DNA from: Natrinema ejinorense
Lineage (GTDB): Archaea; Halobacteriota; Halobacteria; Halobacteriales; Natrialbaceae
Direction: 5' to 3'
Assembly (NCBI RefSeq): GCF_002494345.1
Contig: NZ_NXNI01000001.1
Location: 434,001 to 498,000 of the forward strand
Length of the DNA stretch: 64,000 bases
Shown: positions 1 to 64,000 of the stretch, in pieces
How the letters are laid out: the number at the start of each line of letters is the position of its first letter
Position numbering within the stretch: the stretch's first letter is position 1
The notes under the pieces: model-generated
Database searches by the model: none
What the model was told of the DNA's origin: nothing
What the model saw: only the letters and a program-made list of their open reading frames with translations
Translations under genes and position numbers: made by a program

Positions 1-280
1 CCGGCGAGAGGACGCGGTAGGCGACGTCGAGGTTCGCCCGCAGCAGTTCCCAGGTAAACGCGCCGAGGTAGCGTCCGGCGTAGGGAAGCACGCGAACGCC
101 CCGCCCGAGATCGACGTGTTTGCCGTACAGCCGCCGGAAAACGAAGGCGACCGGCAGCCCGACGAGCAGTCCCGCCAGGAGCCCCCGGACGAGCGAGATG
201 GGTGTGAGGGGGAACCCGCGGACGAACACCCACAGGACGGCGAAGACGATGCCAATGACCGGCCAGGTTCGAACTCGCAT
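1..280 (-). CDS. mnhE: Na+/H+ antiporter subunit E (MnhE/MrpE), partial
   Basis: Last visible gene of the antiporter operon. It is cut by the window edge, so only the N-terminal part (about 93 residues) is seen. The translation begins MRVRTWPVIG, has hydrophobic membrane segments, and continues with a FRRLYG stretch and an AFTWELLRANLDVAYRVL-like segment typical of MrpE. The ATG at 280 overlaps the stop of mnhD (ATGA), indicating translational coupling. MrpE is a small membrane subunit of the multisubunit Na+/H+ antiporter needed for complex assembly. Identification rests on context plus recognisable sequence. Confidence 0.85.
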   Translation of the reverse strand, partial: MRVRTWPVIGIVFAVLWVFVRGFPLTPISLVRGLLAGLLVGLPVAFVFRRLYGKHVDLGRGVRVLPYAGRYLGAFTWELLRANLDVAYRVLSP

Positions 281-1944
281 CAGTGTTCACCTCCACTCGA
301 GGGTACCAGTTCGCTCGGGTCCGTGGGATCGACGGCGTCGACGTATCCCTCGGTATCGAGCGCGGCTTCGGCGGCAGTTTCGGCGAACTCGTAGACTGGA
401 TCGAAGCCGACGCCGACCGTGACGATGGCCGCCGCGAGGACCGCGAGGACGATCACCTGTACGGAATCGACGGTCGCCGTCTCGACGGCGTCAGTCTCGG
501 CCCCCCAGAAGCTCTGATTCCACAGCCGGGTCGTGTAGGCGATCGTCAACAGGGAGCCGACGAGCAAGAGGACGATCACGGGACCGGCCCTCGCTCGAGC
601 CGCGGCGTCGAAGACGAGGAACTTGCCGAAAAAGCCCGACAGCGGCGGGATCCCGACGAGCGCGAGCGAGCCGACGAACACGGCGATCGCCAGCGGGGGC
701 GACCGCTTCGCCATCCCGCCGAGATCGTCAAAGCGACTCGTCCCCGTGGCGGCTCTGACCGTCCCGACTGCGAGGAAGAGCAGTCCCTTCGCCAGCGTGT
801 GGTTGAGCGCGTAGACCAGCGCCGCGACGATGGCGAACTGGCGCAGCGTCGGATCGATCGTCGTCGCCGCGATCGCGACCGGGATCGCGATGAACCCGAC
901 CTGCCCGATGCTCGAGTACGCGAAGACGCCCTCCATGGAGTCGCGGCCGACGGCTCCGATCCCGCCCACGAGGATGCTGGCGGCGGCCATGAGGAACAGC
1001 GCCGTGCCGACGAACGGGAGCGGGGACTCCCCCGCGATCGCCGCGTTCAGGACCGGCAGCTGCAGGTCGACGGCGACCTCCGCGCCGGCGAAGACGGTAA
1101 AGGAGAGCCGGATGATGGCGTAGATGCCGACTTTCTTCGTCGCGCCGGCCAGCAGCGCCGTTATCTGTGGCGGTGCGGCCCGGTAGGCGGTCGGGATCCA
1201 GAACTGGAAGGGGACGAGGCCGGCTTTGATCGCGAACACCGAGAGGAGCAGTCCGAGGAGGCCGACGACGGGGACGGGCTCGAGGCCGTAGGCCGCCGGC
1301 TCGGCGAGCCGTTGGGCGAGATCGGCCATGTTGAGCGTTCCGGTCGTCGCGTAGATCCCGCCGACGCCGAGCAGGAACACGGCGCTGGCAAGTAGGTTGA
1401 GCGTGACGTACCAGAACGCGGCCCTGGTGTGCTGGGGGCCGCCGCTGTAGGCGACGAAGACGTAACTGGCCATCAGCATGACCTCGAACCAGACGAAGAG
1501 GTTGAACAGGTCGCCGGTGAGGAAGGCCCCGGTCACGCCCAGCGCGAGGAAGTGAAAGAGCGGGAAGTAGTAACTGCGCCCCTCTCCGCCGGGGAGATGT
1601 CTGGTCGAAAAGACCAGCGATGCGACTCCCAGCACGGCCACCATGGTTAGCATGAACGCCGAGAGGCCGTCGGCGACCAGCGTGATGCCGAGGGGGGCCG
1701 GCCAGTCGCCGACCTGGTAGGTCGCGATTCCCGGCGCGTCCGGCGCGAGAACGATATACCAGTCGATAGCTGCCACCGCGACCGCGTAGGCGGCGCCGGC
1801 GGCGAGGCTCACGGCCGCTCGAGTCCGTGGGTGTCGGCCCAGCAGGAGCGAGCCGACGGCCGCGGCCAGGACGATCAGCATCGGCGCGATCACGAGCTGC
1901 GATTCGGTCCCGACTGGCATCGTCGTCATCGTCGTCATCATCAT
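280..1944 (-). CDS. mnhD: Na+/H+ antiporter subunit D (MnhD/MrpD)
   Basis: A 554-residue polytopic membrane protein of the NuoL/M/N-type antiporter family. It shows the conserved Glu in WFEVMLMASY of the fifth helix, and the Lys-containing segments KAGLVPFQFWIP and GATKKVGIYA that line the ion path. It is predicted to exchange Na+ for H+ across the cytoplasmic membrane together with MnhA. The start lies in a Met-rich stretch (MMMTTMTTM), so the exact codon is uncertain by a few residues. It overlaps mnhC upstream (1941-1944) and mnhE downstream by 4 nt. An MnhD assignment is preferred over a respiratory complex I subunit because of the A-B-C-D-E gene order. Confidence 0.92.
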   Translation of the reverse strand: MMMTTMTTMPVGTESQLVIAPMLIVLAAAVGSLLLGRHPRTRAAVSLAAGAAYAVAVAAIDWYIVLAPDAPGIATYQVGDWPAPLGITLVADGLSAFMLTMVAVLGVASLVFSTRHLPGGEGRSYYFPLFHFLALGVTGAFLTGDLFNLFVWFEVMLMASYVFVAYSGGPQHTRAAFWYVTLNLLASAVFLLGVGGIYATTGTLNMADLAQRLAEPAAYGLEPVPVVGLLGLLLSVFAIKAGLVPFQFWIPTAYRAAPPQITALLAGATKKVGIYAIIRLSFTVFAGAEVAVDLQLPVLNAAIAGESPLPFVGTALFLMAAASILVGGIGAVGRDSMEGVFAYSSIGQVGFIAIPVAIAATTIDPTLRQFAIVAALVYALNHTLAKGLLFLAVGTVRAATGTSRFDDLGGMAKRSPPLAIAVFVGSLALVGIPPLSGFFGKFLVFDAAARARAGPVIVLLLVGSLLTIAYTTRLWNQSFWGAETDAVETATVDSVQVIVLAVLAAAIVTVGVGFDPVYEFAETAAEAALDTEGYVDAVDPTDPSELVPSSGGEH

Positions 1945-2294
1945 TCACGATCACCGAGTTCCGTGACGTCTAACGTATCGTGTTCCTCGTAGACGCGATA
2001 CGACAGCACGAGCGCGAACGCGGTCATGCCGAAGCCGATGACGATCGCGGTCAACACCAGTGCCTGGACCAGCGGGTCGGCGGTCTCCGGAACGCTCTCG
2101 CCGTGACCGGCGAGGATCGGCACCGAGTCGGCGGTCGCCGGTGCGATTCCGGCCATCGCCAGCAGGTAGACGTTCGCGGCCTGGCTGATGATCGCCAGCC
2201 CCCAGACGACCCGGATCAGATCCCGACGCAGGAGCAGGAAGGTCCCGAGGGCGAACAGTGCACCGACCGTCGCCGCGAGCACGACGCCGGTCAT
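1941..2294 (-). CDS. mnhC: Na+/H+ antiporter subunit C (MnhC/MrpC)
   Basis: A 117-residue NuoK-like membrane subunit. It begins MTGVVLAATVGALFALGTF and contains the RDLIRVVWGLAIISQAANV region characteristic of MrpC. Three transmembrane helices are predicted. The start was placed at 2294 because its ATG overlaps the mnhB stop (ATGA at 2291-2294). The longer open frame reaching 2852 is out-of-frame read-through over mnhB. The C-terminus is short and acidic (ELGDRE). Confidence 0.92.
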   Translation of the reverse strand: MTGVVLAATVGALFALGTFLLLRRDLIRVVWGLAIISQAANVYLLAMAGIAPATADSVPILAGHGESVPETADPLVQALVLTAIVIGFGMTAFALVLSYRVYEEHDTLDVTELGDRE

Positions 2295-2755
2295 TCGGCT
2301 CCCACCACCGAGAGGATCGTGAGGAGGCCACCGACGACCACGCAGTAGACCCCGAAGTCGAACGCGAGCGCGCTCGCGACCTCGAGGTGGTCGTAGATCG
2401 GGATCCCCTCGAGGGTCTCGTAGGTCTGCGTGAGGAACGGCCGGCCGAACAGCAGCGGCGCGAGGCCGCTGGCGACCGCGATCGCGAACCCGTAGGCGAA
2501 CAGCCGGCGGTAGGCCACGACGACGCGGTCCCGCGAGGGTCCCTTGCCGGGATCGACGTCCCGGCCGAGGACGCCCCGCTCGAGGAAGTCCAGCCCGAAC
2601 GCCATGTACACGATCGCGAACGCCGTCGTCGTGAGCACGCCGCCGATGAAGCCGCCGCCGGGCAGGTTGTGGCCCTCGAAGAACAGCGAAATCGCAACGA
2701 CCAGGATGATCGGGACGATCGCTCGAGCGGTCGTGCGCATGATGACCGTCGTCAT
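2291..2755 (-). CDS. mnhB: Na+/H+ antiporter subunit B (MnhB/MrpB)
   Basis: A 154-residue membrane protein with four predicted helices. It carries the MrpB signature FFEGHNLPGGGFIGG near residue 25. MrpB is a structural subunit of the Mrp complex. The ATG overlaps the mnhA stop by 4 nt (2752-2755) and the mnhC start by 4 nt, so the whole operon is translationally coupled. Confidence 0.93.
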   Translation of the reverse strand: MTTVIMRTTARAIVPIILVVAISLFFEGHNLPGGGFIGGVLTTTAFAIVYMAFGLDFLERGVLGRDVDPGKGPSRDRVVVAYRRLFAYGFAIAVASGLAPLLFGRPFLTQTYETLEGIPIYDHLEVASALAFDFGVYCVVVGGLLTILSVVGAE

Positions 2756-5265
2756 TCGTCCTCACCCCCGGTCGGACCGCCGTCGGATCGGGTTCCGGCG
2801 GGCCCGTCGTCGGTAGACGAACCGCCGTCCGTCTCGCCGGCGGTCGGTCCACCCGTGCTCGAGCCGCCGGCGGGCGGGACGTCGGTCCCGGCGGTCCTCG
2901 AGTCGTCGTCGCCGCGCCCGCGCATGACGATCAGCGTCAGGATCGAGATCGAGGCGACCGCGATCACCGCGAGTTCGCCGAGCGTGTCGAACCCGCGGAA
3001 GTCGACGAGGGTGACGTTGACGATGTTGGTGCCGCCGCCCTCCGGAACGGCCTTCGCGGCGTAGTAGCGTGCGATGTCGGTCGACCCGTCTGGCCTGGCG
3101 GCGGTCGTGACCAGCACCGTGACGAACGCGGTCACGCCGACTGCAACCGAGAGGACGGCGTCACGGGCGACCGCCCCCAATTCGATCTCTTCGGATTCGG
3201 GGATCTCCTCGATGACGAGCAGGAAGAGCACGAGCACGAGCGTCTCGACGACGAGCTGGGTCAAGGCCAGATCGGGCGCGCTCGCGAGGATGTAGAAGAT
3301 GGCGATCATAAAGCCGAGGATCGAGAGCGTGAGGACGCCCGCGATGTGCGAGTCCGAGAGGGCGACGGCAACGCCACCGATCACCGCGACGAGCAACACG
3401 AGCGCGATCGGCAGCGTCACCTCGATCCCGAAGGCGACGGGCGAAATGGCGCCCGCCGCGACGAAGCCGGCGAGTGCGAGCGTACAGGTCGCCGCCAACG
3501 TCCACGTCGCGTACGTCCGCAGGAGTCCGTTGTGGACCGTCTCGGCGAACGCCCGTCCCTCGTCGGTGAGCCCCTCGACGATAGTATCGTACCACCAGTT
3601 CGCCCGAATGGGTGGTATCCCTCCGACGAGCGTTCGGACGCCGTCGTGGATGCGGCCGTAGGCTGGATACGCGAGGAACCCGACGCCGATGGTCACCGCG
3701 CTCATCCCAACCGGCGTCGAATACGATGTCGGGAGCCCGACGTGCATCTCGTGGGGATCGACGGCCGTCGCCTCGAGGCCGGACTGGACGATGACGTCGA
3801 CGGCGATGTCGGGGTCGACGCTGACGAGTGCGGCCAGCAGCGCCAACACGGCCGGCGGGACGAGCAGGGTTACGGGTGGGCGATGGACGTGGCCGAGCCC
3901 CTCGGGCCGGTCGCCGAAGAACAGCGAGAGGAATCGCAGCGAGTAGAGGACGGTGAAGATGCTCCCGAAGACGGCGACGGCGGGATAGAGCCAGCCCAGC
4001 ACCCCGATATCGTGGTAGTGACTCGCCTCGACGGCGGCCTCGAAGAGCAGTTCCTTCGAGTAAAAGCCGTTGAACGGCGGAAGACCCGCCATGCTGAGTG
4101 CAACGATAGTCGTGATCGCCGCCGTGACCGGGAGGTCGTGGCGAAGGCCGCCGAGTTTCGCGATCTCTCGCGTGCCCGCCTCGTGGGCGACGATGCCGGC
4201 GACGAGGAACAGTGCGGCCTTGAACAGGGCGTGGTTGAGAAGGTGGAAGACGCCGGTTTCAGCGCCGTACACGGACGTAAAGCCGAATCCGGCGACCATC
4301 AGGCCGAGATGGCTCGCCGTCGAGTAGGCCAGCAGTTCCTTGATGTCCGTCGACGCGACGGCCATGATCGCACAGACGGTCATCGTCGTCAGGCCGAGCG
4401 TCGCAAAGAGGACGAGCCACTCGGGTCCGACGAGCATCGGCCGAACGCGGCCGATGAAGTAGACGCCGACTTTGACCATCGTCGCGGAGTGGAGAAACGC
4501 CGACACGGGCGTCGGGGCTGCCATCGCGTTGGGGAGCCAGAAGTGCAGCGGGACCTGTGCGGACTTGGTTCCCGCGCCGATGGCGAACAATCCGAGTACC
4601 GGAAGGAACAGTCCCCGCTCGCGAAGGGCCTCCTGCATCGCGTCGGGGTTCTCGAGCATCGCCGCGAGGTCGAACACTGCGACCGCCGACCCGGAATCGA
4701 CGACGTCGACGGCGACGAGCGACAGCAGGAGGAAGCCGACCAACAAGAAGAGGCCGCCGCCGACGGTGATGAACATCGCCATCCGGGCGGCGTACTGCGA
4801 GGAGTCGTCAGCGGTGTAGTAGCCGATCAGGACGAACGAACAGAGGCTCGTGAGTTCCCAGAACAGAAAGATCGCGATCAGATCGGCGGCGAGTGCGACG
4901 CCGACGATCGATCCCATAAAGGCGAGCAACGCGGCGTAGTATCTGGTGAGCCCCGACTGTCCGTGCATATAGGCGGGCGAGTACGTGAAGATGAGCGCTC
5001 CGATACCGCAGGCGAGCAACGCGAACAACAGCGCCCAGCCGTCCACGGAGAACCGAAGCGCGATATTCAGCGCGGGGATCCACTCGAGGGCGACGGTTCC
5101 CTCCTGGCCGTACTGGGTTCCGAGGAGTCCGAACGATGCCAGTGCGACGACGGTGCCCGCGTATCCGGTCCGCTCCCCGAGAACGCGGACGAAAAGCGGC
5201 GTGAGCGCTGTCGCGACGAACGGCAGCGCGACCGCGGCGATGACGATCGCCAGGTCGGGAGACAT
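2752..5265 (-). CDS. mnhA: Na+/H+ antiporter subunit A (MnhA/MrpA), with acidic C-terminal tail
   Basis: First gene of the antiporter operon; 837 residues. The N-terminal two thirds is a NuoL-like proton channel module with the helix-5 Glu in LFWELTSLCSFVLIGYY and Lys-containing KSAQVPLHFWLPNAM and MVKVGVYFIGR segments. The C-terminal third matches the MrpA-specific extension (MbhD/MbhE-like): an SAPDLALTQLVVETLVLVLF segment, then GFDTLGELAVIA. Length fits fused MrpA proteins (about 800). The last 50 or so residues are an unusual Gly/Thr/Asp/Ser-rich hydrophilic tail, likely cytoplasmic. The neighbouring gene on the other side is the divergent elp3. Confidence 0.93.
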   Translation of the reverse strand: MSPDLAIVIAAVALPFVATALTPLFVRVLGERTGYAGTVVALASFGLLGTQYGQEGTVALEWIPALNIALRFSVDGWALLFALLACGIGALIFTYSPAYMHGQSGLTRYYAALLAFMGSIVGVALAADLIAIFLFWELTSLCSFVLIGYYTADDSSQYAARMAMFITVGGGLFLLVGFLLLSLVAVDVVDSGSAVAVFDLAAMLENPDAMQEALRERGLFLPVLGLFAIGAGTKSAQVPLHFWLPNAMAAPTPVSAFLHSATMVKVGVYFIGRVRPMLVGPEWLVLFATLGLTTMTVCAIMAVASTDIKELLAYSTASHLGLMVAGFGFTSVYGAETGVFHLLNHALFKAALFLVAGIVAHEAGTREIAKLGGLRHDLPVTAAITTIVALSMAGLPPFNGFYSKELLFEAAVEASHYHDIGVLGWLYPAVAVFGSIFTVLYSLRFLSLFFGDRPEGLGHVHRPPVTLLVPPAVLALLAALVSVDPDIAVDVIVQSGLEATAVDPHEMHVGLPTSYSTPVGMSAVTIGVGFLAYPAYGRIHDGVRTLVGGIPPIRANWWYDTIVEGLTDEGRAFAETVHNGLLRTYATWTLAATCTLALAGFVAAGAISPVAFGIEVTLPIALVLLVAVIGGVAVALSDSHIAGVLTLSILGFMIAIFYILASAPDLALTQLVVETLVLVLFLLVIEEIPESEEIELGAVARDAVLSVAVGVTAFVTVLVTTAARPDGSTDIARYYAAKAVPEGGGTNIVNVTLVDFRGFDTLGELAVIAVASISILTLIVMRGRGDDDSRTAGTDVPPAGGSSTGGPTAGETDGGSSTDDGPAGTRSDGGPTGGEDE

Positions 5266-5407
5266 TCGATACGCCGGGGTAGGGGAAGACCGGCCTTAAA
5301 CGGTTACCTTTCGGATAGCCGAACGATGATCGGAATCGATCGACACGAGCGGGGGACGATCGGGTTCGAATCGGCGGGGCCGGTTCGCGACTGACGACTC
5401 CGACACG

Positions 5408-5413
5408 CTTATT
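5408..5413 (+). promoter_or_regulatory. TATA-like box for elp3
   Basis: The T/A-rich hexamer CTTATT lies 26-31 nt upstream of the GTG at 5439. That is the spacing expected for an archaeal TATA element driving a leaderless transcript that starts at or next to the start codon. No Shine-Dalgarno-like sequence precedes the GTG. Confidence 0.5.
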
Positions 5414-5438
5414 CGCGAACGGGGACCATTCACGTGTA

Positions 5439-7100
5439 GTGAGTACTGAGACGCCAGAACCGACCGAAACCGAAGCGTTCGAACGGGTCTGTGAGACGCT
5501 CGTCGAGCGGATCCTCGCCGGCGAGGTCGAGCGCGACGAGGTCGAGAAAGCCAAACTCGAGGCCTGTTCGGAACACTCGGCGCCCAAGGTGCCGAAAAAC
5601 TCCGAGCTGCTGGATTACGCGCCCGAGGAGCACCGCGAGGATCTCGAGACCGTGCTCCAGCGCAAACCGGTTCGGACGGCGTCGGGCGTCTCGCCGGTCG
5701 CGATCATGACCTCGCCCGAGCGCTGTCCCCACGGGAAGTGTCTCTACTGTCCGGGCGGTCCCGATTCGGAGTTTTCCTCTTCGCAGAGCTACACGGGCGA
5801 GGAGCCCGCCGCCGCTCGCGGCGTCCAGAACGAGTACGACCCCTACGGGCAGGTGACCCTGCGCCTGGAGCAGTTGCGCCAGATCGGTCACCCCGTCGAC
5901 AAGGTCGAGCTCATCCTGATGGGCGGGACGATGACCGCCCGCAGCCACGACTATCAGGAGTGGTTCGTCAAGCGCGCCCTCGAGGCGATGAACGACTACG
6001 ACGTCGACAAGGAACCCGAGCCGGCCCAGGGGGTTAGCTTCGCCGAGGATCCCGAGGAGTACGAGTGGCAGTACCTCGAGGACGTCATCGCGGAAAACGA
6101 GACGGCGGACATCCGCAACATCGGGACGACCTTCGAGACGAAGCCCGACTGGTGTGATCCCGAACAGATCGATCGGATGCTCGAGCTTGGCGGGACGAAA
6201 GTCGAGGTCGGCGTCCAGACGACCTACGAGCGAATCAACAGGGAAATGCACCGCGGCCACGGCGCTCAGGCGTCGATCGACGCCAATCAGCGGCTGCGCG
6301 ACTCGGCGTTCAAGGTCGGGTTCCACATGATGCCGGGCCAGCCCGGGATGTCGAAGGAAATGTGTCTGGAGGACTTCCGGCGACTCTTCGAGGAAGAACA
6401 GTGGAAGCCCGACTACCTGAAGATCTACCCGACGCTCGTGGTGCGGGGCACTGCGACCTACGACTGGTGGCACAGAGACGAGTACGATCCCCTCTCGAAC
6501 GACGAGGCCGCCGACCTGATCGCGGAGATCAAGGACATGATCCCCCGGTACACTCGGCTCCAGCGCGTCCAGCGGGACATCCCGGCGGACTTCATCGACG
6601 CGGGCGTCTGGAAGTCGAACCTCCGCCAGCTCGCGCGCAAGCGCATGGACGAACACGGCTGGACGTGTGAGTGTATCCGCTGTCGCGAGGCCGGAATGCA
6701 CGACGAGGAGCCCGAAACCGTCGAACTCGACGTAACCCGCTACGAGGCCTGTGGCGGCACCGAGCACTTCATTTCCGTCGAGGACTTCGACAAGGACCTC
6801 CTCGTGGGCTTTTGCCGGCTCCGGTTCCCGAACGATCCCGTCCGCCCGGAACTCGAGAACGCAGCGCTGGTCCGGGAACTGCACGTCTACGGCTCGGAAG
6901 TCGCAATGGGTGACGACGGCGCGACAGACCAGCACCAACACCAGGGCTACGGCCGTCGGTTGATGGACCACGCCGAGACGCTCGCCGCCGACGCCGGATA
7001 CGACAAGGTAAGCGTCATTTCCGGCATCGGTGCTCGAGAGTACTACCGGAACAAGCTCGGCTACCATCAGGACGGTCCGTACGTCAGCAAACGAGTGTGA
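5439..7100 (+). CDS. elp3: tRNA uridine(34) 5-carboxymethylaminomethyl-modifying radical SAM/acetyltransferase Elp3
   Basis: A 553-residue archaeal Elp3. The N-terminal radical SAM domain carries the three cluster cysteines in CPHGKCLYC (C96, C101, C104) followed by PGGPDSEF. The C-terminal GNAT domain has the acetyl-CoA loop QGYGRR (about 502-507) and the YYRNKLGY motif near 535-542. The enzyme uses acetyl-CoA and SAM to place a cm5 group on wobble U34 of tRNA; archaeal Elp3 acts without the other Elongator subunits. The start is GTG at 5439, supported by TATA spacing. A Trm9-like methyltransferase at 21643-22347 could act on the product. The gene is followed directly by a degenerate copy of its own last codons. 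Confidence 0.95.
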   Translation: MSTETPEPTETEAFERVCETLVERILAGEVERDEVEKAKLEACSEHSAPKVPKNSELLDYAPEEHREDLETVLQRKPVRTASGVSPVAIMTSPERCPHGKCLYCPGGPDSEFSSSQSYTGEEPAAARGVQNEYDPYGQVTLRLEQLRQIGHPVDKVELILMGGTMTARSHDYQEWFVKRALEAMNDYDVDKEPEPAQGVSFAEDPEEYEWQYLEDVIAENETADIRNIGTTFETKPDWCDPEQIDRMLELGGTKVEVGVQTTYERINREMHRGHGAQASIDANQRLRDSAFKVGFHMMPGQPGMSKEMCLEDFRRLFEEEQWKPDYLKIYPTLVVRGTATYDWWHRDEYDPLSNDEAADLIAEIKDMIPRYTRLQRVQRDIPADFIDAGVWKSNLRQLARKRMDEHGWTCECIRCREAGMHDEEPETVELDVTRYEACGGTEHFISVEDFDKDLLVGFCRLRFPNDPVRPELENAALVRELHVYGSEVAMGDDGATDQHQHQGYGRRLMDHAETLAADAGYDKVSVISGIGAREYYRNKLGYHQDGPYVSKRV

Positions 7101-7136
7101 GTGGACGGTCCGTACGTCAGCAACCGCCTGTAAGTC
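7071..7136 (+). repeat. 33-bp tandem duplication of the elp3 3' end
   Basis: Copy one is 7071-7103, the last elp3 codons plus stop. Copy two is 7104-7136. The first 20 bases are identical and 28 of 33 match overall. The differences look coding: Lys to Asn, a synonymous Arg change, Val to Leu, and stop TGA against TAA. Copy two therefore still reads as an Elp3 C-terminus (DGPYVSNRL, stop). It looks like the leftover end of a second elp3 allele rather than random sequence. Confidence 0.8.
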
Positions 7137-7680
7137 GGGCTCGTGGATCGTGTCGTCCGGATCGCAGCGCCCGCTTGGGCGGTGTCTGACTCCGATGTCG
7201 TATTTATTGGCGACGGTGTAGATCTGGATTATAATCGAAAAATTTATTCGGGTAATCCCACAATTATCCGCTGCCGACAGTGGTCGGCACCGTTGTCAAA
7301 CCCCCCCACTCCGACAACGCCACACCACATCACCGTCCGATCGAGTGCGTCGAACGCCACTCATCGTTCGATTCCTGGTGCGGCCATCTCGGCGCGCTCG
7401 TCCCCGGACCTTTCTGTGTCGTCGCCATCCCGTCAGTTTCGTTCTCTCATGCGCTCTCGGGTAGCCAGAGCGGTGCGTCCACGGTGTGACGGCCGCCGTC
7501 GACGACCGTCTGCGAGAGAAGCCAGTCGGTTACTCCATCCTCGGAAGTCGGAAGGTGGTGCTGGGCCGTCCGAGGGCGGTGCGTTCGTAAACGCCGGTCG
7601 TCCTGTCGTGCCGACCGGGGTACAAACCAGCACACAGCCCAACCGCGGGACGGGACGCCTCGCCGTCCTCGGCGAAGCGG
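7137..7680. other. Gene-poor gap with an AT-rich patch
   Basis: No convincing gene. Bases about 7196-7265 are strikingly AT-rich for this genome (TATTTATT, ATTATAATCG, AAAAATTTATTCG) and could hold promoter elements. On the minus strand at 7447-7635 a short frame ends ..TVDAPLWLPESA and includes TAQHHLP and DWLLSQTV. This vaguely resembles a winged-helix protein of the DUF7344 type that has decayed, but the resemblance is too weak to call. Confidence 0.4.
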
Positions 7681-8034
7681 TCACGCCTCGCGCGCCCTCC
7701 GATAGCCGATCCCGCCCTCGTAACAGAGGTAGCCAAGCGCCACTCCGCCGGCGAGGAGGCCGAGGATCGTTCGGTCGGTACCGTCGGCGACAGCGAGAAA
7801 CGACAGGAGCAAGGCGAGGCTGACCAGCGCTGCGGTTCGAATGCGAGTTCGCGGCGCGTACTCGCCATCGCCGTCGGTCACCGCGAGGTACAGTTGTGGT
7901 CCGAGAATCGGGATCACGACGACGACGAGCACGCCGAAGAGGACGTGCTCAATCTCGAGGATCAGCCCGATACTCAGTCCCGCAACGAAGAGAACAGCCG
8001 CGATAGCGAGAACGCGGTTCTCTCGTGAGAGCAT
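7681..8034 (-). CDS. Small membrane protein of unknown function
   Basis: 117 residues from the ATG at 8034, with about four hydrophobic helices (AIAAVLFVAGL, VLFGVLVVVVIPIL, LVSLALLLSFLAV, LGLLAGGVALGYL). A TATA-like ATATACTAT on the minus strand lies about 25 nt before this ATG, which favours it over the alternative ATG at 8043 or the longer frame to 8106. I do not recognise a family. Arg-rich C-terminus (YRRAREA). Confidence 0.7.
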   Translation of the reverse strand: MLSRENRVLAIAAVLFVAGLSIGLILEIEHVLFGVLVVVVIPILGPQLYLAVTDGDGEYAPRTRIRTAALVSLALLLSFLAVADGTDRTILGLLAGGVALGYLCYEGGIGYRRAREA

Positions 8035-8120
8035 AGAACACATTCGGGCGCTGATAGTATATCCTTTCGGATGGCTGTGGAACGAAGTCGTCGACGTCCG
8101 GGTCACGACCGGCGAGAGCG

Positions 8121-8765
8121 TCAGTCGATCGTGACCTCGAGTTCAAGCAGGCCGAGGTGGGGCGGTGCACCGCCGCCGTTCGTGCGGAACTCCTCGGGCG
8201 TCGAGTTGACGACGTTGTAGAAGTCCGACTGGCTGGTCGGGACGAGCATACTGCCGTCGTCGCGCTGGAGGAACGCCGGGGTGTCGGTGCCCTCGATGAG
8301 TTCGAGTTGTTCCTGCCAGTCCTCGTCGGCGTAGATGAAGGTGCCAAACGAGAACCGCCCTGCGGCGAGCGCGTCGTGTTTCGACAGGAACAGTCCGGCT
8401 TCCTCGGCGTTGTACTCCTCGTCGCTCACCCAGGCGATCGCCGCGATGCCCTCGGCCTGGAGGAGGTAGAAGTCCCAGGAGAGCGTCGCGTCGAACACCG
8501 CCCAGACGCTGCGCGGGCCGACGGTGTGGAGCTCGACGCTGAACGCGGGCCGCAGTCGATCACCCTCCGGTTCGGGGACGAAGGTGGCGTCGTAGCCCGG
8601 CGATCGGATCCCGCGGTCGTGATAGACGACGCCGTCCATATCGATCCCCGCGTCGATCCGATCGACGATCCCGCGGACCGTCGCGCCGCCCTGCTGCTCG
8701 AGGTGCTCGAGGAAGTCGGGAAATCGAGAGACGTCCGTCCAGGGTTGCTCGTCGTTCGCGCTCAT
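8121..8765 (-). CDS. Conserved hypothetical cytosolic protein
   Basis: 214 residues from MSANDEQPW (ATG at 8765). No signal peptide or membrane segment. The protein is acidic and globular, with features such as YHDRGIRSPGY, SWDFYLLQAEGIAAIAWVSDEEY and FIYADEDWQEQLELIEG. The longer frame to 8816 adds an Arg-rich leader untypical of haloarchaeal proteins and was trimmed. It is not recognised as a known enzyme. It faces the divergent rqcH gene across about 250 nt. Confidence 0.7.
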   Translation of the reverse strand: MSANDEQPWTDVSRFPDFLEHLEQQGGATVRGIVDRIDAGIDMDGVVYHDRGIRSPGYDATFVPEPEGDRLRPAFSVELHTVGPRSVWAVFDATLSWDFYLLQAEGIAAIAWVSDEEYNAEEAGLFLSKHDALAAGRFSFGTFIYADEDWQEQLELIEGTDTPAFLQRDDGSMLVPTSQSDFYNVVNSTPEEFRTNGGGAPPHLGLLELEVTID

Positions 8766-9019
8766 ACTTCGTGCCCTCCGCAGGCGGTGTGTGATCGACA
8801 CTGGTCCCCGACACACGACAGCGGCCTGCCCACATCGGCCGTGGGGTTCCCGGTAGCCTCGTCCATAGGTCTTACTGGGTGGTGGCGCGGATTAGGCTTT
8901 CCGACCTCGAGGCGGTACCCCGCGAGTCGGGCGTCGAGTCACGGCCGCCGGGATCCGGTCGGTTCGGGCGCTGGTGTCGGAGCGACACGTCTTTTTGACC
9001 GGGCCGGGCAGTGTGAGGT

Positions 9020-11176
9020 ATGGATTCAAAGCGGGAACTCACCAGCGTCGACCTCGCGGCCCTCGTCGGGGAACTCGGTACCTACGAGGGGGCGAAGGTC
9101 GACAAGGCCTACCTCTACGGCGACGACCTCGTCCGGCTCAAGATGCGGGACTTCGATCGGGGCCGCATGGAACTGATCCTCGAGGTCGGCGAGGTCAAGC
9201 GGGCCCATACGGTCGCCGCCGAGCGGGTGCCCGACGCCCCCGGGCGGCCGCCGCAGTTCGCGATGATGCTCCGAAATCGATTGTCGGGTGCCGACTTCGC
9301 CGGCGTCGAGCAGTACGAGTTCGACCGCATCCTCGAGTTCGTCTTCGAGCGCGACGACGGGACGACGCGGATCATCGTCGAACTGTTCGGCCAGGGGAAC
9401 GTCGCGGTCACCGACGGCGAGTACGAGGTGATCGACTGTCTCGAGACCGTGCGCCTGAAGTCCCGTACCGTCGTTCCGGGCTCGCGCTACGAGTTCCCCG
9501 ACACCCGGACGAACCCGCTGACGGTCTCCCGGGAGGCCTTCGACCACGAGATGGACGACTCCGATACGGACGTGGTCCGAACGCTCGCGACCCAGCTGAA
9601 TTTCGGCGGGCTCTACGCGGAGGAGGTCTGTACCCGTGCCGGCATCGAGAAGGGGCTGGACATCGACGACGCCGACGAGGACGTCTACGACCGACTCTAC
9701 GAGACCATCGAGCGACTGGCACTCGACATCCGAAACGGGAACTTCGACCCGCGACTCTACGTCGAGCGCGACGACGAGGGCGACTCCGAAGAGGGCGATG
9801 ACGGCGGAAGCGATGGGCAGGCCGTCGACGTGACGCCGTTCCCGCTCGAGGAACACGACGACCTCGACGGCGAGGCCTACGACTCGTTTCTCTCCGCGCT
9901 GGACGACTACTTCTTCAGGCTCGAACTCGCCGAGGAGGAGGAGCCGGATCCGACCGATCAGCGTCCGGACTTCGAGTCGGAGATCGCCAAACACGAGCGG
10001 ATCATCGAGCAACAGCAGGGCGCGATCGAGGGGTTCGAGCAGGAGGCCGATTCGCTGCGCGAACAGGCTGAACTGCTCTACGCCGAGTACGGGTTGGTCG
10101 ACGACATCCTCTCGACGATTCAGGGGGCCCGCGAACAGGACCGCTCCTGGGACGAGATCAGGGACCGGTTCGAGGAGGGTGCCAAGCAGGGTATCGACGC
10201 GGCGGAAGCGGTCGTCGACGTCGACGGCAGCGACGGCACCGTCACCGTCGGAATCGACGGTGAGCGGATCGACCTCGACGCCCAGCAGGGCGTCGAACAG
10301 AACGCGGACCGACTCTACACCGAGGCAAAGCGCGTCGAGGAGAAAAAAGAGGGTGCGCTGGCGGCCATCGAAAACACTCGCGAGGACCTCGAGGAGGCAA
10401 AGCGCCGCCGCGAGGAGTGGGAGGCCGACGAGAGCGACGGTGCGGACGAGGACGAGTCCGAGGGGGAGGACGACGACGAACGCGACTGGCTCGCAGCGCC
10501 GTCCATCCCGATCCGCGACAACGAGCCCTGGTTCGATCGGTTCCGTTGGTTCCACACCAGCGACGGCTTCCTCGTGATCGGCGGCCGCAACGCCGACCAG
10601 AACGAGGAACTCGTCAAGAAGTACCTCGAGCCGGGCGACGTGGTGCTCCACACGCAGGCCCACGGCGGTCCCGTTACCGTGTTGAAAGCGACGGACCCGA
10701 GCGAGGCCTCCTCGAGCGATATCGAACTGCCCGACTCGAGCATCGAGGAGGCAGCCCAGTTTGCCGTTTCCTACTCGTCGGTCTGGAAAGACGGTCGCTA
10801 CGCGGGCGACGTCTATGCCGTCGACTCCGATCAGGTCTCGAAGACCCCCGAGAGCGGCGAGTACCTCGAGAAAGGCGGGTTCGCGATCCGGGGTGACCGG
10901 ACGTACTACCGCGATACGCCGGTCGGCGTCGCGGTCGGCATCCAGTGTGAGCCCTACACGCGCGTGATCGGCGGTCCGCCGTCGGCGATCGAGACGCAAG
11001 CGGAGACGACGATCGAACTCGAGCCCGGCCGATACGCTCAGGCCGACGCGGCGAAGCGTCTCTATCGACGCTTCCGCGAGCGGTTCGCCGACGAGTCGTT
11101 CGTCCGAAAGATCGCGAGCCCCGACCGGATCCAGCACTTCATGCCACCGGGCGGCAGCCGGATCACGGACGACTGA
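9020..11176 (+). CDS. rqcH: Ribosome-associated quality control protein RqcH (NEMF/Rqc2/NFACT family)
   Basis: A 718-residue protein of the NEMF/Tae2/FbpA (NFACT) family, which binds 60S/50S-nascent chain-tRNA complexes after ribosome splitting and can direct non-templated tailing of stalled peptides. The NFACT-N domain runs from residue 1, with PPQFAMMLRNRL at about 77-88. A long acidic coiled-coil region (about 320-490) is followed by the NFACT-R domain, with WFHTSDGFLVIGGRNADQNE and LHTQAHGGP near 515-555. The acidic insertions are haloarchaeal. Pelota lies 2 kb downstream on the same strand; it rescues the same class of stalled ribosomes. Confidence 0.93.
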   Translation: MDSKRELTSVDLAALVGELGTYEGAKVDKAYLYGDDLVRLKMRDFDRGRMELILEVGEVKRAHTVAAERVPDAPGRPPQFAMMLRNRLSGADFAGVEQYEFDRILEFVFERDDGTTRIIVELFGQGNVAVTDGEYEVIDCLETVRLKSRTVVPGSRYEFPDTRTNPLTVSREAFDHEMDDSDTDVVRTLATQLNFGGLYAEEVCTRAGIEKGLDIDDADEDVYDRLYETIERLALDIRNGNFDPRLYVERDDEGDSEEGDDGGSDGQAVDVTPFPLEEHDDLDGEAYDSFLSALDDYFFRLELAEEEEPDPTDQRPDFESEIAKHERIIEQQQGAIEGFEQEADSLREQAELLYAEYGLVDDILSTIQGAREQDRSWDEIRDRFEEGAKQGIDAAEAVVDVDGSDGTVTVGIDGERIDLDAQQGVEQNADRLYTEAKRVEEKKEGALAAIENTREDLEEAKRRREEWEADESDGADEDESEGEDDDERDWLAAPSIPIRDNEPWFDRFRWFHTSDGFLVIGGRNADQNEELVKKYLEPGDVVLHTQAHGGPVTVLKATDPSEASSSDIELPDSSIEEAAQFAVSYSSVWKDGRYAGDVYAVDSDQVSKTPESGEYLEKGGFAIRGDRTYYRDTPVGVAVGIQCEPYTRVIGGPPSAIETQAETTIELEPGRYAQADAAKRLYRRFRERFADESFVRKIASPDRIQHFMPPGGSRITDD

Positions 11177-11330
11177 GACGGCCTCCTGTCCGGGCTGACT
11201 CTCGTCCCGCTCCGGCTGACGACCGCGGCGCGATCGCTGGCCGCCATCGGCGGAGTCGTCGGCTCGCTGCTCGAGGGGAGGCTGCATCTGCCGGGGCCGC
11301 GATTACACGGCGGCTCGTGGACGCGCTCGT

Positions 11331-11624
11331 ATGGTCGAGATTGATGCCGACACCGAGACGGAGCCGGAGCTGGGCACCGCCACGATCGTGTACGAGCTGC
11401 CGGGAGAAGACGTCGAACGCGTCACCGTCGACAACGACCGGATCGCTTACTTCCAGGACCACTGGCTGTTCGCGTACGGGACCGACGAGGACGGTAACGA
11501 CGTCGTTCGCCGCGTTCCCAAAGCACGCGTCCACTTCGTCGAACGGTCCGTCGAGGAGGTCACCGAAACGTTCGAATCCGGCCTCGAGAAGGCGAAGGCG
11601 AAACTCGAGGACCTCCGCGAGTGA
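11331..11624 (+). CDS. Small conserved haloarchaeal protein of unknown function
   Basis: 97 residues, very acidic. It starts MVEIDADTETEPELG and has a beta-rich core (ATIVYELPGEDVERVTVDNDRIAYF) followed by a C-terminal helix (VEEVTETFESGLEKAKAKLED). No known motif. Same strand as rqcH, 150 nt downstream, but probably transcribed separately. Confidence 0.7.
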   Translation: MVEIDADTETEPELGTATIVYELPGEDVERVTVDNDRIAYFQDHWLFAYGTDEDGNDVVRRVPKARVHFVERSVEEVTETFESGLEKAKAKLEDLRE

Positions 11625-11726
11625 GGCTCGGGGTATTCGTGGAGACGGGAGGCAGGAGGGGTGGCCTCGAGTCGGACGGCTCGAGCGGGACGACCACACT
11701 CGAGTAGCGCTGTGGCCAACGTGGTG

Positions 11727-12344
11727 CTATCGACGTTCGGCGGTCGTGTCGTCGGCGTGCATCTCCGGAATCGAGATGCGGATGTCGGACCCCTCGTCGT
11801 ACTCGGCCGTCGGGTGACTGGACCGGTCGGGCCTGCCGCCCTCACTGTCGCGTTCGACGTTGCGAGTCACGCGGCGCTCCGCGGCGTCGTACGACGACCC
11901 CATGGCGATCAGGAACCCGACCATCGCGGTCACGAGCGCGATGACGCCGATCGCGACGGCACCGATCGAGGCCACGGTCCCCGAGAGGACCTGTCCGGAA
12001 ACCAGCAACGAGACTGCCGTGACGGCTGCGATCAATCCGAGTAGTCGCGCGAGTCGACCGGTATCGAGGCCGCGATAGGTCTTCTCACCGGTCGTATCGG
12101 ACAGGACGGTGAGGATCCCATTGTAGGAATCGTCGGTCCGGGCGTTCCCGAGCGAGTGCGTCGATTGTGCGACCCAGACGCCCGCCGTGAAGTTGAGGAA
12201 CGCGACGAACGAGACGAGTCCGATCTGGCCGTCGACGAACAGTCCCGACACGATCGCGCCGGTAAACGTCACCGCCATGATCGCGTGGGTCACGAGCGAC
12301 CGAGTGCCGAAGTCTTCGAGTTGTGCGAGGTGTCCCATGTTCAT
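11727..12344 (-). CDS. Predicted four-helix membrane protein
   Basis: 205 residues. Hydrophobic segments lie at about 20-35, 41-60, 97-115 and 123-147. They are followed by a charged, probably cytoplasmic tail of about 55 residues (RRVTRNVERDSEGGRPDRSS..). The start MNMGHLAQ may be the second Met. No family recognised. The N-terminal HLAQLEDFGTRSLVTH segment precedes the first helix. Confidence 0.7.
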   Translation of the reverse strand: MNMGHLAQLEDFGTRSLVTHAIMAVTFTGAIVSGLFVDGQIGLVSFVAFLNFTAGVWVAQSTHSLGNARTDDSYNGILTVLSDTTGEKTYRGLDTGRLARLLGLIAAVTAVSLLVSGQVLSGTVASIGAVAIGVIALVTAMVGFLIAMGSSYDAAERRVTRNVERDSEGGRPDRSSHPTAEYDEGSDIRISIPEMHADDTTAERR

Positions 12345-12587
12345 GCCTAGCAGAGGGGGGCGACGAGGATAGCGTTGGTCCCTACGTATGTCAATTGTTT
12401 ACAACTATCACGACTGTCGGCTTCGACGGACGGATTCGATCGGGTAGCCGGCTGCTCGAGCGCGAAGCGTCGCTCAGTTCGGCCACGAGTCGCGACTTCG
12501 GCGGGGGTACACACGCCGTGCTGTCGTCGGAACCACGCGGACCCGACGATTTCGATCGGTTCCCGCCGATTACAGGACCCGGTCGGG

Positions 12588-13007
12588 TTAGAGCAAGTTG
12601 TTTTCAGCGATCGGACCGATAACGGGGAAACTCGTCCGGTTCCCCTGGAACGCCATGATCAAGAGGTAAAGCCAGATGAGCAAGAGGGCGAACCCGATCC
12701 CCATCTGCGAGAGGAACGAGAGGATCCCGATCAGGAACCCCAGCACGTCGCCGACGAGCATCGCCACGACCGTCGTGAAGACGTTGAGCGCGATGTATAT
12801 CGCAGTCGAGGCGACCCCGAAGACGATGCTCTGGGCAGCGTGGAAGCGGGCGAACTCGTTTTCGTCCTCGAGGAGATAAATGAGGATCCCCGTCAGCGGC
12901 GAGAACAGGTACGCGATCGCACCCAGTACGTTCCCGTCGGGACCGAGGCTGGTTGCTGACGATGCGGCTGCTGTCGTTCCGGTTGCTGATTCGTTTCTCG
13001 TTGACAT
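12588..13007 (-). CDS. DUF4870-type small membrane protein
   Basis: 139 residues with the DUF4870 pattern: an N-terminal Ser/Thr/Ala-rich segment, then GAIAYLFSPLTGILIYLLEDENEFARFHAAQSI. The motif ARFHAAQSI before the second helix is characteristic. Further helices are at about 60-85 and 92-120. Function unknown. Monocistronic; it faces the divergent pelota gene. Confidence 0.85.
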   Translation of the reverse strand: MSTRNESATGTTAAASSATSLGPDGNVLGAIAYLFSPLTGILIYLLEDENEFARFHAAQSIVFGVASTAIYIALNVFTTVVAMLVGDVLGFLIGILSFLSQMGIGFALLLIWLYLLIMAFQGNRTSFPVIGPIAENNLL

Positions 13008-13217
13008 CGGTGATCCACCCCATAGACCGGGATGAGTACTTCCCTGTATTGGATAGGCCTTACATAAAAATACCGTTTACCGTCGTAAAATCAAACGTAT
13101 GCGGATCTCGGATCACTGTCCGCGAAGGGGTTACCAATCGGTTGACCGCGACCCCGAGCACGAGCGACCGTCGATCGGATCGCAGTCCACTTACCGCCAC
13201 CCTGCAAACGAACGTCC

Positions 13218-14285
13218 ATGCAGATCAAAGACCGGGAGCAGGTCGAGGGCGGCCGCGAGCGGGTCACCGTCGTCCCCGAGAGCGTCGACGACCTCTGGCA
13301 CCTGCAGTACGTCCTCGAGCCCGGCGATCGCGTCGCGGGCGATACGACTCGACGGATCCAGCGCAACGACGACCAGATGCGGGACACGGGCGGGGAGCGC
13401 GAACACATGTGGGTCGCCATCGCCGTCGAGACGATCGAGTTCCACAAGTTCGCCAACCGGCTGCGGGTCGGCGGCGAAATCGTCGCCTGCTCGCGCGAGG
13501 ACCAACTCGACTTTCACCACACGCTCAACGTCGAAGCGCGCGACGAGATTTCGATCGAAAAGCGATTCAAGCCCGATCAGGTGGCCCGCCTCGAGGAGGC
13601 CGAGGAAGCAACCGAGAATCCCGACGTCGCGATCGCTACGGTCGAAGAAGGACAGGCCCACGTTCACACCGTCGCCCAGTACGGTACCGAAGAACGAGCG
13701 ACGATCACCGGCACGACCGGCAAGGGCGAGTACGCCCGCGGGCGCTCGGAGTTGTTCGAAGAGCTCGCGACGGTCCTCACGCGCCTCGAGGTCGACGCGA
13801 TCATCCTCGCCGGGCCCGGCTTCACGAAGCAAGACGCCTACAAGTACCTCGAAGACAACGAGCCCGAGGTGGCCGATCTGATCACGATGGTCGACACGGC
13901 GGCCGTCGGCGACCGGGGTGTCCACGAGGTGCTCAAACGCGGCGCAGTCGCGGACGTCCAAGAGGAGACCCGGATCGAAAGCGAGGCCGAGTACATCGAC
14001 GAACTCACGCGGCGCATCGCGGACGGCGCCAAGGCGGCGTACGGTCCCGAACAGGTTAAAAAGGCCGCGGAGTTCGGCGCGATCGAGCGCCTGCTCGTGC
14101 TCGACGATCGATTACAGCGTGAACGCGGTCCGGACGGCGAGTGGGCGATCAGCGTCGACGAAATCGTCCGCACGACCGAGCAGAAAGGTGGCGACGTGAC
14201 CGTCTTCTCGAGCGAGTTCCCGCCCGGACAGCAGCTTTCGAATCTCGGCGGGATCGCGGCGCTGTTGCGGTATCGACTCGAGTGA
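13218..14285 (+). CDS. pelA: mRNA surveillance/ribosome rescue protein pelota (Dom34)
   Basis: 355 residues, the normal archaeal pelota length. It starts [22 protein letters not shown], followed by the Sm-like N-domain ([14 protein letters not shown]) and the two eRF1-like domains ([27 protein letters not shown]-like [13 protein letters not shown]). The GGQ loop of eRF1 is absent, as expected for pelota. It works with an aEF1A-GTP/ABCE1 pathway to dissociate stalled ribosomes. It lies near rqcH, which acts on the resulting large-subunit complexes. Confidence 0.95.
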
Positions 14286-14313
14286 GCCGACTGCAGACGG
14301 CTCGCCGTCCCGG

Positions 14314-15069
14314 TCACTCGACGCGCAGTTCCTCGCTGGCTTCGATCAACTGGATCAGGACGGTGGCAAACAACGATCCGGAACTCCAGATCGCCGTCTC
14401 GCCGTCCCCACCACCGAGAACGCTCACGAGGATACTATCGTCGTCGCCGATGATGATCCGCCCCGACTGTTGCTCGTCCGCCCGATGGCCGGGCGGGCGT
14501 TCGACGATGACGCCCTCGACGTCGGCAAACCGATCTCGAACTCCCGGCGCCCTGCTGACGACGATCACCGCGACACCGTTTCGTGCCCGCTCGGCGAGGG
14601 TCCGTTCGATCGCGTCGGTGAGGAGATCGGTGCGGCGGGTCCCGAAGACGATCCGTTCCTCCGCCTGCGAGAGGATATCGACGGTCCGGTCGTCGACGCG
14701 GTCGCGGCCGCGAACCGTCCAGATGTCTTCCTGGGTCTCTTCGCCGGCCGGTTCGCTCTTGACGGTTTCGACGTAGTCGAACGCTCGGTCCTGTTCGTGC
14801 TCGAATTCCTCCCGGAGAATCTCTCGTGCCTCCTCGACGCTGACCGGTCGGTACCGGATCGGCTTCGACTGCTGGACCTCGAGGAGCCCCCGTTCCTCCA
14901 GGCTGTCGGCGACGCTGTAAACCTGCGATCGGGGGACGTCGGTGCCGTCTGCGACGTCTCGTGCCGTTCCTGTGCTCAGCCGATGCAGTGCGATGAACAC
15001 TTTGGCCTCGTAGCTGGTAAGCCCGAGCTGCTCGAAGGCGTCGACGGCCTCGGCTTCGTCGCTATTCAC
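14314..15069 (-). CDS. TrmB-family transcriptional regulator
   Basis: 251 residues. The N-terminal winged helix (about 10-80) has the TrmB hallmarks FEQLGLTSYEAKVFIAL and DVPRSQVYSVADSLEERGLLEVQ. The C-terminal half (about 110-250) is a sensor-like domain with RILFGTR-type strands. The gene starts inside the stop of the RND transporter (15066-15069), so it is the second gene of that operon and probably controls it; the ligand is not evident. Confidence 0.88.
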   Translation of the reverse strand: MNSDEAEAVDAFEQLGLTSYEAKVFIALHRLSTGTARDVADGTDVPRSQVYSVADSLEERGLLEVQQSKPIRYRPVSVEEAREILREEFEHEQDRAFDYVETVKSEPAGEETQEDIWTVRGRDRVDDRTVDILSQAEERIVFGTRRTDLLTDAIERTLAERARNGVAVIVVSRAPGVRDRFADVEGVIVERPPGHRADEQQSGRIIIGDDDSILVSVLGGGDGETAIWSSGSLFATVLIQLIEASEELRVE

Positions 15070-18059
15070 TTCTCGTCACCTCCCTGGTAGTCGGCGTCGG
15101 TCCCTCCATCGCTCGCAGTTGAGGTCCCCGTCCGTCTCCCGGGGGTGTCGAACGAGACGTCCGGCCCGAAGTACCGCGTCCACATGACCAGCAGCGTCGG
15201 CAGGACGACGACGCTGGCCAGGAAGGCATACGTGATCGTCAGCGCGGTAATGATCCCGAACTGGCGGAGTGCGGGGAGGATCGCGAACGCGAGCGTCCCG
15301 AAGCCGCCGACGGTGGTCGCCGCGCTGCCGAGCAACGCGCCGCCCGTCCCCGTGACGGTCGTCCGTAGCGCCGACCAGACGTTCCCCTGGCGCTCGAGCT
15401 CGAGCGTGTAGCGGGCGCTGACGTGAATGCTGTAGGCGACGCCGAGTCCGACGGTGAGACTCGTGATCATCCCCGTAAGCACGTTGAAGGGCATCCCGAT
15501 GAGGTACATCGTCCCCAGAATCCAGCTGACGGAGAACGCGACCGGCAACAGGGTCACGGCACCCAGCGAAGCACTGTTGCCGGTCACCCAGTACGAACCG
15601 GTGAGGAACAGGAACACCGCCACGAGCGTAATCAGCAAGCTCTCGAGGACGGTATCGAGCAGGTCCTGTTCGACGATGTGATTGACGATCGGATCGCCGG
15701 TAGCGATCGCGCTCCAGCGGCCGTCGCTGCCGTCTTCGATGTCGCCGGCGATCGTCCGCATCTCGCTGGTCGTTTCGCTCGTCGTGGCATCGCCCAGGGC
15801 GACGACCAACCGTGCGGATTCGTACGCTCCGCCCTCGGACCGGTAGAGAACCTGGTTCGCGGCGTCCTCGTCGATCTCGTAGAGCTGATCGTACAGCGCC
15901 GAGACGTTCTGTTCGGGAACGCCGTCGTCGTCGGTATCGGCCGCAGTGAACGACTCGTTGAACGACTCGTTTTGCGCGGCGATCCCTTCCATCGTCGTCA
16001 GCGGATCCTGTACGTCGGCCTCGTTCGTCGCGAGCGTGTACGCGATCTCGCTGTCGGCGGCATCGTTCCGGGCGTCGTCGATTTCCTCGAGTACGGCGGG
16101 GTCGGTGACGGTGCCCTCGACGAGGATCTGTGCCTGCTGGTCCTCTCGCTGGAAGTTCTGATTGACGTACTCGAGGTCGTCCTTGGCGTGGTACTCGCCG
16201 GGACTCATCCCGCCCGGGAGGGTTTCGGTCCACGAGGGGGGACTGTCCGCGAGGAAGTCCTCCTCCTGGAAGCTGGTGTCGACCTGGGTCGCACCGTATA
16301 CCCCGCCCGCAGTGAGCAACGCGACGACGAGGAAGACGACCAGGGGAATCCGTCTGGCGGCGGTCGAACCCACCGTCAGAAGGTCGCTGAAGCGCCCATC
16401 GCCGGTCCCGAACGCACGTTTCCGTCGATCGATGCCGCGGGACTCGAGGAACTCGTCGATCTCGACCTTGGCGGCCGGGATCAGCGCACCGAAGACGATC
16501 AGTGCGGTGACGATCCCGACCGAGCTGACGATGCCGAACTCCCTGATGGGGCCGATGGGACTGACGAGATTCGAAAGGAAGCCGATCACGGTCGTGGCCG
16601 TCACCCAGACGAGGGCGGTACCCACGCCGGCCAGTGCGATCCCCATCGAGCCGCGGACGGTCCCGCCAGCGCCGTCCGCCTCGCGTTGCTCGCGGTGGCG
16701 CATGAAGACGTGAATCGCGTAGTCGATCGACAGGCCGATCAGGAGGACCGGCACTGCGACGAACAGTTGGTTGAACGCGATCCCGGTCCAGCCCATGAAG
16801 CCGAACGTCCAGACGAGGACGGCGACGATGCCGGCGACGCCGAGGACGATATCCAGCGGATCGCGGTAGGCGATCAACAGCGCGATCACGACGAACAGCA
16901 ACGCCAGCGGGCCGACGATGGCGAGGCTGTCGGCCATCGACCGGTCGATCTCGTCGGTGATGATTCCGCTCCCGAAGACGAGATACGAATCGTCGTAGTC
17001 GGTTGCCAGCTCACGGATCTGGAGTTGGCTGTCGACGATCCGATCGCTGACCGCGCCGCCGACCCCACCCGTTCCGTCGTCGGGAGTCGACTGGACGACC
17101 GAGGTTACCCGTGCCTCGGCGTCGGTACTGCCCTCTTCGTAGGACGCCGACAGGAGCGCGAGCGCGGCGTTGTCCTCGGAGTCGTTCGTCGACAACGTCC
17201 GCTCGAGCGTCCGCTCGAACGCCGCGTCGTCGAGCTCCTCGATGGCCGCGATCTGTTCGTCGAGTGGCGGTCGATCGTTGCTCTCCAGGGCTGCGTACTC
17301 CGCTTGGAGGACGCCGGCCGTTCCCGACCGATACGCCTCCTCGAGGTCGGCGGTGAGTTGCTGGTAGTCGGGGTTCTCGCGTGGGTTCGCCGACAGGGAT
17401 TCGATCTCGTAGCGCTGGGATTCGATCTCCCTGACCTGCTGTAGTGCCGACTCGTAGCGGGCCGTCTGGGTCTCGTTGAGTCCCCTCGTCGAGCGCTCGG
17501 AGACGACGTCGAACTGTCCCTCGAGTTCGGCCGCCCGTGGCTGGTACTCCGACCGGTTGATCGAGCCGCTCTCGAGGGACGCGTTGAGCTGCTCGTACTG
17601 GCGCTGGAGTCCGGCCGTCTCGTTGAGCCCGTCTTCGAGTCGTGCGCTGGTTTCGTTCACCCGTTGGGCGTCTTCCGTTCTGATCGCCGTGATGGCGACC
17701 AGATTCTCGATGCCAGTGATCGGCTGCTCCTCGGCGAGGGTCGCGTTGATCGACTCGTTGGCTCGCAGTTCCTGCTGGAACTCGAGGGACGCGAGCAGCG
17801 ACTCTCTCGTAAGCACGTCATCACCGCGTGCGATTACCTGGACGCGGGTCGTGTTCTCCTGTTGATCGCTCGTAAAGTTCCCGTCGATCCGCTCGAGAGC
17901 CTTCGCTTCCTCGGATTCGGTCTCGAACTGGGAGAGGGAGGAATCGTCATCGACCATCGGTGCGCCAGCCCCGACGAGCGCCGTCGAGACGAGGAGGATC
18001 ACGAGTACGATCCGTGAGTGGGCGGTGATGGCGCGTGCGATCCGTTCGGGGCCGCTCAT
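15066..18059 (-). CDS. RND/MMPL-family exporter
   Basis: A 997-residue membrane protein with the duplicated RND layout. A first helix lies near residue 17-33, followed by a large extracellular loop (about 35-370) rich in Glu/Gln/Asn heptads suggesting a coiled coil. A six-helix block with LLIGLSIDYAIHVFMRHRE comes next, then a second extracellular loop (about 590-780) and a second helix block with GLGVAYSIHVSARYTLE. This is the patched/MMPL/HpnN-like branch, which moves lipids or hydrophobic compounds using the proton gradient. The substrate cannot be read from sequence. The overlap with the TrmB regulator suggests ligand-controlled expression. Confidence 0.88.
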   Translation of the reverse strand: MSGPERIARAITAHSRIVLVILLVSTALVGAGAPMVDDDSSLSQFETESEEAKALERIDGNFTSDQQENTTRVQVIARGDDVLTRESLLASLEFQQELRANESINATLAEEQPITGIENLVAITAIRTEDAQRVNETSARLEDGLNETAGLQRQYEQLNASLESGSINRSEYQPRAAELEGQFDVVSERSTRGLNETQTARYESALQQVREIESQRYEIESLSANPRENPDYQQLTADLEEAYRSGTAGVLQAEYAALESNDRPPLDEQIAAIEELDDAAFERTLERTLSTNDSEDNAALALLSASYEEGSTDAEARVTSVVQSTPDDGTGGVGGAVSDRIVDSQLQIRELATDYDDSYLVFGSGIITDEIDRSMADSLAIVGPLALLFVVIALLIAYRDPLDIVLGVAGIVAVLVWTFGFMGWTGIAFNQLFVAVPVLLIGLSIDYAIHVFMRHREQREADGAGGTVRGSMGIALAGVGTALVWVTATTVIGFLSNLVSPIGPIREFGIVSSVGIVTALIVFGALIPAAKVEIDEFLESRGIDRRKRAFGTGDGRFSDLLTVGSTAARRIPLVVFLVVALLTAGGVYGATQVDTSFQEEDFLADSPPSWTETLPGGMSPGEYHAKDDLEYVNQNFQREDQQAQILVEGTVTDPAVLEEIDDARNDAADSEIAYTLATNEADVQDPLTTMEGIAAQNESFNESFTAADTDDDGVPEQNVSALYDQLYEIDEDAANQVLYRSEGGAYESARLVVALGDATTSETTSEMRTIAGDIEDGSDGRWSAIATGDPIVNHIVEQDLLDTVLESLLITLVAVFLFLTGSYWVTGNSASLGAVTLLPVAFSVSWILGTMYLIGMPFNVLTGMITSLTVGLGVAYSIHVSARYTLELERQGNVWSALRTTVTGTGGALLGSAATTVGGFGTLAFAILPALRQFGIITALTITYAFLASVVVLPTLLVMWTRYFGPDVSFDTPGRRTGTSTASDGGTDADYQGGDEK

Positions 18060-18373
18060 CCGTTCACCACCGGGTTCGTATCGGAGTCGTCGTGCGGGAC
18101 CATTCTGTTGTTATGTTCCTACAAACAGGCTCGTATTTACGTGTTCGGAATGGCTGGCTTTTTGAAACGTTCGGATCTCGCTCGAGGCCCGGAGCTCACG
18201 AATCGGACGCGAACGCACGGTGCAGCCATAGCAGTCGCCCTTGCAGGTACCGCGGTTTTGTGAAACGAGAAGCACCACCGCGACCGTTGATGTGACCCAC
18301 TATTCGGCGACTGGGTTCACAGAGTCGATCGACAACTCGGGATTGGTCATAGCCCGGAGGCCCGCGTCAGATC
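18060..18373. other. Intergenic region upstream of the RND operon
   Basis: No gene is seen. It contains AT-rich stretches around 18110-18140 that probably carry the promoter of the leftward RND/TrmB operon. The remainder lies beyond the stop of the DUF3784-like gene. Confidence 0.5.
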
Positions 18374-18661
18374 TCACGTCGGCGTTTTCTGATACGTCTG
18401 GAGTCGGTAGATAGTGCGGCCTGCTCCGAGGAGGACGATGGCGGCGAACGCGAGCGTGACTGTCTCGGGCAACGATGTAACGGCAGCAAACAGCCCGAAT
18501 ACGATCGTTGCAACTCCCACTCGGATCGCGAGATTGCCGACGATATTCGCTGCGACTTCTTTCGGGACGTCCGTCGATGTATCGTATCCAGCGATGAGGA
18601 ACGTCCATTCACGATACTTGATCAGATACCCGAGGAGGGCGGTCCCGAGTCCGACGATCAC
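18374..18661 (-). CDS. DUF3784-like small membrane protein
   Basis: 95 residues read from a GTG at 18661. The signature YREWTFLIAGYDTSTD then NIVGNLAIRVGV resembles the DUF3784 family (helix, conserved W..LIAGYD, two more helices). The longer open frame, running to 19033 through tRNA-derived sequence, is clearly not coding; the start is therefore chosen just before the first helix, and an upstream start near 18690 is also possible. Function unknown. Confidence 0.65.
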   Translation of the reverse strand: MIVGLGTALLGYLIKYREWTFLIAGYDTSTDVPKEVAANIVGNLAIRVGVATIVFGLFAAVTSLPETVTLAFAAIVLLGAGRTIYRLQTYQKTPT

Positions 18662-18835
18662 CGTTTCCGGCGATTCGGCCAGTGACTCGTCATACGTGTT
18701 AGTACACTCACCTGCGACGTAAAACTGTCTAGAAAACAATTCGAACGGACTATTCACTGTCCGCGTAAGCTTCGAACGGCATGGACTTGCCGTTGCTGGA
18801 AACCCGGAACCAACGGAAAGAAGGCGTGTGGAGTT

Positions 18836-18855
18836 CGCGGACCGGGATTTGAACC
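18836..18855 (-). repeat. Short third copy of the tRNA-Gly 3' end
   Basis: Twenty bases identical to the acceptor/T-arm end of tRNA-Gly (21337-21356), 120 nt outside the larger fragment at 18957. Beyond it the sequence diverges. It may be an attachment-site remnant from an earlier or nested integration event. Confidence 0.6.
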
Positions 18856-18956
18856 ACGCGAAGACGGTCTCGCTCGTTTCACTCGCGAGCGTGCGTCTCC
18901 TCTCATTCACCTCCCTCTTGCGATTGCTGTTGCTCGCGGTATTGCTCGCAACAGAA

Positions 18957-19001
18957 ATGCGCGGACCGGGATTTGAACCCGGGCCATGAGCTTGGAAGGC
19001 T
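18957..19001 (-). repeat. tRNA-Gly 3' fragment: attachment-site (att) copy
   Basis: Forty-five bases identical to 21334-21378, covering the anticodon loop (TTCC), 3' anticodon stem, variable loop, T-arm, acceptor 3' strand and discriminator of tRNA-Gly. The 5' half of the tRNA is missing. A 3'-terminal tRNA fragment in direct orientation relative to the intact gene is the standard footprint of tyrosine-recombinase integration. Confidence 0.9.
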
Positions 19002-19269
19002 TCTCTCACAATCCGTGTGATTTCATCCATCAAACAGGGTTCAATTCATCACAGAATGACACAGATTCAATACTGACTTCGACAGCCACCCCGTCTCCGT
19101 CTTGCATTTTCTCTCGTCAACGTTCCCGGTTTCCTCATCTCGTAATACTATCTAGAATATTATAAATACCCGTGTCGTGAGCTTCAGGGCTTACATCTAT
19201 AACACGTACCATTCGGTCTACCGCTGTTTTCAGTCGGTCACGATTTCTCACCGCTACGGGTGGTTCTCA

Positions 19270-19458
19270 GTGATCGATCCGAACGATTACCCGAACGCGG
19301 AGGCATAGTACGTGATCGCTGATCCTGATTTCCCGCCCGACGACGAACTCGAGGAAATGACATCTGATGCGGTTCGTGAGCGATTGCTGCGGTTCATCGG
19401 GAGACGCGAGATGGACAGTCACTAGGAGATCTACGACGCAATAGCTGACGAATATTAA
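19270..19458 (+). pseudogene. Decayed small acidic reading frame inside the element
   Basis: A 63-codon frame beginning GTG (VIDPNDYPNAEA) and interrupted by TAG at codon 13 and again after GRREMDSH. It continues as EIYDAIADEY and ends with TAA. Apart from the two stops it reads like a normal haloarchaeal acidic protein (DPDFPPDDELEEMTSDAVRE). A GTG at 19312 could still give a 37-residue product. No family recognised. It is convergent with, and just touches the end of, the 168-codon gene. Confidence 0.4.
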
Positions 19459-19961
19459 AACTCCGTGTCAGGATCGTACCGAGCCCGGATGATCCTCGGA
19501 AGTCGCGTTCGCGTCACTTCCCACAGTAGTCCGACGGGAGTTTTTTCCAGAAAGTCGACGCCCTGGTACTGATAGTCGCTCTCCGGCGAGGCCCGCTGCT
19601 GAAAGTGGTCGAACGGGATGTCCGATTCCTCCGGATGCGGTTGTCGGTGCCAGCCGCAGTCGTAGCCCGACGACTCGACGTAGTGGAATTTGAACTGGTC
19701 GCCGATCCCGTCAGGGTGCGTCCACCAGTTGATCTCGAGTCTGGCTTCGTCCGCATCGACGAGTCCATCGACCAAGATCTGCATATCGAAGCGAGCGACG
19801 AGTTTCCGGTCTTTCTGGTCGCGTGTCGGTCTGACGACTACCGTCTCAGTCGCAGGATGGTGGTTCAGATTGATCCGTAACTGCTCGAAGATTCGCCCCC
19901 GACGACCGGATAAATCGCTCGGGTCGGATCCGCCATCAGCCAGCAAAGCGCCGAGATACAT
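19455..19961 (-). CDS. Partner gene of HTH protein; possible DUF6516-like toxin
   Basis: 168 residues starting immediately after the HTH gene's stop (TAA then ATG), so the two form one transcript and are probably translationally coupled. Middle region: ARLEINWW, then FKFHYVESSGYDCGWHRQPHPEESDIPFDHFQ. This resembles the aromatic/His-rich core of DUF6516-type proteins found beside HTH antitoxins, but the match is judged by eye only. No signal peptide or membrane segment. It lies in the tRNA-Gly element and is intact although its neighbours have decayed. An unclassified element cargo protein is the alternative. Confidence 0.6.
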   Translation of the reverse strand: MYLGALLADGGSDPSDLSGRRGRIFEQLRINLNHHPATETVVVRPTRDQKDRKLVARFDMQILVDGLVDADEARLEINWWTHPDGIGDQFKFHYVESSGYDCGWHRQPHPEESDIPFDHFQQRASPESDYQYQGVDFLEKTPVGLLWEVTRTRLPRIIRARYDPDTEF

Positions 19962-20540
19962 TTATACGGCGGAATCGACCGGCGGTCGGTAGCGGTGACT
20001 GAATTTTTCGTATCGCTCGAGCGCTTCCTCCGCTATCGAGACCATGTGTGCGTGCGTGTCCCACTCGGAGGCCCTTTTGAAGTACTTCCGCGCCTCCCTC
20101 GAGGATGTGTCTTCGGCCGTCGCGAGTTTCCGCAACTCATCTGCGCTCTCAACACTGTACGTTTCCCTGAGTTCCTCGATGTCCTCCTTTGCGGTGACCG
20201 CTATCGTCTCGATCTCGTCGCGAGTGTGTTCCTCGATCAGCTGTGACACTTCTTTGAACCGCTGGTACGCGGCATCGGGGTAGTACGTCTTCGCACCTCG
20301 CTGTTCGACCGCACTCAGGATATGCAGATCGACCAACCGCTCGAGGTGACTCCGTGCCGTCGTCGGTGATACCTCCGCTCGCTCCGCGATCCAGTCCGCC
20401 GTCCGCGGTTGTTCGACCGTCAACGAAACCGAAATCACGCGGTCGACTCCCGGCATCTCGTCCGTCCATTCGTCGGTATGTTTTGCCTCGTCCCCGATTT
20501 CGATCGCTTCGGGCGGTGCCAGAGATTCGTCGTCAGCCAT
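19962..20540 (-). CDS. Winged-helix HTH regulator (possible antitoxin/repressor)
   Basis: 192 residues from MADDESLAPP (ATG at 20540; the longer frame to 20588 is less likely). After an acidic N-terminus the HTH at about 50-85 reads EQPRTADWIAERAEVSPTTARSHLERLVDLHIL. It is followed by an AVEQRGAKTYYPD wing and a long helical C-terminal region (about 110-170) rich in Glu/Arg. Such two-gene HTH plus partner modules are common in haloarchaeal mobile regions. It likely represses its own operon. Confidence 0.8.
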   Translation of the reverse strand: MADDESLAPPEAIEIGDEAKHTDEWTDEMPGVDRVISVSLTVEQPRTADWIAERAEVSPTTARSHLERLVDLHILSAVEQRGAKTYYPDAAYQRFKEVSQLIEEHTRDEIETIAVTAKEDIEELRETYSVESADELRKLATAEDTSSREARKYFKRASEWDTHAHMVSIAEEALERYEKFSHRYRPPVDSAV

Positions 20541-20620
20541 ATCTTGGTCTATTATTTGGTCTCGAGAACAATAGCCTTGTGTGTACACTAATTATATGCT
20601 CTCCACATGTCTTTTGACTG

Positions 20621-21180
20621 CTAACTACTCGCGGGTACTGTGTCCGCGAACCCTACATAGGCGAATGTCAATCCCATCGATTCGGTTCGCCTTATTTGAA
20701 TAGTAATCAACCCATCCGTTCGAGTGCCGCTTTTCGCCGAGTCCTCTTTCGGAATCCGTACTACGCCGTTCGACGCGTCTATCCACGATGTTGTCGCTCG
20801 CCGCACTTCGATCGGACGCAGTCCGACGTCCAAGGTCGTCCACAGAAGGGACGGTATTTTCCAACTGTTCGTGGCTTTCCAGTCGTCTACCGTCACGTCT
20901 GCCTTCGCCTTGCCCAATCGCTGCGCGAGATACCGCCGCCAGCGCTCGCGCTCATCCGGCGTGACGGTGTCGTAGTTGGGAATCCCTCTATATTCGAGCG
21001 CGGCCTCCCGGACATGCTCTCGTTCGCCACGTGTGAGAAAATCGCGCGGACTGTGGCGCGGTCGCGATGCAAACGATGGTTTTTATTCCGGTGGTCTCGG
21101 TAGGAGACGCACTGTCGAGGGTTGAGGTGTTTCGCTGACGGTTCGGGTACGAGGACGATGTTCTCGGTTTTTTCACTCAT
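20621..21180 (-). pseudogene. Tyrosine recombinase/integrase, disrupted
   Basis: The N-terminus reads MSEKTENIVLVPEPSAKHLN and RQCVSYRDHR, the start of a common haloarchaeal XerC/D-like integrase. A deletion and frame change near 21070-21090 then join it to PRDFLTRGEREHVREAALEY, and the reading continues through WKIPSLLWTTLDVGLRPIEV and GVVRIPKEDSAK. The first catalytic Arg (GLRPIEV) remains. The core-binding domain (roughly 110 residues) and everything after SAK, including the H-x-x-R and Tyr, are missing. It sits right at the 3' side of tRNA-Gly, the usual place for the element's own integrase. Confidence 0.85.
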
Positions 21181-21334
21181 AGGTCGATGGACCGCGTACT
21201 GTCTACGTGAGGAAACCCGGAAGCCACGAGTTACGTCTCGTCCAGTTTCGCGTGAACCCTGTTCGTTGGTCGCTGGCTTACTGCACTGAGATGGTCTTCG
21301 CTCGAATGGGCGCTGACGATGCGGAGAACGGTGA

Positions 21335-21405
21335 TGCGCGGACCGGGATTTGAACCCGGGCCATGAGCTTGGAAGGCTCAGGTCCTACCACTAGACCATC
21401 CGCGC
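21335..21405 (-). tRNA. tRNA-Gly (anticodon TCC)
   Basis: 71 nt. Acceptor stem GCGCGGA pairs with TCCGCGC, with discriminator A at 21335. D-arm with TAGTGGTAGGA, anticodon loop CTTCCAA, T-loop GGTTCAAATCC. No intron; CCA not encoded. Its 3' part is repeated at 18957-19001, marking it as an integration target whose function was restored by the insertion. Confidence 0.96.
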
Positions 21406-21642
21406 GCAGTTCCGGATTTTCGTTCCACGTTTAAGGCTCTTCCTTTTCGGTTCGATCCCCCGCTAGCGATCAGCGCCACCGGCGACCTCGAACGACGCGG
21501 GAAAAAACGGACGCAGTACTCGACAGCCGATTCGGATCGAGCGGGCACGAGCGCCCGACGACGTCGATCAGTCGGCGGTGCTCACCGCTCGAGCCACGGT
21601 CGGACGTCCAACAGCGATCCGACCCCTGTGGCGAGACGGTGG

Positions 21643-22347
21643 CTACGCGTTCGATCCGGTGGCGGTCACTGTCGCGTAACAGTTCCCACTCGAGAGTTCC
21701 ACCTCGCAACACTCGAGGGTGCTGCCGGCGAGTTCGGCCTCGAACTCGTCGGGAGCATAGATGTGGTAGAACCGGTCGACCGTCTCGCCGCCGGGAAGGG
21801 TCCACTCGATCGTCGTGTCGAACCCCTCGGTCTCCTCGAACTTGTCGTGGGCAGTCGACCACGCGCTAACGAGTGCACGGCCGCCCGGACTGAGCACGCG
21901 CGCGAGTTCGTCTAAGCTGGCCGTGCGGGCGGTCCGCGTCGGCAGATGGTGCAGCGTCGCGACGTAGACCGCCACGTCGATACTGTCCGTCGCCAACGGA
22001 AGCGCCGCGGCATCCCCCTGAATCAGGTCGACGGCGAAGCCACGCTCGAGGGCCCGTGCGTGCCCCGTCTCGAGTAGGCCGCGGCTGACGTCGAGACCGA
22101 CGACGGACTCGAGGTCGGCAGCGAGGAGTTCGGCATGGCGGCAGTTGCCACAGCCAAGGTCGAGCCCGACGCCTGTGCCGTCGCTCGCGTGGGTCTCGAC
22201 GAACGCCTCGACTTCGGGCCAGGCGTACTCTCGCGTGGACGCGAAGTGGTCCGCGATTCGATCGTAGGTGTCGCGTACGTCGGCGCGACGGGTTCCCTCG
22301 TCTCGGCTCTCCGTTCGGTCTCGAGCCCGATTCCGGTCCTCGGCCAT
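21643..22347 (-). CDS. SAM-dependent methyltransferase, Trm9-like
   Basis: 234 residues from MAEDRNRARD (ATG at 22347). Motif I is VGLDLGCGN (about 60-68), preceded by the Trm9/ALKBH8-type pattern YDRIADHFASTREYAWPEV. Later motifs include GLDVS, GDAAALPLATDSIDVAVYVATLHHL and RVLSPGGRALVSAW. In eukaryotes Trm9 methylates cm5U34 of tRNA made by Elp3; elp3 at 5439-7100 makes such a role plausible here. Trm9 normally needs Trm112 and no such gene is in the window. A generic small-molecule methyltransferase cannot be excluded. Confidence 0.78.
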   Translation of the reverse strand: MAEDRNRARDRTESRDEGTRRADVRDTYDRIADHFASTREYAWPEVEAFVETHASDGTGVGLDLGCGNCRHAELLAADLESVVGLDVSRGLLETGHARALERGFAVDLIQGDAAALPLATDSIDVAVYVATLHHLPTRTARTASLDELARVLSPGGRALVSAWSTAHDKFEETEGFDTTIEWTLPGGETVDRFYHIYAPDEFEAELAGSTLECCEVELSSGNCYATVTATGSNA

Positions 22348-22515
22348 CGTCTGGTGTCGGCGGGGAACGCGCAAAAAGCGTTCGCAACCCGTTCGAGGGC
22401 CCCGCGTCGATCGGTCACGGTCGCGTGTCGACGGTGAGAATGTGGCACCGTGACGGGGACTCGAGGAATTCGAGGGGTTTATCTATTCCCGACGGGAACT
22501 GTGGGATGCGTACGA

Positions 22516-22587
22516 GGGCTCGTAGATCAGGGGTAGATCACTCCCTTGGCATGGGAGAGGCCCCGGGTTCAAATCCCGGCGAGTCCA
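22516..22587 (+). tRNA. tRNA-Ala (anticodon GGC)
   Basis: 72 nt. Acceptor GGGCTCG pairs with CGAGTCC and includes the G3:U70 wobble pair that identifies tRNA-Ala. Discriminator A; anticodon loop TTGGCAT; T-loop GGTTCAAATCC. No intron and no encoded CCA. Confidence 0.97.
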
Positions 22588-22839
22588 CTCGAAATTAACT
22601 GTTATCTCGAGGGTTTCCAAAACTCGAGTAACAACGCTGTCCGTCCAGATATCGGAGGAGTCGCGTTTTTCGAGCCGTCCATCTTCGACAGAGTTCACCA
22701 CGGCTCCGTTCGGACCCCGCCGCTGTCCGGCGGTCAATAGAGGGAGGTGGGCAGGCGTGTGGACTGACCGTCCGTTCCGTTCTGAAACTTCCGCTACCCG
22801 AAGATAGCGACTCACAGTCGGGTGAATTCGGGTTCACAA

Positions 22840-23163
22840 TCAATCATCTGGCTCGGGGGCCGATGGCTGGTCGTCCGCCGGTTCTGGCTGTAACTGGCGG
22901 ACGAGATTCAAATGCATGAGGTGAAGGTGCATCCCGATTCCGTACAGGATGGTACCTAGTCCGACGAACGTGAGCGGCATCAGTATCGCTTCGATCGCCT
23001 GTGATGGACTGTCGAGGTTTGCGGGAAGGACGACACTAACGGCTAATAGAAACGCACTTAGAATGATCACCAATCCTGTACGGACTGCCCGGGAGTACTT
23101 CCCAATCTTTTGAATCCGTTTTTCGATCTCCTCTCGAGAGGGTGACGCCGTCTCACGGGCCAT
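22840..23163 (-). CDS. Small two-helix membrane protein
   Basis: 107 residues. The N-terminal amphipathic region SREEIEKRIQKIGKYSRAV is followed by two hydrophobic segments (about 29-47 and 59-80). The C-terminus is acidic and Pro-rich (PEPADDQPSAPEPDD). No family recognised. Confidence 0.7.
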   Translation of the reverse strand: MARETASPSREEIEKRIQKIGKYSRAVRTGLVIILSAFLLAVSVVLPANLDSPSQAIEAILMPLTFVGLGTILYGIGMHLHLMHLNLVRQLQPEPADDQPSAPEPDD

Positions 23164-23437
23164 AACTTACGCCTCACTCGTTCTACACATCGTTCTCGCT
23201 GCGAGTTCGGTCATGATCATCTGCATCGGATACTGTCATCGCTCACCATTCGACCATCTGCGGCGTAAAACGAGGGCCGGAATTGGCAACCCGACACATG
23301 AAACGCATGCCAAGCTGCTGTAACGGTTACTGGCTACGGACTTGCCTGCTGATCACAGCGATCGTCTTTTTGCCGACGCCGACTACTGCTTCGAGCGACC
23401 GTTAGCAGCACCATCGATCGAACACGCCTGTCGGGGC

Positions 23438-24055
23438 CTAGTTCTCGGGTCTGGAACGAAGTCGTCGCCGAAAGAATTCGACGAGTTCACTCACGTAGCC
23501 GGTTCCCCAGATTGCGACGATCACTGCGCCGACTGCGTTGAACACGAAGTCGGTAACGATGTCGTCGATGCCATAGACAGTGACCACCGTGCCGCCGAGA
23601 GCGAACTCCAGAACCTCCCAGATGACACCGATCGCGAGGACGAAGACGACGATGAACACGGAGCGAAAGGTCGACGGGACGTTCATCTCGTCGGTGTGGA
23701 GTTCGAACGCCCGGAAGGCCGCATACCCCAGTCCTGCGATGACTGACGCCGAGACGGTGTGTGCGATCTCGTCGTACCATTGGTACGCTTCGTAGAGCCA
23801 GAGCGATCCCATCGTGTGAAGGATCACGGCGGTGGTGGTCCAGAGGACGAGTCCGGCGTCCATCGAGTACCCGTACTCCCGGCGCAACCACGCCGGCAGG
23901 AGCGTTATCCCGAGGGCAAACCCCGCCGTTCCGGAGATTCCGAACTGAAACGTCACGACCCCGTAACCGAGGAGCGCGACGAGTCCAAGTTGCAGGCCTC
24001 GAACGAGACGGCGCTCCCGAGCATCCGTCAGCCCCAGCGCGTCGCCGAGCGTCAT
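23438..24055 (-). CDS. YjdF/DUF2238-like integral membrane protein
   Basis: 205 residues from MTLGDALGLTD, the ATG overlapping the stop of the upstream membrane gene (24052-24055). Six or so helices. Conserved features are SLWLYEAYQWYDEIAHTVSASV, IWEVLEFA and a final DDIVTDFVFNAVGAVIVAIWG, a pattern shared with YjdF/DUF2238 and VanZ-like proteins (Tyr-Asp-x-x-x-His in one helix, Asp-x-x-x-Asn before the last). Function unknown. The first gene of the pair shows a similar C-terminal block. Confidence 0.7.
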   Translation of the reverse strand: MTLGDALGLTDARERRLVRGLQLGLVALLGYGVVTFQFGISGTAGFALGITLLPAWLRREYGYSMDAGLVLWTTTAVILHTMGSLWLYEAYQWYDEIAHTVSASVIAGLGYAAFRAFELHTDEMNVPSTFRSVFIVVFVLAIGVIWEVLEFALGGTVVTVYGIDDIVTDFVFNAVGAVIVAIWGTGYVSELVEFFRRRLRSRPEN

Positions 24056-24639
24056 GGTGAGTCCGCTCCGTTCGCGGCTCGAGCGACGGCACCCGCCGGC
24101 TCGAATCGGCCGGCGTACCACTGGAAGAGTCCGCCGAGCACGAGTCCCACGACGGTGACGATGACGAAATCCCACTGGAGTTCGGTCTGCGAGCGCAGGT
24201 ACTCGGTCCCGAGCCACCGATCCGAGTAGAACTGCGCGACGGTCCAGAGCGCCTGGAGCGCCATCGTCGTCAGCACCGCAAAGACGACGGCGAACCGACG
24301 ACTCAGTTCGACCGAGGCGAACGTCTCAAGCTCGACGACGACGACGAGCGCGAGCGTCGCAACGGCAAGATACACAACGGTCTCGGACGGAAATCCGGCA
24401 ACACCGGCGACGACAGAGAGCGTAGCGACTGCCAAGAGCGGCCAGGAAACCATCGCCGTCCAGTCGCCGGTGATCAGCGCTGGTGCTGATACCGTAGCGA
24501 CGATGGCTAGCTCGAACCCACCCCAGAGTAGAACGCCCGTAAGAACACTCTCGATGGCACCCAGCGCCACGATGCCCATCAACGACCATCCGATGATGGC
24601 GTTCATCCGCTCGTCGCGGACGAGTTGCTCGAGCGTCAC
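24052..24639 (-). CDS. Membrane protein, operon partner of the YjdF-like gene
   Basis: 195 residues if started at GTG 24639 (VTLEQLVRDERMNAIIGWSL); an ATG at 24606 is the alternative. Five to six helices. The C-terminal part (LQALWTVAQFYSDRWLGTEYLRSQTELQWDFVIVTVVGLVLG in outline) resembles the Asp-containing last helix of YjdF-like proteins. This suggests the two adjacent genes encode related or interacting proteins. Coupled to the next gene by a 4-nt overlap. Confidence 0.65.
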   Translation of the reverse strand: MTLEQLVRDERMNAIIGWSLMGIVALGAIESVLTGVLLWGGFELAIVATVSAPALITGDWTAMVSWPLLAVATLSVVAGVAGFPSETVVYLAVATLALVVVVELETFASVELSRRFAVVFAVLTTMALQALWTVAQFYSDRWLGTEYLRSQTELQWDFVIVTVVGLVLGGLFQWYAGRFEPAGAVARAANGADSP

Positions 24640-24927
24640 AGAGCAGTAACTAGGTTCGAGAACACTAAAACCCACAACCGAATTTGCAGCTATCCAAAGG
24701 GGTGAAAGGCTGTATGGACCGACAGACGTGATCAGGGGCCACTGGTCAACAGGTCCGCTCTCGGTTCTCGAGAAGAACGAACCAATTGATCGTTCATCAC
24801 TCCTCGACTCCGATCCAGTCCTCCTCGAGCGCTGCGCCGACCACTCGCTTCTGCGACGACCACGCGATGATTACAGTCATCTCTTTTAAGACCGACATTT
24901 TTCCGATTTGTACCCGTGCAATTGACC

Positions 24928-26019
24928 ATGGCCGTTTTCGACGGATGGGACGGCGAGCGACTCCTCTGGGTTGGATTCGGCTTGATTATCGCGGCACTGA
25001 TCGGGATCGCACTCTTCAGATACGTGGGGACATTACTCTTCGCGATATTCGTCTACTACGCGACGCGTCCACTGTATCGCCAACTCGATCGCGTCATCGA
25101 CCACCCGAACGTGACGGCGACGGTCACGATACTATTCGTCGTCGTCCCCATGGTAGCCGTCATCGCCTACGCGGGCGTCGTCGCACTCCGGGAGTTGGAT
25201 CAGTTCCTCGCTTCGAACGAACTCGAGACGTATCGATCGCTCTTCCAGCCGTATTTGCGATTGGTCAGGGAAGGCAACGTCGACGGACTCCGAGACGCAC
25301 TCACAGCTGGTTCCGGCACCCCGATCACTGGCGCCCTCCGCCAAGGCGTTCCGAGCGCACTAGGACGACTACAGTCGTTCGCCGGATTCGTCTTCTCAGT
25401 TCTCGCTCGATTCTTTCTCATGCTCACGTTTCTCTTCTATCTCTTGCGTGACGACCAGAAGTTACGACAGTGGTTCTACGAGAGCATCGACCACGACGAC
25501 GAGATCGTCTCGTACATCGAGTCTGTCGACGACGACCTCGAAACGGTCTTTCTCAGTAACCTCGCGGTCATTGCGGTCGCAGCCGTAACCGCCGCAGCAA
25601 CGTACACCGCTCTCAACTACCTCGCACCGAGTGGGACTGTCGTTGCAACGCCGGTGTTACTCTCACTACTTATCGGAATCGGGACACTGATACCGGCCGT
25701 CGGGATGAAACTCGTCTATGTCCCGTACGGACTGGTTCTGGCTGGACTCGCAGTGACGACGTCAACGCCGTTCTGGCACCCGATCGCGTTCTTGGTTCTC
25801 ACGTTCGTCGTCGTCGACACGATCCCCGATTTCTTCGCACGGTCGTACCTGTCCGCGCGAAGCGGCGTCCACATGGGGTTAGTTCTCCTTGGGTACTTCC
25901 TCGGGACCCTCGCTTTCGGCTGGTACGGACTCTTCCTCGGCCCAATCGTCGTCGTCATTACGGTCCACTTCGCGCATATGATCTTCCCCACCCTCGGTAG
26001 CGCTCTCCTCGGAGAGTGA
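24928..26019 (+). CDS. AI-2E family transporter (PerM-type)
   Basis: About 363 residues. Helices lie near the N-terminus, then an amphipathic region (about 85-160), then five clustered C-terminal helices, the layout of AI-2E/PerM proteins. Recognisable pieces are LLFAIFVYYATRPLYRQLDRV and the C-terminal block GVHMGLVLLGYFLGTLAFGWYGLFLGP. The family exports small molecules or works as a Na+(Li+)/H+ antiporter in some members; the substrate here is unknown. GTG at 24916 is an alternative start. Confidence 0.85.
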   Translation: MAVFDGWDGERLLWVGFGLIIAALIGIALFRYVGTLLFAIFVYYATRPLYRQLDRVIDHPNVTATVTILFVVVPMVAVIAYAGVVALRELDQFLASNELETYRSLFQPYLRLVREGNVDGLRDALTAGSGTPITGALRQGVPSALGRLQSFAGFVFSVLARFFLMLTFLFYLLRDDQKLRQWFYESIDHDDEIVSYIESVDDDLETVFLSNLAVIAVAAVTAAATYTALNYLAPSGTVVATPVLLSLLIGIGTLIPAVGMKLVYVPYGLVLAGLAVTTSTPFWHPIAFLVLTFVVVDTIPDFFARSYLSARSGVHMGLVLLGYFLGTLAFGWYGLFLGPIVVVITVHFAHMIFPTLGSALLGE

Positions 26020-26374
26020 CCGCGACCGACGGAACGCCCTGGCCCGTCGATTCCGTCACTCGTAACGTGAGTCACGGTCATTGCGTCAGTGACCGTCTCA
26101 TTCGCCGAGCGGTCGTCACGCCGGAAGACAACGGGACTGGGAGTGTGTGCAGACACCGCGTTCGTGGTGCGTAGGCCGTCCCGCGGGTCATAGAGCGCCG
26201 ACTCGATCAGTTGGGATACCACGATCTCGAGCCGGCAGTCCCCCGCGTCCCGACAGTACACTCCCTGTTGCTCGTACCGTCGAGCGGCCGAGTAGCGAGC
26301 CGAAGCAGATCCGGGGTTCCCGCGCGGGTTCGTCCGGTTCGTATGCGACGCGGACGAACGATTGGTCGTTCCGG
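26020..26374. other. Gap between the AI-2E gene and the CBS-domain remnant
   Basis: No reliable gene. A minus-strand frame passing through here (RYEQQGVYCRDAGDCRLEIVV near 26220-26280) continues without a stop into the antisense of the transporter gene. It may include decayed coding sequence, but nothing recognisable. Confidence 0.4.
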
Positions 26375-26716
26375 TCACCGATTAGTTGCTTCTCGCTGTT
26401 TCCGGTCGATCGGACCCTCGAGATCGCCCATCATCGCCTCGAGCAAGTCGGTCATGGTGACGAGTCCGACGACCTTGCCATCTTCGATCACCAGTGTGTG
26501 TTCATGATTCTCCGCCTCAAACTGGTCGACTGCATCGCTGACATCTGTGTCGGGGGAGCGCGTCATCGCCGGGGCCGCCAACTCGGCGATGTCGAGATCG
26601 CCGGTGGGCAGTTGCTTGCGGCGTCTGACGAGGATCGGCGTATAGAGACTGTCCCCGAAAATCGGTCAGTTCGCCTCCGACCAGTGGATACCGCATCTTC
26701 GGGCGTCCCTCCATCC
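26375..26716 (-). pseudogene. CBS-domain (CNNM/HlyC-like) protein fragment
   Basis: The 3' part reads AAPAMTRSPDTDVSDAVDQF, then EHTLVIEDGKVVGLVTMTDLLEAMMGDLEGPID, the second CBS domain plus the end of CNNM-type membrane proteins. Upstream the match continues as MRYPLVGGELTDFRGQ in one frame and SLYTPILVRR in another, so a frameshift lies near 26650. The transmembrane CNNM domain and first CBS half are absent. It is a truncated, frameshifted relic; a 68-residue CBS peptide could still be made from 26581. Confidence 0.7.
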
Positions 26717-26869
26717 TCTGTTGACATCGTCAACTGATGACACGCTCCTACGGCCGTGCAAGATAGAGAGGGTGCCTCGATCATAGCATGTCTGTTTACT
26801 TCCGAATTGCCTCTCCAGAATCGACCGTTAGAACGAGACTGCGAACCGCCCGTTGCTGTCCCTCTTAGA

Positions 26870-29260
26870 TTAGTCGTCCCACCCGATTGCATCGGCGATC
26901 TCCCGGAGAATACCACCCAGCGCATCAAGTATCCCGTCGGCCGACTCATTGGGTGAGGGGTCAGTCGCCGTGGTTGTCCCTTCGGTGGGCGTCCCACTGG
27001 CGGTGGGGGGAGCAGCCGTGTTCGCTGTTGGTGTCGTTGTCTCGCTCCGTGCTTTGGCAACGTTATCGACCCTCTTGGTTACCGTCGCAGAACCACCCGC
27101 GTCGTCGACGACCAGCAGTTCGATGTCGCGTGAGGCCGTCCCTGAAGCGTCGTAGGTAACTCGCTTTCCCGTCATCACCGTCTTGTTCTCGAAGAACCAG
27201 ACGTATTGGGTGATGGTTCCATCCTCGTCGGTGGAATCGGTCGCGTCAAGCGTCACGGTACCGGCCTCCCGGTCGACCGATGAGGTGAACGAGGCAGTCG
27301 GCCGCGCGTTCGGAGTAGTGACGGTGACGGTCTTTTCTCGAACGGCGGTATTTCCGCCGCCGTCGGTGACAGTCAACTGAACGGTGTAGTTCCCGTCACT
27401 CGCGTAAGTGTGTGTCTGCGTCGACCCACTTGCACTCGACCCATCCCCGAACTCCCAGCGATACGAACTGATCGGCCCTTCGGCGTCGGTCGACCCGCTG
27501 GCGTCGAACGACACGGGCTCGCCAGTCTGCGAATCGAACGTGCTTGGGGCGAACGCGGCTTGCGGTGACGTGTCTCTCACGGTGACCGTCCTCGTCGACG
27601 TATCGGTGTTGCCGTCGCTATCCCGGACTGTTAGCTCGATGGTGTACGTCCCCGGGCTGGCATAGGCGTGTGTCCGACTCGAGGTTGAGAGTCGACCCGT
27701 CGTGTTGCCGTCGCCGAAGGACCACTCGTAAGTCGTGATGTTACCGAGGAGACTGTAGGATTGTCCCGCAGTCAGCGTCATCGGTTCGCCGACGGCGACG
27801 GCCGACTCGCTCGTCTCGAACCGCGAGGCCACGAGCTGGACATCTTGTATCTGGCGCAGCTCCGTTTCGAGTGCCGCGTCGGTCAGATCTGTGTTCGTGA
27901 CAATCAATTCTGGCTCAGAACTGTTGTTACCCGTCGTCTCAGTCGACGTGTCGGTCGATCCGCTGGGCGATGTGTCGTCGAATGACGGTTCAGTGACGCC
28001 AGTAATCAGGCTATCGTTCACGAGTTCAGTCGAGATGGTATCGCCGGCCCTGACGCCGGTGAACTGGCGTGGGGCCTTCCCATCGGCGCTGATGAACACG
28101 TCGTACGACCCTTCGACCCACCGCTCTCCACTCCACGGCGTCACTCCAACGACCTCGCCGTCGACGAAGACGGTCGCCCCCGGCGTCGCAGTGCGGACCG
28201 TTATCGGCTGCTCGATCTTCGTCAGCCGCGTGTCGATGTCGCGTGGCTCGGCCATGCGGCGCGTCTCCGGGAGGTATCCCCGGTCAGCCACGGTGACGCG
28301 AACCGAGCCGTCTCTACCCACGTCGGTCGGAACCTCGCCAGTCCACGGCGTTGTCCCGACCCGTTCTCTATCGATCGTGACAACCGCTCCGTCGACGTTC
28401 GACGTGACGGTCATCGTCTCGGTGCGGTCCTGTTCCGGGGACTCGACTTTCAGTGGTTCGTCGGGCGTGAAAATAAACGGAGGGGTCCCGTAGAGTGAAT
28501 CGAAGATAGCAGCGAAGCTTTCGTCGGGGATATCCGTCGGCTGGAGACAGGCGTCGAAGTCCTTGCCTGTCAGCGACCCTCTCGCTTCGGGGTCCCAGCA
28601 GGCTTCGAGCGTTATGCGTTCGATGGTCGTTCGCTCCTCGTCCGGCCCGAGGAACCGCGACATTTCGACGGCGTGACTCTCGTGTGCCCACACCTCGCCC
28701 TCGCGTGCGGTCCCGACGTACAGCGGTGTCTCGTCGGCTTCTTCGCCGGGGCCGAAGTACCGCTTTGGCCCAATCGGCCGGTAGGTCCCGACGTCGCGGG
28801 TTCCATCCGCGGTGGTCGCGCTCATTACCTGCCCGGGAGTGAAGAACTCGTCCGAGGCTTCCTTGGTGAAGAAATTGTGCACCTTCTTGAATGGGCCGCC
28901 GACGAGGACCGAGAACAGTTTGGCCGTTGATCGTCCGGCCTTGCTGTTCTCCTTCGGGTCTTTCGGGCGCGTGTCGCTAACCACCTTGAGCTGGAATCCC
29001 GAGGCGTAGCCGTCGCCATCACGGTCGATACGCTCGACAACGACCAGTTCCTCTACCGCTCCCGAGCCTTCCGTCTCGAACTCGACTTGCGCAGTCGACG
29101 ACACCGCTCCGCCCATGTCTACAGGAGGGACCGTCTCCAGTGACGCTTGTTGATCAGCGGGACGAGGTGCCGGTATGGTCGCCCCCATCGCTGGGCCGGC
29201 GGCGAAAACGACCATGACGACGAACAGGAGTGTTAGCGTGGCGTGAAATAGGCTGTTCAT
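26870..29260 (-). CDS. Secreted PEGA- and PKD-repeat surface protein
   Basis: 796 residues. Signal peptide at 1-27 (hydrophobic LLFVVMVVFAAGPAMGA). A unique N-terminal domain (about 50-265) with two Cys is followed by two PEGA repeats (about 283-345 and 352-415; VDGAVVTIDRERVGTTPWTGEV and GATVFVDGEVVGVTPWSG-type cores). Three PKD domains follow (about 475-562, 565-647, 650-732) with YEWSFGDG and YRWEFGDG motifs. A Thr/Pro/Ser-rich stalk (739-772) precedes a short amphipathic C-terminal helix. There is no PGF-CTERM anchor, so attachment would be indirect or the protein is released. The N-terminal domain is not recognised; an extracellular adhesion or binding role is inference. Confidence 0.82.
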   Translation of the reverse strand: MNSLFHATLTLLFVVMVVFAAGPAMGATIPAPRPADQQASLETVPPVDMGGAVSSTAQVEFETEGSGAVEELVVVERIDRDGDGYASGFQLKVVSDTRPKDPKENSKAGRSTAKLFSVLVGGPFKKVHNFFTKEASDEFFTPGQVMSATTADGTRDVGTYRPIGPKRYFGPGEEADETPLYVGTAREGEVWAHESHAVEMSRFLGPDEERTTIERITLEACWDPEARGSLTGKDFDACLQPTDIPDESFAAIFDSLYGTPPFIFTPDEPLKVESPEQDRTETMTVTSNVDGAVVTIDRERVGTTPWTGEVPTDVGRDGSVRVTVADRGYLPETRRMAEPRDIDTRLTKIEQPITVRTATPGATVFVDGEVVGVTPWSGERWVEGSYDVFISADGKAPRQFTGVRAGDTISTELVNDSLITGVTEPSFDDTSPSGSTDTSTETTGNNSSEPELIVTNTDLTDAALETELRQIQDVQLVASRFETSESAVAVGEPMTLTAGQSYSLLGNITTYEWSFGDGNTTGRLSTSSRTHAYASPGTYTIELTVRDSDGNTDTSTRTVTVRDTSPQAAFAPSTFDSQTGEPVSFDASGSTDAEGPISSYRWEFGDGSSASGSTQTHTYASDGNYTVQLTVTDGGGNTAVREKTVTVTTPNARPTASFTSSVDREAGTVTLDATDSTDEDGTITQYVWFFENKTVMTGKRVTYDASGTASRDIELLVVDDAGGSATVTKRVDNVAKARSETTTPTANTAAPPTASGTPTEGTTTATDPSPNESADGILDALGGILREIADAIGWDD

Positions 29261-29394
29261 GTATTGTTCAAATGTTATACTGTGTCGAACTATCTAGTAT
29301 ATATTTCTATGGGGTAACGGACAGCAGTGGCCTCTCCGCGAAACTCTCGAAGGACGCTGAAACACGTCTGTAGGTCCAGTAACGCGACTGAAGC

Positions 29395-29607
29395 GGGTTC
29401 TACGTCGTAGATAATGGTGTGAGGATACCCGATGGTGAGCGTGACGACAGCTTCGAGGTGGGGTACTCGACTGGCGCGGACGGAACGGGCTTCGAACTAC
29501 GACTCGTCAAGCAGATTGTTACCGATCACGGCTGAGTGGTACAGGTTGCCGACAGCGACGACGGTAGAGCACGGTTCGAAATCACTGGGATCGAGATCTT
29601 CGAGTGA
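29395..29607 (+). pseudogene. Histidine kinase C-terminal fragment (HATPase domain)
   Basis: The frame from 29410 reads DNGVRIPDGERDD, then FEVGYSTGADGTGFELRLVKQIVTDHG, the G1 and G2 boxes of a haloarchaeal histidine kinase. A TGA follows HG where family members usually carry Trp (TGG). After it the frame continues VVQVADSDDGRARFEITGIEIFE to a natural stop at 29605-29607. The His-box and sensor domains are missing upstream. It is a 5'-truncated remnant carrying at least one nonsense mutation. Confidence 0.75.
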
Positions 29608-29935
29608 TGGATGAGCGCCCTGGGTTGACTGATTCCCGGAGTATCGACCAGCAGATCCCGCCGGGGTCGTCGCCATCGCTTCGCTTTTTGGAATACGACT
29701 GGACGAAAGAGCCACCGCGGTTCGAGGCGCAATGGGCTGAAACGCGGCGTTACGTTCGCTCGAGGTCTGGAACTTGGTCGAGGAGAGCCGCTTTCGATAT
29801 CATGCGGTGGGGGATCCCGTGGCTACTATACTCCCATTCACTACTCGGTCGTTCGTCGACAGCACACGATCGAGCACACGTTTTTACGGGCCGGTGCTCG
29901 TCTCCTCGTAAGAACCGATCGAACGGGGAAATACT
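29608..29935. other. Gap upstream of the lipoprotein gene
   Basis: An open frame (from about 29604) crosses this stretch but has no recognisable domain and unusual composition. I read it as non-coding, with the promoter of the 29936 gene near its right end (CACGTTTTTACGG). Confidence 0.4.
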
Positions 29936-30436
29936 ATGAAACGGGCTATATCCGAGACGATCGATAGCGTCTCGAGACGATCAGTGTTGACGATAGGGGC
30001 TACCGTCAGCATCGGAACGGTCGCCGGCTGTCTCGGTGAGACGGGTGGGAGTGGGGAGAACGCGGAAGGGGAGGCCGACGACGATCACGGGGGCGACGTC
30101 GGAGCTGACGTCAGTGCAGAAACGAGCGCGCTCGCGGCGGAGATGGTCGAAGCGATCGACGACGATCTCTCGGTACTCAAGTGGCAACTACACGATATGT
30201 TCGTCCCGCAGTACACCGACAGCGCGGGTATGGACAGTGATATCCCGATTCTCGGAGACGCCTACGCCGATATCGTCGACCAGGGGTTCGACCGTCGAGC
30301 GATGCCGACCCTACTCGACGACAACGAGATCCCGGATTCCATGGTCTTTCTCGAACCCGAGTGGGCCACCGCGTATCTCGACGGTGACTGGTCGAAAGAA
30401 GAGTACTACGCGGAGATCGAAGCCTCCAAACACTGA
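29936..30436 (+). CDS. Tat-exported lipoprotein of unknown function
   Basis: 166 residues. The N-terminus has a twin-arginine motif (SRRSVLTIG, Arg14-Arg15) and a lipobox ending at Cys32 (TVAGCLG), so the mature protein would be lipid-anchored outside the membrane. An acidic linker (34-60) leads to a helical domain (about 62-160) with EMVEAIDDDLSVLKWQLHDMF and PEWATAYLDGDWSKEEYYAEIE. No known family. Confidence 0.75.
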   Translation: MKRAISETIDSVSRRSVLTIGATVSIGTVAGCLGETGGSGENAEGEADDDHGGDVGADVSAETSALAAEMVEAIDDDLSVLKWQLHDMFVPQYTDSAGMDSDIPILGDAYADIVDQGFDRRAMPTLLDDNEIPDSMVFLEPEWATAYLDGDWSKEEYYAEIEASKH

Positions 30437-30845
30437 TCCCGAAGGCGCTCGTTGCGCCCGACGGCGAGATTCGCGGCCAATCACGCCACCGGGGTTGTTG
30501 CCAGTCGTCGCATCGACACCGGACGGAACGTCCAGCGACAGCACCGCGGTCGCCGCGTCTTCGGCCCCCGGCGATCGGGGACTACTCGTCGTGGGCGACC
30601 GACTGGACGTGGCCGACGACGTCGCTTTTCAGTTTCACGTGCGGGCCCTCGAGTTCGTCGCCGTAGATCGCTCCGACCTCGCCGACGTTCGGTTCCGTAT
30701 CCTCGGAGTGGGGATCAGCGTCGTCCTGAACGATGGACGTGGCTGGAGGTGGATCGGGTCTCTGGAAAAACGTGGTGCCTGCAGTGGCGACGATAGCGAG
30801 CCCGTCCCGTTACGTTTTACCCCCGTGGGGCCGAATCGGTCTCCA
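30437..30845. other. Gap upstream of gatB with a start-less minus-strand frame
   Basis: On the minus strand, from about 30740 down to a TAG at 30582-30584, a frame reads VQDDADPHSEDTEPNVGEVG, then GDELEGPHVKLKSDVVGHVQ and SVAHDE. Its acidic, protein-like composition suggests a C-terminal coding remnant, but no start codon or upstream half was found. The gatB promoter probably lies at about 30813-30822 (ACGTTTTACC). Confidence 0.4.
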
Positions 30846-32342
30846 ATGACTGCCCAGACCGTCCAGCAGGGCGACCTCGTGACCGTCATCGGCCTCGAGG
30901 TCCACGTTCAGCTGGAGACCGACACGAAGATCTTCTGTGGCTGTTCGACCGAGCCCAGCGACGAGCCAAACGACAACGTCTGTCCCGTCTGTCTCGGCCT
31001 GCCGGGTGCCTTGCCGGTACTGAACGAGGCCGCCGTCGAGGCCGCCGTCAAGATCGGGAAGGCGATCGACGCAGACATTCCTGAGGAGACTCGCTTCCAC
31101 CGGAAGAACTACTACTACCCCGACCTGCCCAAGAACTTCCAGATCACCCAGTACGACGAGCCGATCTGCCAGGAGGGCTCACTCGAGGTCGCCGTCGAGG
31201 GCCAGCGCCGTACGATCGAAATCGAGCGCGCCCATCTCGAGGAAGATCCGGGCAGCCTCCAGCACGTCGGCGGCGGTGGCGGCATCGATTCGGCGGAGTA
31301 CACCCTCGTCGACTACAACCGTGCTGGCACGCCGCTGATGGAGATCGTCACCGCGCCCGACTTCCGCAGTCCGGGCGAGGTCCGAGCGTTCCTCGCCGAA
31401 CTCGAGGAAGTCCTCGAGTATCTGGGCGTCTTCGACGCCGAACGCGACGGCAGCCTGCGGATCGACGCCAACCTCTCGATCATTCCCGAGGGGGATATCG
31501 ACGGCGACGACTCCGACGAGATCGGGATGGACGCCCTCGAGGCCGCGAACCGCACGGAGGTCAAGAACATCTCGAGCCACAAGGGCGCACAGAAGGCCCT
31601 AGCCTACGAGGAGACCCGACAGAAGAACGCGATTCAACGCGGGCGCGCGGTGGAACAGGAGACCCGTCACTGGGACGAGTCCCGCGGGATCACGGTCTCG
31701 ATGCGCTCGAAAGAGGAGGAGAAGGACTATCGGTACTTCGAGGAGGCCGACCTGCCGCCCCTGCGCGTCTCGGGCTGGAAAGACGAGATCGCGATTCCGG
31801 AACTCCCGTCCGCCCGTCGCGAGCGATTCCAGGCGGAGTACGGTCTCAGCGAAGAGGCCGCCTCGAAGCTCACCTCGACGAAACAGGTCGCGGACTTCTA
31901 CGAGGACGTCGCCGGCGAGTTCGACCCTGACCTCGCCGCGACCTGGGTCGCCGACAACCTGCTGGGCGAACTCAACTACCGCGACATCGCGATTACCGGG
32001 ATCGAGGGGCGACTCGAGGAGATCAAACGGCTCGTCGAACTCGTCGCAGACGACGAGATCACGGCGAAGAACGCCCGTGAGACGGTTCTGCGATCGATGC
32101 TCGACGACGGCCGGACCCCCGACGAGGTCGTCGCCGAGGAGGGATTGGGTAAGACCGGCGAGGACGAAGTCCAGCAGGCCGTCGTCGAAGCCATCGACGA
32201 GAACCCCGACGCCGTCGACGACTACGAGAGCGGCGACGACGGCGCGATCAACTTCCTCGTCGGGCAGGTCATGCAAAAGACCGGCGGCAGTGCGGACCCG
32301 GGTGACGTAAATCAGCTTCTGCGGGCCGAACTCGAGGGCTGA
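30846..32342 (+). CDS. gatB: Asp-tRNA(Asn)/Glu-tRNA(Gln) amidotransferase subunit B
   Basis: 498 residues from MTAQTVQQGD (ATG 30846). The N-terminal catalytic core begins VIGLEVHVQLET and has the zinc-site cysteines in FCGCSTE and NVCPVCLGLPGA. The HRKNYYYPDLPKNFQI motif follows, then ERAHLEEDPGS. The C-terminal helical and YqeY-like domains follow (about 300-490). GatB activates mischarged Glu-tRNA(Gln)/Asp-tRNA(Asn) for amidation with GatA/GatC, which are not in this window. The open frame extends upstream to 30036 across the lipoprotein gene; that extension is rejected. Confidence 0.96.
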   Translation: MTAQTVQQGDLVTVIGLEVHVQLETDTKIFCGCSTEPSDEPNDNVCPVCLGLPGALPVLNEAAVEAAVKIGKAIDADIPEETRFHRKNYYYPDLPKNFQITQYDEPICQEGSLEVAVEGQRRTIEIERAHLEEDPGSLQHVGGGGGIDSAEYTLVDYNRAGTPLMEIVTAPDFRSPGEVRAFLAELEEVLEYLGVFDAERDGSLRIDANLSIIPEGDIDGDDSDEIGMDALEAANRTEVKNISSHKGAQKALAYEETRQKNAIQRGRAVEQETRHWDESRGITVSMRSKEEEKDYRYFEEADLPPLRVSGWKDEIAIPELPSARRERFQAEYGLSEEAASKLTSTKQVADFYEDVAGEFDPDLAATWVADNLLGELNYRDIAITGIEGRLEEIKRLVELVADDEITAKNARETVLRSMLDDGRTPDEVVAEEGLGKTGEDEVQQAVVEAIDENPDAVDDYESGDDGAINFLVGQVMQKTGGSADPGDVNQLLRAELEG

Positions 32343-32741
32343 TCGGTGCTCGCGGGTCGTCTCGAGTGACCGGAGCACAGCCGTTCGTCGCTGGTTAAAA
32401 TCTACGGGACGTGTGCTGGCACTCGGATCGGAACCTGTCGCGGTTGCTGTCTGATCGCGGAGTGAGACGGTGGCAGGCGGTAGCGCTCGGTGTCGCTGGC
32501 CGAACGACGATGTGGCCAACCGACGACCTCGCAGAACTTCCCTCCGCAGTTCGCCGATGGCGACCCCCGTCACAGCGCGCGCCACCAGATACCGGTTATT
32601 TTGCCCGGCGCGATACGTCAGCCCTGTACTGAGCGATGCTCACGGATGGACGAGCTGATTGCCCGCTGTCGTTCCATCGCCCGATTGCCGTCCCGTCCGC
32701 TATCGCGTCAATTATTAGCGGGTAGCATGTCGGTAGCCGAC
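32343..32741. other. Gap between gatB and the MBL-fold gene
   Basis: No convincing gene. A 29-codon frame (32637-32726, beginning MLTDGRADCP) preceded by a TATTTTG-like element could be a leader peptide, but there is no evidence for its use. A TATA-like AATTATTA at 32709-32716 serves the MBL-fold gene. Confidence 0.4.
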
Positions 32742-33707
32742 ATGGACCGCATTTCACTTGGCAATGACGAGTTCGAGGGCCGAAACAATGCGTACGTCCT
32801 CGCCGACGACACCGACGACGAACTCGCGCTCGTCGATACCGGCGTTGCCATCGATCCAGTCCGCCAGGACCTCCGCGAGGGCCTCGCCGAGCGTGGCTAC
32901 GAGTTCGCCGACGTCGACGACATCGTCCTCACGCACTTTCACGTCGACCACGCCGGACTCGCCGGCGAGATCCAGGCCGAAAGCGACGCGACGGTCTTCG
33001 TCCACGAGGCCGACGCGCCACTGGTCGCCCAGGACCCGGACGCGGTCGCCGCCGTCGAGGATCGCCGCCGCGAGCTCCTCGAGCAGTGGGGCGTCCCCGA
33101 GGCTGCACGGGACGAACTCCTCGGTTTCTTCGAGTCGGCCGACATCGAAGGGCAGCCGGCCGATCCGACGCCGATCGCGGACGGTGACGTTCTCGAGGTC
33201 GGAGGTCGAACCCTCGAGACGGTCCACGCACCGGGCCACGCGGCGGGGCTGTGCTGTTTCGAAACCGAGTCCGGCGACGAGGCGGTCGTCGGCGATGCCG
33301 TTCTGCCGGTGTACACTCCCAACGTGGGCGGTGCGGACGTGCGGGTCCAGCGGCCCCTCGAGAAGTACGTCGCCACGTTAGAACGGCTCGTCGATCGAGA
33401 GTACGATCGCGTCTGGCCCGGACATCGCGATCCCATCGACGAACCGACCGGCCGGGCCGAAACGATCCTCGAGCACCACCGGGAGCGAGCGGACACGATC
33501 CTCGAATTGCTGGGGAAGCACGGCCCGGCCGACGCCTGGACGATCAGCGAACGACTGTTCGGAGCCCTCGAGGGCATTCACATCGTCCACGGCCCCGGAG
33601 AGGCGTTCGCCCATCTCGATCATCTCCGGCACGAAGGGATCGTCGCGTACGAAAACGGCCAGTATCGACTTCAAGACGGTTCGGTGGCAGTTACGGACCT
33701 CTTCTAG
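32742..33707 (+). CDS. Metallo-beta-lactamase-fold hydrolase (glyoxalase II-like)
   Basis: 321 residues from MDRISLGNDE. This ATG is 26-33 nt after the TATA-like AATTATTA and fits a leaderless start; ATG 32727 is the alternative. The metal-binding motif THFHVDHAG lies at 64-72, with further ligands in HAPGHAAGL, GDAVLP and WPGHRDP. Residues about 225-310 form a helical C-terminal domain with a winged-helix appearance (AWTISERLFGALEG, HLDHLRHEGIVAYENGQYRL), as in other long MBL hydrolases such as LACTB2-like enzymes. Substrate unknown; thioester or phosphodiester hydrolysis are the family options. Confidence 0.85.
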   Translation: MDRISLGNDEFEGRNNAYVLADDTDDELALVDTGVAIDPVRQDLREGLAERGYEFADVDDIVLTHFHVDHAGLAGEIQAESDATVFVHEADAPLVAQDPDAVAAVEDRRRELLEQWGVPEAARDELLGFFESADIEGQPADPTPIADGDVLEVGGRTLETVHAPGHAAGLCCFETESGDEAVVGDAVLPVYTPNVGGADVRVQRPLEKYVATLERLVDREYDRVWPGHRDPIDEPTGRAETILEHHRERADTILELLGKHGPADAWTISERLFGALEGIHIVHGPGEAFAHLDHLRHEGIVAYENGQYRLQDGSVAVTDLF

Positions 33708-33849
33708 GGGTTCTCGGCCTCGAATCGATCGACCGCACGGTGGAACTTTTCATGCGTGTATTATTCACAGGTGCCTTGCTAACTTCCCTCATCTTTATTA
33801 AGTGGGAATCGAAAGGGAGGGATGAGAATCGGTAACTCACTGACTTACA

Positions 33850-35202
33850 ATGGCTAACGAAGATAACGATACTCTCGAAACGAGTACATCTGGAAACGGG
33901 GTTGTGGGACGACGAACATTTCTCGGTGCTGCGAGTGCGGGTGCGTTGACGACGACGCTCGCCGGCTGTATGGGTGGCGTCGGCGGTGGCAGTGGCGACG
34001 GGACGTTCAAAATCGGCCACCTCGGCCCGACGGAACTCCAAATGGGGCGCGGGGCCGAACGGAGCGCGGAGCTCGCGGTCTCCGAACTGAACGACAACGG
34101 CGGTATTCTCGATCGAGACGTCGAACTCCTCTCGCGAGACACCGGCGGCGCACCGTCGGAGGGCGAACGGGTGACCGAAGACCTGGTTCAGTCCGAACAG
34201 GTCGACCTGCTCGTCGGTACCTTCGTCAGCGAGGTGACCCAGGGAATCATCGACTTCGTCGCGGAGATGAACGTGCCGTTCGTCATCACCGGCTCCGCGG
34301 ATCCGGCGACGATCACGGACAATCACGGCGAAGACTACGAAAAGTATAAGAATATCGTCCGGACCGGTCCGATCAATTCCGATCTACAGGCGGAAGGGAT
34401 GGGCGGGTACGCGAGCTACCTCAACGAGCAACACGGCTTCGAGAACTTCTCGATTCTGGCCGACGACGCCGCCTGGACCGGCTCGTTCCGTGACATCCTT
34501 CCCGGCGAAATCGAGTCGAACAGCGATCTCTCCGTCGTTCATCAGGACAGAATGTCGGTCGAGACGTCCAATTTCAACCCGTTCCTCGACGCCGCCGCCG
34601 AGGCGGACGCCGACGTCGTCATGCGATTCATCGCACACGGCGGTGCGGCGGCCTTTACCAGTACCTGGGCACAGAACGAGTACCCGTTCGCCCTCGAGGG
34701 GATCAGTGTGCCGGGAATGTCCCCCGAGTTCTGGGGCGCGACCGAAGGTGCCTGTCTGTACGAGACGACGTCCCAGTCCGGTGCAGGTGGCGTCGCAGAT
34801 CTGACCGACCGGACGGAGCCCTTCATCAATGCCTACGAAGAGGAGTTCGGTAGCGGAGACCCACCGAGCAAACCGATGTACATGGGATTCAACTCGTACG
34901 ACGGGATCTTGTTCTACGCGCAGGCGGCCGAAGACGCCGGCACTGCCGATTACGAGAGCGATCTGGACGGCATCGTCGAGTCCATGCTCAACCTCGAGTT
35001 CACCGGCGCTGCGGGCGAAATCTCGCTCTACGGCGAGGACTCGGACTACCCGAACGACGTGAGGGAGACCAGAAACGACGACGACATCATTTCGAATTTC
35101 CCGATCACGCAGTGGCAGGAAGACGGGGATGGTGGCGTCGTCGAGTGCGTCTACCCCGAGCCGGACGCGACTGCAGAACACGTCGTTCCCGAGTGGATCT
35201 AA
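33850..35202 (+). CDS. livK: Branched-chain amino-acid-type ABC substrate-binding lipoprotein
   Basis: 450 residues. Tat signal GRRTFLGAASAG (Arg21-Arg22) and lipobox LAGCMG (Cys40). The mature part is a periplasmic-binding-protein type 1 fold of the Leu/Ile/Val receptor family: FKIGHLGPTELQMGRGAERSAELAV at the start, then ASYLNEQHGFENFSILADD and later hinge strands. It is the first gene of a complete livKHMGF operon. A TATA-like CTTTATTA at 33793-33800 gives a short leader. Ligand could be an amino acid, urea or short-chain amide; the sequence does not decide. Confidence 0.9.
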   Translation: MANEDNDTLETSTSGNGVVGRRTFLGAASAGALTTTLAGCMGGVGGGSGDGTFKIGHLGPTELQMGRGAERSAELAVSELNDNGGILDRDVELLSRDTGGAPSEGERVTEDLVQSEQVDLLVGTFVSEVTQGIIDFVAEMNVPFVITGSADPATITDNHGEDYEKYKNIVRTGPINSDLQAEGMGGYASYLNEQHGFENFSILADDAAWTGSFRDILPGEIESNSDLSVVHQDRMSVETSNFNPFLDAAAEADADVVMRFIAHGGAAAFTSTWAQNEYPFALEGISVPGMSPEFWGATEGACLYETTSQSGAGGVADLTDRTEPFINAYEEEFGSGDPPSKPMYMGFNSYDGILFYAQAAEDAGTADYESDLDGIVESMLNLEFTGAAGEISLYGEDSDYPNDVRETRNDDDIISNFPITQWQEDGDGGVVECVYPEPDATAEHVVPEWI

Positions 35203-35217
35203 GCGGGCCCCGAACGA

Positions 35218-36102
35218 ATGATAGGACAACTACTCTCCATACTGGTGTTAGGGGCGATGATCAGTGCCGTCTACGCACTGATCGCGATCGGGTTCACCAT
35301 GATCTTCGGCGTCGGCGGCGTCCTGAATCTCGCACACGGCGCACTGATCATGCTCGGTGCCTTCACGTATCTCGCGTTCACGTCGACCGCTGGCGCGCTT
35401 TCACTGCCACCGATCGTGGGGTTTTTGATCGCGGTCGTCGTCACAGCCGCCGCATCGTACGCGCTGTACGCGGGACTCGTCAAATACATCGAGGACAACA
35501 TCGTGATCACGTTCCTCGCGACGGTCGTCGTGGCGCTCCTGTTGACCGAACTGATCATCATCCAGTTCGGCAGCGCGCCGTCACAGCTCATTCCGGTGGT
35601 GTCGGGGACGATCTATCTCGACGCAGTCGGGACACGGCTCCGGTACGTCCAGCTGTTGGCGTTTGGCGTCTCCTGGATCGCGATCGGGTCGCTGTGGTAT
35701 TACGTGACCAAAACCGACGAGGGACGGTCGATCCTCGCGACCTCGATGAGCACGCGCGGTGCGGAGCTTACGGGCGTCAATCTCCAGAAAGTCAAGTCTC
35801 GGACCTGGCTGATCGCCGGCGCGTTCGCCGGGATCGCCGGGGTGTTCATCGGAACGCTGCAGTCGACGTCGCCCCAGATGTGGCTCAGTCCGCTCGCACT
35901 CGCGTTCATCATCGTCGTGATCGGTGGCATCGGCAGCATCAAGGGGTCCGTCATCGCGGCGTACCTGATCGGCTACCTCGAGACGGCGTCGGTCGAGATC
36001 CTCGGCCCGAGCTTCCAGGGGGTCCTGTCGTTAGTCGTCCTCGTCGCGATCTTACTGATGAGACCGAACGGCCTCTTCGGGAGGGAGCTCGTCCATGAGT
36101 AG
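35218..36102 (+). CDS. livH: Branched-chain amino-acid-type ABC permease LivH
   Basis: 294 residues, eight or so helices. The N-terminal MISAVYALIAIGFTMIFGVGGVLNLAHGA is the LivH signature, and the GGIGSIKGSVIAAYLIGYLE loop matches the ATPase-contact (EAA-like) region. It lies 15 nt after livK and overlaps livM by 8 nt. Confidence 0.94.
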   Translation: MIGQLLSILVLGAMISAVYALIAIGFTMIFGVGGVLNLAHGALIMLGAFTYLAFTSTAGALSLPPIVGFLIAVVVTAAASYALYAGLVKYIEDNIVITFLATVVVALLLTELIIIQFGSAPSQLIPVVSGTIYLDAVGTRLRYVQLLAFGVSWIAIGSLWYYVTKTDEGRSILATSMSTRGAELTGVNLQKVKSRTWLIAGAFAGIAGVFIGTLQSTSPQMWLSPLALAFIIVVIGGIGSIKGSVIAAYLIGYLETASVEILGPSFQGVLSLVVLVAILLMRPNGLFGRELVHE

Positions 36103-37153
36103 TGCGACGGATCGGTTGAGCACTGCGACGGGCCGTATCGATCGGTCACTACAGCCGCTTGCGGGCGTCTACAACCGGTTGTTCGGTGACTACTTCGGTG
36201 AAATGAACGGGCTCCAGTTCGTGTTGATCTTCGGAACGGCCGCCGCGCTGTTGACGGCGCCGTTGTGGGGGAATTTCGGGCTCGTCAGGGCGATGACCGT
36301 CGCAGCGATCTGGGCGATCTTCGCGATGAGCTGGGACATCCAGAGCGGCTACACCGGCTACATCAGCTTCGGTCACTCCGTCCTCTCGGGTGCCGCGGGA
36401 TACACGACCGCGATGCTCATTCACAACGTGAACCCGGAGCTGTCGATGATGATCACGATCCCGGTGTCGGTCTTCGCTGCACTCGTGGTCGGGCTGCTCG
36501 TTGCCCTGCCGTCGCTTCGGCTGGCGGGACCGTACTTCTCGTTGATCACGTTCGTGTCCGTGTTGATCTTCTATCGATTGATCCCCTCCTTCAGCCAATA
36601 CACTGGCGGAGAAACGGGAATCCAGTCGGTGGAGGTCTTCACGTACGATCCGTTCGCCCGGTACTACTACATGATCATCCCGATGTTCCTGATCGCGATC
36701 GTGCTGACGCTGATCGCTCGCTCGAACATCGGATTGATCCTCATGTCGATCCGCGAAAACGAAGCCGCAGTCAACGCTGCCGGGATCAATGCGACGAAAT
36801 TCAAGATCTTCTCGTTCGCACTGAGTTCGATCCCGATGGGGATCGGCGGCGTGTTGCTGGTTCACTTCGGCGGCGGCGTCGATCCGACGACGTTCATCGT
36901 CGTCGACCGGAGTATCGAAATGATCGCGATCGCCGTCCTCGGTGGGATGAGTTCGATCCTCGGGCCTCTCGGCGGGGCCTTCTTCCTCATCGTGCTCCGG
37001 GATTACGTCCTCACCGAGATCGCGGGCTTTTCGTCCCCGATTCGATGGACGGTCTTCTGGGGGCTCGTCTTGGTCGTGCTCGTGTTCGTCCGCGACGGGC
37101 TGTTCCGGAAACTCTGGCACGGCCTCGATCGATTCGGAGGTGATCGCCGATGA
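36095..37153 (+). CDS. livM: Branched-chain amino-acid-type ABC permease LivM
   Basis: 352 residues. A hydrophilic N-terminal extension (about 45 residues) precedes helices with the LivM motifs MSWDIQSGYTGYISFGHSVL and IRENEAAVNAAGINATKFKI, then GGMSSILGPLGGAFFLI. Pairs with LivH to form the membrane channel. Overlaps both neighbours. Confidence 0.94.
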   Translation: MSSATDRLSTATGRIDRSLQPLAGVYNRLFGDYFGEMNGLQFVLIFGTAAALLTAPLWGNFGLVRAMTVAAIWAIFAMSWDIQSGYTGYISFGHSVLSGAAGYTTAMLIHNVNPELSMMITIPVSVFAALVVGLLVALPSLRLAGPYFSLITFVSVLIFYRLIPSFSQYTGGETGIQSVEVFTYDPFARYYYMIIPMFLIAIVLTLIARSNIGLILMSIRENEAAVNAAGINATKFKIFSFALSSIPMGIGGVLLVHFGGGVDPTTFIVVDRSIEMIAIAVLGGMSSILGPLGGAFFLIVLRDYVLTEIAGFSSPIRWTVFWGLVLVVLVFVRDGLFRKLWHGLDRFGGDRR

Positions 37154-37878
37154 GCCTGCTCGAGGTCGACGGACTCACCAAGAAATTCGGCGGCCTGGTC
37201 GCCGTCGACGACTTCTCGTTCGAAGCCGACGAGGGCGAAATCGTCGGCCTCATCGGACCGAACGGATCGGGGAAGTCGACGGTCTTCAACTGTATCATGG
37301 GCCGCTACGATGTCACCGAGGGCTCGATCCGATTCAACGGGAGCGACATCACCGACGATGCGACCCACGAAGTCGTCAACAAGGGGCTCTCGCGGGTCTC
37401 ACAGGAGTCGAACCCGATTCATGAGATGCCGGTCGCGGGCAACATCAAACTGTTCACGCTCCCGAACAAGCTCACCTCGTTCTACGGCGGCGCGACCGAC
37501 GAGGAGATCTACGAATACGCCGCCCGAATCGACATCGAGGACAAACTCCAGGAGATGCCGGACGAACTGCCCCACGCGGACGTCCGCCGGCTCGAGATCG
37601 CCAAATCGCTGGCGACCGAACCCGAATTGATGTTGCTCGACGAGCCGTTCGCCGGGATGAATCAGGCCGAAATCACGGAACTGGCGGACCAGATCGAACG
37701 CTTCCGTCAGGAAGGAATGACGATGGTCGTCGTCGACCACAACATGGGCGGCCTGATGGACCTCGTCGATCGAATCGTCGTCCTCAACAACGGCGACTTC
37801 CTCGCGGAGGGAACGCCCGAGGAGATCGCCGAGAACGAACACGTCCAGGAGGCATACCTCGCTGGGGAGGGACTGTAA
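37150..37878 (+). CDS. livG: ABC transporter ATP-binding protein LivG
   Basis: 242 residues. Walker A GPNGSGKST near residue 36. The usual LSGGQ-type signature is weak and replaced by a segment around PHADVRRLEIAKSLA. Walker B is LMLLDEPFAGM, with the switch His in VVVDHNM. The LivG family contacts LivM. The degenerate signature motif is worth noting but seems common in divergent LivG proteins; the gene is otherwise intact. Confidence 0.9.
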   Translation: MSLLEVDGLTKKFGGLVAVDDFSFEADEGEIVGLIGPNGSGKSTVFNCIMGRYDVTEGSIRFNGSDITDDATHEVVNKGLSRVSQESNPIHEMPVAGNIKLFTLPNKLTSFYGGATDEEIYEYAARIDIEDKLQEMPDELPHADVRRLEIAKSLATEPELMLLDEPFAGMNQAEITELADQIERFRQEGMTMVVVDHNMGGLMDLVDRIVVLNNGDFLAEGTPEEIAENEHVQEAYLAGEGL

Positions 37879-38594
37879 TGACCGATCCACTACTCGAGAT
37901 CGAGGACCTCAACGTCTACTACGGGAAGTCACACGCACTGAAAGGCGTCTCGCTGTCGATCGACGAGGGCGAGATCTACGGCGTCATCGGGCCCAACGGG
38001 GCCGGCAAGACGACCATGCTCAACGCAATCGCCGGCTTCGTCGACTACGACGGGTCGATCCGCTACGACGGAACCGACCTCGCGACCGTGAGTCCACAGG
38101 AGATCGTCAGGGAGGGCCTGATCTACTGTACCGAGGACCGGGATCTGTTCCCGTACTTCTCGGTCCACGAGAACCTCCTGATGGGTGCGCAGTTCCGCAA
38201 CGACCGCGATGCGGTGCAGGCGGACCTCGACATGGTCTACGACCTGTTCCCCCGGCTGGACGAACGCCGCGAGCAGGAAGCCGAGACCATGAGCGGCGGC
38301 GAACAGCAGATGCTCGCCGTCGGCCGCGCGCTCATGAGCGATCCCGACATGCTGATGCTCGACGAACCGACGCTCGGGCTCGCCCCGGTCATCATCCAGG
38401 ACATCAGCGACGCGCTCGAGCGACTCTCGGATCAGGGGCTGACGATCCTGCTCGCCGAACAGAACTCGACGTTCGCGCTGCGCCACGCCGAACGGCTCTC
38501 GCTGATCGAAACCGGTGAGATCGAACTGGCGGGCACGTCCGAGGAGTTCCACGGCAACGAGTACGTTCGCGAAGCGTACGTCGGGGTCCACTGA
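37878..38594 (+). CDS. livF: ABC transporter ATP-binding protein LivF
   Basis: 238 residues. Walker A GPNGAGKTT, signature MSGGEQQMLAVGRALM, Walker B LMLDEPTLGLAP, switch His region LLAEQNS. Starts on the last base of livG. Last gene of the operon, followed within 50 nt by the first 87-bp hairpin repeat, which may act as its terminator. Confidence 0.94.
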   Translation: MTDPLLEIEDLNVYYGKSHALKGVSLSIDEGEIYGVIGPNGAGKTTMLNAIAGFVDYDGSIRYDGTDLATVSPQEIVREGLIYCTEDRDLFPYFSVHENLLMGAQFRNDRDAVQADLDMVYDLFPRLDERREQEAETMSGGEQQMLAVGRALMSDPDMLMLDEPTLGLAPVIIQDISDALERLSDQGLTILLAEQNSTFALRHAERLSLIETGEIELAGTSEEFHGNEYVREAYVGVH

Positions 38595-38641
38595 GGTTCC
38601 CCGCCCCTCGAGCTTTTTTCGACGGAGTGGCGACCACTCCG

Positions 38642-38728
38642 CATACGGTCTCCTGTCCGTCAGTGCCGGTGGGACGGGAACCGCCCTGCGGTCCCACCGG
38701 GACATCGGGACAGCAAACCGTCTCAGTC
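38642..38728. repeat. 87-bp hairpin repeat, copy 1
   Basis: An imperfect palindrome between the convergent livF and thioesterase genes. Inner stem CCGGTGGGAC/GTCCCACCGG, outer arms ACGGT..TGTCC/GGACA..ACCGT. Its right end includes the thioesterase stop codon. Copy 2 at 39334-39420 has the same length and the same outermost bases (CAT.. and ..CTCAGTC), but its interior is the reverse complement. Could work as a bidirectional terminator or be a MITE-like element. Confidence 0.85.
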
Positions 38729-39199
38729 GCTCGACTCGAGACCGCCCTGGAACGCCGCGACCGCGTCCCGGAACTCGTCCGGGATGGCGATCGGCTCCTC
38801 GGTCTCGAGGTCGACGGCGACGTGGGTGACCGACCCCTCGACGAGGGGCTCGCCGTCGGATTTCCGTCGCGCGCGGTAGTCGGAGGTGAAACTCGACGTT
38901 CCCATCTCGGTGACCGCCAGTTCGTTGACGATGGTGTCTCCGAACTCGGCACCGGCACGGTAGTTCAGTTCAGCGTTGACCACGTGCGTCTGCCAGCCGC
39001 GGTCGTGCATCTGTCCGTAACTGTAGTCGATTTCCCGGAAGAACGCGGAGATCGCCTCGTCCTGAAAGGTGAAGTACTCGCCGTAGAAGACGATCCCCTG
39101 CTGGTCGGTCTCGGCAAACCGGACGCGGTTCTCGAAGACGGGCTGGAAGGTCGGCCCGTCGGGTTCGTGCTCCGGATCGGTCGTGTCGGCATGTCCCAT
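38723..39199 (-). CDS. Acyl-CoA thioesterase, 4-hydroxybenzoyl-CoA thioesterase (hotdog) family
   Basis: 158 residues from MGHADTTDPE. The hotdog signature FAETDQQGIVFYGEYFTFQDEA holds the catalytic Asp about 15-20 residues into the domain, followed by THVVNAELNYRAGAEFGD and the beta-sheet core. The family hydrolyses acyl-CoA thioesters; YbgC/FcbC-like members vary in substrate. Hairpin repeats lie at its stop codon and about 135 nt upstream of its start. Confidence 0.88.
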   Translation of the reverse strand: MGHADTTDPEHEPDGPTFQPVFENRVRFAETDQQGIVFYGEYFTFQDEAISAFFREIDYSYGQMHDRGWQTHVVNAELNYRAGAEFGDTIVNELAVTEMGTSSFTSDYRARRKSDGEPLVEGSVTHVAVDLETEEPIAIPDEFRDAVAAFQGGLESSD

Positions 39200-39333
39200 A
39201 CCAGCAACGCCGTCGCGACGAGCAAAACCGTACCGGCCACGGCAAACGGTCGGGGCACCATCTCTCGCCTCGGAGACAACTCGGTTTCCCACCGGCGACC
39301 CCGTGACGGTCTCCAGTCGGTGGACGCACGACT

Positions 39334-39420
39334 CATACGGTTTGCTGTCCCGATGTTCCGGTGGGACCGCAGGACGATCCCGGTCCCACCGGCGCTGACG
39401 GACAGGAGACCGTCTCAGTC
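39334..39420. repeat. 87-bp hairpin repeat, copy 2 (inverted interior)
   Basis: Same design and length as copy 1, between the start of the thioesterase gene and the end of the PgsB-like gene, whose TGA stop lies inside its right end. Relative to copy 1 the outermost 3 and 7 bases are in the same orientation, while the roughly 70-bp core is inverted. Confidence 0.85.
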
Positions 39421-40980
39421 CGCGTCGCCGATAGCGACCTGTTGGGCGCGCTCGGAAATCTCGGCTTCCATGTCTCGCATGAACGCATCGACCGTATTTC
39501 CCATCAGCATGACCGGGTACTCCCCAGCCAGCATCTCGTCTAGAACCGCACCCGCGTTTTCGTCCCGATCGTGAGTCGTCACGGGAACGTCCACGTTCGC
39601 CGCGAAGATGTCCGTGAACGCCCCACCGGCCCGTGCCCGCTGGATCAGGTCCCGGTCTGCGAGCGTATTCAGGTAGTCCGCAAACGAGGCGGTTCGACTC
39701 CGCCGATCGGCCCGGAGGTAGACGAACGGGAGAACGTAATTCTCCCCGGCGAGTGACCGACGGATCGCCTCCGTACTTTCGATGTCGTTGATCTCCGCTC
39801 CGTTGAAGACTTGCCCGCCGGGGAGACGAACCCATTCGGGTTGGATCGCATCGAGATACTCGTTGAGTTGCTCCTCGGGGACCGGCGTCATGTCCAGCAG
39901 ACGCAGGACGTCGTTGACCGCGTAGACCGTTTCGGCACCGATCCGCCCGCGCTGGTCGTCCGGTATCGTGACCTGTGTGAACGTTCCGCCTGCCCGTGTG
40001 ATCTCCGCCGACAGATACTCGTGCAAAACGGGATGGAGTTCCCCGCTCACGACGTCCGTGCCCGGTGGGACCGTCCGAGCGAAAGCACGTGCGATGTCGC
40101 GTCGGGTCTTCCCGAGCGTATCCTGATGATCCTGTCGGATGTTCGCGATCACGACGACGTGGGGTTTGACGAACCGCTGATTGAACAGCCGCGTCGTGTA
40201 TTCGGTAATCCCCTGGTTCTCGAAGATGGCCACGTTCTCGGGCGTATACGACTCGAGAATCGGGCTGAACTCCCGAAGCACGTTGATGTTTTCATAGAGC
40301 GTGGTGTACGGCCCCGGTCGATCGATCGGGATGACGTCGCCGTTTCGGATGAGCGCCGGCTGATTCCCCGTGATCTTCGTCAGCACGTCGTAGCCACGCC
40401 GATTGAACACGTCGTCGAGCCGTTTGACCGTCGATGACTTGCCACGGATGCCGGACACGACGATCCGAATATCGGTGTCCTCGATGAACGTTCGATGGTG
40501 CCGCCCTCGGGTGAGAAGTGACCACAGCCGGTTTCGAAGGGTGCCACGCCCAACGGAGAACGGCTCATACGAGACCGATTCGTCCTTCGCTCCAGTCAGG
40601 TAAACGGACATCGACCCGACTGCGAGCTCGCGGAACCGCCGTGCTGCGTCGACTACGTTGTCCCGCGTCGTGTAGGTGTAGCTCGGAACCGCGAGCGTCT
40701 CCGCTCCTTGCTCGAGTGCCCATTCGAAGATGCCGCTGCGTTCCTCCCCTCGGATGTGAATCCGAGAGCGTGCGCGATCGGTCGGGTCGACGGTGAACTC
40801 GAACGCGTCGAGCTGTTGGACTTCGGCGACGGCATCTCGAACCGCATCGACTGCGTTCCGTGCTTCCTGTGACGTTTCGGATGGGGCTGGAGCGACTGCG
40901 AGTGGGATATCTCCGTCGTAGAACTCCCAAATCCATCCATCAGACGTTGCGATGACTTCGAAGTGGCCCTGTTCGATCAC
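39415..40980 (-). CDS. Mur-ligase-like amide ligase, PgsB/CapB (poly-gamma-glutamate synthase) type
   Basis: 521 residues. A Mur-ligase P-loop GIRGKSST lies at 177-184, preceded by strand IRIVVS, with the PgsB-like motifs KITGNQPALI (about 202-211), ENVAIFENQGI (about 248-258) and NIRQDHQDTLG (280-290), then TVPPGTDVVSGE. PgsB/CapB ligates glutamate through an acyl-phosphate to build poly-gamma-glutamate. The ~170-residue N-terminal extension (with SGIFEWALEQGAETLAVPSYTY) is absent from classic 390-residue PgsB and is unexplained. It is translationally coupled to the PgsC-like gene (40977-40980). No CapA/PgsA or CapD homologue is adjacent, so the polymer is uncertain. Confidence 0.72.
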   Translation of the reverse strand: MIEQGHFEVIATSDGWIWEFYDGDIPLAVAPAPSETSQEARNAVDAVRDAVAEVQQLDAFEFTVDPTDRARSRIHIRGEERSGIFEWALEQGAETLAVPSYTYTTRDNVVDAARRFRELAVGSMSVYLTGAKDESVSYEPFSVGRGTLRNRLWSLLTRGRHHRTFIEDTDIRIVVSGIRGKSSTVKRLDDVFNRRGYDVLTKITGNQPALIRNGDVIPIDRPGPYTTLYENINVLREFSPILESYTPENVAIFENQGITEYTTRLFNQRFVKPHVVVIANIRQDHQDTLGKTRRDIARAFARTVPPGTDVVSGELHPVLHEYLSAEITRAGGTFTQVTIPDDQRGRIGAETVYAVNDVLRLLDMTPVPEEQLNEYLDAIQPEWVRLPGGQVFNGAEINDIESTEAIRRSLAGENYVLPFVYLRADRRSRTASFADYLNTLADRDLIQRARAGGAFTDIFAANVDVPVTTHDRDENAGAVLDEMLAGEYPVMLMGNTVDAFMRDMEAEISERAQQVAIGDAD

Positions 40981-42173
40981 GCGTCACCGCCTCCCGAAAG
41001 GATCGATGCCTCGAACACGGCCTCCTGATCCGGACGGTCGACGGTCCGCCACTCGACGAAAACCACACACGCGACGACGCCGACGATCATCGCGACGATG
41101 GCGGGGATCCCGAACACCTGTGGAATCAGCGTCGGACGAACCAGGCCGATGAGTTGCGTCGTGGCGAGTAATAGGAGGAACGATCCGATCTGTAACGGGA
41201 CGAATAGCGCCCGCTGTGCGGGAGCGGTGACGTGCCAACTGTAAGCGTTTACGCCGGCCAGGATAGCGACGAAGTAGGCCGATAACCCGCGAGTGATCGG
41301 GAGCGAAAGTGCAAGCGGGACGACGGCGATCAGCGCCGTGCCGGTCGCCACGGAGATCAGAACGCGCCCGTACAACAGTGTGACGTAGTGGACGGTTTTC
41401 AGCCCGAGATACGCGACGACCAGAACGGCGAGATACAACGCGAGCAACCACGTGTTGGCGAGTGCATACAGCGAGAGCAGCGCCATCGCAACGAGACCCG
41501 TCCGGACGCCGTACCGGTTCCGAACGCGTTCCGCGAGCACAACACCGATCAGAAACACGACGACTGCGACCGGGCGTGCGAGAATCGTCGGGTCCAACTC
41601 CTCGAACACGACCGCGCCTTTCAGGACGGCCACGTCGGCCGTCGGACTGTATAGAACTGGCGGGGTGAGGGTACCGAGCGTCTCCGTAAGCGATGGGGCG
41701 ACCAGGAGCCACCCGATCGCGACGAGAACGACGAGCAAAACCGCCGTCGTTAGTAGATCACGGCTGCGGTACTGTGGTTTGATCTGGTGGTAATTGTACG
41801 CCGCCAGTCCGGGAAGGATGCTCCCGATGAAGACCACGCTTCGGAGCGATTCCGGGAGGAAATGCCAGACAGCGAGCAACACCAGGAGGGGGACACCACT
41901 GCCGATCGCCATCGCCACGAGGAGTTCGTCGCGTCCATAGATGAGGGTGCGATGCTTGACGGCGTAGAGGCCGATATACGCGATGAGCGTGCTGATGAGG
42001 AAAATCGGCAACATCAGCGCATTTTTTAGCGTATACACGGCGAGAACCGGAACTGCGATCGTCCCGCCGGTCCGGTAGCCAAACAACTGCGTGATGAGTC
42101 CGACGGCGAAGACACCGAGTGCAGTAACGGTGACAGCAATGATCATTTCTATGTAACGTTCCGAGAGATCCAT
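40977..42173 (-). CDS. PgsC/CapC-like membrane protein, internally duplicated
   Basis: 398 residues from MDLSERYIEM (an ATG at 42185 is possible); ten or more helices. Two similar halves are offset by about 190 residues: FGYRTGG..LAVYTL (31-49) against YGVRTGL..LSLYAL (221-238); LYAVKHRTLIYGRDEL (69-83) against GLKTVHYVTLLYGRVL (257-272); FIGSILPGLAAYNYHQ against FVAILAGVNAYSWHV. CapC/PgsC (about 150 residues) is the membrane partner of the CapB/PgsB ligase; here two copies appear fused. It precedes and overlaps the ligase gene. Probable role: membrane platform or exit channel for a gamma-linked polymer. Confidence 0.7.
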   Translation of the reverse strand: MDLSERYIEMIIAVTVTALGVFAVGLITQLFGYRTGGTIAVPVLAVYTLKNALMLPIFLISTLIAYIGLYAVKHRTLIYGRDELLVAMAIGSGVPLLVLLAVWHFLPESLRSVVFIGSILPGLAAYNYHQIKPQYRSRDLLTTAVLLVVLVAIGWLLVAPSLTETLGTLTPPVLYSPTADVAVLKGAVVFEELDPTILARPVAVVVFLIGVVLAERVRNRYGVRTGLVAMALLSLYALANTWLLALYLAVLVVAYLGLKTVHYVTLLYGRVLISVATGTALIAVVPLALSLPITRGLSAYFVAILAGVNAYSWHVTAPAQRALFVPLQIGSFLLLLATTQLIGLVRPTLIPQVFGIPAIVAMIVGVVACVVFVEWRTVDRPDQEAVFEASILSGGGDA

Positions 42174-42400
42174 TCTAATGCCCATTATAAACGAGTTGCG
42201 AAGGCGGAAGTCGAGGCGGAATCTCTCCGTTTGATGCCGGTCAAATCGCGCTCTACGCAGGTTCGGTTGGCCAACCACATCGTAATGAGAGCGATAAATC
42301 GTCGTTATGTGATACTAATGATTATCGGACACCATCGAGTGAGACTCCTTTCTGCACAGTTAGGACAGCTCCTTTATACGTCACCGACCGACGTTCCACT

Positions 42401-43690
42401 ATGCGATCGACTCCGCAGGTCGTCGTCGCTGGTGGCGGGTTGGCCGGACTGGTCGCCGCGCGTCACCTCGCCGCCGGCGGCACTGACGTGACGGTGTTCG
42501 AACGGGAGCAGACGGTCGGTGGCCGCGTCCGAACCCTCGAGCGCGACGGCTATCGGTTCGATCGCGGCTTTCAGGTCCTCTTTACGGCCTATCCCGCGGT
42601 CAAGCGTGAACTCGACCTCGAGCCCCTCGAGTTACGTCGGTTCGCCCCAGGTGCCACCATCGCCGGCCCGAACGGCCGGTCGACGCTCGCGGACCCGCTT
42701 CGGGAACCGGGGACGATTCCGTCGACGTTGTCGAGTCCGTCGGTTTCGCTCGGGGACGCGCTTCGAGTCGCCCGGCTGTGGTGGGACCTTCGGCGGACCG
42801 ATCCGGCGGAGATCTTTACCGGCGACGACGAACGCATCGACGACTTCCTCCGCGAACGTGGCTTTTCGGAGGGATTCATCCGTGGCTTTATCGCTCCGTT
42901 CTACGGTGGGATCACGCTCGATCGGTCGCTGTCGACGTCCAGGCACGTCTTCGAGTACACGTTCCGGACCCTCGCGGCGGGCGGAATCGCCGTTCCGGCG
43001 GCCGGGATGGAAGCGATCCCGTCCCAACTCGCCGACCGGGTTCGCGAGGCCGGCGGGACGATCGAACCGGGAATCGAGGTCACGTCGGTGACGCCCGGCG
43101 ACGACGGTACCGACACCCCCGTCACGGTCGACACCGACGACGGGAGCGTCGACGCCGACGCCGTCGTCGTCGCGACCGATCCGCCGACCGCTCGCGACCT
43201 CACCGGCGTGTCGACGATCCCGGCCGATGCGCGGGGCTGCGTTACTCAGTACTACGCGCTCCCTGCGGATGCCGACCTCGAGACCGGCCGACGGCTCCTG
43301 TTGAACGGGAGCGAAGGGGGGCCAAACCACGTCGTTCCCCACAGCGTCGTCGCACCCGAGTACGCCCCCGCGGGAACGGCCCTGATCAGCGCCACCTATC
43401 TGGGCGAGCGCGAGGAGAGCGACGCGGAACTGGCCGATCGGACCCGCCGGTCCCTCGAGTCGTGGTACCCCGATCGGCGGTTCGACGACCTCGAGGCGCT
43501 GCATACCGAGCGCGTGCCGTTCGCACAGTTCGAGCAGCCGCCTGGGATCCACGACCGGCTTCCCGACGCTCGCGATCCCGCGGGCCCCGTCTATCTGGCC
43601 GGCGACTACACGCAGTGGTCGTCGATCCAGGGCGCGATGGAAAGCGGCCAGGAAGCGGCGAAGGCCGCCATCGAGGACCTGTCGCGGTAA
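42401..43690 (+). CDS. FAD-dependent amine-oxidase/phytoene-desaturase-like oxidoreductase
   Basis: 429 residues. The N-terminal dinucleotide-binding fold reads VVVAGGGLAGLVAARHLAAGG (GxGxxG type), followed by VFEREQTVGGRVRT, the amine-oxidase FAD motif, and RFDRGFQVLF. The C-terminal FAD contact is VYLAGDYTQWSSIQGAMESGQEAA. The family includes protoporphyrinogen oxidases, carotenoid desaturases and related enzymes; haloarchaea have many carotenoid-related members, but no carotenoid genes are adjacent. Substrate unknown. Confidence 0.85.
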   Translation: MRSTPQVVVAGGGLAGLVAARHLAAGGTDVTVFEREQTVGGRVRTLERDGYRFDRGFQVLFTAYPAVKRELDLEPLELRRFAPGATIAGPNGRSTLADPLREPGTIPSTLSSPSVSLGDALRVARLWWDLRRTDPAEIFTGDDERIDDFLRERGFSEGFIRGFIAPFYGGITLDRSLSTSRHVFEYTFRTLAAGGIAVPAAGMEAIPSQLADRVREAGGTIEPGIEVTSVTPGDDGTDTPVTVDTDDGSVDADAVVVATDPPTARDLTGVSTIPADARGCVTQYYALPADADLETGRRLLLNGSEGGPNHVVPHSVVAPEYAPAGTALISATYLGEREESDAELADRTRRSLESWYPDRRFDDLEALHTERVPFAQFEQPPGIHDRLPDARDPAGPVYLAGDYTQWSSIQGAMESGQEAAKAAIEDLSR

Positions 43691-43842
43691 CCAGTCCTCG
43701 AAACGGCGACTCGAGCCCTCGGGTCGTCCGATCGTGGCGATCCGCTCGATCGCGACACTGTCTCGAGACGAGGACAGTCCCGCGAGTCACGGAGAAACAC
43801 TAACCGCAACGAGAGCCATTGGTCGGGATACGGAGAGCAGCT

Positions 43843-44037
43843 ATGGCTATGGACGAACTCCTCGAGGGGACAGCGCTTACCGGTCGACAGGCGGCGATCA
43901 TCTTCTTCAGTTTTCTCTGTTTGATCTTTCTCGCTGCGATATTGCTCATCGTCTTCAGCGACTTCTTCAGGGGGCTGATCGCGATCGATGGTTCCCTGCG
44001 GACGGTCGACCCCCGTCGGGTGGTCGCTGTCCTGTAG
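43843..44037 (+). CDS. Small single-helix membrane protein
   Basis: 64 residues from MAMDELLEG (ATG 43843). One strong helix (AAIIFFSFLCLIFLAAILLIVF), then FFRGLIAIDGSLRTVDPRR. No homologue recognised. Coding status is supported by composition and by the stop codon being followed directly by a hairpin terminator. Confidence 0.5.
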   Translation: MAMDELLEGTALTGRQAAIIFFSFLCLIFLAAILLIVFSDFFRGLIAIDGSLRTVDPRRVVAVL

Positions 44038-44053
44038 CGAGGACTGTCCTCGC
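44037..44053. terminator. Hairpin between convergent genes
   Basis: Perfect 7-bp stem GCGAGGA/TCCTCGC with a 3-base loop, starting at the last base of the small gene's stop and lying 22 nt before the stop of the convergent phosphoesterase gene. A partly matching sequence (GAGGACAGTCC) occurs at about 43769-43779. Probably a bidirectional transcription end; there is no long T tract. Confidence 0.5.
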
Positions 44054-44075
44054 GATCGCCGTCGATACCGCCACC

Positions 44076-44789
44076 TCACAGCAGTCGTCGACACGCTCCC
44101 AGCGGCGGGAACCACAGGACCTCGCCGCTCGAGTCGTCCCTGACTGCGGGGTGGAAGGCGTCGGCGTTTCGGACGAGCGGCGTCTGGAAGTCACTGCCGT
44201 CTTTCCCGTTGACGGTCGACCCGGCGGCAAGGCTGGTAAACGCGGGGAGCAGCAACACGTCCGTTCCGTCGTCGGTCGCCGGCCCGTAGAGGAAACACGG
44301 TCGCTTGCGACCGTCGATCGAGATCGCCGGATGGTCGTGGCCGACGATGTACCGATCGGCGGCCGCCTCGGGCTGTGCGTGACCGTGACAGACCACCGTC
44401 TCGCCGTCGGACAGCGCGTACTCGGCGGTCGTCTCGCCGTCGAATACGGTCTCGAGCATCGTATCGTGGTTGCCGGGCGTGACGAGCAGGTCGGCACCGG
44501 CCCCGTCGACGGCGTCGACGAGTCGGTCCACGTCGCGTTCCACTCCGCGTGGAATCCGCGAAAACGAGTGTAACAGGTCGCCCGCGATCACGACGGTCGC
44601 CGGCTCGGTGTCCGCGAGGAGCCCCTCCAGGCGTTCGAGGGTGTCGGTACCGTCGTCGAGTGGGACGTCCACCCGCGAGGCGGCCGCCTTCCCGAGGTGG
44701 GTATCGGCGAGGACGAGCGTCTCGGCGGCGGGAACGAAGACGGCGCGGTCGTAAAGGAGAAACGGAACGTCGACGTCGACAGCGGTCAT
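44076..44789 (-). CDS. Calcineurin-like metallophosphoesterase
   Basis: 237 residues from MTAVDVDVPF. The complete five-part motif set is visible: ADTHLGK (D29, H31), IAGDLLHSFSR (D71), TPGNHD (N107-H108), CHGHAQPE and YIVGHDHP. This YmdB/SbcD-like small subgroup (TIGR00024-type archaeal phosphoesterases) hydrolyses phosphoesters with two metal ions. Its ATG overlaps the stop of the archaeosortase gene, placing it as second gene of that operon; a functional link is not obvious. Confidence 0.88.
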   Translation of the reverse strand: MTAVDVDVPFLLYDRAVFVPAAETLVLADTHLGKAAASRVDVPLDDGTDTLERLEGLLADTEPATVVIAGDLLHSFSRIPRGVERDVDRLVDAVDGAGADLLVTPGNHDTMLETVFDGETTAEYALSDGETVVCHGHAQPEAAADRYIVGHDHPAISIDGRKRPCFLYGPATDDGTDVLLLPAFTSLAAGSTVNGKDGSDFQTPLVRNADAFHPAVRDDSSGEVLWFPPLGACRRLL

Positions 44790-45805
44790 CGATCGGTCTC
44801 GGGGTCGGACGACGCGTCGGGACCGGCGCCCGATTCCGTCCCGGTCGCGGCCGTCGCCGTCCCGCCGTCGGCTCTCGTCTCCTGGCCGAGCGCGTCGGCG
44901 AGGTCGTACTCCGACCCCGTCAGGATGTAGAGGACGTCCTCGAGGGGCTCGAGGACTTCGGGGAGACGACGGACGACGAGATAGGTGATCCCCAGCAGGG
45001 CGACGATCGCCAGCGCCTGGGAGATGAAATTGTGCGCGACGATGTAGGACGTTCGATCCGCGGGGGCCCCCATGAACTCCGTGGCGACGTAGACGAGCGC
45101 GTCCTGCTGGAACCAGCCCCACGGGGATGCCAGGCCGATGAAGACGTTCCGGACGAGATTGAGAACCCAGATGACGGCGATGGCCATCACGAAGGGAACG
45201 ACCTTCCGCTTGAGCGGGGCTTTGACCGCGGCGATGAGTCCCCCGAAGATCGCCATGCTGCCGATGCCGGTACAGGACATGACGATGTACGTCGTTCGGC
45301 CGGTGACGGTCTCGTCGGAATCGAACGCAAACCGGCTCTGGTAGCCGTTTGCCCCCTCGTTGATACCGGGACTGTGTCCCAGCAGCTCCATCCCGAAGTG
45401 AGTCTGCGCCGCGGTCGTCTCGATCAGCCAGGTTCGGACGAACGGAATCGTCTCGGCAGGCAGGTAAATCAGCCCCATGAACGCGACCGCTTTCGACAAC
45501 AGGAGCAGCGACTCGCGCCCCTGGACGAGTAGGTAGCCGGTGTAGGCACACAACGGCAGCGCCGCGAGCGTCAGCAGGGTCTCGATCGGGCTCTTGATCT
45601 CGAGGTAGTAGTGGGGCACCATCTTCAGCCAGAAAACCCCGAAGACGACCCACGCCGCTGCGGCGAGGTATCGCGCCGGATCGACGGCACCGTACCACTC
45701 GAGGATCATCGCCACGACGAACACGCCGATCGCGATCCACGCGAGCGAGTCTCCGAGCGGAATCGAACCGATAGTCATCGCGACCGTCGCTGGAAGGGCC
45801 GGCAT
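44786..45805 (-). CDS. artA: Archaeosortase A
   Basis: 339 residues from MPALPATVAM (a start at Met10 is possible), with about eight helices. The exosortase/archaeosortase catalytic triad is visible: Cys178 in VMSCTGIGS, Arg219 in LNLVRNVFI and His258 in YIVAHNF. ArtA cleaves the C-terminal PGF tripartite signal of surface proteins and links them to lipid. The C-terminal 50 residues form an acidic low-complexity tail. No protein with a clear PGF-CTERM was found in this window, so substrates lie elsewhere. Confidence 0.94.
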   Translation of the reverse strand: MPALPATVAMTIGSIPLGDSLAWIAIGVFVVAMILEWYGAVDPARYLAAAAWVVFGVFWLKMVPHYYLEIKSPIETLLTLAALPLCAYTGYLLVQGRESLLLLSKAVAFMGLIYLPAETIPFVRTWLIETTAAQTHFGMELLGHSPGINEGANGYQSRFAFDSDETVTGRTTYIVMSCTGIGSMAIFGGLIAAVKAPLKRKVVPFVMAIAVIWVLNLVRNVFIGLASPWGWFQQDALVYVATEFMGAPADRTSYIVAHNFISQALAIVALLGITYLVVRRLPEVLEPLEDVLYILTGSEYDLADALGQETRADGGTATAATGTESGAGPDASSDPETDR

Positions 45806-45919
45806 ACTCACGTCATTCCGACGGACTCTCCGGCTATCAACTTGACGCCTCGAGACGGGAGGAGTCGCCGACCGAACGACCGCGTACCTTTTTGCAACGC
45901 CCTCGAAAAGGCTAGCCAC

Positions 45920-46699
45920 ATGGTCGACGTCCTCGACAACAAGCGGGCTGCGACGCGATTCCGGATCCTCGTCCAGATCGCCGAGCGCCAGCCCGCGGTC
46001 AGCCAGGGTGAGATCGCCGGGGAAGTCGGCGTGACGAGCCAGGCCGTCAGCGAATACATCCGCGAACTCGTCGACGACGGCCTCGTGGAAAAGGAAGGGC
46101 GGTCGCGCTATCGCGTCACCCGCGAGGGTGTCGACTGGCTCTTCCGCGCGGCCGACGACGTCCGCCGGTTCGCCGACCACGTCACCGGAGACGTGCTGGG
46201 AGCGATGAGCGAGGACGCCTACATCGCGACCGAGGACATCGAAGAGGGCGAGACCGTCTCACTGACGGTCAAAGACGGATTGCTCCATGCCACGCCGGGC
46301 AGCGAGGGCCCGGCAACCGGTATCGCGACCACCGACGCCGAGGCCGGTACCGACGTCGGCGTCACCAGCTTCGAGGGCGTCATGGAACTCGATCCCGGCT
46401 CCGTGACCGTTCTACAGGTCCCCTCGATCCGCACCGGCGGGAGCCGCGCGATCGACGCCGGAACTGTCACCGAGGCCTGCGACGGGGCCGATGTCGTGGT
46501 CGCCGCCGGCGTCGAGGCCGTCGTCGCCTGTCGACAGGCGGGGACCGATCCCGACGTTACCTTCGCCGTCGGCGAGGTCGCAGCCGACGCCGCGAGCCAC
46601 GGCCTCGCGGTCACCGCCGTCGCCACGACCGACGCCGTCGGCCGAGTCACCGATGCACTCCGGGACGCCGACGTCTCCTACGAAGTGCTCGAGGGCTGA
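45920..46699 (+). CDS. Winged-helix transcriptional regulator with ligand-binding-like C-domain
   Basis: 259 residues from MVDVLDNKRAATRF (ATG 45920). The wHTH spans 1-75 with QPAVSQGEIAGEVGVTSQAVSEYIRELVDDGLVEKEGRSRYRVT. The C-terminal part (about 105-255) alternates beta strands and helices (ITATEDIEEGETVSLTVKDGLLHA in outline) and resembles conserved haloarchaeal/euryarchaeal regulators with a DUF7839-type domain. Divergent from artA across about 115 nt, so it may regulate that promoter. Confidence 0.8.
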   Translation: MVDVLDNKRAATRFRILVQIAERQPAVSQGEIAGEVGVTSQAVSEYIRELVDDGLVEKEGRSRYRVTREGVDWLFRAADDVRRFADHVTGDVLGAMSEDAYIATEDIEEGETVSLTVKDGLLHATPGSEGPATGIATTDAEAGTDVGVTSFEGVMELDPGSVTVLQVPSIRTGGSRAIDAGTVTEACDGADVVVAAGVEAVVACRQAGTDPDVTFAVGEVAADAASHGLAVTAVATTDAVGRVTDALRDADVSYEVLEG

Positions 46700-46825
46700 G
46701 ACCACCCATGGCACTCCGACTGGTCGCCTCCAGAACGTCCTCACGAGCCACCGCTCGTCGTTCGACGGAAAGCCGAAAACAGCTCGCGTCCCTCGTGACC
46801 GACACGACCCGTCGTCGCGGCGATC

Positions 46826-47593
46826 TCAACCGATATACCGCAGGTCGTCGTCGGTCGGCACGTCCATCGCCTGTTGTTGTTCCATCTCCTGAATCTTGCC
46901 GATGACTTCCTCCATCTCGTCGGCCCGCTCGTCGAGGGACTCGTAGTCGAGATCGAAGCCGAGTACCGCCTCGAGCACCTCGAGGACCGACCGAGCGCTT
47001 TTCGGGTCGACGAGGTAGCCGCTGGTTTCGCCCATGAGACACGCCGCCTCGAACCCGCGTCGATCGCCCAGTCCTAACAGGAGCCCGGAGACGCCGACGA
47101 TACCGCCAGCGGGCTCGTCCTCGCGGAACTCGACGCCCGCGTCCTCGAGCGTCTCGAGCATCGATTCGTCGCTGACGGCCCCGACGACGGCGTACTCCTC
47201 GATGAGTTCACCGGTCGGAACGCCGCCGAGCGCGTACACCTCGCTCACGCCGAACTCCTCGGCGATGTCGAGGAAGGCGTCGGTCAGCGTGTAGTGACCC
47301 GCGTTGCTCTGGGCCTGATGATCGCCGGTCAGGAGCAGCAAATCCCGGCCCTCGGGCACGTCGATGGCGTACATCTCCGCACAGGTCAGTTCCGAGACGC
47401 CGTCCTCGACGCTTACCTGCGGCGGGAACTCCCGGGAATAGAGCCGCCGGACGAGCGTGCTCTCCCCTTCGAGTTCCTCGAGCAAGTGCTCGACGGCGAG
47501 GGTGCCGACGTGACCGACCCCCGGCAACCCCTCGACGAGAACGGGGTCGTCCAGTTCGACCTCGGCGACGACGTCGATCTCGAGTTCGTCCAT
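46826..47593 (-). CDS. Proteasome assembly chaperone 2 (PAC2) family protein
   Basis: 255 residues. PAC2 features: DPVLVEGLPGVGHVGTLAVEHL at the N-terminus, LLLLTGDHQAQSNAGHY, YALGGVPTGEL, then GLLLGLGDRRGFEAACLMGETSGYLVDPKSA. A C-terminal helix rich in Glu/Gln (about 225-245). Archaeal PAC2-like proteins assist 20S proteasome biogenesis or remain uncharacterised. Downstream gene of the nop10/aIF2-alpha/ribosomal protein cluster, 6 nt after nop10. Confidence 0.88.
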   Translation of the reverse strand: MDELEIDVVAEVELDDPVLVEGLPGVGHVGTLAVEHLLEELEGESTLVRRLYSREFPPQVSVEDGVSELTCAEMYAIDVPEGRDLLLLTGDHQAQSNAGHYTLTDAFLDIAEEFGVSEVYALGGVPTGELIEEYAVVGAVSDESMLETLEDAGVEFREDEPAGGIVGVSGLLLGLGDRRGFEAACLMGETSGYLVDPKSARSVLEVLEAVLGFDLDYESLDERADEMEEVIGKIQEMEQQQAMDVPTDDDLRYIG

Positions 47594-47599
47594 ACCGTA

Positions 47600-47779
47600 T
47601 CAGCGGTTGCGACGTTTAAGAGCGCGTCGGTACTCGCCGTGTGGGTCGGTCGGATCCAGCGGTGCCGGGGCGCTGTTTACCGTCTCCGCACCACACGACG
47701 GGCAGGTCGCAGAAAGGGAATACACCGGACGGTCGTGGGCCTCGCGCCACGCCGAACACACCCGGATGTCGGATTTCAT
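47600..47779 (-). CDS. nop10: H/ACA RNP protein Nop10
   Basis: 59 residues from [20 protein letters not shown]. Zinc-site cysteines at C8, then C25 and C28 in TCPSCGAET; family members usually have four ligands and the N-terminal pair is reduced here (C8 with a nearby His). The SAPAPLDPTDPHGEYRR C-terminus matches Nop10. It stabilises Cbf5 in the box H/ACA pseudouridylation complex. Overlaps the aIF2-alpha stop by one base. Confidence 0.93.
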   Translation of the reverse strand: MKSDIRVCSAWREAHDRPVYSLSATCPSCGAETVNSAPAPLDPTDPHGEYRRALKRRNR

Positions 47780-48579
47780 TACTCGTCGTCGGTGCGGCGT
47801 TCGCGGTGGTACTCGCCGCTGCCTCCGTGACCGGCGATCGCGGCGATCGCCCGGTCGGCGCTCGCCTCGAGCGCTGATTCGGCGGTCTTGTAGTTGGGTG
47901 CCTGCACCTCGATGCGGTACTCGGGCGCGCCGACGTAGCTCACTTCGAGGTCGACTTCTTCGGGCACCTCGCCGTTGCCTTCGGCCGCTTCGAGCGCCTC
48001 GCGGATGCCGTCGACGCCGCTTGGCGACGGGTTCTCGAGGTCGACGTAGCCGGTGACGTTGACGTAGGGCACCGAGACGTTCTCGCGGGCCGTTTCGACG
48101 ATCGCGTCGACCTCGTCGTCGTCGAGATCGGTGTCCTCGAGGGCTTCCTCGCCGTGGATCGCGGCCTGCTTGAAGCCCTCGTAGAGCCCGCCGTGGATGG
48201 CGATCAGTTCGTTGGCGATGGCGGTGTAGTCCTCGTCGGCGATCTCCTCGCCGAAGGCCAGTTCCATCCAGTTGTCGGCCTTCTGCTCGTTTTTCCACTC
48301 CTGGATCTTGTCGGAGCGCTGGTGGTCGTTGACGTCCTTCAGGGAGAGGTCGATCTGCTGGGACCCCTTGTCGACGTCCAAGACCTTACAGACGGCGATC
48401 TGGCCTTCGCGGACGTGATCGCGGACGTTCTTGATCCACCCGCTCGCGACTTCCGAGATGTGGATCAGACCGCGTTTGTCCTCGTACTCCTCGAGATCGA
48501 CGAAGACGCCGAAGTCCTCGATTTCGTCGATCTTGCCGACGACGAGTTCGCCGGGATCGGGCCAGCCGCTGTACTTCAT
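47779..48579 (-). CDS. Translation initiation factor aIF2 subunit alpha
   Basis: 266 residues. The S1 domain spans 1-85 ([49 protein letters not shown]), followed by a helical domain and a C-terminal alpha/beta domain that binds aIF2-gamma. The regulated Ser position of eukaryotes corresponds to the S1 loop near residue 45-50. Delivers initiator tRNA with the beta and gamma subunits. The C-terminus has a [15 protein letters not shown] tail. Overlaps S27e by 4 nt. Confidence 0.96.
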
Positions 48580-48749
48580 CGTGACTCGACTGTTTCGAGG
48601 ATCTCGTGTTCGATCTCGGCTTTGCCGCCGGTCGGTCGCACGAGCGTCGTCCCACAGACGGCGCAGGCGACCTCCGAGGAGGCCTTGCCGAAGACGGTCT
48701 GTTCGTTCTCGCAGTCACTGCATCGAACGCTGTAGAAATTTCCTGCCAT
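48576..48749 (-). CDS. rps27e: 30S ribosomal protein S27e
   Basis: 57 residues from [20 protein letters not shown]. Zinc ribbon: CSDC at 10-13 and CAVC at about 29-32. Length and motif match archaeal S27e. Five nt after L44e, coupled to aIF2-alpha. Confidence 0.96.
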
Positions 48750-48754
48750 TGGTA

Positions 48755-49036
48755 TCACTCCTGGAACTCGAGTCGGCCGGCGCGCCATCCCTCGCGGAGG
48801 TGGGCCTTGCCGCATTCGCTGCAGCGGTATTTGAGGTCGGTCTTCTTCGTGGGCTTTTCGCCGCCGGGCACTTTCGAGAAGCGACCGGAGTTCCCGATGG
48901 TCGAACTGTTCCGTCGGGTTCGGCGAGCGTCCCACTTCATGCCGCTCGAGCGGCCGGTTCGGGACTTCTCGACTTCGTGTTCGTGGTGTTCGTTGCAGTG
49001 CGGACAGTACGTATTGAATCGGCGTGGCATCTGCAT
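48755..49036 (-). CDS. rpl44e: 50S ribosomal protein L44e
   Basis: 93 residues from [14 protein letters not shown]. Zinc cysteines in [14 protein letters not shown] and [10 protein letters not shown]; the central [28 protein letters not shown]-like region is rich in basic residues. First gene of the conserved L44e, S27e, aIF2-alpha, nop10, PAC2 cluster. Confidence 0.97.
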
Positions 49037-49199
49037 GGTTATCTCACTTGCTGTGGGCTAAGATAGCGCTGTTTAAAAAGCGTTTGATCGGCGGTTTCCA
49101 CCGCCCCGAGTCGCGGGACGACGGTCGTCTGGATCGCACTCGGCCGACACTGCCGGGGTCTCCGAAGCGTTTAATCCGCTCTCCTGTGAATCACCGGCC

Positions 49200-49478
49200 A
49201 TGAAGCAGCTCATCATCCACGGCGATCCCGGGATTCGCAACGGGGCCATCATCCGATACGAGGCCGACGAGGGGGAGGCGGAGGTGGTCTGTTTCGGGAT
49301 CAACAGAAACGGCGAGTATCACGGTCCCGATCGGGTCCAGCTGTGGTGTACCGTCGGTCGCGAGGACGAGTACGAGGACTACGAGAAGCGAAACTTCACG
49401 CCCCACTTCCTCGACGTCGACCGTGTCGACGCCGAGGACGTCGAGGTCGTCCGGGCGAAGAGCGATCTCGCGATCTAG
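49200..49478 (+). CDS. HAH_0734-type haloarchaeal protein
   Basis: 92 residues starting MKQLIIHGDPGIRNGAIIRYE, followed by VVCFGINRNGEYHGPDRVQLWC and RNFTPHFLDVDRVDAEDV. A conserved small haloarchaeal family with no assigned function. Probably a single cytosolic domain; monocistronic, divergent from the L44e operon. Confidence 0.8.
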   Translation: MKQLIIHGDPGIRNGAIIRYEADEGEAEVVCFGINRNGEYHGPDRVQLWCTVGREDEYEDYEKRNFTPHFLDVDRVDAEDVEVVRAKSDLAI

Positions 49479-49726
49479 TAGCGGTCCACGCCTCCACTGT
49501 GGGATCGAATCCGGCGGTGTGCTCCCCGCCGACCCTGCAGTCGACTGGTGGACCGGTACTAGCTTGGCGGGGTTTTCAGACGGCGTCCGTTTCTGGGGAC
49601 CGGAGACGCCACTGAGCGGACAGCGAGCCCAGCAGCCGACAATCGACGTGTCATCACACGTGACGACCACAAACGGGAAATTCGAGCCGCCGAGAGTGAC
49701 GAATACGCTCGAGTACGACCACGACG

Positions 49727-50173
49727 ATGAGTGATTCCCTGTCAGAGGCGGTCCGGATGCGAGCACGTGCGTTGCTCTCGACGACGCGGTTTGGCCAGTT
49801 CGCCGGCGTCGGGACCGTCGGAGCGGCCGTCGACAACGCGGTGCTCGTGGTGCTGGTCGAGGCGACGGTCCTCGGGCCGATCGTCGCCAAGGTACTCTCC
49901 TGGGAACTCGGTATCGTGATCATTTTCGCGATCAACGAACGCTGGACGTTCGCGGAGTACGGGACGGGTGGTATACGGTCGTTGGGCAGCCGATTCCTGC
50001 GGTCGAACCTGGTCCGATTCGGAGGGTTCCTGGTAACGCTGGGGGTACTCGCCGTGCTCGTCAGACGGTTCGACGTCTGGTACGTGGCCGCGAACGTGAT
50101 CGGGATCGGCATCGGCTTCTTCGTCAACTACACCTGTGAGAGTCTCTACACCTGGCAGGTCCACCAGGAGTAG
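49727..50173 (+). CDS. GtrA-like membrane protein
   Basis: 148 residues with four helices in the GtrA pattern: RFGQFAGVGTVGAAVDNAVLVVL, KVLSWELGIVIIFAINERWTF, a third helix after FLRSNLVRFGGF, and GIGIGFFVNYTCESLYTW. GtrA proteins act with polyprenyl-phosphate sugar transferases, probably in flipping lipid-linked sugars. No glycosyltransferase is adjacent. Followed by initiator tRNA. Confidence 0.88.
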   Translation: MSDSLSEAVRMRARALLSTTRFGQFAGVGTVGAAVDNAVLVVLVEATVLGPIVAKVLSWELGIVIIFAINERWTFAEYGTGGIRSLGSRFLRSNLVRFGGFLVTLGVLAVLVRRFDVWYVAANVIGIGIGFFVNYTCESLYTWQVHQE

Positions 50174-50239
50174 CGGTAGAAATCCGCATACGGCACCCGA
50201 ATCACAACCCTTAACTAGCACACTCGGGTATGATGTGGT

Positions 50240-50314
50240 AGCGGGATGGGATAGCCAGGAGATTCCGGCGGGCTCATAACCCGCAGACCGGTAGTTCAAA
50301 TCTACCTCCCGCTA
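50240..50314 (+). tRNA. Initiator tRNA-Met (anticodon CAT)
   Basis: 75 nt. Begins A1 (AGCGGGA) and ends TCCCGCT plus discriminator A, giving the A1:U72 pair typical of archaeal initiators. Three G:C pairs flank the anticodon loop (GGGCTCATAACCC). T-arm GGTAGTTCAAATCTACC. No intron or encoded CCA. Confidence 0.96.
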
Positions 50315-50384
50315 TGTTTTGGCGCGAACAAATCCGTGAGCGCCATCCATAGCATCCGAACCAGGGAGCAACTTCGCTGCGACC

Positions 50385-50532
50385 GTGGTTCAAATCTACT
50401 TCCTACCGTTTTCGAGGCGCACACCAACGAGGAACGGAGTGAGGAGTGCCTCGAAAATCGTCTCGAGTCGCTGTGAAGGAGACGACGAGGGACCGAAGTC
50501 GGCGTCGTTCAAGTCTCCCTCCTGCCACTTTT
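50385..50532 (+). repeat. Two degenerate copies of the initiator tRNA 3' end
   Basis: 50385-50412 and 50504-50532 each resemble tRNA bases 50291-50320 (T-arm, acceptor 3' strand and following TTTT). The shared core is GTTCAAATCTAC then TCC-TACC; the second copy is more diverged. Spacing is 94 and 119 nt. They may be successive decayed integration sites or tandem duplications; no integrase remains nearby. Confidence 0.55.
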
Positions 50533-50574
50533 CAGGAACGTTGATTCGATCGACAAAACGGCCCGCAGAGCCGT

Positions 50575-51363
50575 TTACGCGTCCGCAGCGAGATAGTCAC
50601 GCAGCCGTCGTCCCTGCGGATAGGTGAACGTCACCGTTCCGTGCAGGATCGATGGCGTCGAGAGCGGCTCGACGGGTGCGAACTCCTGAAACCGCGACCC
50701 TTCGGGGAACTCGAAGTCGACGCGGTCGACCTCGGCCTCGTACAGTTCGCTGACGAAGGGGATCGGGAACTCGAGCAGTTCGCTGACCTGTGCCCGGCCG
50801 CCCGCCGGGTCCGGGAACTGGCGGTGTGCGTAGTAGTGGAGGTGGCCGGTGAGCGTGTCGATTTGGTCGTCACCGACGCTCGCTTCGGCCTCGATGACCG
50901 GCTCGCCGTCGACCGAGAGCGTCGAGACGAGTTCGTCGCCGTCCTCGTCCCAGGTACACGACCCGTCGAGAGCTGGAACGCCACCGTTCTCGCGGGTGTA
51001 GCGCTGCATCTGCGCCGAGTCAGTCCAGTAGCCGACCCAGAACCGGCCGGGGACGGGAACCTCGCCCTGTGCACTACTGATCGCGCGGCTGTCGTGATCG
51101 GCGACTTCGACCGTCAGGTAGGTGAGCGTGTACGGATCGAGGTGACTCGTCCGATCCGCCGACGGCACCTGATACATGTTCAGCTGCACGAGCGTGTTCG
51201 GGTGGGGCTCGAGTCCGGGCGGCAGCGCGGCCTCGAGGACATCGGGGTCGGCCTCGTAGCCGACGATGAGCATGCGAGCGTCCTTGATCAGCTGTGGCGG
51301 CGAGACGGCCGTTCCGTCCGGCATTCCCGTGTACGTCTCCGGAGTGAACTGGTGGTCAGTCAT
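50575..51363 (-). CDS. Acetoacetate decarboxylase-like protein
   Basis: 262 residues. ADC-family features: AVSPPQLIKDARMLIVGYEADPDVLEAALPPGLEP near the N-terminus, NMYQVPSADRTSHLDPYTLTYLTVEV, and a C-terminal beta barrel with GSCTW and SILHGTVTFTYPQ. The catalytic Lys of true acetoacetate decarboxylase was not recognised, so another reaction on a beta-keto or enol compound is possible. Probably in one transcript with the hydrolase 12 nt upstream. Confidence 0.75.
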   Translation of the reverse strand: MTDHQFTPETYTGMPDGTAVSPPQLIKDARMLIVGYEADPDVLEAALPPGLEPHPNTLVQLNMYQVPSADRTSHLDPYTLTYLTVEVADHDSRAISSAQGEVPVPGRFWVGYWTDSAQMQRYTRENGGVPALDGSCTWDEDGDELVSTLSVDGEPVIEAEASVGDDQIDTLTGHLHYYAHRQFPDPAGGRAQVSELLEFPIPFVSELYEAEVDRVDFEFPEGSRFQEFAPVEPLSTPSILHGTVTFTYPQGRRLRDYLAADA

Positions 51364-51375
51364 GGGTGTGTCAGG

Positions 51376-52743
51376 CTACTTGTTCGCTTCGACGCCGAAG
51401 TCCTCGGGCGCGAAGACCTCGGGAACCGGTTCGTCTCGGACGCCGCGGATGTCGTCGAGGACGGGCTTGATGTAGGCCCGGAACAGCTCCGGGCGCTCGC
51501 TCATCGGGAAGTGACCCGTCGCCGTCATCTCGTGGGCGGTCGCGCCGTCGCCGATGGCCGCGGCGGCCTTGCGGGCGTCGTCGGGGTTGGTCAGGTAGTC
51601 GTACTCGCCGTTCATGAGGTACATTCGGACCTGTGTGGCGTCGATGTCGTCGGCGGAGTCGCGATAGTCGTGGTCCATCGAGTAGTAGTGGAGGTCCCCC
51701 TTGAGGACGCCGTTGGCACCCTGTTCGTACAGGTACAGCGTTTCGCGGCGCGCCCACTCCGGTCCGTGCGGGGCCATCAGTCCCCACGTCGCGTGGGAGT
51801 TGACGTCGTTCGCGTTGACGTGTGGGTGATCGAGCCACTGGATGTAGAAGCCGGGCGTGAATAGCCCCGCCTCGAGGCCGATCAGCGCCCGGAACCGCTC
51901 GGGGTACCAGTCGGCCAGTTCGAGCGTGACCGTCCCGCCCATGCTCGAGCCGACGAACACGGGTTCCTCGAGTTCGAGCGCGTCGGCGATCGAGACGATG
52001 GTGTCGGTAAACCGCTCGGCGGTGAGGTCGTACTGGTCGGCCCACCAGGATTCGCTCGACGGCGGCACCGATTTTCCGTGGCGGGGCAGGTCGTAGGCGA
52101 CCACCCGGAAGTGCTCCGTGATTTCTGGATCGTTCAGCACGTGCCGCCACTGCTGGTTGTTACAGCCGGCCGTGTGCTGACAGAGCAGCGGGATGCCGTC
52201 TTCGGGGCCGGCCGCCTCGTAGTAGATGCGGTGGTCGACGCCGTCGAGGTCGACGGTGACGTACTTGCCCGTGATGGGCTCGTCCGTCGCCTCCTGTGGC
52301 CGATTGGTGCCTGCAGTACGCGGTTCGTCCCCGTTGTGTGCGGTCCGCATCAGGTCGAGTGTCCGCTGGAACGCCCGGAAGTTCTGGAAGATCTTCTTGT
52401 GGTTCCCGATCAGGTCGAAGTAGCCCTCCTCGCCCTTGACTGCGGTCCGGTAGAAGGAGGCAAACACCTCGTTGTGGTGGGCCGGTGGGACCTCGCTGAC
52501 GAACTGCTCCCAGGCCTCTCGTGGCCCGACGACGCCGAACGACCACGCGTCGTCCAGCCCCGGCGTCCGAACGTCCTGTATCTCGCCGCCCTGCATCTCG
52601 AGCAAGAAGTGCTCGTCACCGATCCCGACGAGGAAGTCGTCGTCGAACGCGTCCCTGCCGTGTCGTTTCAGCTCCGGATCCGCGTTGACGGTCTCTCGAT
52701 ACTCGCTCCACCACGCGTCGCTGGCTAGCGTGTTCTCTGCCAT
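51376..52743 (-). CDS. SCP2-like domain fused to alpha/beta hydrolase
   Basis: 455 residues. Residues 1-135 resemble a sterol-carrier/SCP2-like lipid-binding domain (DDDFLVGIGDEHFLLEMQGGEIQDVRTP, then WSFGVVGPREAWEQF). Residues 155-440 form an alpha/beta hydrolase with oxyanion region LLCQHTAGCN, nucleophile elbow GSSMGG (Ser267), acid near Asp382 (MNGEYDYL) and His411 (ATGHFPMSE). The N-terminal domain may hold a hydrophobic substrate for the hydrolase. Upstream in the same operon as the ADC-like protein, suggesting a two-step catabolic or detoxifying route that I cannot name. Confidence 0.78.
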   Translation of the reverse strand: MAENTLASDAWWSEYRETVNADPELKRHGRDAFDDDFLVGIGDEHFLLEMQGGEIQDVRTPGLDDAWSFGVVGPREAWEQFVSEVPPAHHNEVFASFYRTAVKGEEGYFDLIGNHKKIFQNFRAFQRTLDLMRTAHNGDEPRTAGTNRPQEATDEPITGKYVTVDLDGVDHRIYYEAAGPEDGIPLLCQHTAGCNNQQWRHVLNDPEITEHFRVVAYDLPRHGKSVPPSSESWWADQYDLTAERFTDTIVSIADALELEEPVFVGSSMGGTVTLELADWYPERFRALIGLEAGLFTPGFYIQWLDHPHVNANDVNSHATWGLMAPHGPEWARRETLYLYEQGANGVLKGDLHYYSMDHDYRDSADDIDATQVRMYLMNGEYDYLTNPDDARKAAAAIGDGATAHEMTATGHFPMSERPELFRAYIKPVLDDIRGVRDEPVPEVFAPEDFGVEANK

Positions 52744-52850
52744 CGATCGGTCTTCGGTCTTCTCCCTAATAGTGTAGTATGGTAACTATCAACTATATTG
52801 GTGGGATCCGCGCCGCCGCTGTCCCTATTCCAGGAACGGTGGACGGCTAC

Positions 52851-53381
52851 TCACTCGATGATCTCGAGTTCGGTGCGATCGACGAGTCCCCGAGCGCTGG
52901 CGTCCGCGCGGGTCACACCGACGGTAATCGTGTAGGTGCCGGGACCGACGGGCTCCCACTCGTCGTCGGCGACCTGGATCCGCTGGGGCCACCGGCGTCG
53001 GAAGCGTTTCCGTTCGTTTCGTGCGAACGAAAAGGTCGCCGGCCGATCGGGAACGGCCCGCGGGACCCGGGAGGCTTCGCGAAGCCCGTCGACCCGCCAC
53101 CGCCAGCGGTTCGGCGACTCGGTCCGGATTCGGACGGGGATCGGGAGCCGATTCCGAAACTCGATGCGGAGTTCGACTGGGTCGCCGGGTTCGTACCGGC
53201 GTCTCTCCGTCGAGACGGTGACGTCGATCGCCCGGTGGCGAACTGCCGTCGGAGTGATCGCGTGGCTGAACGCCGCCCAGTCGATCGTTCGAGCGGTCGG
53301 CTCATCGTCCTCGAGGCCCCCAGGGGTGAACGGCTCGTCGTCCGCGCGCTCGAGCGCGCGAGACTGGTAAATCCGTCTCAT
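52851..53381 (-). CDS. BsuPI-like beta-sandwich protein (hypothetical)
   Basis: 176 residues. The region [25 protein letters not shown], then [13 protein letters not shown], a [15 protein letters not shown] strand, and [14 protein letters not shown] follows the layout of the intracellular proteinase inhibitor (BsuPI) immunoglobulin-like domain. No signal peptide. Its ATG overlaps the stop of the ABC ATPase (53378-53381), so it is the last gene of the peptide-transport operon. Unusually Arg-rich for a haloarchaeal protein. Confidence 0.65.
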
Positions 53382-54685
53382 CGTCGGCCGTCTCCCCCGC
53401 CCCGGTTGTCGCCCTCGAATTGCTCGTCGAACCGATGGCAGGCGATCGGGTGCTGGGCCGCCCCCGCGGTTAGCTCCGGCTCGGTCGTTTCGCAGGGCGT
53501 CTCGAACGCTTCGGCGAGACGCCGTCGTGCGGCCTCGAGATCGCCGTCCATCGCGGGCTCGAGGGCGTTCGTGAGGGCGACCTCCGCGTTCGGGTCGGAG
53601 AGCCGCCGGGGAATCCCGGTGGCGTCCCGGAGCGCCGCCGATCGGTCCTCGGGGCCGTCGGATCTCGAGTACAGTGCGTCGAGGTCACCGTCCGCATCCG
53701 CCTCGGCGAGTCGGGTTCGAAGCGCCATGATCGAACGGACCGTCTCACCATCGACATCGTACGCCGCCGGCGGGACGAGCTTCGGACAGCGCGTGTGGAA
53801 CCGACAGCCAGAGGGAGGATCCGTCGGCGACGGCACCGCCCCCTCGAGGACGATCCGGTCGCCCTCCCAGCAGGGGTCGGGCTCGGGGATCGCCGACAGC
53901 AGCGCCTCGGTATAGGGATGGGACGGCTCGTCGAAGACTTCGGGGGTCGTCCCGGTTTCGACGATCTCACCGAGATACATGACGGCGACCCGGTCAGCGA
54001 TGTGCTCGACGACGGAGAGATCGTGGGCGATGAACAGATACGAGAGCCCGAACTCCGCTTGCAGGTCGGAGAGCAGGTTGAGGATCCGCGCTTGCACCGA
54101 GACGTCGAGCGCGGAGACCGGTTCGTCACAGACGACGAATTCGGGTTCGACGGCGAGTGCACGCGCGATGGCGATCCGCTGGCGCTGGCCCCCCGAGAAC
54201 TCGCGTGGGTATCGAGTCGCGTGGTCGGCCTGCAACCCGACCGTCTGGAGCAACTCGCGCACGCGCGAGTCACGTTCCTCTGGAGGAACGATGTCGTGAA
54301 CTGCGAGCGCCTCGCCGACGATCTCGTCGACCGTCAGTTGTGGGTTCAGGCTCGCCATGGGGTTCTGGAAGACGTACTGGATCTCGGTCCGCAACGCCCG
54401 GCGTTCCGACCGGGAACGGTCGGCGAGGTCGGTCCCGCGATAGGAGATCGTGCCGCCAGTTGGCTCGAGCAGTCCGACGAGCGCTCGGCCAAGCGTCGTC
54501 TTCCCGCAGCCGCTCTCGCCGACGAGCCCGAGCGTCTCCCCCTCGCGGATTTCGAGGTCGACGCCGTCGACCGCCCGGACCGTCTCGCCGCGGCCGAGCA
54601 GCCGATCGAGGACCCCGTCGGTCGACGAATAGTATTTCTCGAGCCCCTCGGCTCGGACGAGTGTCTCGTCGGTTGTCGCCGTCAT
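53378..54685 (-). CDS. Oligopeptide/nickel ABC transporter ATP-binding protein (DppF/OppF type)
   Basis: 435 residues, longer than the usual 320-340. Walker [10 protein letters not shown] (about 57-65), signature [16 protein letters not shown], Walker [18 protein letters not shown], switch His FIAHDLSVV. The OppF-type C-terminal segment [10 protein letters not shown] (oligo_HPY region) follows. The last 110 residues are a haloarchaeal-style acidic extension of unknown role. Overlaps the second ATPase gene by 4 nt. Confidence 0.92.
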
Positions 54686-55764
54686 CCCGACTCACCCCGC
54701 CGTTCCGGGCCGGTATCGGTTCCGCCGCCCTCGTCTCGGACCTGAACGTCGTAGTCCAGCCCCTCCTCGAGGTCGCCGGTGTACTCGAGGCAGGCGGCGA
54801 GGTGCGTCTCGGGACCGGCGTCGGCGGCTGGCGTTCCCGAGTCGGTCTCGATGAGCGGCGGCGTGCGTCTGGCACACGCCGTCTCGGCGTAGGGACAGCG
54901 GGGGTGGAACCGGCAGCCGGTCGGCGGATCGACGAGGGATGGCGTCGTTCCGGGCACCGTCGTGAGACGCTCGCTGTCGTCGCCCAGCCGGGGGATCGAG
55001 GCCAGCAATCCGACGGTGTAGGGGTGTTTCGGATCGTAGTACAGCGCTTCGACCGGTGCGCGCTCGACGATTTCGCCGGCGTACTGGACGACCACCCGGT
55101 CACACAGCTCGGCGACGATCCCCAGGTCGTGGGTGACCAACTGGATCGCCGTCTCGGACTCCCGGGCGAGGTCGTCGAGCAACTCGAGGATGCCGGCCTG
55201 GACGGTGACGTCGAGCCCGGTCGTCGGCTCGTCACAGACGAGCAGGGCGGGATCGCAGGATAGCGCCATCGCGATGACGACTCGCTGTTGCATTCCCCCG
55301 GAGAACTCGTGGGGGTAGTCCGCGTACCGCGTCGCCGGGTTGGGGATGCCGACCCGCTCGAGGAGATCGATCGCCCGCTCGCGGGCCTGGGTGTCGGTAA
55401 CGTCGTCGTGGGCACGAATCGCTTCGGCGATCTGTTCGCCGACCGTGTAGACCGGATCGAGCGCCGCCTCGGCGTCCTGGAAAACCATCGCGATCTCGTT
55501 GCCCCGAATCGCTCTGAGCTCCTCGGCCGAGCACTCCCGGACGTCCCGTCCCTGGAATCGGATCTCGCCGCTCACGATCTCGCCGGGGGCCTGGATCAGG
55601 CGAAGCAAGGCGAGGCTGGCGACGCTCTTGCCGGCACCGCTCTCGCCGACCAGCCCGACCGTCTCGCCGGCCCGGATCTCGTAGCTGATCCCGTCGACCG
55701 CCCGAACCACGCCGTCGTCGGTGTAAAACTGGACGACGAGATCCTCGACCTCGAGCAGCGCCAT
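54682..55764 (-). CDS. Oligopeptide/nickel ABC transporter ATP-binding protein (DppD/OppD type)
   Basis: 360 residues. Walker A GESGAGKS, signature [16 protein letters not shown], Walker [18 protein letters not shown], switch His VTHDLGIV, and the oligo_HPY Cys segment [14 protein letters not shown]. Pairs with the DppF-type protein. Starts on the last base of the DppC-type permease gene. Confidence 0.93.
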
Positions 55765-56816
55765 CAGCGCATCCGCCTCCGGTCGTCGCTGCCGTCTCGA
55801 TCCGGATCGAGCGCGTCGTTGATCCCGTCGCCGACGAGGTTGATCGCCAGCACGAACAAGAAGATCGCCGCGCCGGGGAAGACGGTAACGTGCCAGTACC
55901 CCTGCACGAGCGTGTCACGACCTCGCGAGAGCATCGCACCCCACTCCGCGCTCCCGGGCTCGAGGCCGAGGCCGAGAAAGCCAAGCGCCGCTGCCGTGAG
56001 GACGACCGTGCCGACGTTGAGCGTCGCCTGCACGACGACCGGCGCGATCGCGTTCGGCACGACGTGTCTGTGAATGATCCGCCGATCCGGGACGCCGAGT
56101 GCTCTGGCAGCCGTGACGTACTCGCGTTCCCGCACCGAGAGGATTTCGCCGCGTAACAGTCGCGCGTAGCTGAGCCAGCCGGTGATCCCGAGCGCGATCA
56201 CCACCGTCCAGATACCCCCGCCGATGATCGGCACCGGCTCGAGGATCGGGACGATCGCGATCGCCAGGACCAGAAACGGGAAGGCGTACAGCACGTCGAC
56301 GAGCCGCATGATGACGTCGTCGACCCAGCCGCCGAAATAGCCCGCGACCGCACCCAGGGGAATCCCGATACACAGCGCCACCGCGACGGCGACGAGGCCG
56401 ATTCCAAGGGTGTAGCGGCCGCCGACGAGTACGCGGGCGAACTGATCGCGTCCCGCCCAGTCGGTCCCGAACGGATGCGACCAGGAGGGGGGCGCGTTCG
56501 CCGGCCCGACGAACGGCTCGTGGGGGTCGTGGGGAGCCAGCGCGAACGGCTGGAGCGTGAGCGTGTACTCCGCCGTCGACACCTCGATCGGCCGGCCGAA
56601 GATCGCAAGCACTGCCATCACGCCGAGCACGACCAGCCCACCCATCGCCGCGCGATTCCGCCGGAACCGAACCCATGCTTTCTCGAGGCGACCGTGTCCC
56701 GTTTCCGGGGAGTCAGTCTCGGTCGTCGTTGCTGTCGTCGCCGAACGCGACTCCGCGTTATCGAAGCCGACGATGCGGATCCGGCCGCGTTCGGTGGTGG
56801 ATTGTCGGTCACTCAT
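55764..56816 (-). CDS. Oligopeptide/nickel ABC transporter permease (DppC/OppC type)
   Basis: 350 residues. An N-terminal cytoplasmic stretch (about 45 residues) leads to the first helix (VLGVMAVLAIF). HPFGTDWAGRDQFARVLVGGRYTLGIG is the OppC signature before the permease core, and the EAA loop reads YVTAARALGVPDRRIIHRHVVPNAIAP. Five further helices. Lies 3 nt after the DppB-type gene. Confidence 0.92.
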   Translation of the reverse strand: MSDRQSTTERGRIRIVGFDNAESRSATTATTTETDSPETGHGRLEKAWVRFRRNRAAMGGLVVLGVMAVLAIFGRPIEVSTAEYTLTLQPFALAPHDPHEPFVGPANAPPSWSHPFGTDWAGRDQFARVLVGGRYTLGIGLVAVAVALCIGIPLGAVAGYFGGWVDDVIMRLVDVLYAFPFLVLAIAIVPILEPVPIIGGGIWTVVIALGITGWLSYARLLRGEILSVREREYVTAARALGVPDRRIIHRHVVPNAIAPVVVQATLNVGTVVLTAAALGFLGLGLEPGSAEWGAMLSRGRDTLVQGYWHVTVFPGAAIFLFVLAINLVGDGINDALDPDRDGSDDRRRMR

Positions 56817-56819
56817 AGC

Positions 56820-57767
56820 TCAGTATCGAATGCGTGGATCGAGTACCGCGTAGACGACGTCGACGAGGAGGTTCGCGAGGACGATCGTGACGCCGATGAG
56901 CAAAACCCCGGCCTGGATGACCGGGTAGTCTCGCTGCAGGATCGATCGGACCAGCAGCCGTCCCATGCCGGGCCAGGAAAAGATCTGCTCGACGACGACC
57001 GCACCGTCGATCAGGAACGCCAACTGGATCCCGGTGACCGTCACGACCGGCAACAGGGCGTTTCGCAGCACGTGTTTCAGGATCACGGTTCGCTCGCGTA
57101 ATCCTTTCGCGCGTGCGGCCCGGACGTACGCCGCGTCGAGTTCCCGTCGCATCGATGATCGAAGCAATCGCGTGACGAACGCGGCCGAGGCCGTTCCGAG
57201 CGTGAGCGTCGGTAAAATCATGAATTTCGCCATCGCGAGACTCACGAGCGGCGCGTCGGGAGGAATAACCCGGAACCAGCCCAACCGGACGCTAAAGACC
57301 AGCAACAAGACGAGGCCGAGCCAGAAGTTCGGCGTCGCGATGCCCGCGAGTGCAGCGAGCCGACTCAGTTCGTCGGCCGGCTCGCCCTGTCTGACCGCGG
57401 CGACGATACCGGCCGGCACGCCGATCGCGAGCGCGAGCAGCCACGCAGCTCCTCCGAGCGCGAGCGTCGCGGGAAGCCGCCGGCCGATCGTCGCCGCGAC
57501 GCGCCGGCCGGTGATCGGTGACCGCCCGAACTCGAGGGTGAGGGCGTCCCACAGCCACAGCAGGTACTGTTCCCACACCGGTCGGTCGAGGCGATACTCG
57601 GCCCGAATCGACGCTTCGGTCCCGGCTGCGACGTCTCGGTACCCGACGATCGCGTCGACCGCATCGCCCGGCAGGACGTGGACGAACGAGAACGTCAGCG
57701 CCGTGACGCCGACGAGGACCGGAACCGTGACCAACAGCCGTTTACAGACGTATCTACCGAGCGACAT
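56820..57767 (-). CDS. Oligopeptide/nickel ABC transporter permease (DppB/OppB type)
   Basis: 315 residues. N-terminal helix and LDRPVWEQYLLWLWDALTLEFGRSPITGRRV are typical of OppB. The EAA loop reads YVRAARAKGLRERTVILKHVLRNALLPVVT, and the C-terminal helices include RDYPVIQAGVLLIGVTIVLANLLVDVVYAVLDPRIRY. First permease after the binding-protein gene. Confidence 0.92.
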   Translation of the reverse strand: MSLGRYVCKRLLVTVPVLVGVTALTFSFVHVLPGDAVDAIVGYRDVAAGTEASIRAEYRLDRPVWEQYLLWLWDALTLEFGRSPITGRRVAATIGRRLPATLALGGAAWLLALAIGVPAGIVAAVRQGEPADELSRLAALAGIATPNFWLGLVLLLVFSVRLGWFRVIPPDAPLVSLAMAKFMILPTLTLGTASAAFVTRLLRSSMRRELDAAYVRAARAKGLRERTVILKHVLRNALLPVVTVTGIQLAFLIDGAVVVEQIFSWPGMGRLLVRSILQRDYPVIQAGVLLIGVTIVLANLLVDVVYAVLDPRIRY

Positions 57768-57776
57768 TAGTTGTGA

Positions 57777-59423
57777 TTAGTTCGGACGGACGTATTCGTC
57801 GGCGATCGTCTCCTGGAACGCTTCGTCGCTGTACGCTTCGAGCAGCGGCGAGATCGGCGTATAAGCCAGTTGACCGAACCCGTCGTAGACGGTCTCGAGC
57901 GTTTCCGTACGCGGGAGCAACATATTACAGCCCCGCCGGACTTTCGCGCTGGTAAACGGTGCCCGGTAACAGGGATAGATCACCATATCAAACCCGCCGC
58001 CGATGTGGCGACCGACGCCGTACGCGTCGTCGTTTTCGAACTCGGACACGTTTGCCGACGGGAGACCGTAACTGAAGTCGATGTTTCCGGCTTCGAGTGC
58101 GGCCTGTCGGGACGCCGTCTCCGTGATGATCTCGAGCGTAACGGTTTCGACCGGTGCCGTCGCCGGAACCGTGTCGTCTCCCTCGAACCAGTGATCGTCG
58201 AACCGTTCCAGTCGCCAGTGGCTGCCGCTGTCGTAGTCGCCGAATCGGTAGGGGCCGGTTCCGACCGGCTCCGACTCGAGGTCGTACTCGCCGTCGATCG
58301 CCGCCATCGGGACGATCGGGACGTTGAAAAGCGCCGTCTCGAGGGGCCCATACTCCCGCCAGCATTCGATGTCGATGGTGTGTTCGTCGACGATCTCGCT
58401 TCGCTCGTACCAGTCGTAGACGTCCGTCTCCCGGATCGTGCCCTCGTAACGGTCGAACGAGCCCGCGACGTGTGCTGCGGTGAGTTCCTCGCCGTTGTGA
58501 AACTGGACGCCCTCCCTGAGGTGCACCCGAACCGTCGTCCCATCGAGTCGTTCCCAGTCGGTGGCCAACAGCGGCTGGCTCTCGCCGTCGAAATCGACGG
58601 CGACGAGTTCCTCGTAGACCAGTGCCGTCGCGTGACTGGACACGGTGTCGGTCATCGAGACCGGATCGGTCGTCGCGATGTCGCTTCCGAGATCACCGAC
58701 GAACTCGCTGCCCTCGTCGAGTTCCGTGTAGGTCCCGGCCCAGGGGGCGTACACGGCGTAGTACGCGCCCGGCTCGAGGGGATACGTCTGCCAGCCGCTG
58801 ACGGTGTCAGCGTCCCAGACGTGTGTGGATTCGCTAAACCGGACGAACGATATCGGCGAGTCGGCAACCAGGGTTTCCTGTAGTCCCCGGTAGACGGAGA
58901 TCCGTTCGTCGGGGTCCGTTTCCACGAGGCCCGCGTCGATGCCGTCGTCGACGGCCTCGTTTGCGTAGTGGCCGACGTTGAACCCGTCGGGGGTATGGTT
59001 GTCGGAGTGAAACAGCATGTTGACGTAGCTGTCCGGGTCCCACCCGCCAGTCCAGCTAGCGACGAACAAGGCGTTTACGTCGTTGGAGGCCGCGTTCCGC
59101 ATCAGATCGACGTGCGATCGGAACTCCCGGCTGTCGATCGAGACGTCGAAGAAGCCGGTTTCGTCGAGCGTCGCCTTGAACAGCTGTGCGAACTGCTCTC
59201 GCTCGTCGTTCTCGGTGATCGCGATCGTCGTCCGGAACGGCGGTTCGACCCCCGTCTCCGCGAACCCCGCTTGGATCAACTCCTCGGCGTCCCCCTCCGC
59301 TTTGATCTCGTCGGTGGAACGGATGCAGCCGGCCAGTCCACCGATCCCGGCCGCGCCGACTCCTCGCAAAACCGAACGCCGGCGGCACCCTCGTCCCCCC
59401 AGTCCGACACTATTCCCTGCCAT
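57777..59423 (-). CDS. Oligopeptide-type ABC substrate-binding lipoprotein, apparently circularly permuted
   Basis: 548 residues from MAGNSVGLGG. Tat motif RRRSVLRG (14-21), lipobox LAGC (Cys33). The landmarks of the SBP_bac_5 fold occur in rotated order. First come pieces that normally lie in the C-terminal third: AEELIQAGF (46-54), FAQLFKATLDETGFFDVSI (78-96), WDPDSYVNMLFHS and NVGHYANEAVDD (128-160), VYRGLQETLVADSP (178-190). Then the usual N-terminal pieces: DLGSDIATTDP (244-254), LVYEELV (268-274), VHLREGVQFHNGEELTAAHV (300-319), GTGPYRFGDY (388-397), SAKVRRGCNML (492-502). Total length matches a single receptor. First gene of the operon; ligand probably a peptide. Confidence 0.85.
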   Translation of the reverse strand: MAGNSVGLGGRGCRRRSVLRGVGAAGIGGLAGCIRSTDEIKAEGDAEELIQAGFAETGVEPPFRTTIAITENDEREQFAQLFKATLDETGFFDVSIDSREFRSHVDLMRNAASNDVNALFVASWTGGWDPDSYVNMLFHSDNHTPDGFNVGHYANEAVDDGIDAGLVETDPDERISVYRGLQETLVADSPISFVRFSESTHVWDADTVSGWQTYPLEPGAYYAVYAPWAGTYTELDEGSEFVGDLGSDIATTDPVSMTDTVSSHATALVYEELVAVDFDGESQPLLATDWERLDGTTVRVHLREGVQFHNGEELTAAHVAGSFDRYEGTIRETDVYDWYERSEIVDEHTIDIECWREYGPLETALFNVPIVPMAAIDGEYDLESEPVGTGPYRFGDYDSGSHWRLERFDDHWFEGDDTVPATAPVETVTLEIITETASRQAALEAGNIDFSYGLPSANVSEFENDDAYGVGRHIGGGFDMVIYPCYRAPFTSAKVRRGCNMLLPRTETLETVYDGFGQLAYTPISPLLEAYSDEAFQETIADEYVRPN

Positions 59424-59599
59424 AGCCGTGTGGTTTAGATCCTGACACCATATTCCTTGTGCTGAATCGACCCTGCCCGGTTCGGAAACCGGCCGCTCCG
59501 TCCCGGAGACGGCATCTTTTTGCAATATTCGCCCAAATCCCAATAGCAATACGTTCGTGAAACTACTCCGGCGGGAAACCCGTCTCGGTTCCGGGCTGG

Positions 59600-60169
59600 T
59601 TACTGGTCGCCTTCCTCGTCGATGATGACGACCTCGCCGTCGACGACATCGACGTTGATCAGCGTCTTGACATCGTAGCCGGCGTCGTCGACCTTGTTTT
59701 CGCCGCCGACCTTCTTGATGACTGCGACCGTATCGACGACTTCGGCACCGATCTCGCCGAGCGCGTCGAGGACCGCCGCGAGCGTGCCACCCGTCGAGAG
59801 GACGTCGTCGAGGACGAGCACGCGCTCGCCCTCGCGTACGTCGTTGATGTACATCTGGTTCTCCGAGTAGCCCGTCTTCTGGGCGATCGCGACCTCGTCG
59901 TCAAGGCCGTACTGGCGCTTGCGGATGACGGTCAACGGAATGTCGGTCATCAGCGAGACGGCAGTCGAGATGTGAATGCCCATCGCTGCGGGGGTGACGA
60001 TCCGGTCGACTTCCTCGAGTTTCGCCTTGCGGATGATTCGGATGACGATCTCGCGCAGCAGGGTCGGATCCAGCTTCGGGACGCCATCGCTGATGGGGTG
60101 AACGAAGTAATGGTATCCGTTCTTCTCGATGATCGGAGCCTCGAGGAGAGACTGCTTTAGTTGATCCAT
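59600..60169 (-). CDS. hpt: Hypoxanthine/guanine phosphoribosyltransferase (archaeal Hpt)
   Basis: 189 residues from [19 protein letters not shown]. The PRPP-binding motif [16 protein letters not shown] is clear, preceded by [19 protein letters not shown]. Matches the archaeal GfcR-related/Hpt group that salvages purine bases. The start was chosen over a longer frame to 60229 because [10 protein letters not shown] is the typical beginning. Confidence 0.9.
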
Positions 60170-60254
60170 GTCGACGGTCGGAGGGTAAGGGAGTAAAAGT
60201 TGACGATACGACCGGGGCGAACGGAGCAATCCCGTCCGTCACTCGATCATTCCG

Positions 60255-60899
60255 TCAGTCGTCGGTGCCGTAGCTGAGTTCGGGCGGCTGATCGCCGTGC
60301 CCCAGCCGCATGTTCCGCTCGTGGTAGATGTGTGCAACTGCGGTAATCGTGACCGTCGCCGCGATAATGGCCATCCAGACCAGGTTCGACAGGTACGTCA
60401 GCGGATAGATATCCAGCCACAGCGCGGCAACGAGCGCGCAACTGATCGCACCCAGCGAGAGGTACAACTCTCGCCACGCGAACTCTCGACCGGGGACGAT
60501 CTCGAGATAGACGCTGATGTCTCGCGTTCGCTCGGTCACGGTGATGACGCCCGTATCGGAGTCGAAGCGAAGGATCCCCGACGAGTCCATCTTCGGGAGA
60601 TGTGTCTGCTGGAGGGTCGTATAGACTCGCTTGCGCTGTTCGGGCGTTACGCCATCGAGCGTCGTCTCGTACTCCCAGGCGGCGACCTGCTGCGCGAGAT
60701 CGCCCAGTTCGACCGGCCGCTCGTCTTGCTTGAGATACTGGAGGACGTAGCGCCGTCGCTGGTTCCGCAGGAGTTCGAATATCTCGCCTTTGGAGAGTCG
60801 TTCGTCCGCGTCATCATCCACGTCGGCGTCGTCACCCGCGTCGGCCTGGTCACCCTTGGCCCCGTCGTCGGCGTGCTGTTGTTGCGCCACGGAAATCAC
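60255..60899 (-). CDS. Membrane-anchored winged-helix protein (DUF7344 type)
   Basis: 214 residues. An acidic N-terminus (1-33) leads to the DUF7344-type winged helix (about 35-115) with LSKGEIFELLRNQRRRYVLQYLKQDERPVELGDLAQQVAAWE and YTTLQQTHLPKMDSSGILRF. Two transmembrane helices follow (about 145-165 and 170-190) and a short tail. A common haloarchaeal architecture, presumed to couple a membrane signal to DNA binding; targets unknown. Confidence 0.85.
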   Translation of the reverse strand: MISVAQQQHADDGAKGDQADAGDDADVDDDADERLSKGEIFELLRNQRRRYVLQYLKQDERPVELGDLAQQVAAWEYETTLDGVTPEQRKRVYTTLQQTHLPKMDSSGILRFDSDTGVITVTERTRDISVYLEIVPGREFAWRELYLSLGAISCALVAALWLDIYPLTYLSNLVWMAIIAATVTITAVAHIYHERNMRLGHGDQPPELSYGTDD

Positions 60900-61014
60900 C
60901 TCGAGACACCGGCTACGGCCAATACTGTGGTCGTGTTCGAATCCAGTCGGACACCCATTAGTTCAGTCGAATGAACCCCACCCATATAACTCTCCTGACG
61001 GACTCGTCGCTGTA

Positions 61015-62187
61015 TTAGTCCGCCGTCATCTCTGATTCGAGTATTGTTGCGATCGAATCGGCGATTTCCCCGCCCAGCCCAGCTTTCGTCCCCTCGTAGC
61101 GGGCGGCGTCGTTCGCGTGGACCAGCAGGGCGCTCGTCCGCTCTGCACCCATCACGATCGCGTCGTTGGCGACGACGAAGGCCAGCTCGGCCCGCTCGAG
61201 CGTGTTTCTCGCCTGCTCGATCATCGCTGCCTCGTCGCCGGACGTTTCGGCCTTGAACCCGACGATCGGCAGTTCGGGGTATTGGGAGCGGATCTCGTCG
61301 ATGAGCTTCGGCGTCGGCTCGAGCGCGAGCGTGAGCTCCTGTCCCGATCGGATCTTCTCGTCGCTTTCCGCGACGGTGTAGTCGCTGATCGCCGCCGCCG
61401 AGACGAGCGCATCCGCGTCCTCGCAGGCTGCGCTGGTGGCCGCGAGCATCTCGCGGGCGCTCTCGACCTCCCGGACGGTGGCGTAGGGAACGTCCGGTCC
61501 GTCCTGGACGAGCGTCACGTCCGCCCCACGGACGTAGCAGGCTTTCGCCACGGCCCGTCCCATCGTCCCCGACGAGCGGTTCGTCAGCACGCGGACCGGG
61601 TCGATCGACTCGCTGGTCGCACCGCTGGTGACCACGACGTGGGCTCCCCCGAGGGGGCGGTCGCCGGCCGTGCGGGCGACGTCACAGACGATCGCCTCTT
61701 CGCTTGCGATCTTGGCCTTCCCCTCTTCGACGCGCGGATCGACGAACTCGACGCCCCACTCCTCGACGGTCTCGATGGCCTCGAGCACGCCGGGATGGTC
61801 GTACATCGGCTCGTGCATCGCAGGGGCGACGACCATCGGCGTCCCCGCTCCCAGCGCGGTCGTCGCACACGTCGTCACGGTCGTATCGTCGATCGCACCC
61901 GCGATCTTGCCGACGGTGTTCGCGGTCGCGGGCGCAACGAGGAGGACGTCGGCCCAGCCGTCGTTCCCACAGAGTTCGACGTGTTCGACGCCGCCCGTGA
62001 TCTCGGTGACGACCTCGTTTTCGGTCGCGAACTCGACGGCCCACGGGTGGACGATCCCCCGTGCGCTGTCGCTCATCACCCCGCGAACGTCGGCCCCCTG
62101 CCGTCGCAACTCGTGGGCCAATTCGACCGTCTTGACGGCCGCGATCGACCCCGTGATCCCGAGCGCGACGTTGACTCCCTCGAGCAT
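61015..62187 (-). CDS. coaBC: Bifunctional phosphopantothenoylcysteine decarboxylase/phosphopantothenate-cysteine ligase
   Basis: 390 residues. The N-terminal flavoprotein CoaC half (1-180) starts VNVALGITGSIAAVKTVEL, has the LLVAPATANTVGKIAGAIDD substrate clamp, and MVVAPAMHEPMYDHP. The C-terminal CoaB half has HVVVTSGATSESIDPVRVLTNRSSGTMGRAVA and VSAAAISDYTVAESDEKI, then IVGFKAETS. Makes 4'-phosphopantetheine in CoA synthesis. Complete and of standard length. Confidence 0.96.
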   Translation of the reverse strand: MLEGVNVALGITGSIAAVKTVELAHELRRQGADVRGVMSDSARGIVHPWAVEFATENEVVTEITGGVEHVELCGNDGWADVLLVAPATANTVGKIAGAIDDTTVTTCATTALGAGTPMVVAPAMHEPMYDHPGVLEAIETVEEWGVEFVDPRVEEGKAKIASEEAIVCDVARTAGDRPLGGAHVVVTSGATSESIDPVRVLTNRSSGTMGRAVAKACYVRGADVTLVQDGPDVPYATVREVESAREMLAATSAACEDADALVSAAAISDYTVAESDEKIRSGQELTLALEPTPKLIDEIRSQYPELPIVGFKAETSGDEAAMIEQARNTLERAELAFVVANDAIVMGAERTSALLVHANDAARYEGTKAGLGGEIADSIATILESEMTAD

Positions 62188-62321
62188 ATGGATTTCACTT
62201 CGGATGGGGACCTTTTAGGGTTACTGTCGGCCGGCGTCCGCGGGGCGTCTCCGCTCGCCACGGGACGGTACTCGAACCCCTCACCGTAAACTGTTAGTTG
62301 CTGTGAGCGAACCTATCAGCA

Positions 62322-62720
62322 ATGCAGTCGCGTCGCCTCCCGTGGGACGAGCGTGCGGTATCACCAGTGATCGGAACGGTACTACTCGTGGGGATCGTCG
62401 CCATGACCATGACACTTCTCGGGACGGCGCTTTTCGGCGGCGGGCTATTCGAACAATCGTCGAGCGCCGAGTTCACGTACCAGACGGAGTCGGGAACGGT
62501 GAAAATCGGCGTAACCGACGTTCGGGGCCTGTCGGCCGACGACACCGAGATCCGGATAAAGGGTGGACCTAGCTGTGGCACGTGGGACGGGAGCGGTTCG
62601 ATCGAAAAGGGCGACGTGACGGAGATCGATAGTACCGATTGTTCGTTCAGCAACGGCGACGTGATTCAGATAGTCACCCCGGACAGACTGCTCGACACCT
62701 ACGAGGTGCGCGGTACGTAA
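62322..62720 (+). CDS. Type IV pilin-like protein with archaeal N-terminal domain
   Basis: 132 residues. The class III-like pilin N-terminus reads RAVSPVIGTVLLVGIVAMTMTLLGTALF, beginning about residue 11, with the prepilin peptidase site expected just before the hydrophobic helix. A short beta-rich head with two Cys (SCGTWDG and STDCSFSNGD) may carry a disulfide. Such haloarchaeal proteins form or decorate pili, or are lone surface proteins. Monocistronic. Confidence 0.85.
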   Translation: MQSRRLPWDERAVSPVIGTVLLVGIVAMTMTLLGTALFGGGLFEQSSSAEFTYQTESGTVKIGVTDVRGLSADDTEIRIKGGPSCGTWDGSGSIEKGDVTEIDSTDCSFSNGDVIQIVTPDRLLDTYEVRGT

Positions 62721-62793
62721 CGAAGTCGACGAACGCGGAAGTTGACGGGCCGAACACCGTCAGTTACGTGCCCGACTGCATCCGTGAGACGAG

Positions 62794-63576
62794 CTATTTC
62801 CCCTCGACGCTCGGATGCATCGTCGGTTCCTCGTCGAGCGGCTCCGAAAACGCCTCGAGCAGGCGCGCTCTCGCCCGTTCGTCGCGCTCGAGTCGCTCGG
62901 CCTCGCCGATCTCTTCACAGCCCGGCGGCACCTCGCGGCCGCGGCCGGTGAAGTAGCCCTCGGGGGCGACCCAGTCGTGATAGAAGTTCGCGTCCGAATC
63001 GTGAATGACCGCGAGGCCGACCGTCGCCCCGTGGCCGGCCGCGACGATCGCCTGGTGGGGTTCGTCGGCGAGTCGGCCCGCAGCGTAGATGCCGTCGACG
63101 GCCGTTCGTCCCCCGCCGTCGACCGAGACGAAGTGTTTGCTCCCACGCTGGATCCGCCCGACGTCCAGCGGGACGAGATATTCGCTGTCGGCCCACGACG
63201 CCGCGATCACCCGCCGGGCCTCGAGTGGATCGCCACCCGCCGTCTCGAGGACGAACCCCGCCTCGAGAGCCGTCTCGTCGATGGGCTCGGTACTCGTCAC
63301 TCGCCCGAGTTCGAACTCGGCACCCGCGGTTCGGGCCTGTTCGCGGGTCAATCGCAGATACTGGCGGGCGTCGACCCCGTACGGAAAGCCGGGGTAGTTC
63401 TCGAGGCTGGCGTTCCGCGCGAGGATGGACTCCCCGCCGTCGCCGGACTGCGTCCGGCTGCTCGGAGGGCTTTGTCCCCCGGCGTCGATGACGAGGGTAT
63501 CCAGTCCCGCACGGGCGGTAAAGATCGAGGCGGCGAGGCCAGCGACGCCCCCGCCGACGATACAGACGTCTCGCAT
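62794..63576 (-). CDS. Thioredoxin-reductase-like FAD/NAD(P) oxidoreductase
   Basis: 260 residues from MRDVCIVGGGVAGLAASIF. FAD-binding GGGVAGLAAS with VIDAGGQ and later IYAAGRLADEPHQAIVAAGHGA as the second FAD contact. The CxxC redox pair of true thioredoxin reductase is absent and the NADPH domain is reduced, so it belongs to the haloarchaeal single-FAD-domain TrxB-like group of unknown substrate. The C-terminus (about 200-260) is an acidic helical tail. Confidence 0.83.
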   Translation of the reverse strand: MRDVCIVGGGVAGLAASIFTARAGLDTLVIDAGGQSPPSSRTQSGDGGESILARNASLENYPGFPYGVDARQYLRLTREQARTAGAEFELGRVTSTEPIDETALEAGFVLETAGGDPLEARRVIAASWADSEYLVPLDVGRIQRGSKHFVSVDGGGRTAVDGIYAAGRLADEPHQAIVAAGHGATVGLAVIHDSDANFYHDWVAPEGYFTGRGREVPPGCEEIGEAERLERDERARARLLEAFSEPLDEEPTMHPSVEGK

Positions 63577-63670
63577 GGGTCGTGGTTTGCCAGCGCCCGT
63601 ATAGAAGGTTGCCGTCGCCGGGCCCCGACCGCCAGCTACCACCGTCCACGTCGACCCGGGTACCTCAACC

Positions 63671-63678
63671 CTTTTATT
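63671..63678 (+). promoter_or_regulatory. TATA-like box for grpE
   Basis: CTTTTATT-type element ending 22 nt and centred about 26 nt before the ATG at 63701. The spacing predicts a leaderless transcript. Confidence 0.55.
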
Positions 63679-63700
63679 ACCGCTGTTCGTTGACTGGGAC

Positions 63701-64000
63701 ATGAGCGAAGACGAGGGCACGAACACGTCCGCCCAGGGTGTCCCGTCCGAGGAGGAATCCGACGACGGCGAAGCGGCCGACGTGAACTCCGCGGAATCGA
63801 CGGCTGGGGAATCGGACCCGAGCCCCGAAACCGACGATTCGAGTTCGGAATCGCCCGCGCCGGATACCGACTCGAGCGGCGACACGGCCGGGGGTGCTGA
63901 GGCGGAAGCGACGGGTGACCCGGCGCCGGCCGACGGCGCGTCCGGTGACGGACCCGAAACGGGCGAGGACGTCCAGCGAGTGCTCGATCGGGTCACCGAG
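63701..64000 (+). CDS. grpE: Nucleotide exchange factor GrpE, N-terminal part
   Basis: The window ends after 100 codons. The visible part is a long Glu/Asp/Ser/Thr/Ala-rich disordered tail (MSEDEGTNTSAQGVPSEEES onward) that ends in ..EDVQRVLDRVTE, the start of the haloarchaeal GrpE coiled coil. GrpE releases ADP from DnaK. The assignment rests on this pattern because the core domain lies outside the window; a TATA box and leaderless start fit a heat-shock-type gene. Confidence 0.65.
   Translation, partial: MSEDEGTNTSAQGVPSEEESDDGEAADVNSAESTAGESDPSPETDDSSSESPAPDTDSSGDTAGGAEAEATGDPAPADGASGDGPETGEDVQRVLDRVTE

Follow-up and report, generated by a model that had tools for sequence, protein, structure and literature searches.

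The two hairpin repeats in the window, by which we mean the entire stretch of 64,000 nucleotides of Natrinema ejinorense DNA analyzed here, are best interpreted, with a probability of roughly 90%, as separate insertions of a single mobile palindrome that is MITE-like and non-autonomous and is presumably placed by a trans-acting enzyme at TSA (TGA or TCA) targets. Multiple lines of evidence, from the anatomy of the two copies, the comparison of filled and empty sites in related genomes, and the distribution and sequence variation of a large family of such palindromes, bear on this interpretation and on its alternatives.

Two insertions of one palindrome in opposite directions

The original prediction described two 87-bp hairpin repeats that share their outer bases in the same orientation, carry cores inverted relative to these flanks, and each contain the stop codon of the adjoining leftward gene. 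Pairwise comparison confirms this picture: each core (38645-38721 and 39337-39413) matches the reverse complement of the other at 91% over 85 nt, the flanks CAT...CTCAGTC run in the same orientation in both copies, and a TGA stop lies within each of them (Table 1). The copies, located 692 bp apart and inverted, each fold into a long hairpin (RNA MFE of -45 to -52 kcal/mol, z-scores of -3.8 to -5.7), and none of 200 shuffled sequences folds equally well. The left duplication of copy 1 has decayed to GCA; a second genome of the same species (G075, locus L421) reads CTCATACGG at this position, with TCA intact. The 87-bp span resolves into a 3-bp duplication, a boundary base, the 77-bp palindrome, another boundary base, the second 3-bp duplication and chance bases, namely GTC, an Asp codon adjoining the stop. 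In copy 1 the arm ACGGTTTGCTGTCC leads on the minus strand, in the direction of the gene that ends there, and copy 2 points opposite to the gene that ends on it. The shared outer bases are the target-site duplication of a stop codon, and the inverted core is the same element inserted in the opposite direction.

Table 1. Window coordinates of the two palindrome insertions and of the genes that end on them
Feature	Position	Strand	Details
Copy 1, left target-site duplication (decayed)	38641..38643	.	GCA; TCA in same-species genome G075
Copy 1, inserted unit	38644..38722	-	boundary T + 77-bp palindrome 38645-38721 + boundary C
Copy 1, right duplication TCA = TGA stop of thioesterase gene	38723..38725	-	ORF end at 38723
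Thioesterase-like gene (4HBT), ends on copy 1	38723..39199	-	Pfam PF13279, E 1.7e-12; 4HBT_2/4HBT domain
Copy 2, left target-site duplication TCA	39333..39335	.	identical to 39415-39417; single TCA in the G075 empty site
Copy 2, inserted unit	39336..39414	+	boundary T + 77-bp palindrome 39337-39413 + boundary C
Copy 2, right duplication TCA = TGA stop of leftward gene 39415-40980	39415..39417	-	ORF end at 39415
Gene ending on copy 2, 521 aa	39415..40980	-	adjoins CapC-like gene 40977-42173

The G075 genome, which is about 95% identical at this locus, has copy 1 as well, oriented as in the window, and carries a single ACGACTCAGTCCGCG in place of copy 2, with the stop preserved. Thus, copy 2 is a separate insertion, and the flipping of a palindrome in place, which the original prediction had considered, is not needed to account for the two window copies.

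The genes on which the copies end belong to a region (window 33850-42173) that begins with an ABC transporter operon of the branched-chain amino-acid type (33850-38594), which is convergent to the thioesterase gene, and continues with the CapC-like gene and its partner. The start codon of the thioesterase gene comes from a codon-usage gene caller. A Pfam search with the 521-aa product of the partner gene gave no match, and from gene order alone this protein is probably a CapB/PgsB-type ligase.

A large, patchily distributed family

Alignments of 30, then 52, and then up to 320 copies yielded the family consensus, an imperfect palindrome of 77-78 bp (ACGGTYTSCTGTCC...GGACAGSARACCGT) with a single variable base on either side (left, T or G; right, A or C), outside of which an identical trinucleotide, TGA or TCA, is found on both sides. 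The element is short and non-coding with terminal inverted repeats (ends ACGGTYTSCTGTCC), generates a target-site duplication, and is dispersed in many copies with insertion polymorphism, all of which are defining features of MITEs.

Counting copies across the genome and in relatives, the check proposed with the original prediction, revealed at least 40 full-length matches, among 119 first-look candidates, in the 4.48-Mb genome from which the window comes (G000), so that the two-copy pattern is not due to chance. In the same genome there are 380 end-motif sites compared to 96 with the reversed control, an excess that suggests about 140 copies. First-look candidates are as numerous or more so in some sister species (207 in G017 and 166 in G020), and element-carrying haloarchaeal genomes contain roughly a hundred or more copies each. 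The element is present in 60 of 121 Natrialbaceae genomes, representing 19 of 29 genera, and its presence is patchy among close relatives. At an E-value of 1e-4 it was detected in none of 16 genomes from other families of the order; searches of phage records and viral contigs did not find it, and an Rfam search with the element gave no match.

Two further observations concern related or similar sequences. Versions of 55 bp that lack much of the inner hairpin were noticed in G000 (L042 1520-1574, L044 1497-1551 and L046 1510-1564); in L044 and L046 the duplications are intact, and the short forms may be mobile derivatives or deletions. A distinct dispersed palindrome of 84 bp (TATAGTAGCAACTGAAACGATTTACACAC...TGACTTTCAGTTGCTACTATA) occurs in two copies, 1.3 kb apart and in opposite directions, in L043 (821-904 and 2099-2182; G000:C1 about 3015420 and 3016700), and related pieces flank L006 and the N. 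mahii locus L092.

Target-site duplication and insertion polymorphism

Of the 174 copies flanked by TSA left and right, 102 have TGA/TGA and 71 have TCA/TCA (173 concordant), and only one copy is mixed (p about 1e-50). Empty sites show directly that the element is mobile and duplicates its target. Thus, G005 reads GACCGTC-TGA-GAACC where G004 has GACCGTC-TGA-T[77]C-TGA-GGACC, and G020 reads CCCTC-TCA-GTTCG where G017 has CCCTC-TCA-T[77]A-TCA-GTTCG; more empty sites were found in G004, G005 and G014, and at several of them the inserted unit is a clean 79 bp plus 3 bp. At one locus G014 carries a single element on the stop, and in G005 a second element has been added at the same TGA. Some neighboring elements (L171 1501-1660, L246 2080-2239, L432 11102-11257) share or abut a duplicated TSA, and two-hairpin arrays appear to grow at one stop codon by such adjoining insertions.

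Core orientation, which the original prediction had proposed to score against flanks and stop codons, is not fixed: relative to TGA it is random, with 95 copies in the plus and 89 in the minus direction. One property of the intact copies counts against the interpretation favored here. When the copies are read relative to TGA, the boundary base adjoining the duplication is G in 36% of cases on the left, and its counterpart on the right is C in 21% (p 0.002), irrespective of core orientation; such an asymmetry is not expected from fully symmetric integration.

We propose that an enzyme acting in trans would insert a 79-bp unit, consisting of T, the 77-bp palindrome and A (G or C frequently taking the place of these terminal bases), into a short, palindromic target site centered on TSA, through a 3-bp staggered cut that leads to TGA-element-TGA, in a cut-and-paste reaction that is probably of the DDE type. 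Being nearly symmetric, the unit could enter either way round, and the combination of this near-symmetry with the 3-bp duplication would create the appearance of fixed flanks around an inverted core. Gene ends of the form ...GAC TGA G would match the target, and duplication of TGA would regenerate the stop. With the stop regenerated and the protein unchanged, such insertions would be harmless, which would be enough to explain their persistence.

Insertions at stop codons

The suggestion that a MITE-like element targets gene ends is supported by the concordant 3-bp duplications, the empty sites and an enrichment at stop codons. Beyond the duplication, the flanks show a roughly palindromic preference with a consensus of about CGAC-TSA-GTCG. 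In G000 the duplication falls exactly on a predicted TGA stop in 36 of 46 intact copies (78%), a count confined to copies whose duplications are intact and that are located either on a stop or between genes; across all genomes, 105 of 179 intact copies are on a TGA stop and 74 are intergenic, most of the stops being predictions of a simple gene caller based on codon usage rather than curated annotation. Stops account for 12% of non-coding TSA sites, but a preference matrix built from intergenic insertions alone predicts 42% on stops, an expectation well above 12% because haloarchaeal genes often end in GAC-TGA-G. A claim of overwhelming stop targeting, as the raw 12% would imply, can therefore be discarded. 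The enrichment over target preference is only moderate, clear in G000 (p 4e-7; overall p 3e-6) and not in G017, where 15 of 47 copies are on stops without any excess; hence stop enrichment is not a fixed property of the element. The baseline is conservative, as it takes in loci chosen for carrying the element. Among three annotated plasmid matches, the deposited CDS stop lies exactly at the duplication in two (N. thermotolerans A29 and Natronorubrum bangense), and the third, from Halomontanus rarus, is intergenic.

A maintained hairpin with a conserved internal loop

The structure examined for covariation was the palindrome itself. In a set of 42 diverse copies, 82 cells are altered on both sides of a stem pair compared to 42.5 in shuffles, and the covariation score of 0.216 (0.139 in shuffled alignments, with 0 of 500 shuffles as high) is well above that of slid versions. 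Inner-stem variants likewise involve changes in both arms; RNAalifold alone, applied to the same diverse set, recovered the helix only in part. Within the stem, CGAT faces TGAC in a 4x4 internal loop that occupies element positions 15-18 and 60-63 and is 88-99% conserved per position, yet almost never paired. This conserved mismatch makes the element polar. Either the hairpin is read by the mobilizing enzyme, or each end has a fixed sub-terminal site of its own. On one strand the loop, with tandem G-A/A-G and a T-T, resembles the non-canonical stem of a kink-turn; the random orientation relative to genes argues against a kink-turn-like role in mRNA.

A more specific scenario, in which a hairpin-reading enzyme homes on stops (GAC-TGA-G), the palindrome spreads harmlessly family-wide, and the apical loop undergoes repeated inversion in place, seems to us rather unlikely in this full form.

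Candidates for the mobilizing enzyme

From the length of the duplication and the symmetry of the target, our best guess is that the mobilizer is a DDE transposase similar to those of IS5/IS1031. None of the 16 PF01609 transposase loci of the window genome carries the end motif of the element, and transposases of the PF13359 family, absent from 17 genomes, do not fit either. In 1.76 Mb of sequence, no end pair at IS spacing proved to be an IS and no autonomous element with these ends was detected; one candidate parent pair (3809068/3810371, 1,317 bp) is not an IS. In 14 G000 stretches and six sister-genome stretches around extra end motifs, the paired ends delimit only elements of 77-78 bp.

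Alternatively, the palindrome could be moved as single-stranded DNA by a Y1 transposase (RAYT/IS200-type), in the manner of REP/REPIN elements, with the flanking TGA serving as a cleavage motif rather than a duplication. The hairpin with its strictly conserved mismatched CGAT/TGAC loop, the high copy number and the end-base asymmetry relative to TGA fit such an origin, and GTAG REPs too often provide a stop codon to flanking genes (PMC3733652). However, Y1 genes do not track the element among the genomes compared, being absent from element-rich genomes (G004 and G008) and present in element-free ones (G003, G010, G013 and G022), so that a REP/RAYT-type mobilizer does not fit; moreover, both core orientations are equally frequent relative to TGA, and the roughly palindromic target is of the type expected for a symmetric DDE dimer. 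We consider this origin improbable.

Alternatives to independent mobility

No more probable is the notion that the palindromes are functional 3'-end hairpins, terminators or RNA stabilizers that were duplicated because they are useful and not because they are selfish. The location at gene ends, with 78% of the intact G000 copies on stops, and the preservation of the stem by compensatory changes would be in line with such a role. However, 74 of 179 intact copies are intergenic, and orientation is random relative to the gene despite the strand asymmetry of the internal loop; furthermore, a terminator consensus scan detected no terminator-like stem with a T-run at either window element, and the patchy presence among close relatives, together with the empty sites, does not sit well with a resident function.

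Less probable still is the flipping of cores in place after a single insertion, through cruciform resolution, template switching during replication or the action of an inversion enzyme. Inversion was assessed at 41 orthologous insertions in which both flanks are conserved: it is absent from 33, and in six the apical ~15 bp is inverted inside unchanged outer arms; of the other two, one fits inversion of the whole core and one fits, weakly, inversion of the outer part only. The clear cases of in-place inversion are thus confined to the apical segment in related species (L055 versus L095, L051/L054 versus L112, and L098/L114 versus L111; less certain are L090 versus L104 and L230 versus L217), and the best of them retain locus-specific loop letters (L055/L095, where the loop is one base longer, L111 and L112). 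Oppositely oriented whole cores occupy the same stop or site in L009 versus L090/L104 and in L256 versus L389. However, the latter pair is not a secure case of whole-core inversion: the shared GGCCGGCC variant marks a subfamily, and the young copy (L256_14183) is identical to another copy in its genome, so that re-insertion or conversion is equally possible. Similarly, the inner inversion in L357 matches a paralogue and may reflect conversion. Orthologous elements often diverge more than their flanks (in L093 versus L210, 76% compared to 97-98% identity in the adjoining 60 bp). Within the window species, all seven insertions shared by G000 and G075 keep both orientations, and no locus was found in both whole-core orientations, as an invertible element would display; the absence of copy 2 from G075, where copy 1 is in its usual direction, likewise speaks against flipping.

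Finally, the idea that there are only two copies, generated by a local inverted duplication, is refuted despite their inverted arrangement at close range, given the dozens to hundreds of copies genome-wide, the occurrence in most genera of the family, and the finding that, among scored matches, copy 2 is closest to a copy at contig position 90354 (98%) and not to copy 1.

Relationship to known elements and implications

The element has close counterparts in prokaryotic MITEs (reviewed in PMC10969869), five families of which have been described in Haloquadratum walsbyi (PMC3119063). Like these, it is short, non-coding, bounded by inverted repeats and target-site duplications, present in many copies and apparently moved in trans; unlike them, it is a palindrome over nearly its whole length and lacks a unique central part, duplicates TGA stops, and has no parent transposon with matching ends among the sequences surveyed (the PF01609 loci and the 1.76 Mb). 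The SMRs of H. walsbyi (HqIRS40-43 and 55), mobile repeats without an identifiable transposase, resemble the element in their size of about 80-110 bp, prominent inverted repeats, lack of a matching transposon and enigmatic mobilization (PMC3119063). SMRs, however, lack a target duplication, so that the 3-bp duplication observed here sets the element apart, and they target other mobile elements, not gene ends. With REP/REPIN sequences (PMC3733652) the element shares its abundance as an extragenic palindrome, ends that supply stop codons and a conserved stem mismatch; it differs in having no GTAG/CGTC tag in the consensus, a direct TSA duplication and no link to Y1 enzymes. In the open-access literature searched, an incomplete set, the element appears undescribed, and its novelty is provisional.

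A 3-bp TNA duplication is characteristic of the IS1031 group of the IS5 family. The element likewise duplicates 3 bp of the form T-N-A, in a short target that is itself palindromic; in contrast to that group, no such transposase with the ends of the element was found, PF13359 being absent and the PF01609 loci lacking these ends. The missing mobilizer is a concrete target for a gene search.

The family offers a large natural set of palindromes whose insertion states are known, and these could be used to measure inversion driven by hairpins, the correction of stems and the influence of a 3' hairpin on haloarchaeal transcripts. Where the duplicated target is a stop codon, insertion occurs exactly at the end of the gene and leaves the protein unaltered. 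Such harmless insertion at stops would offer a simple reason for the very high copy number that this palindrome has reached in compact genomes.
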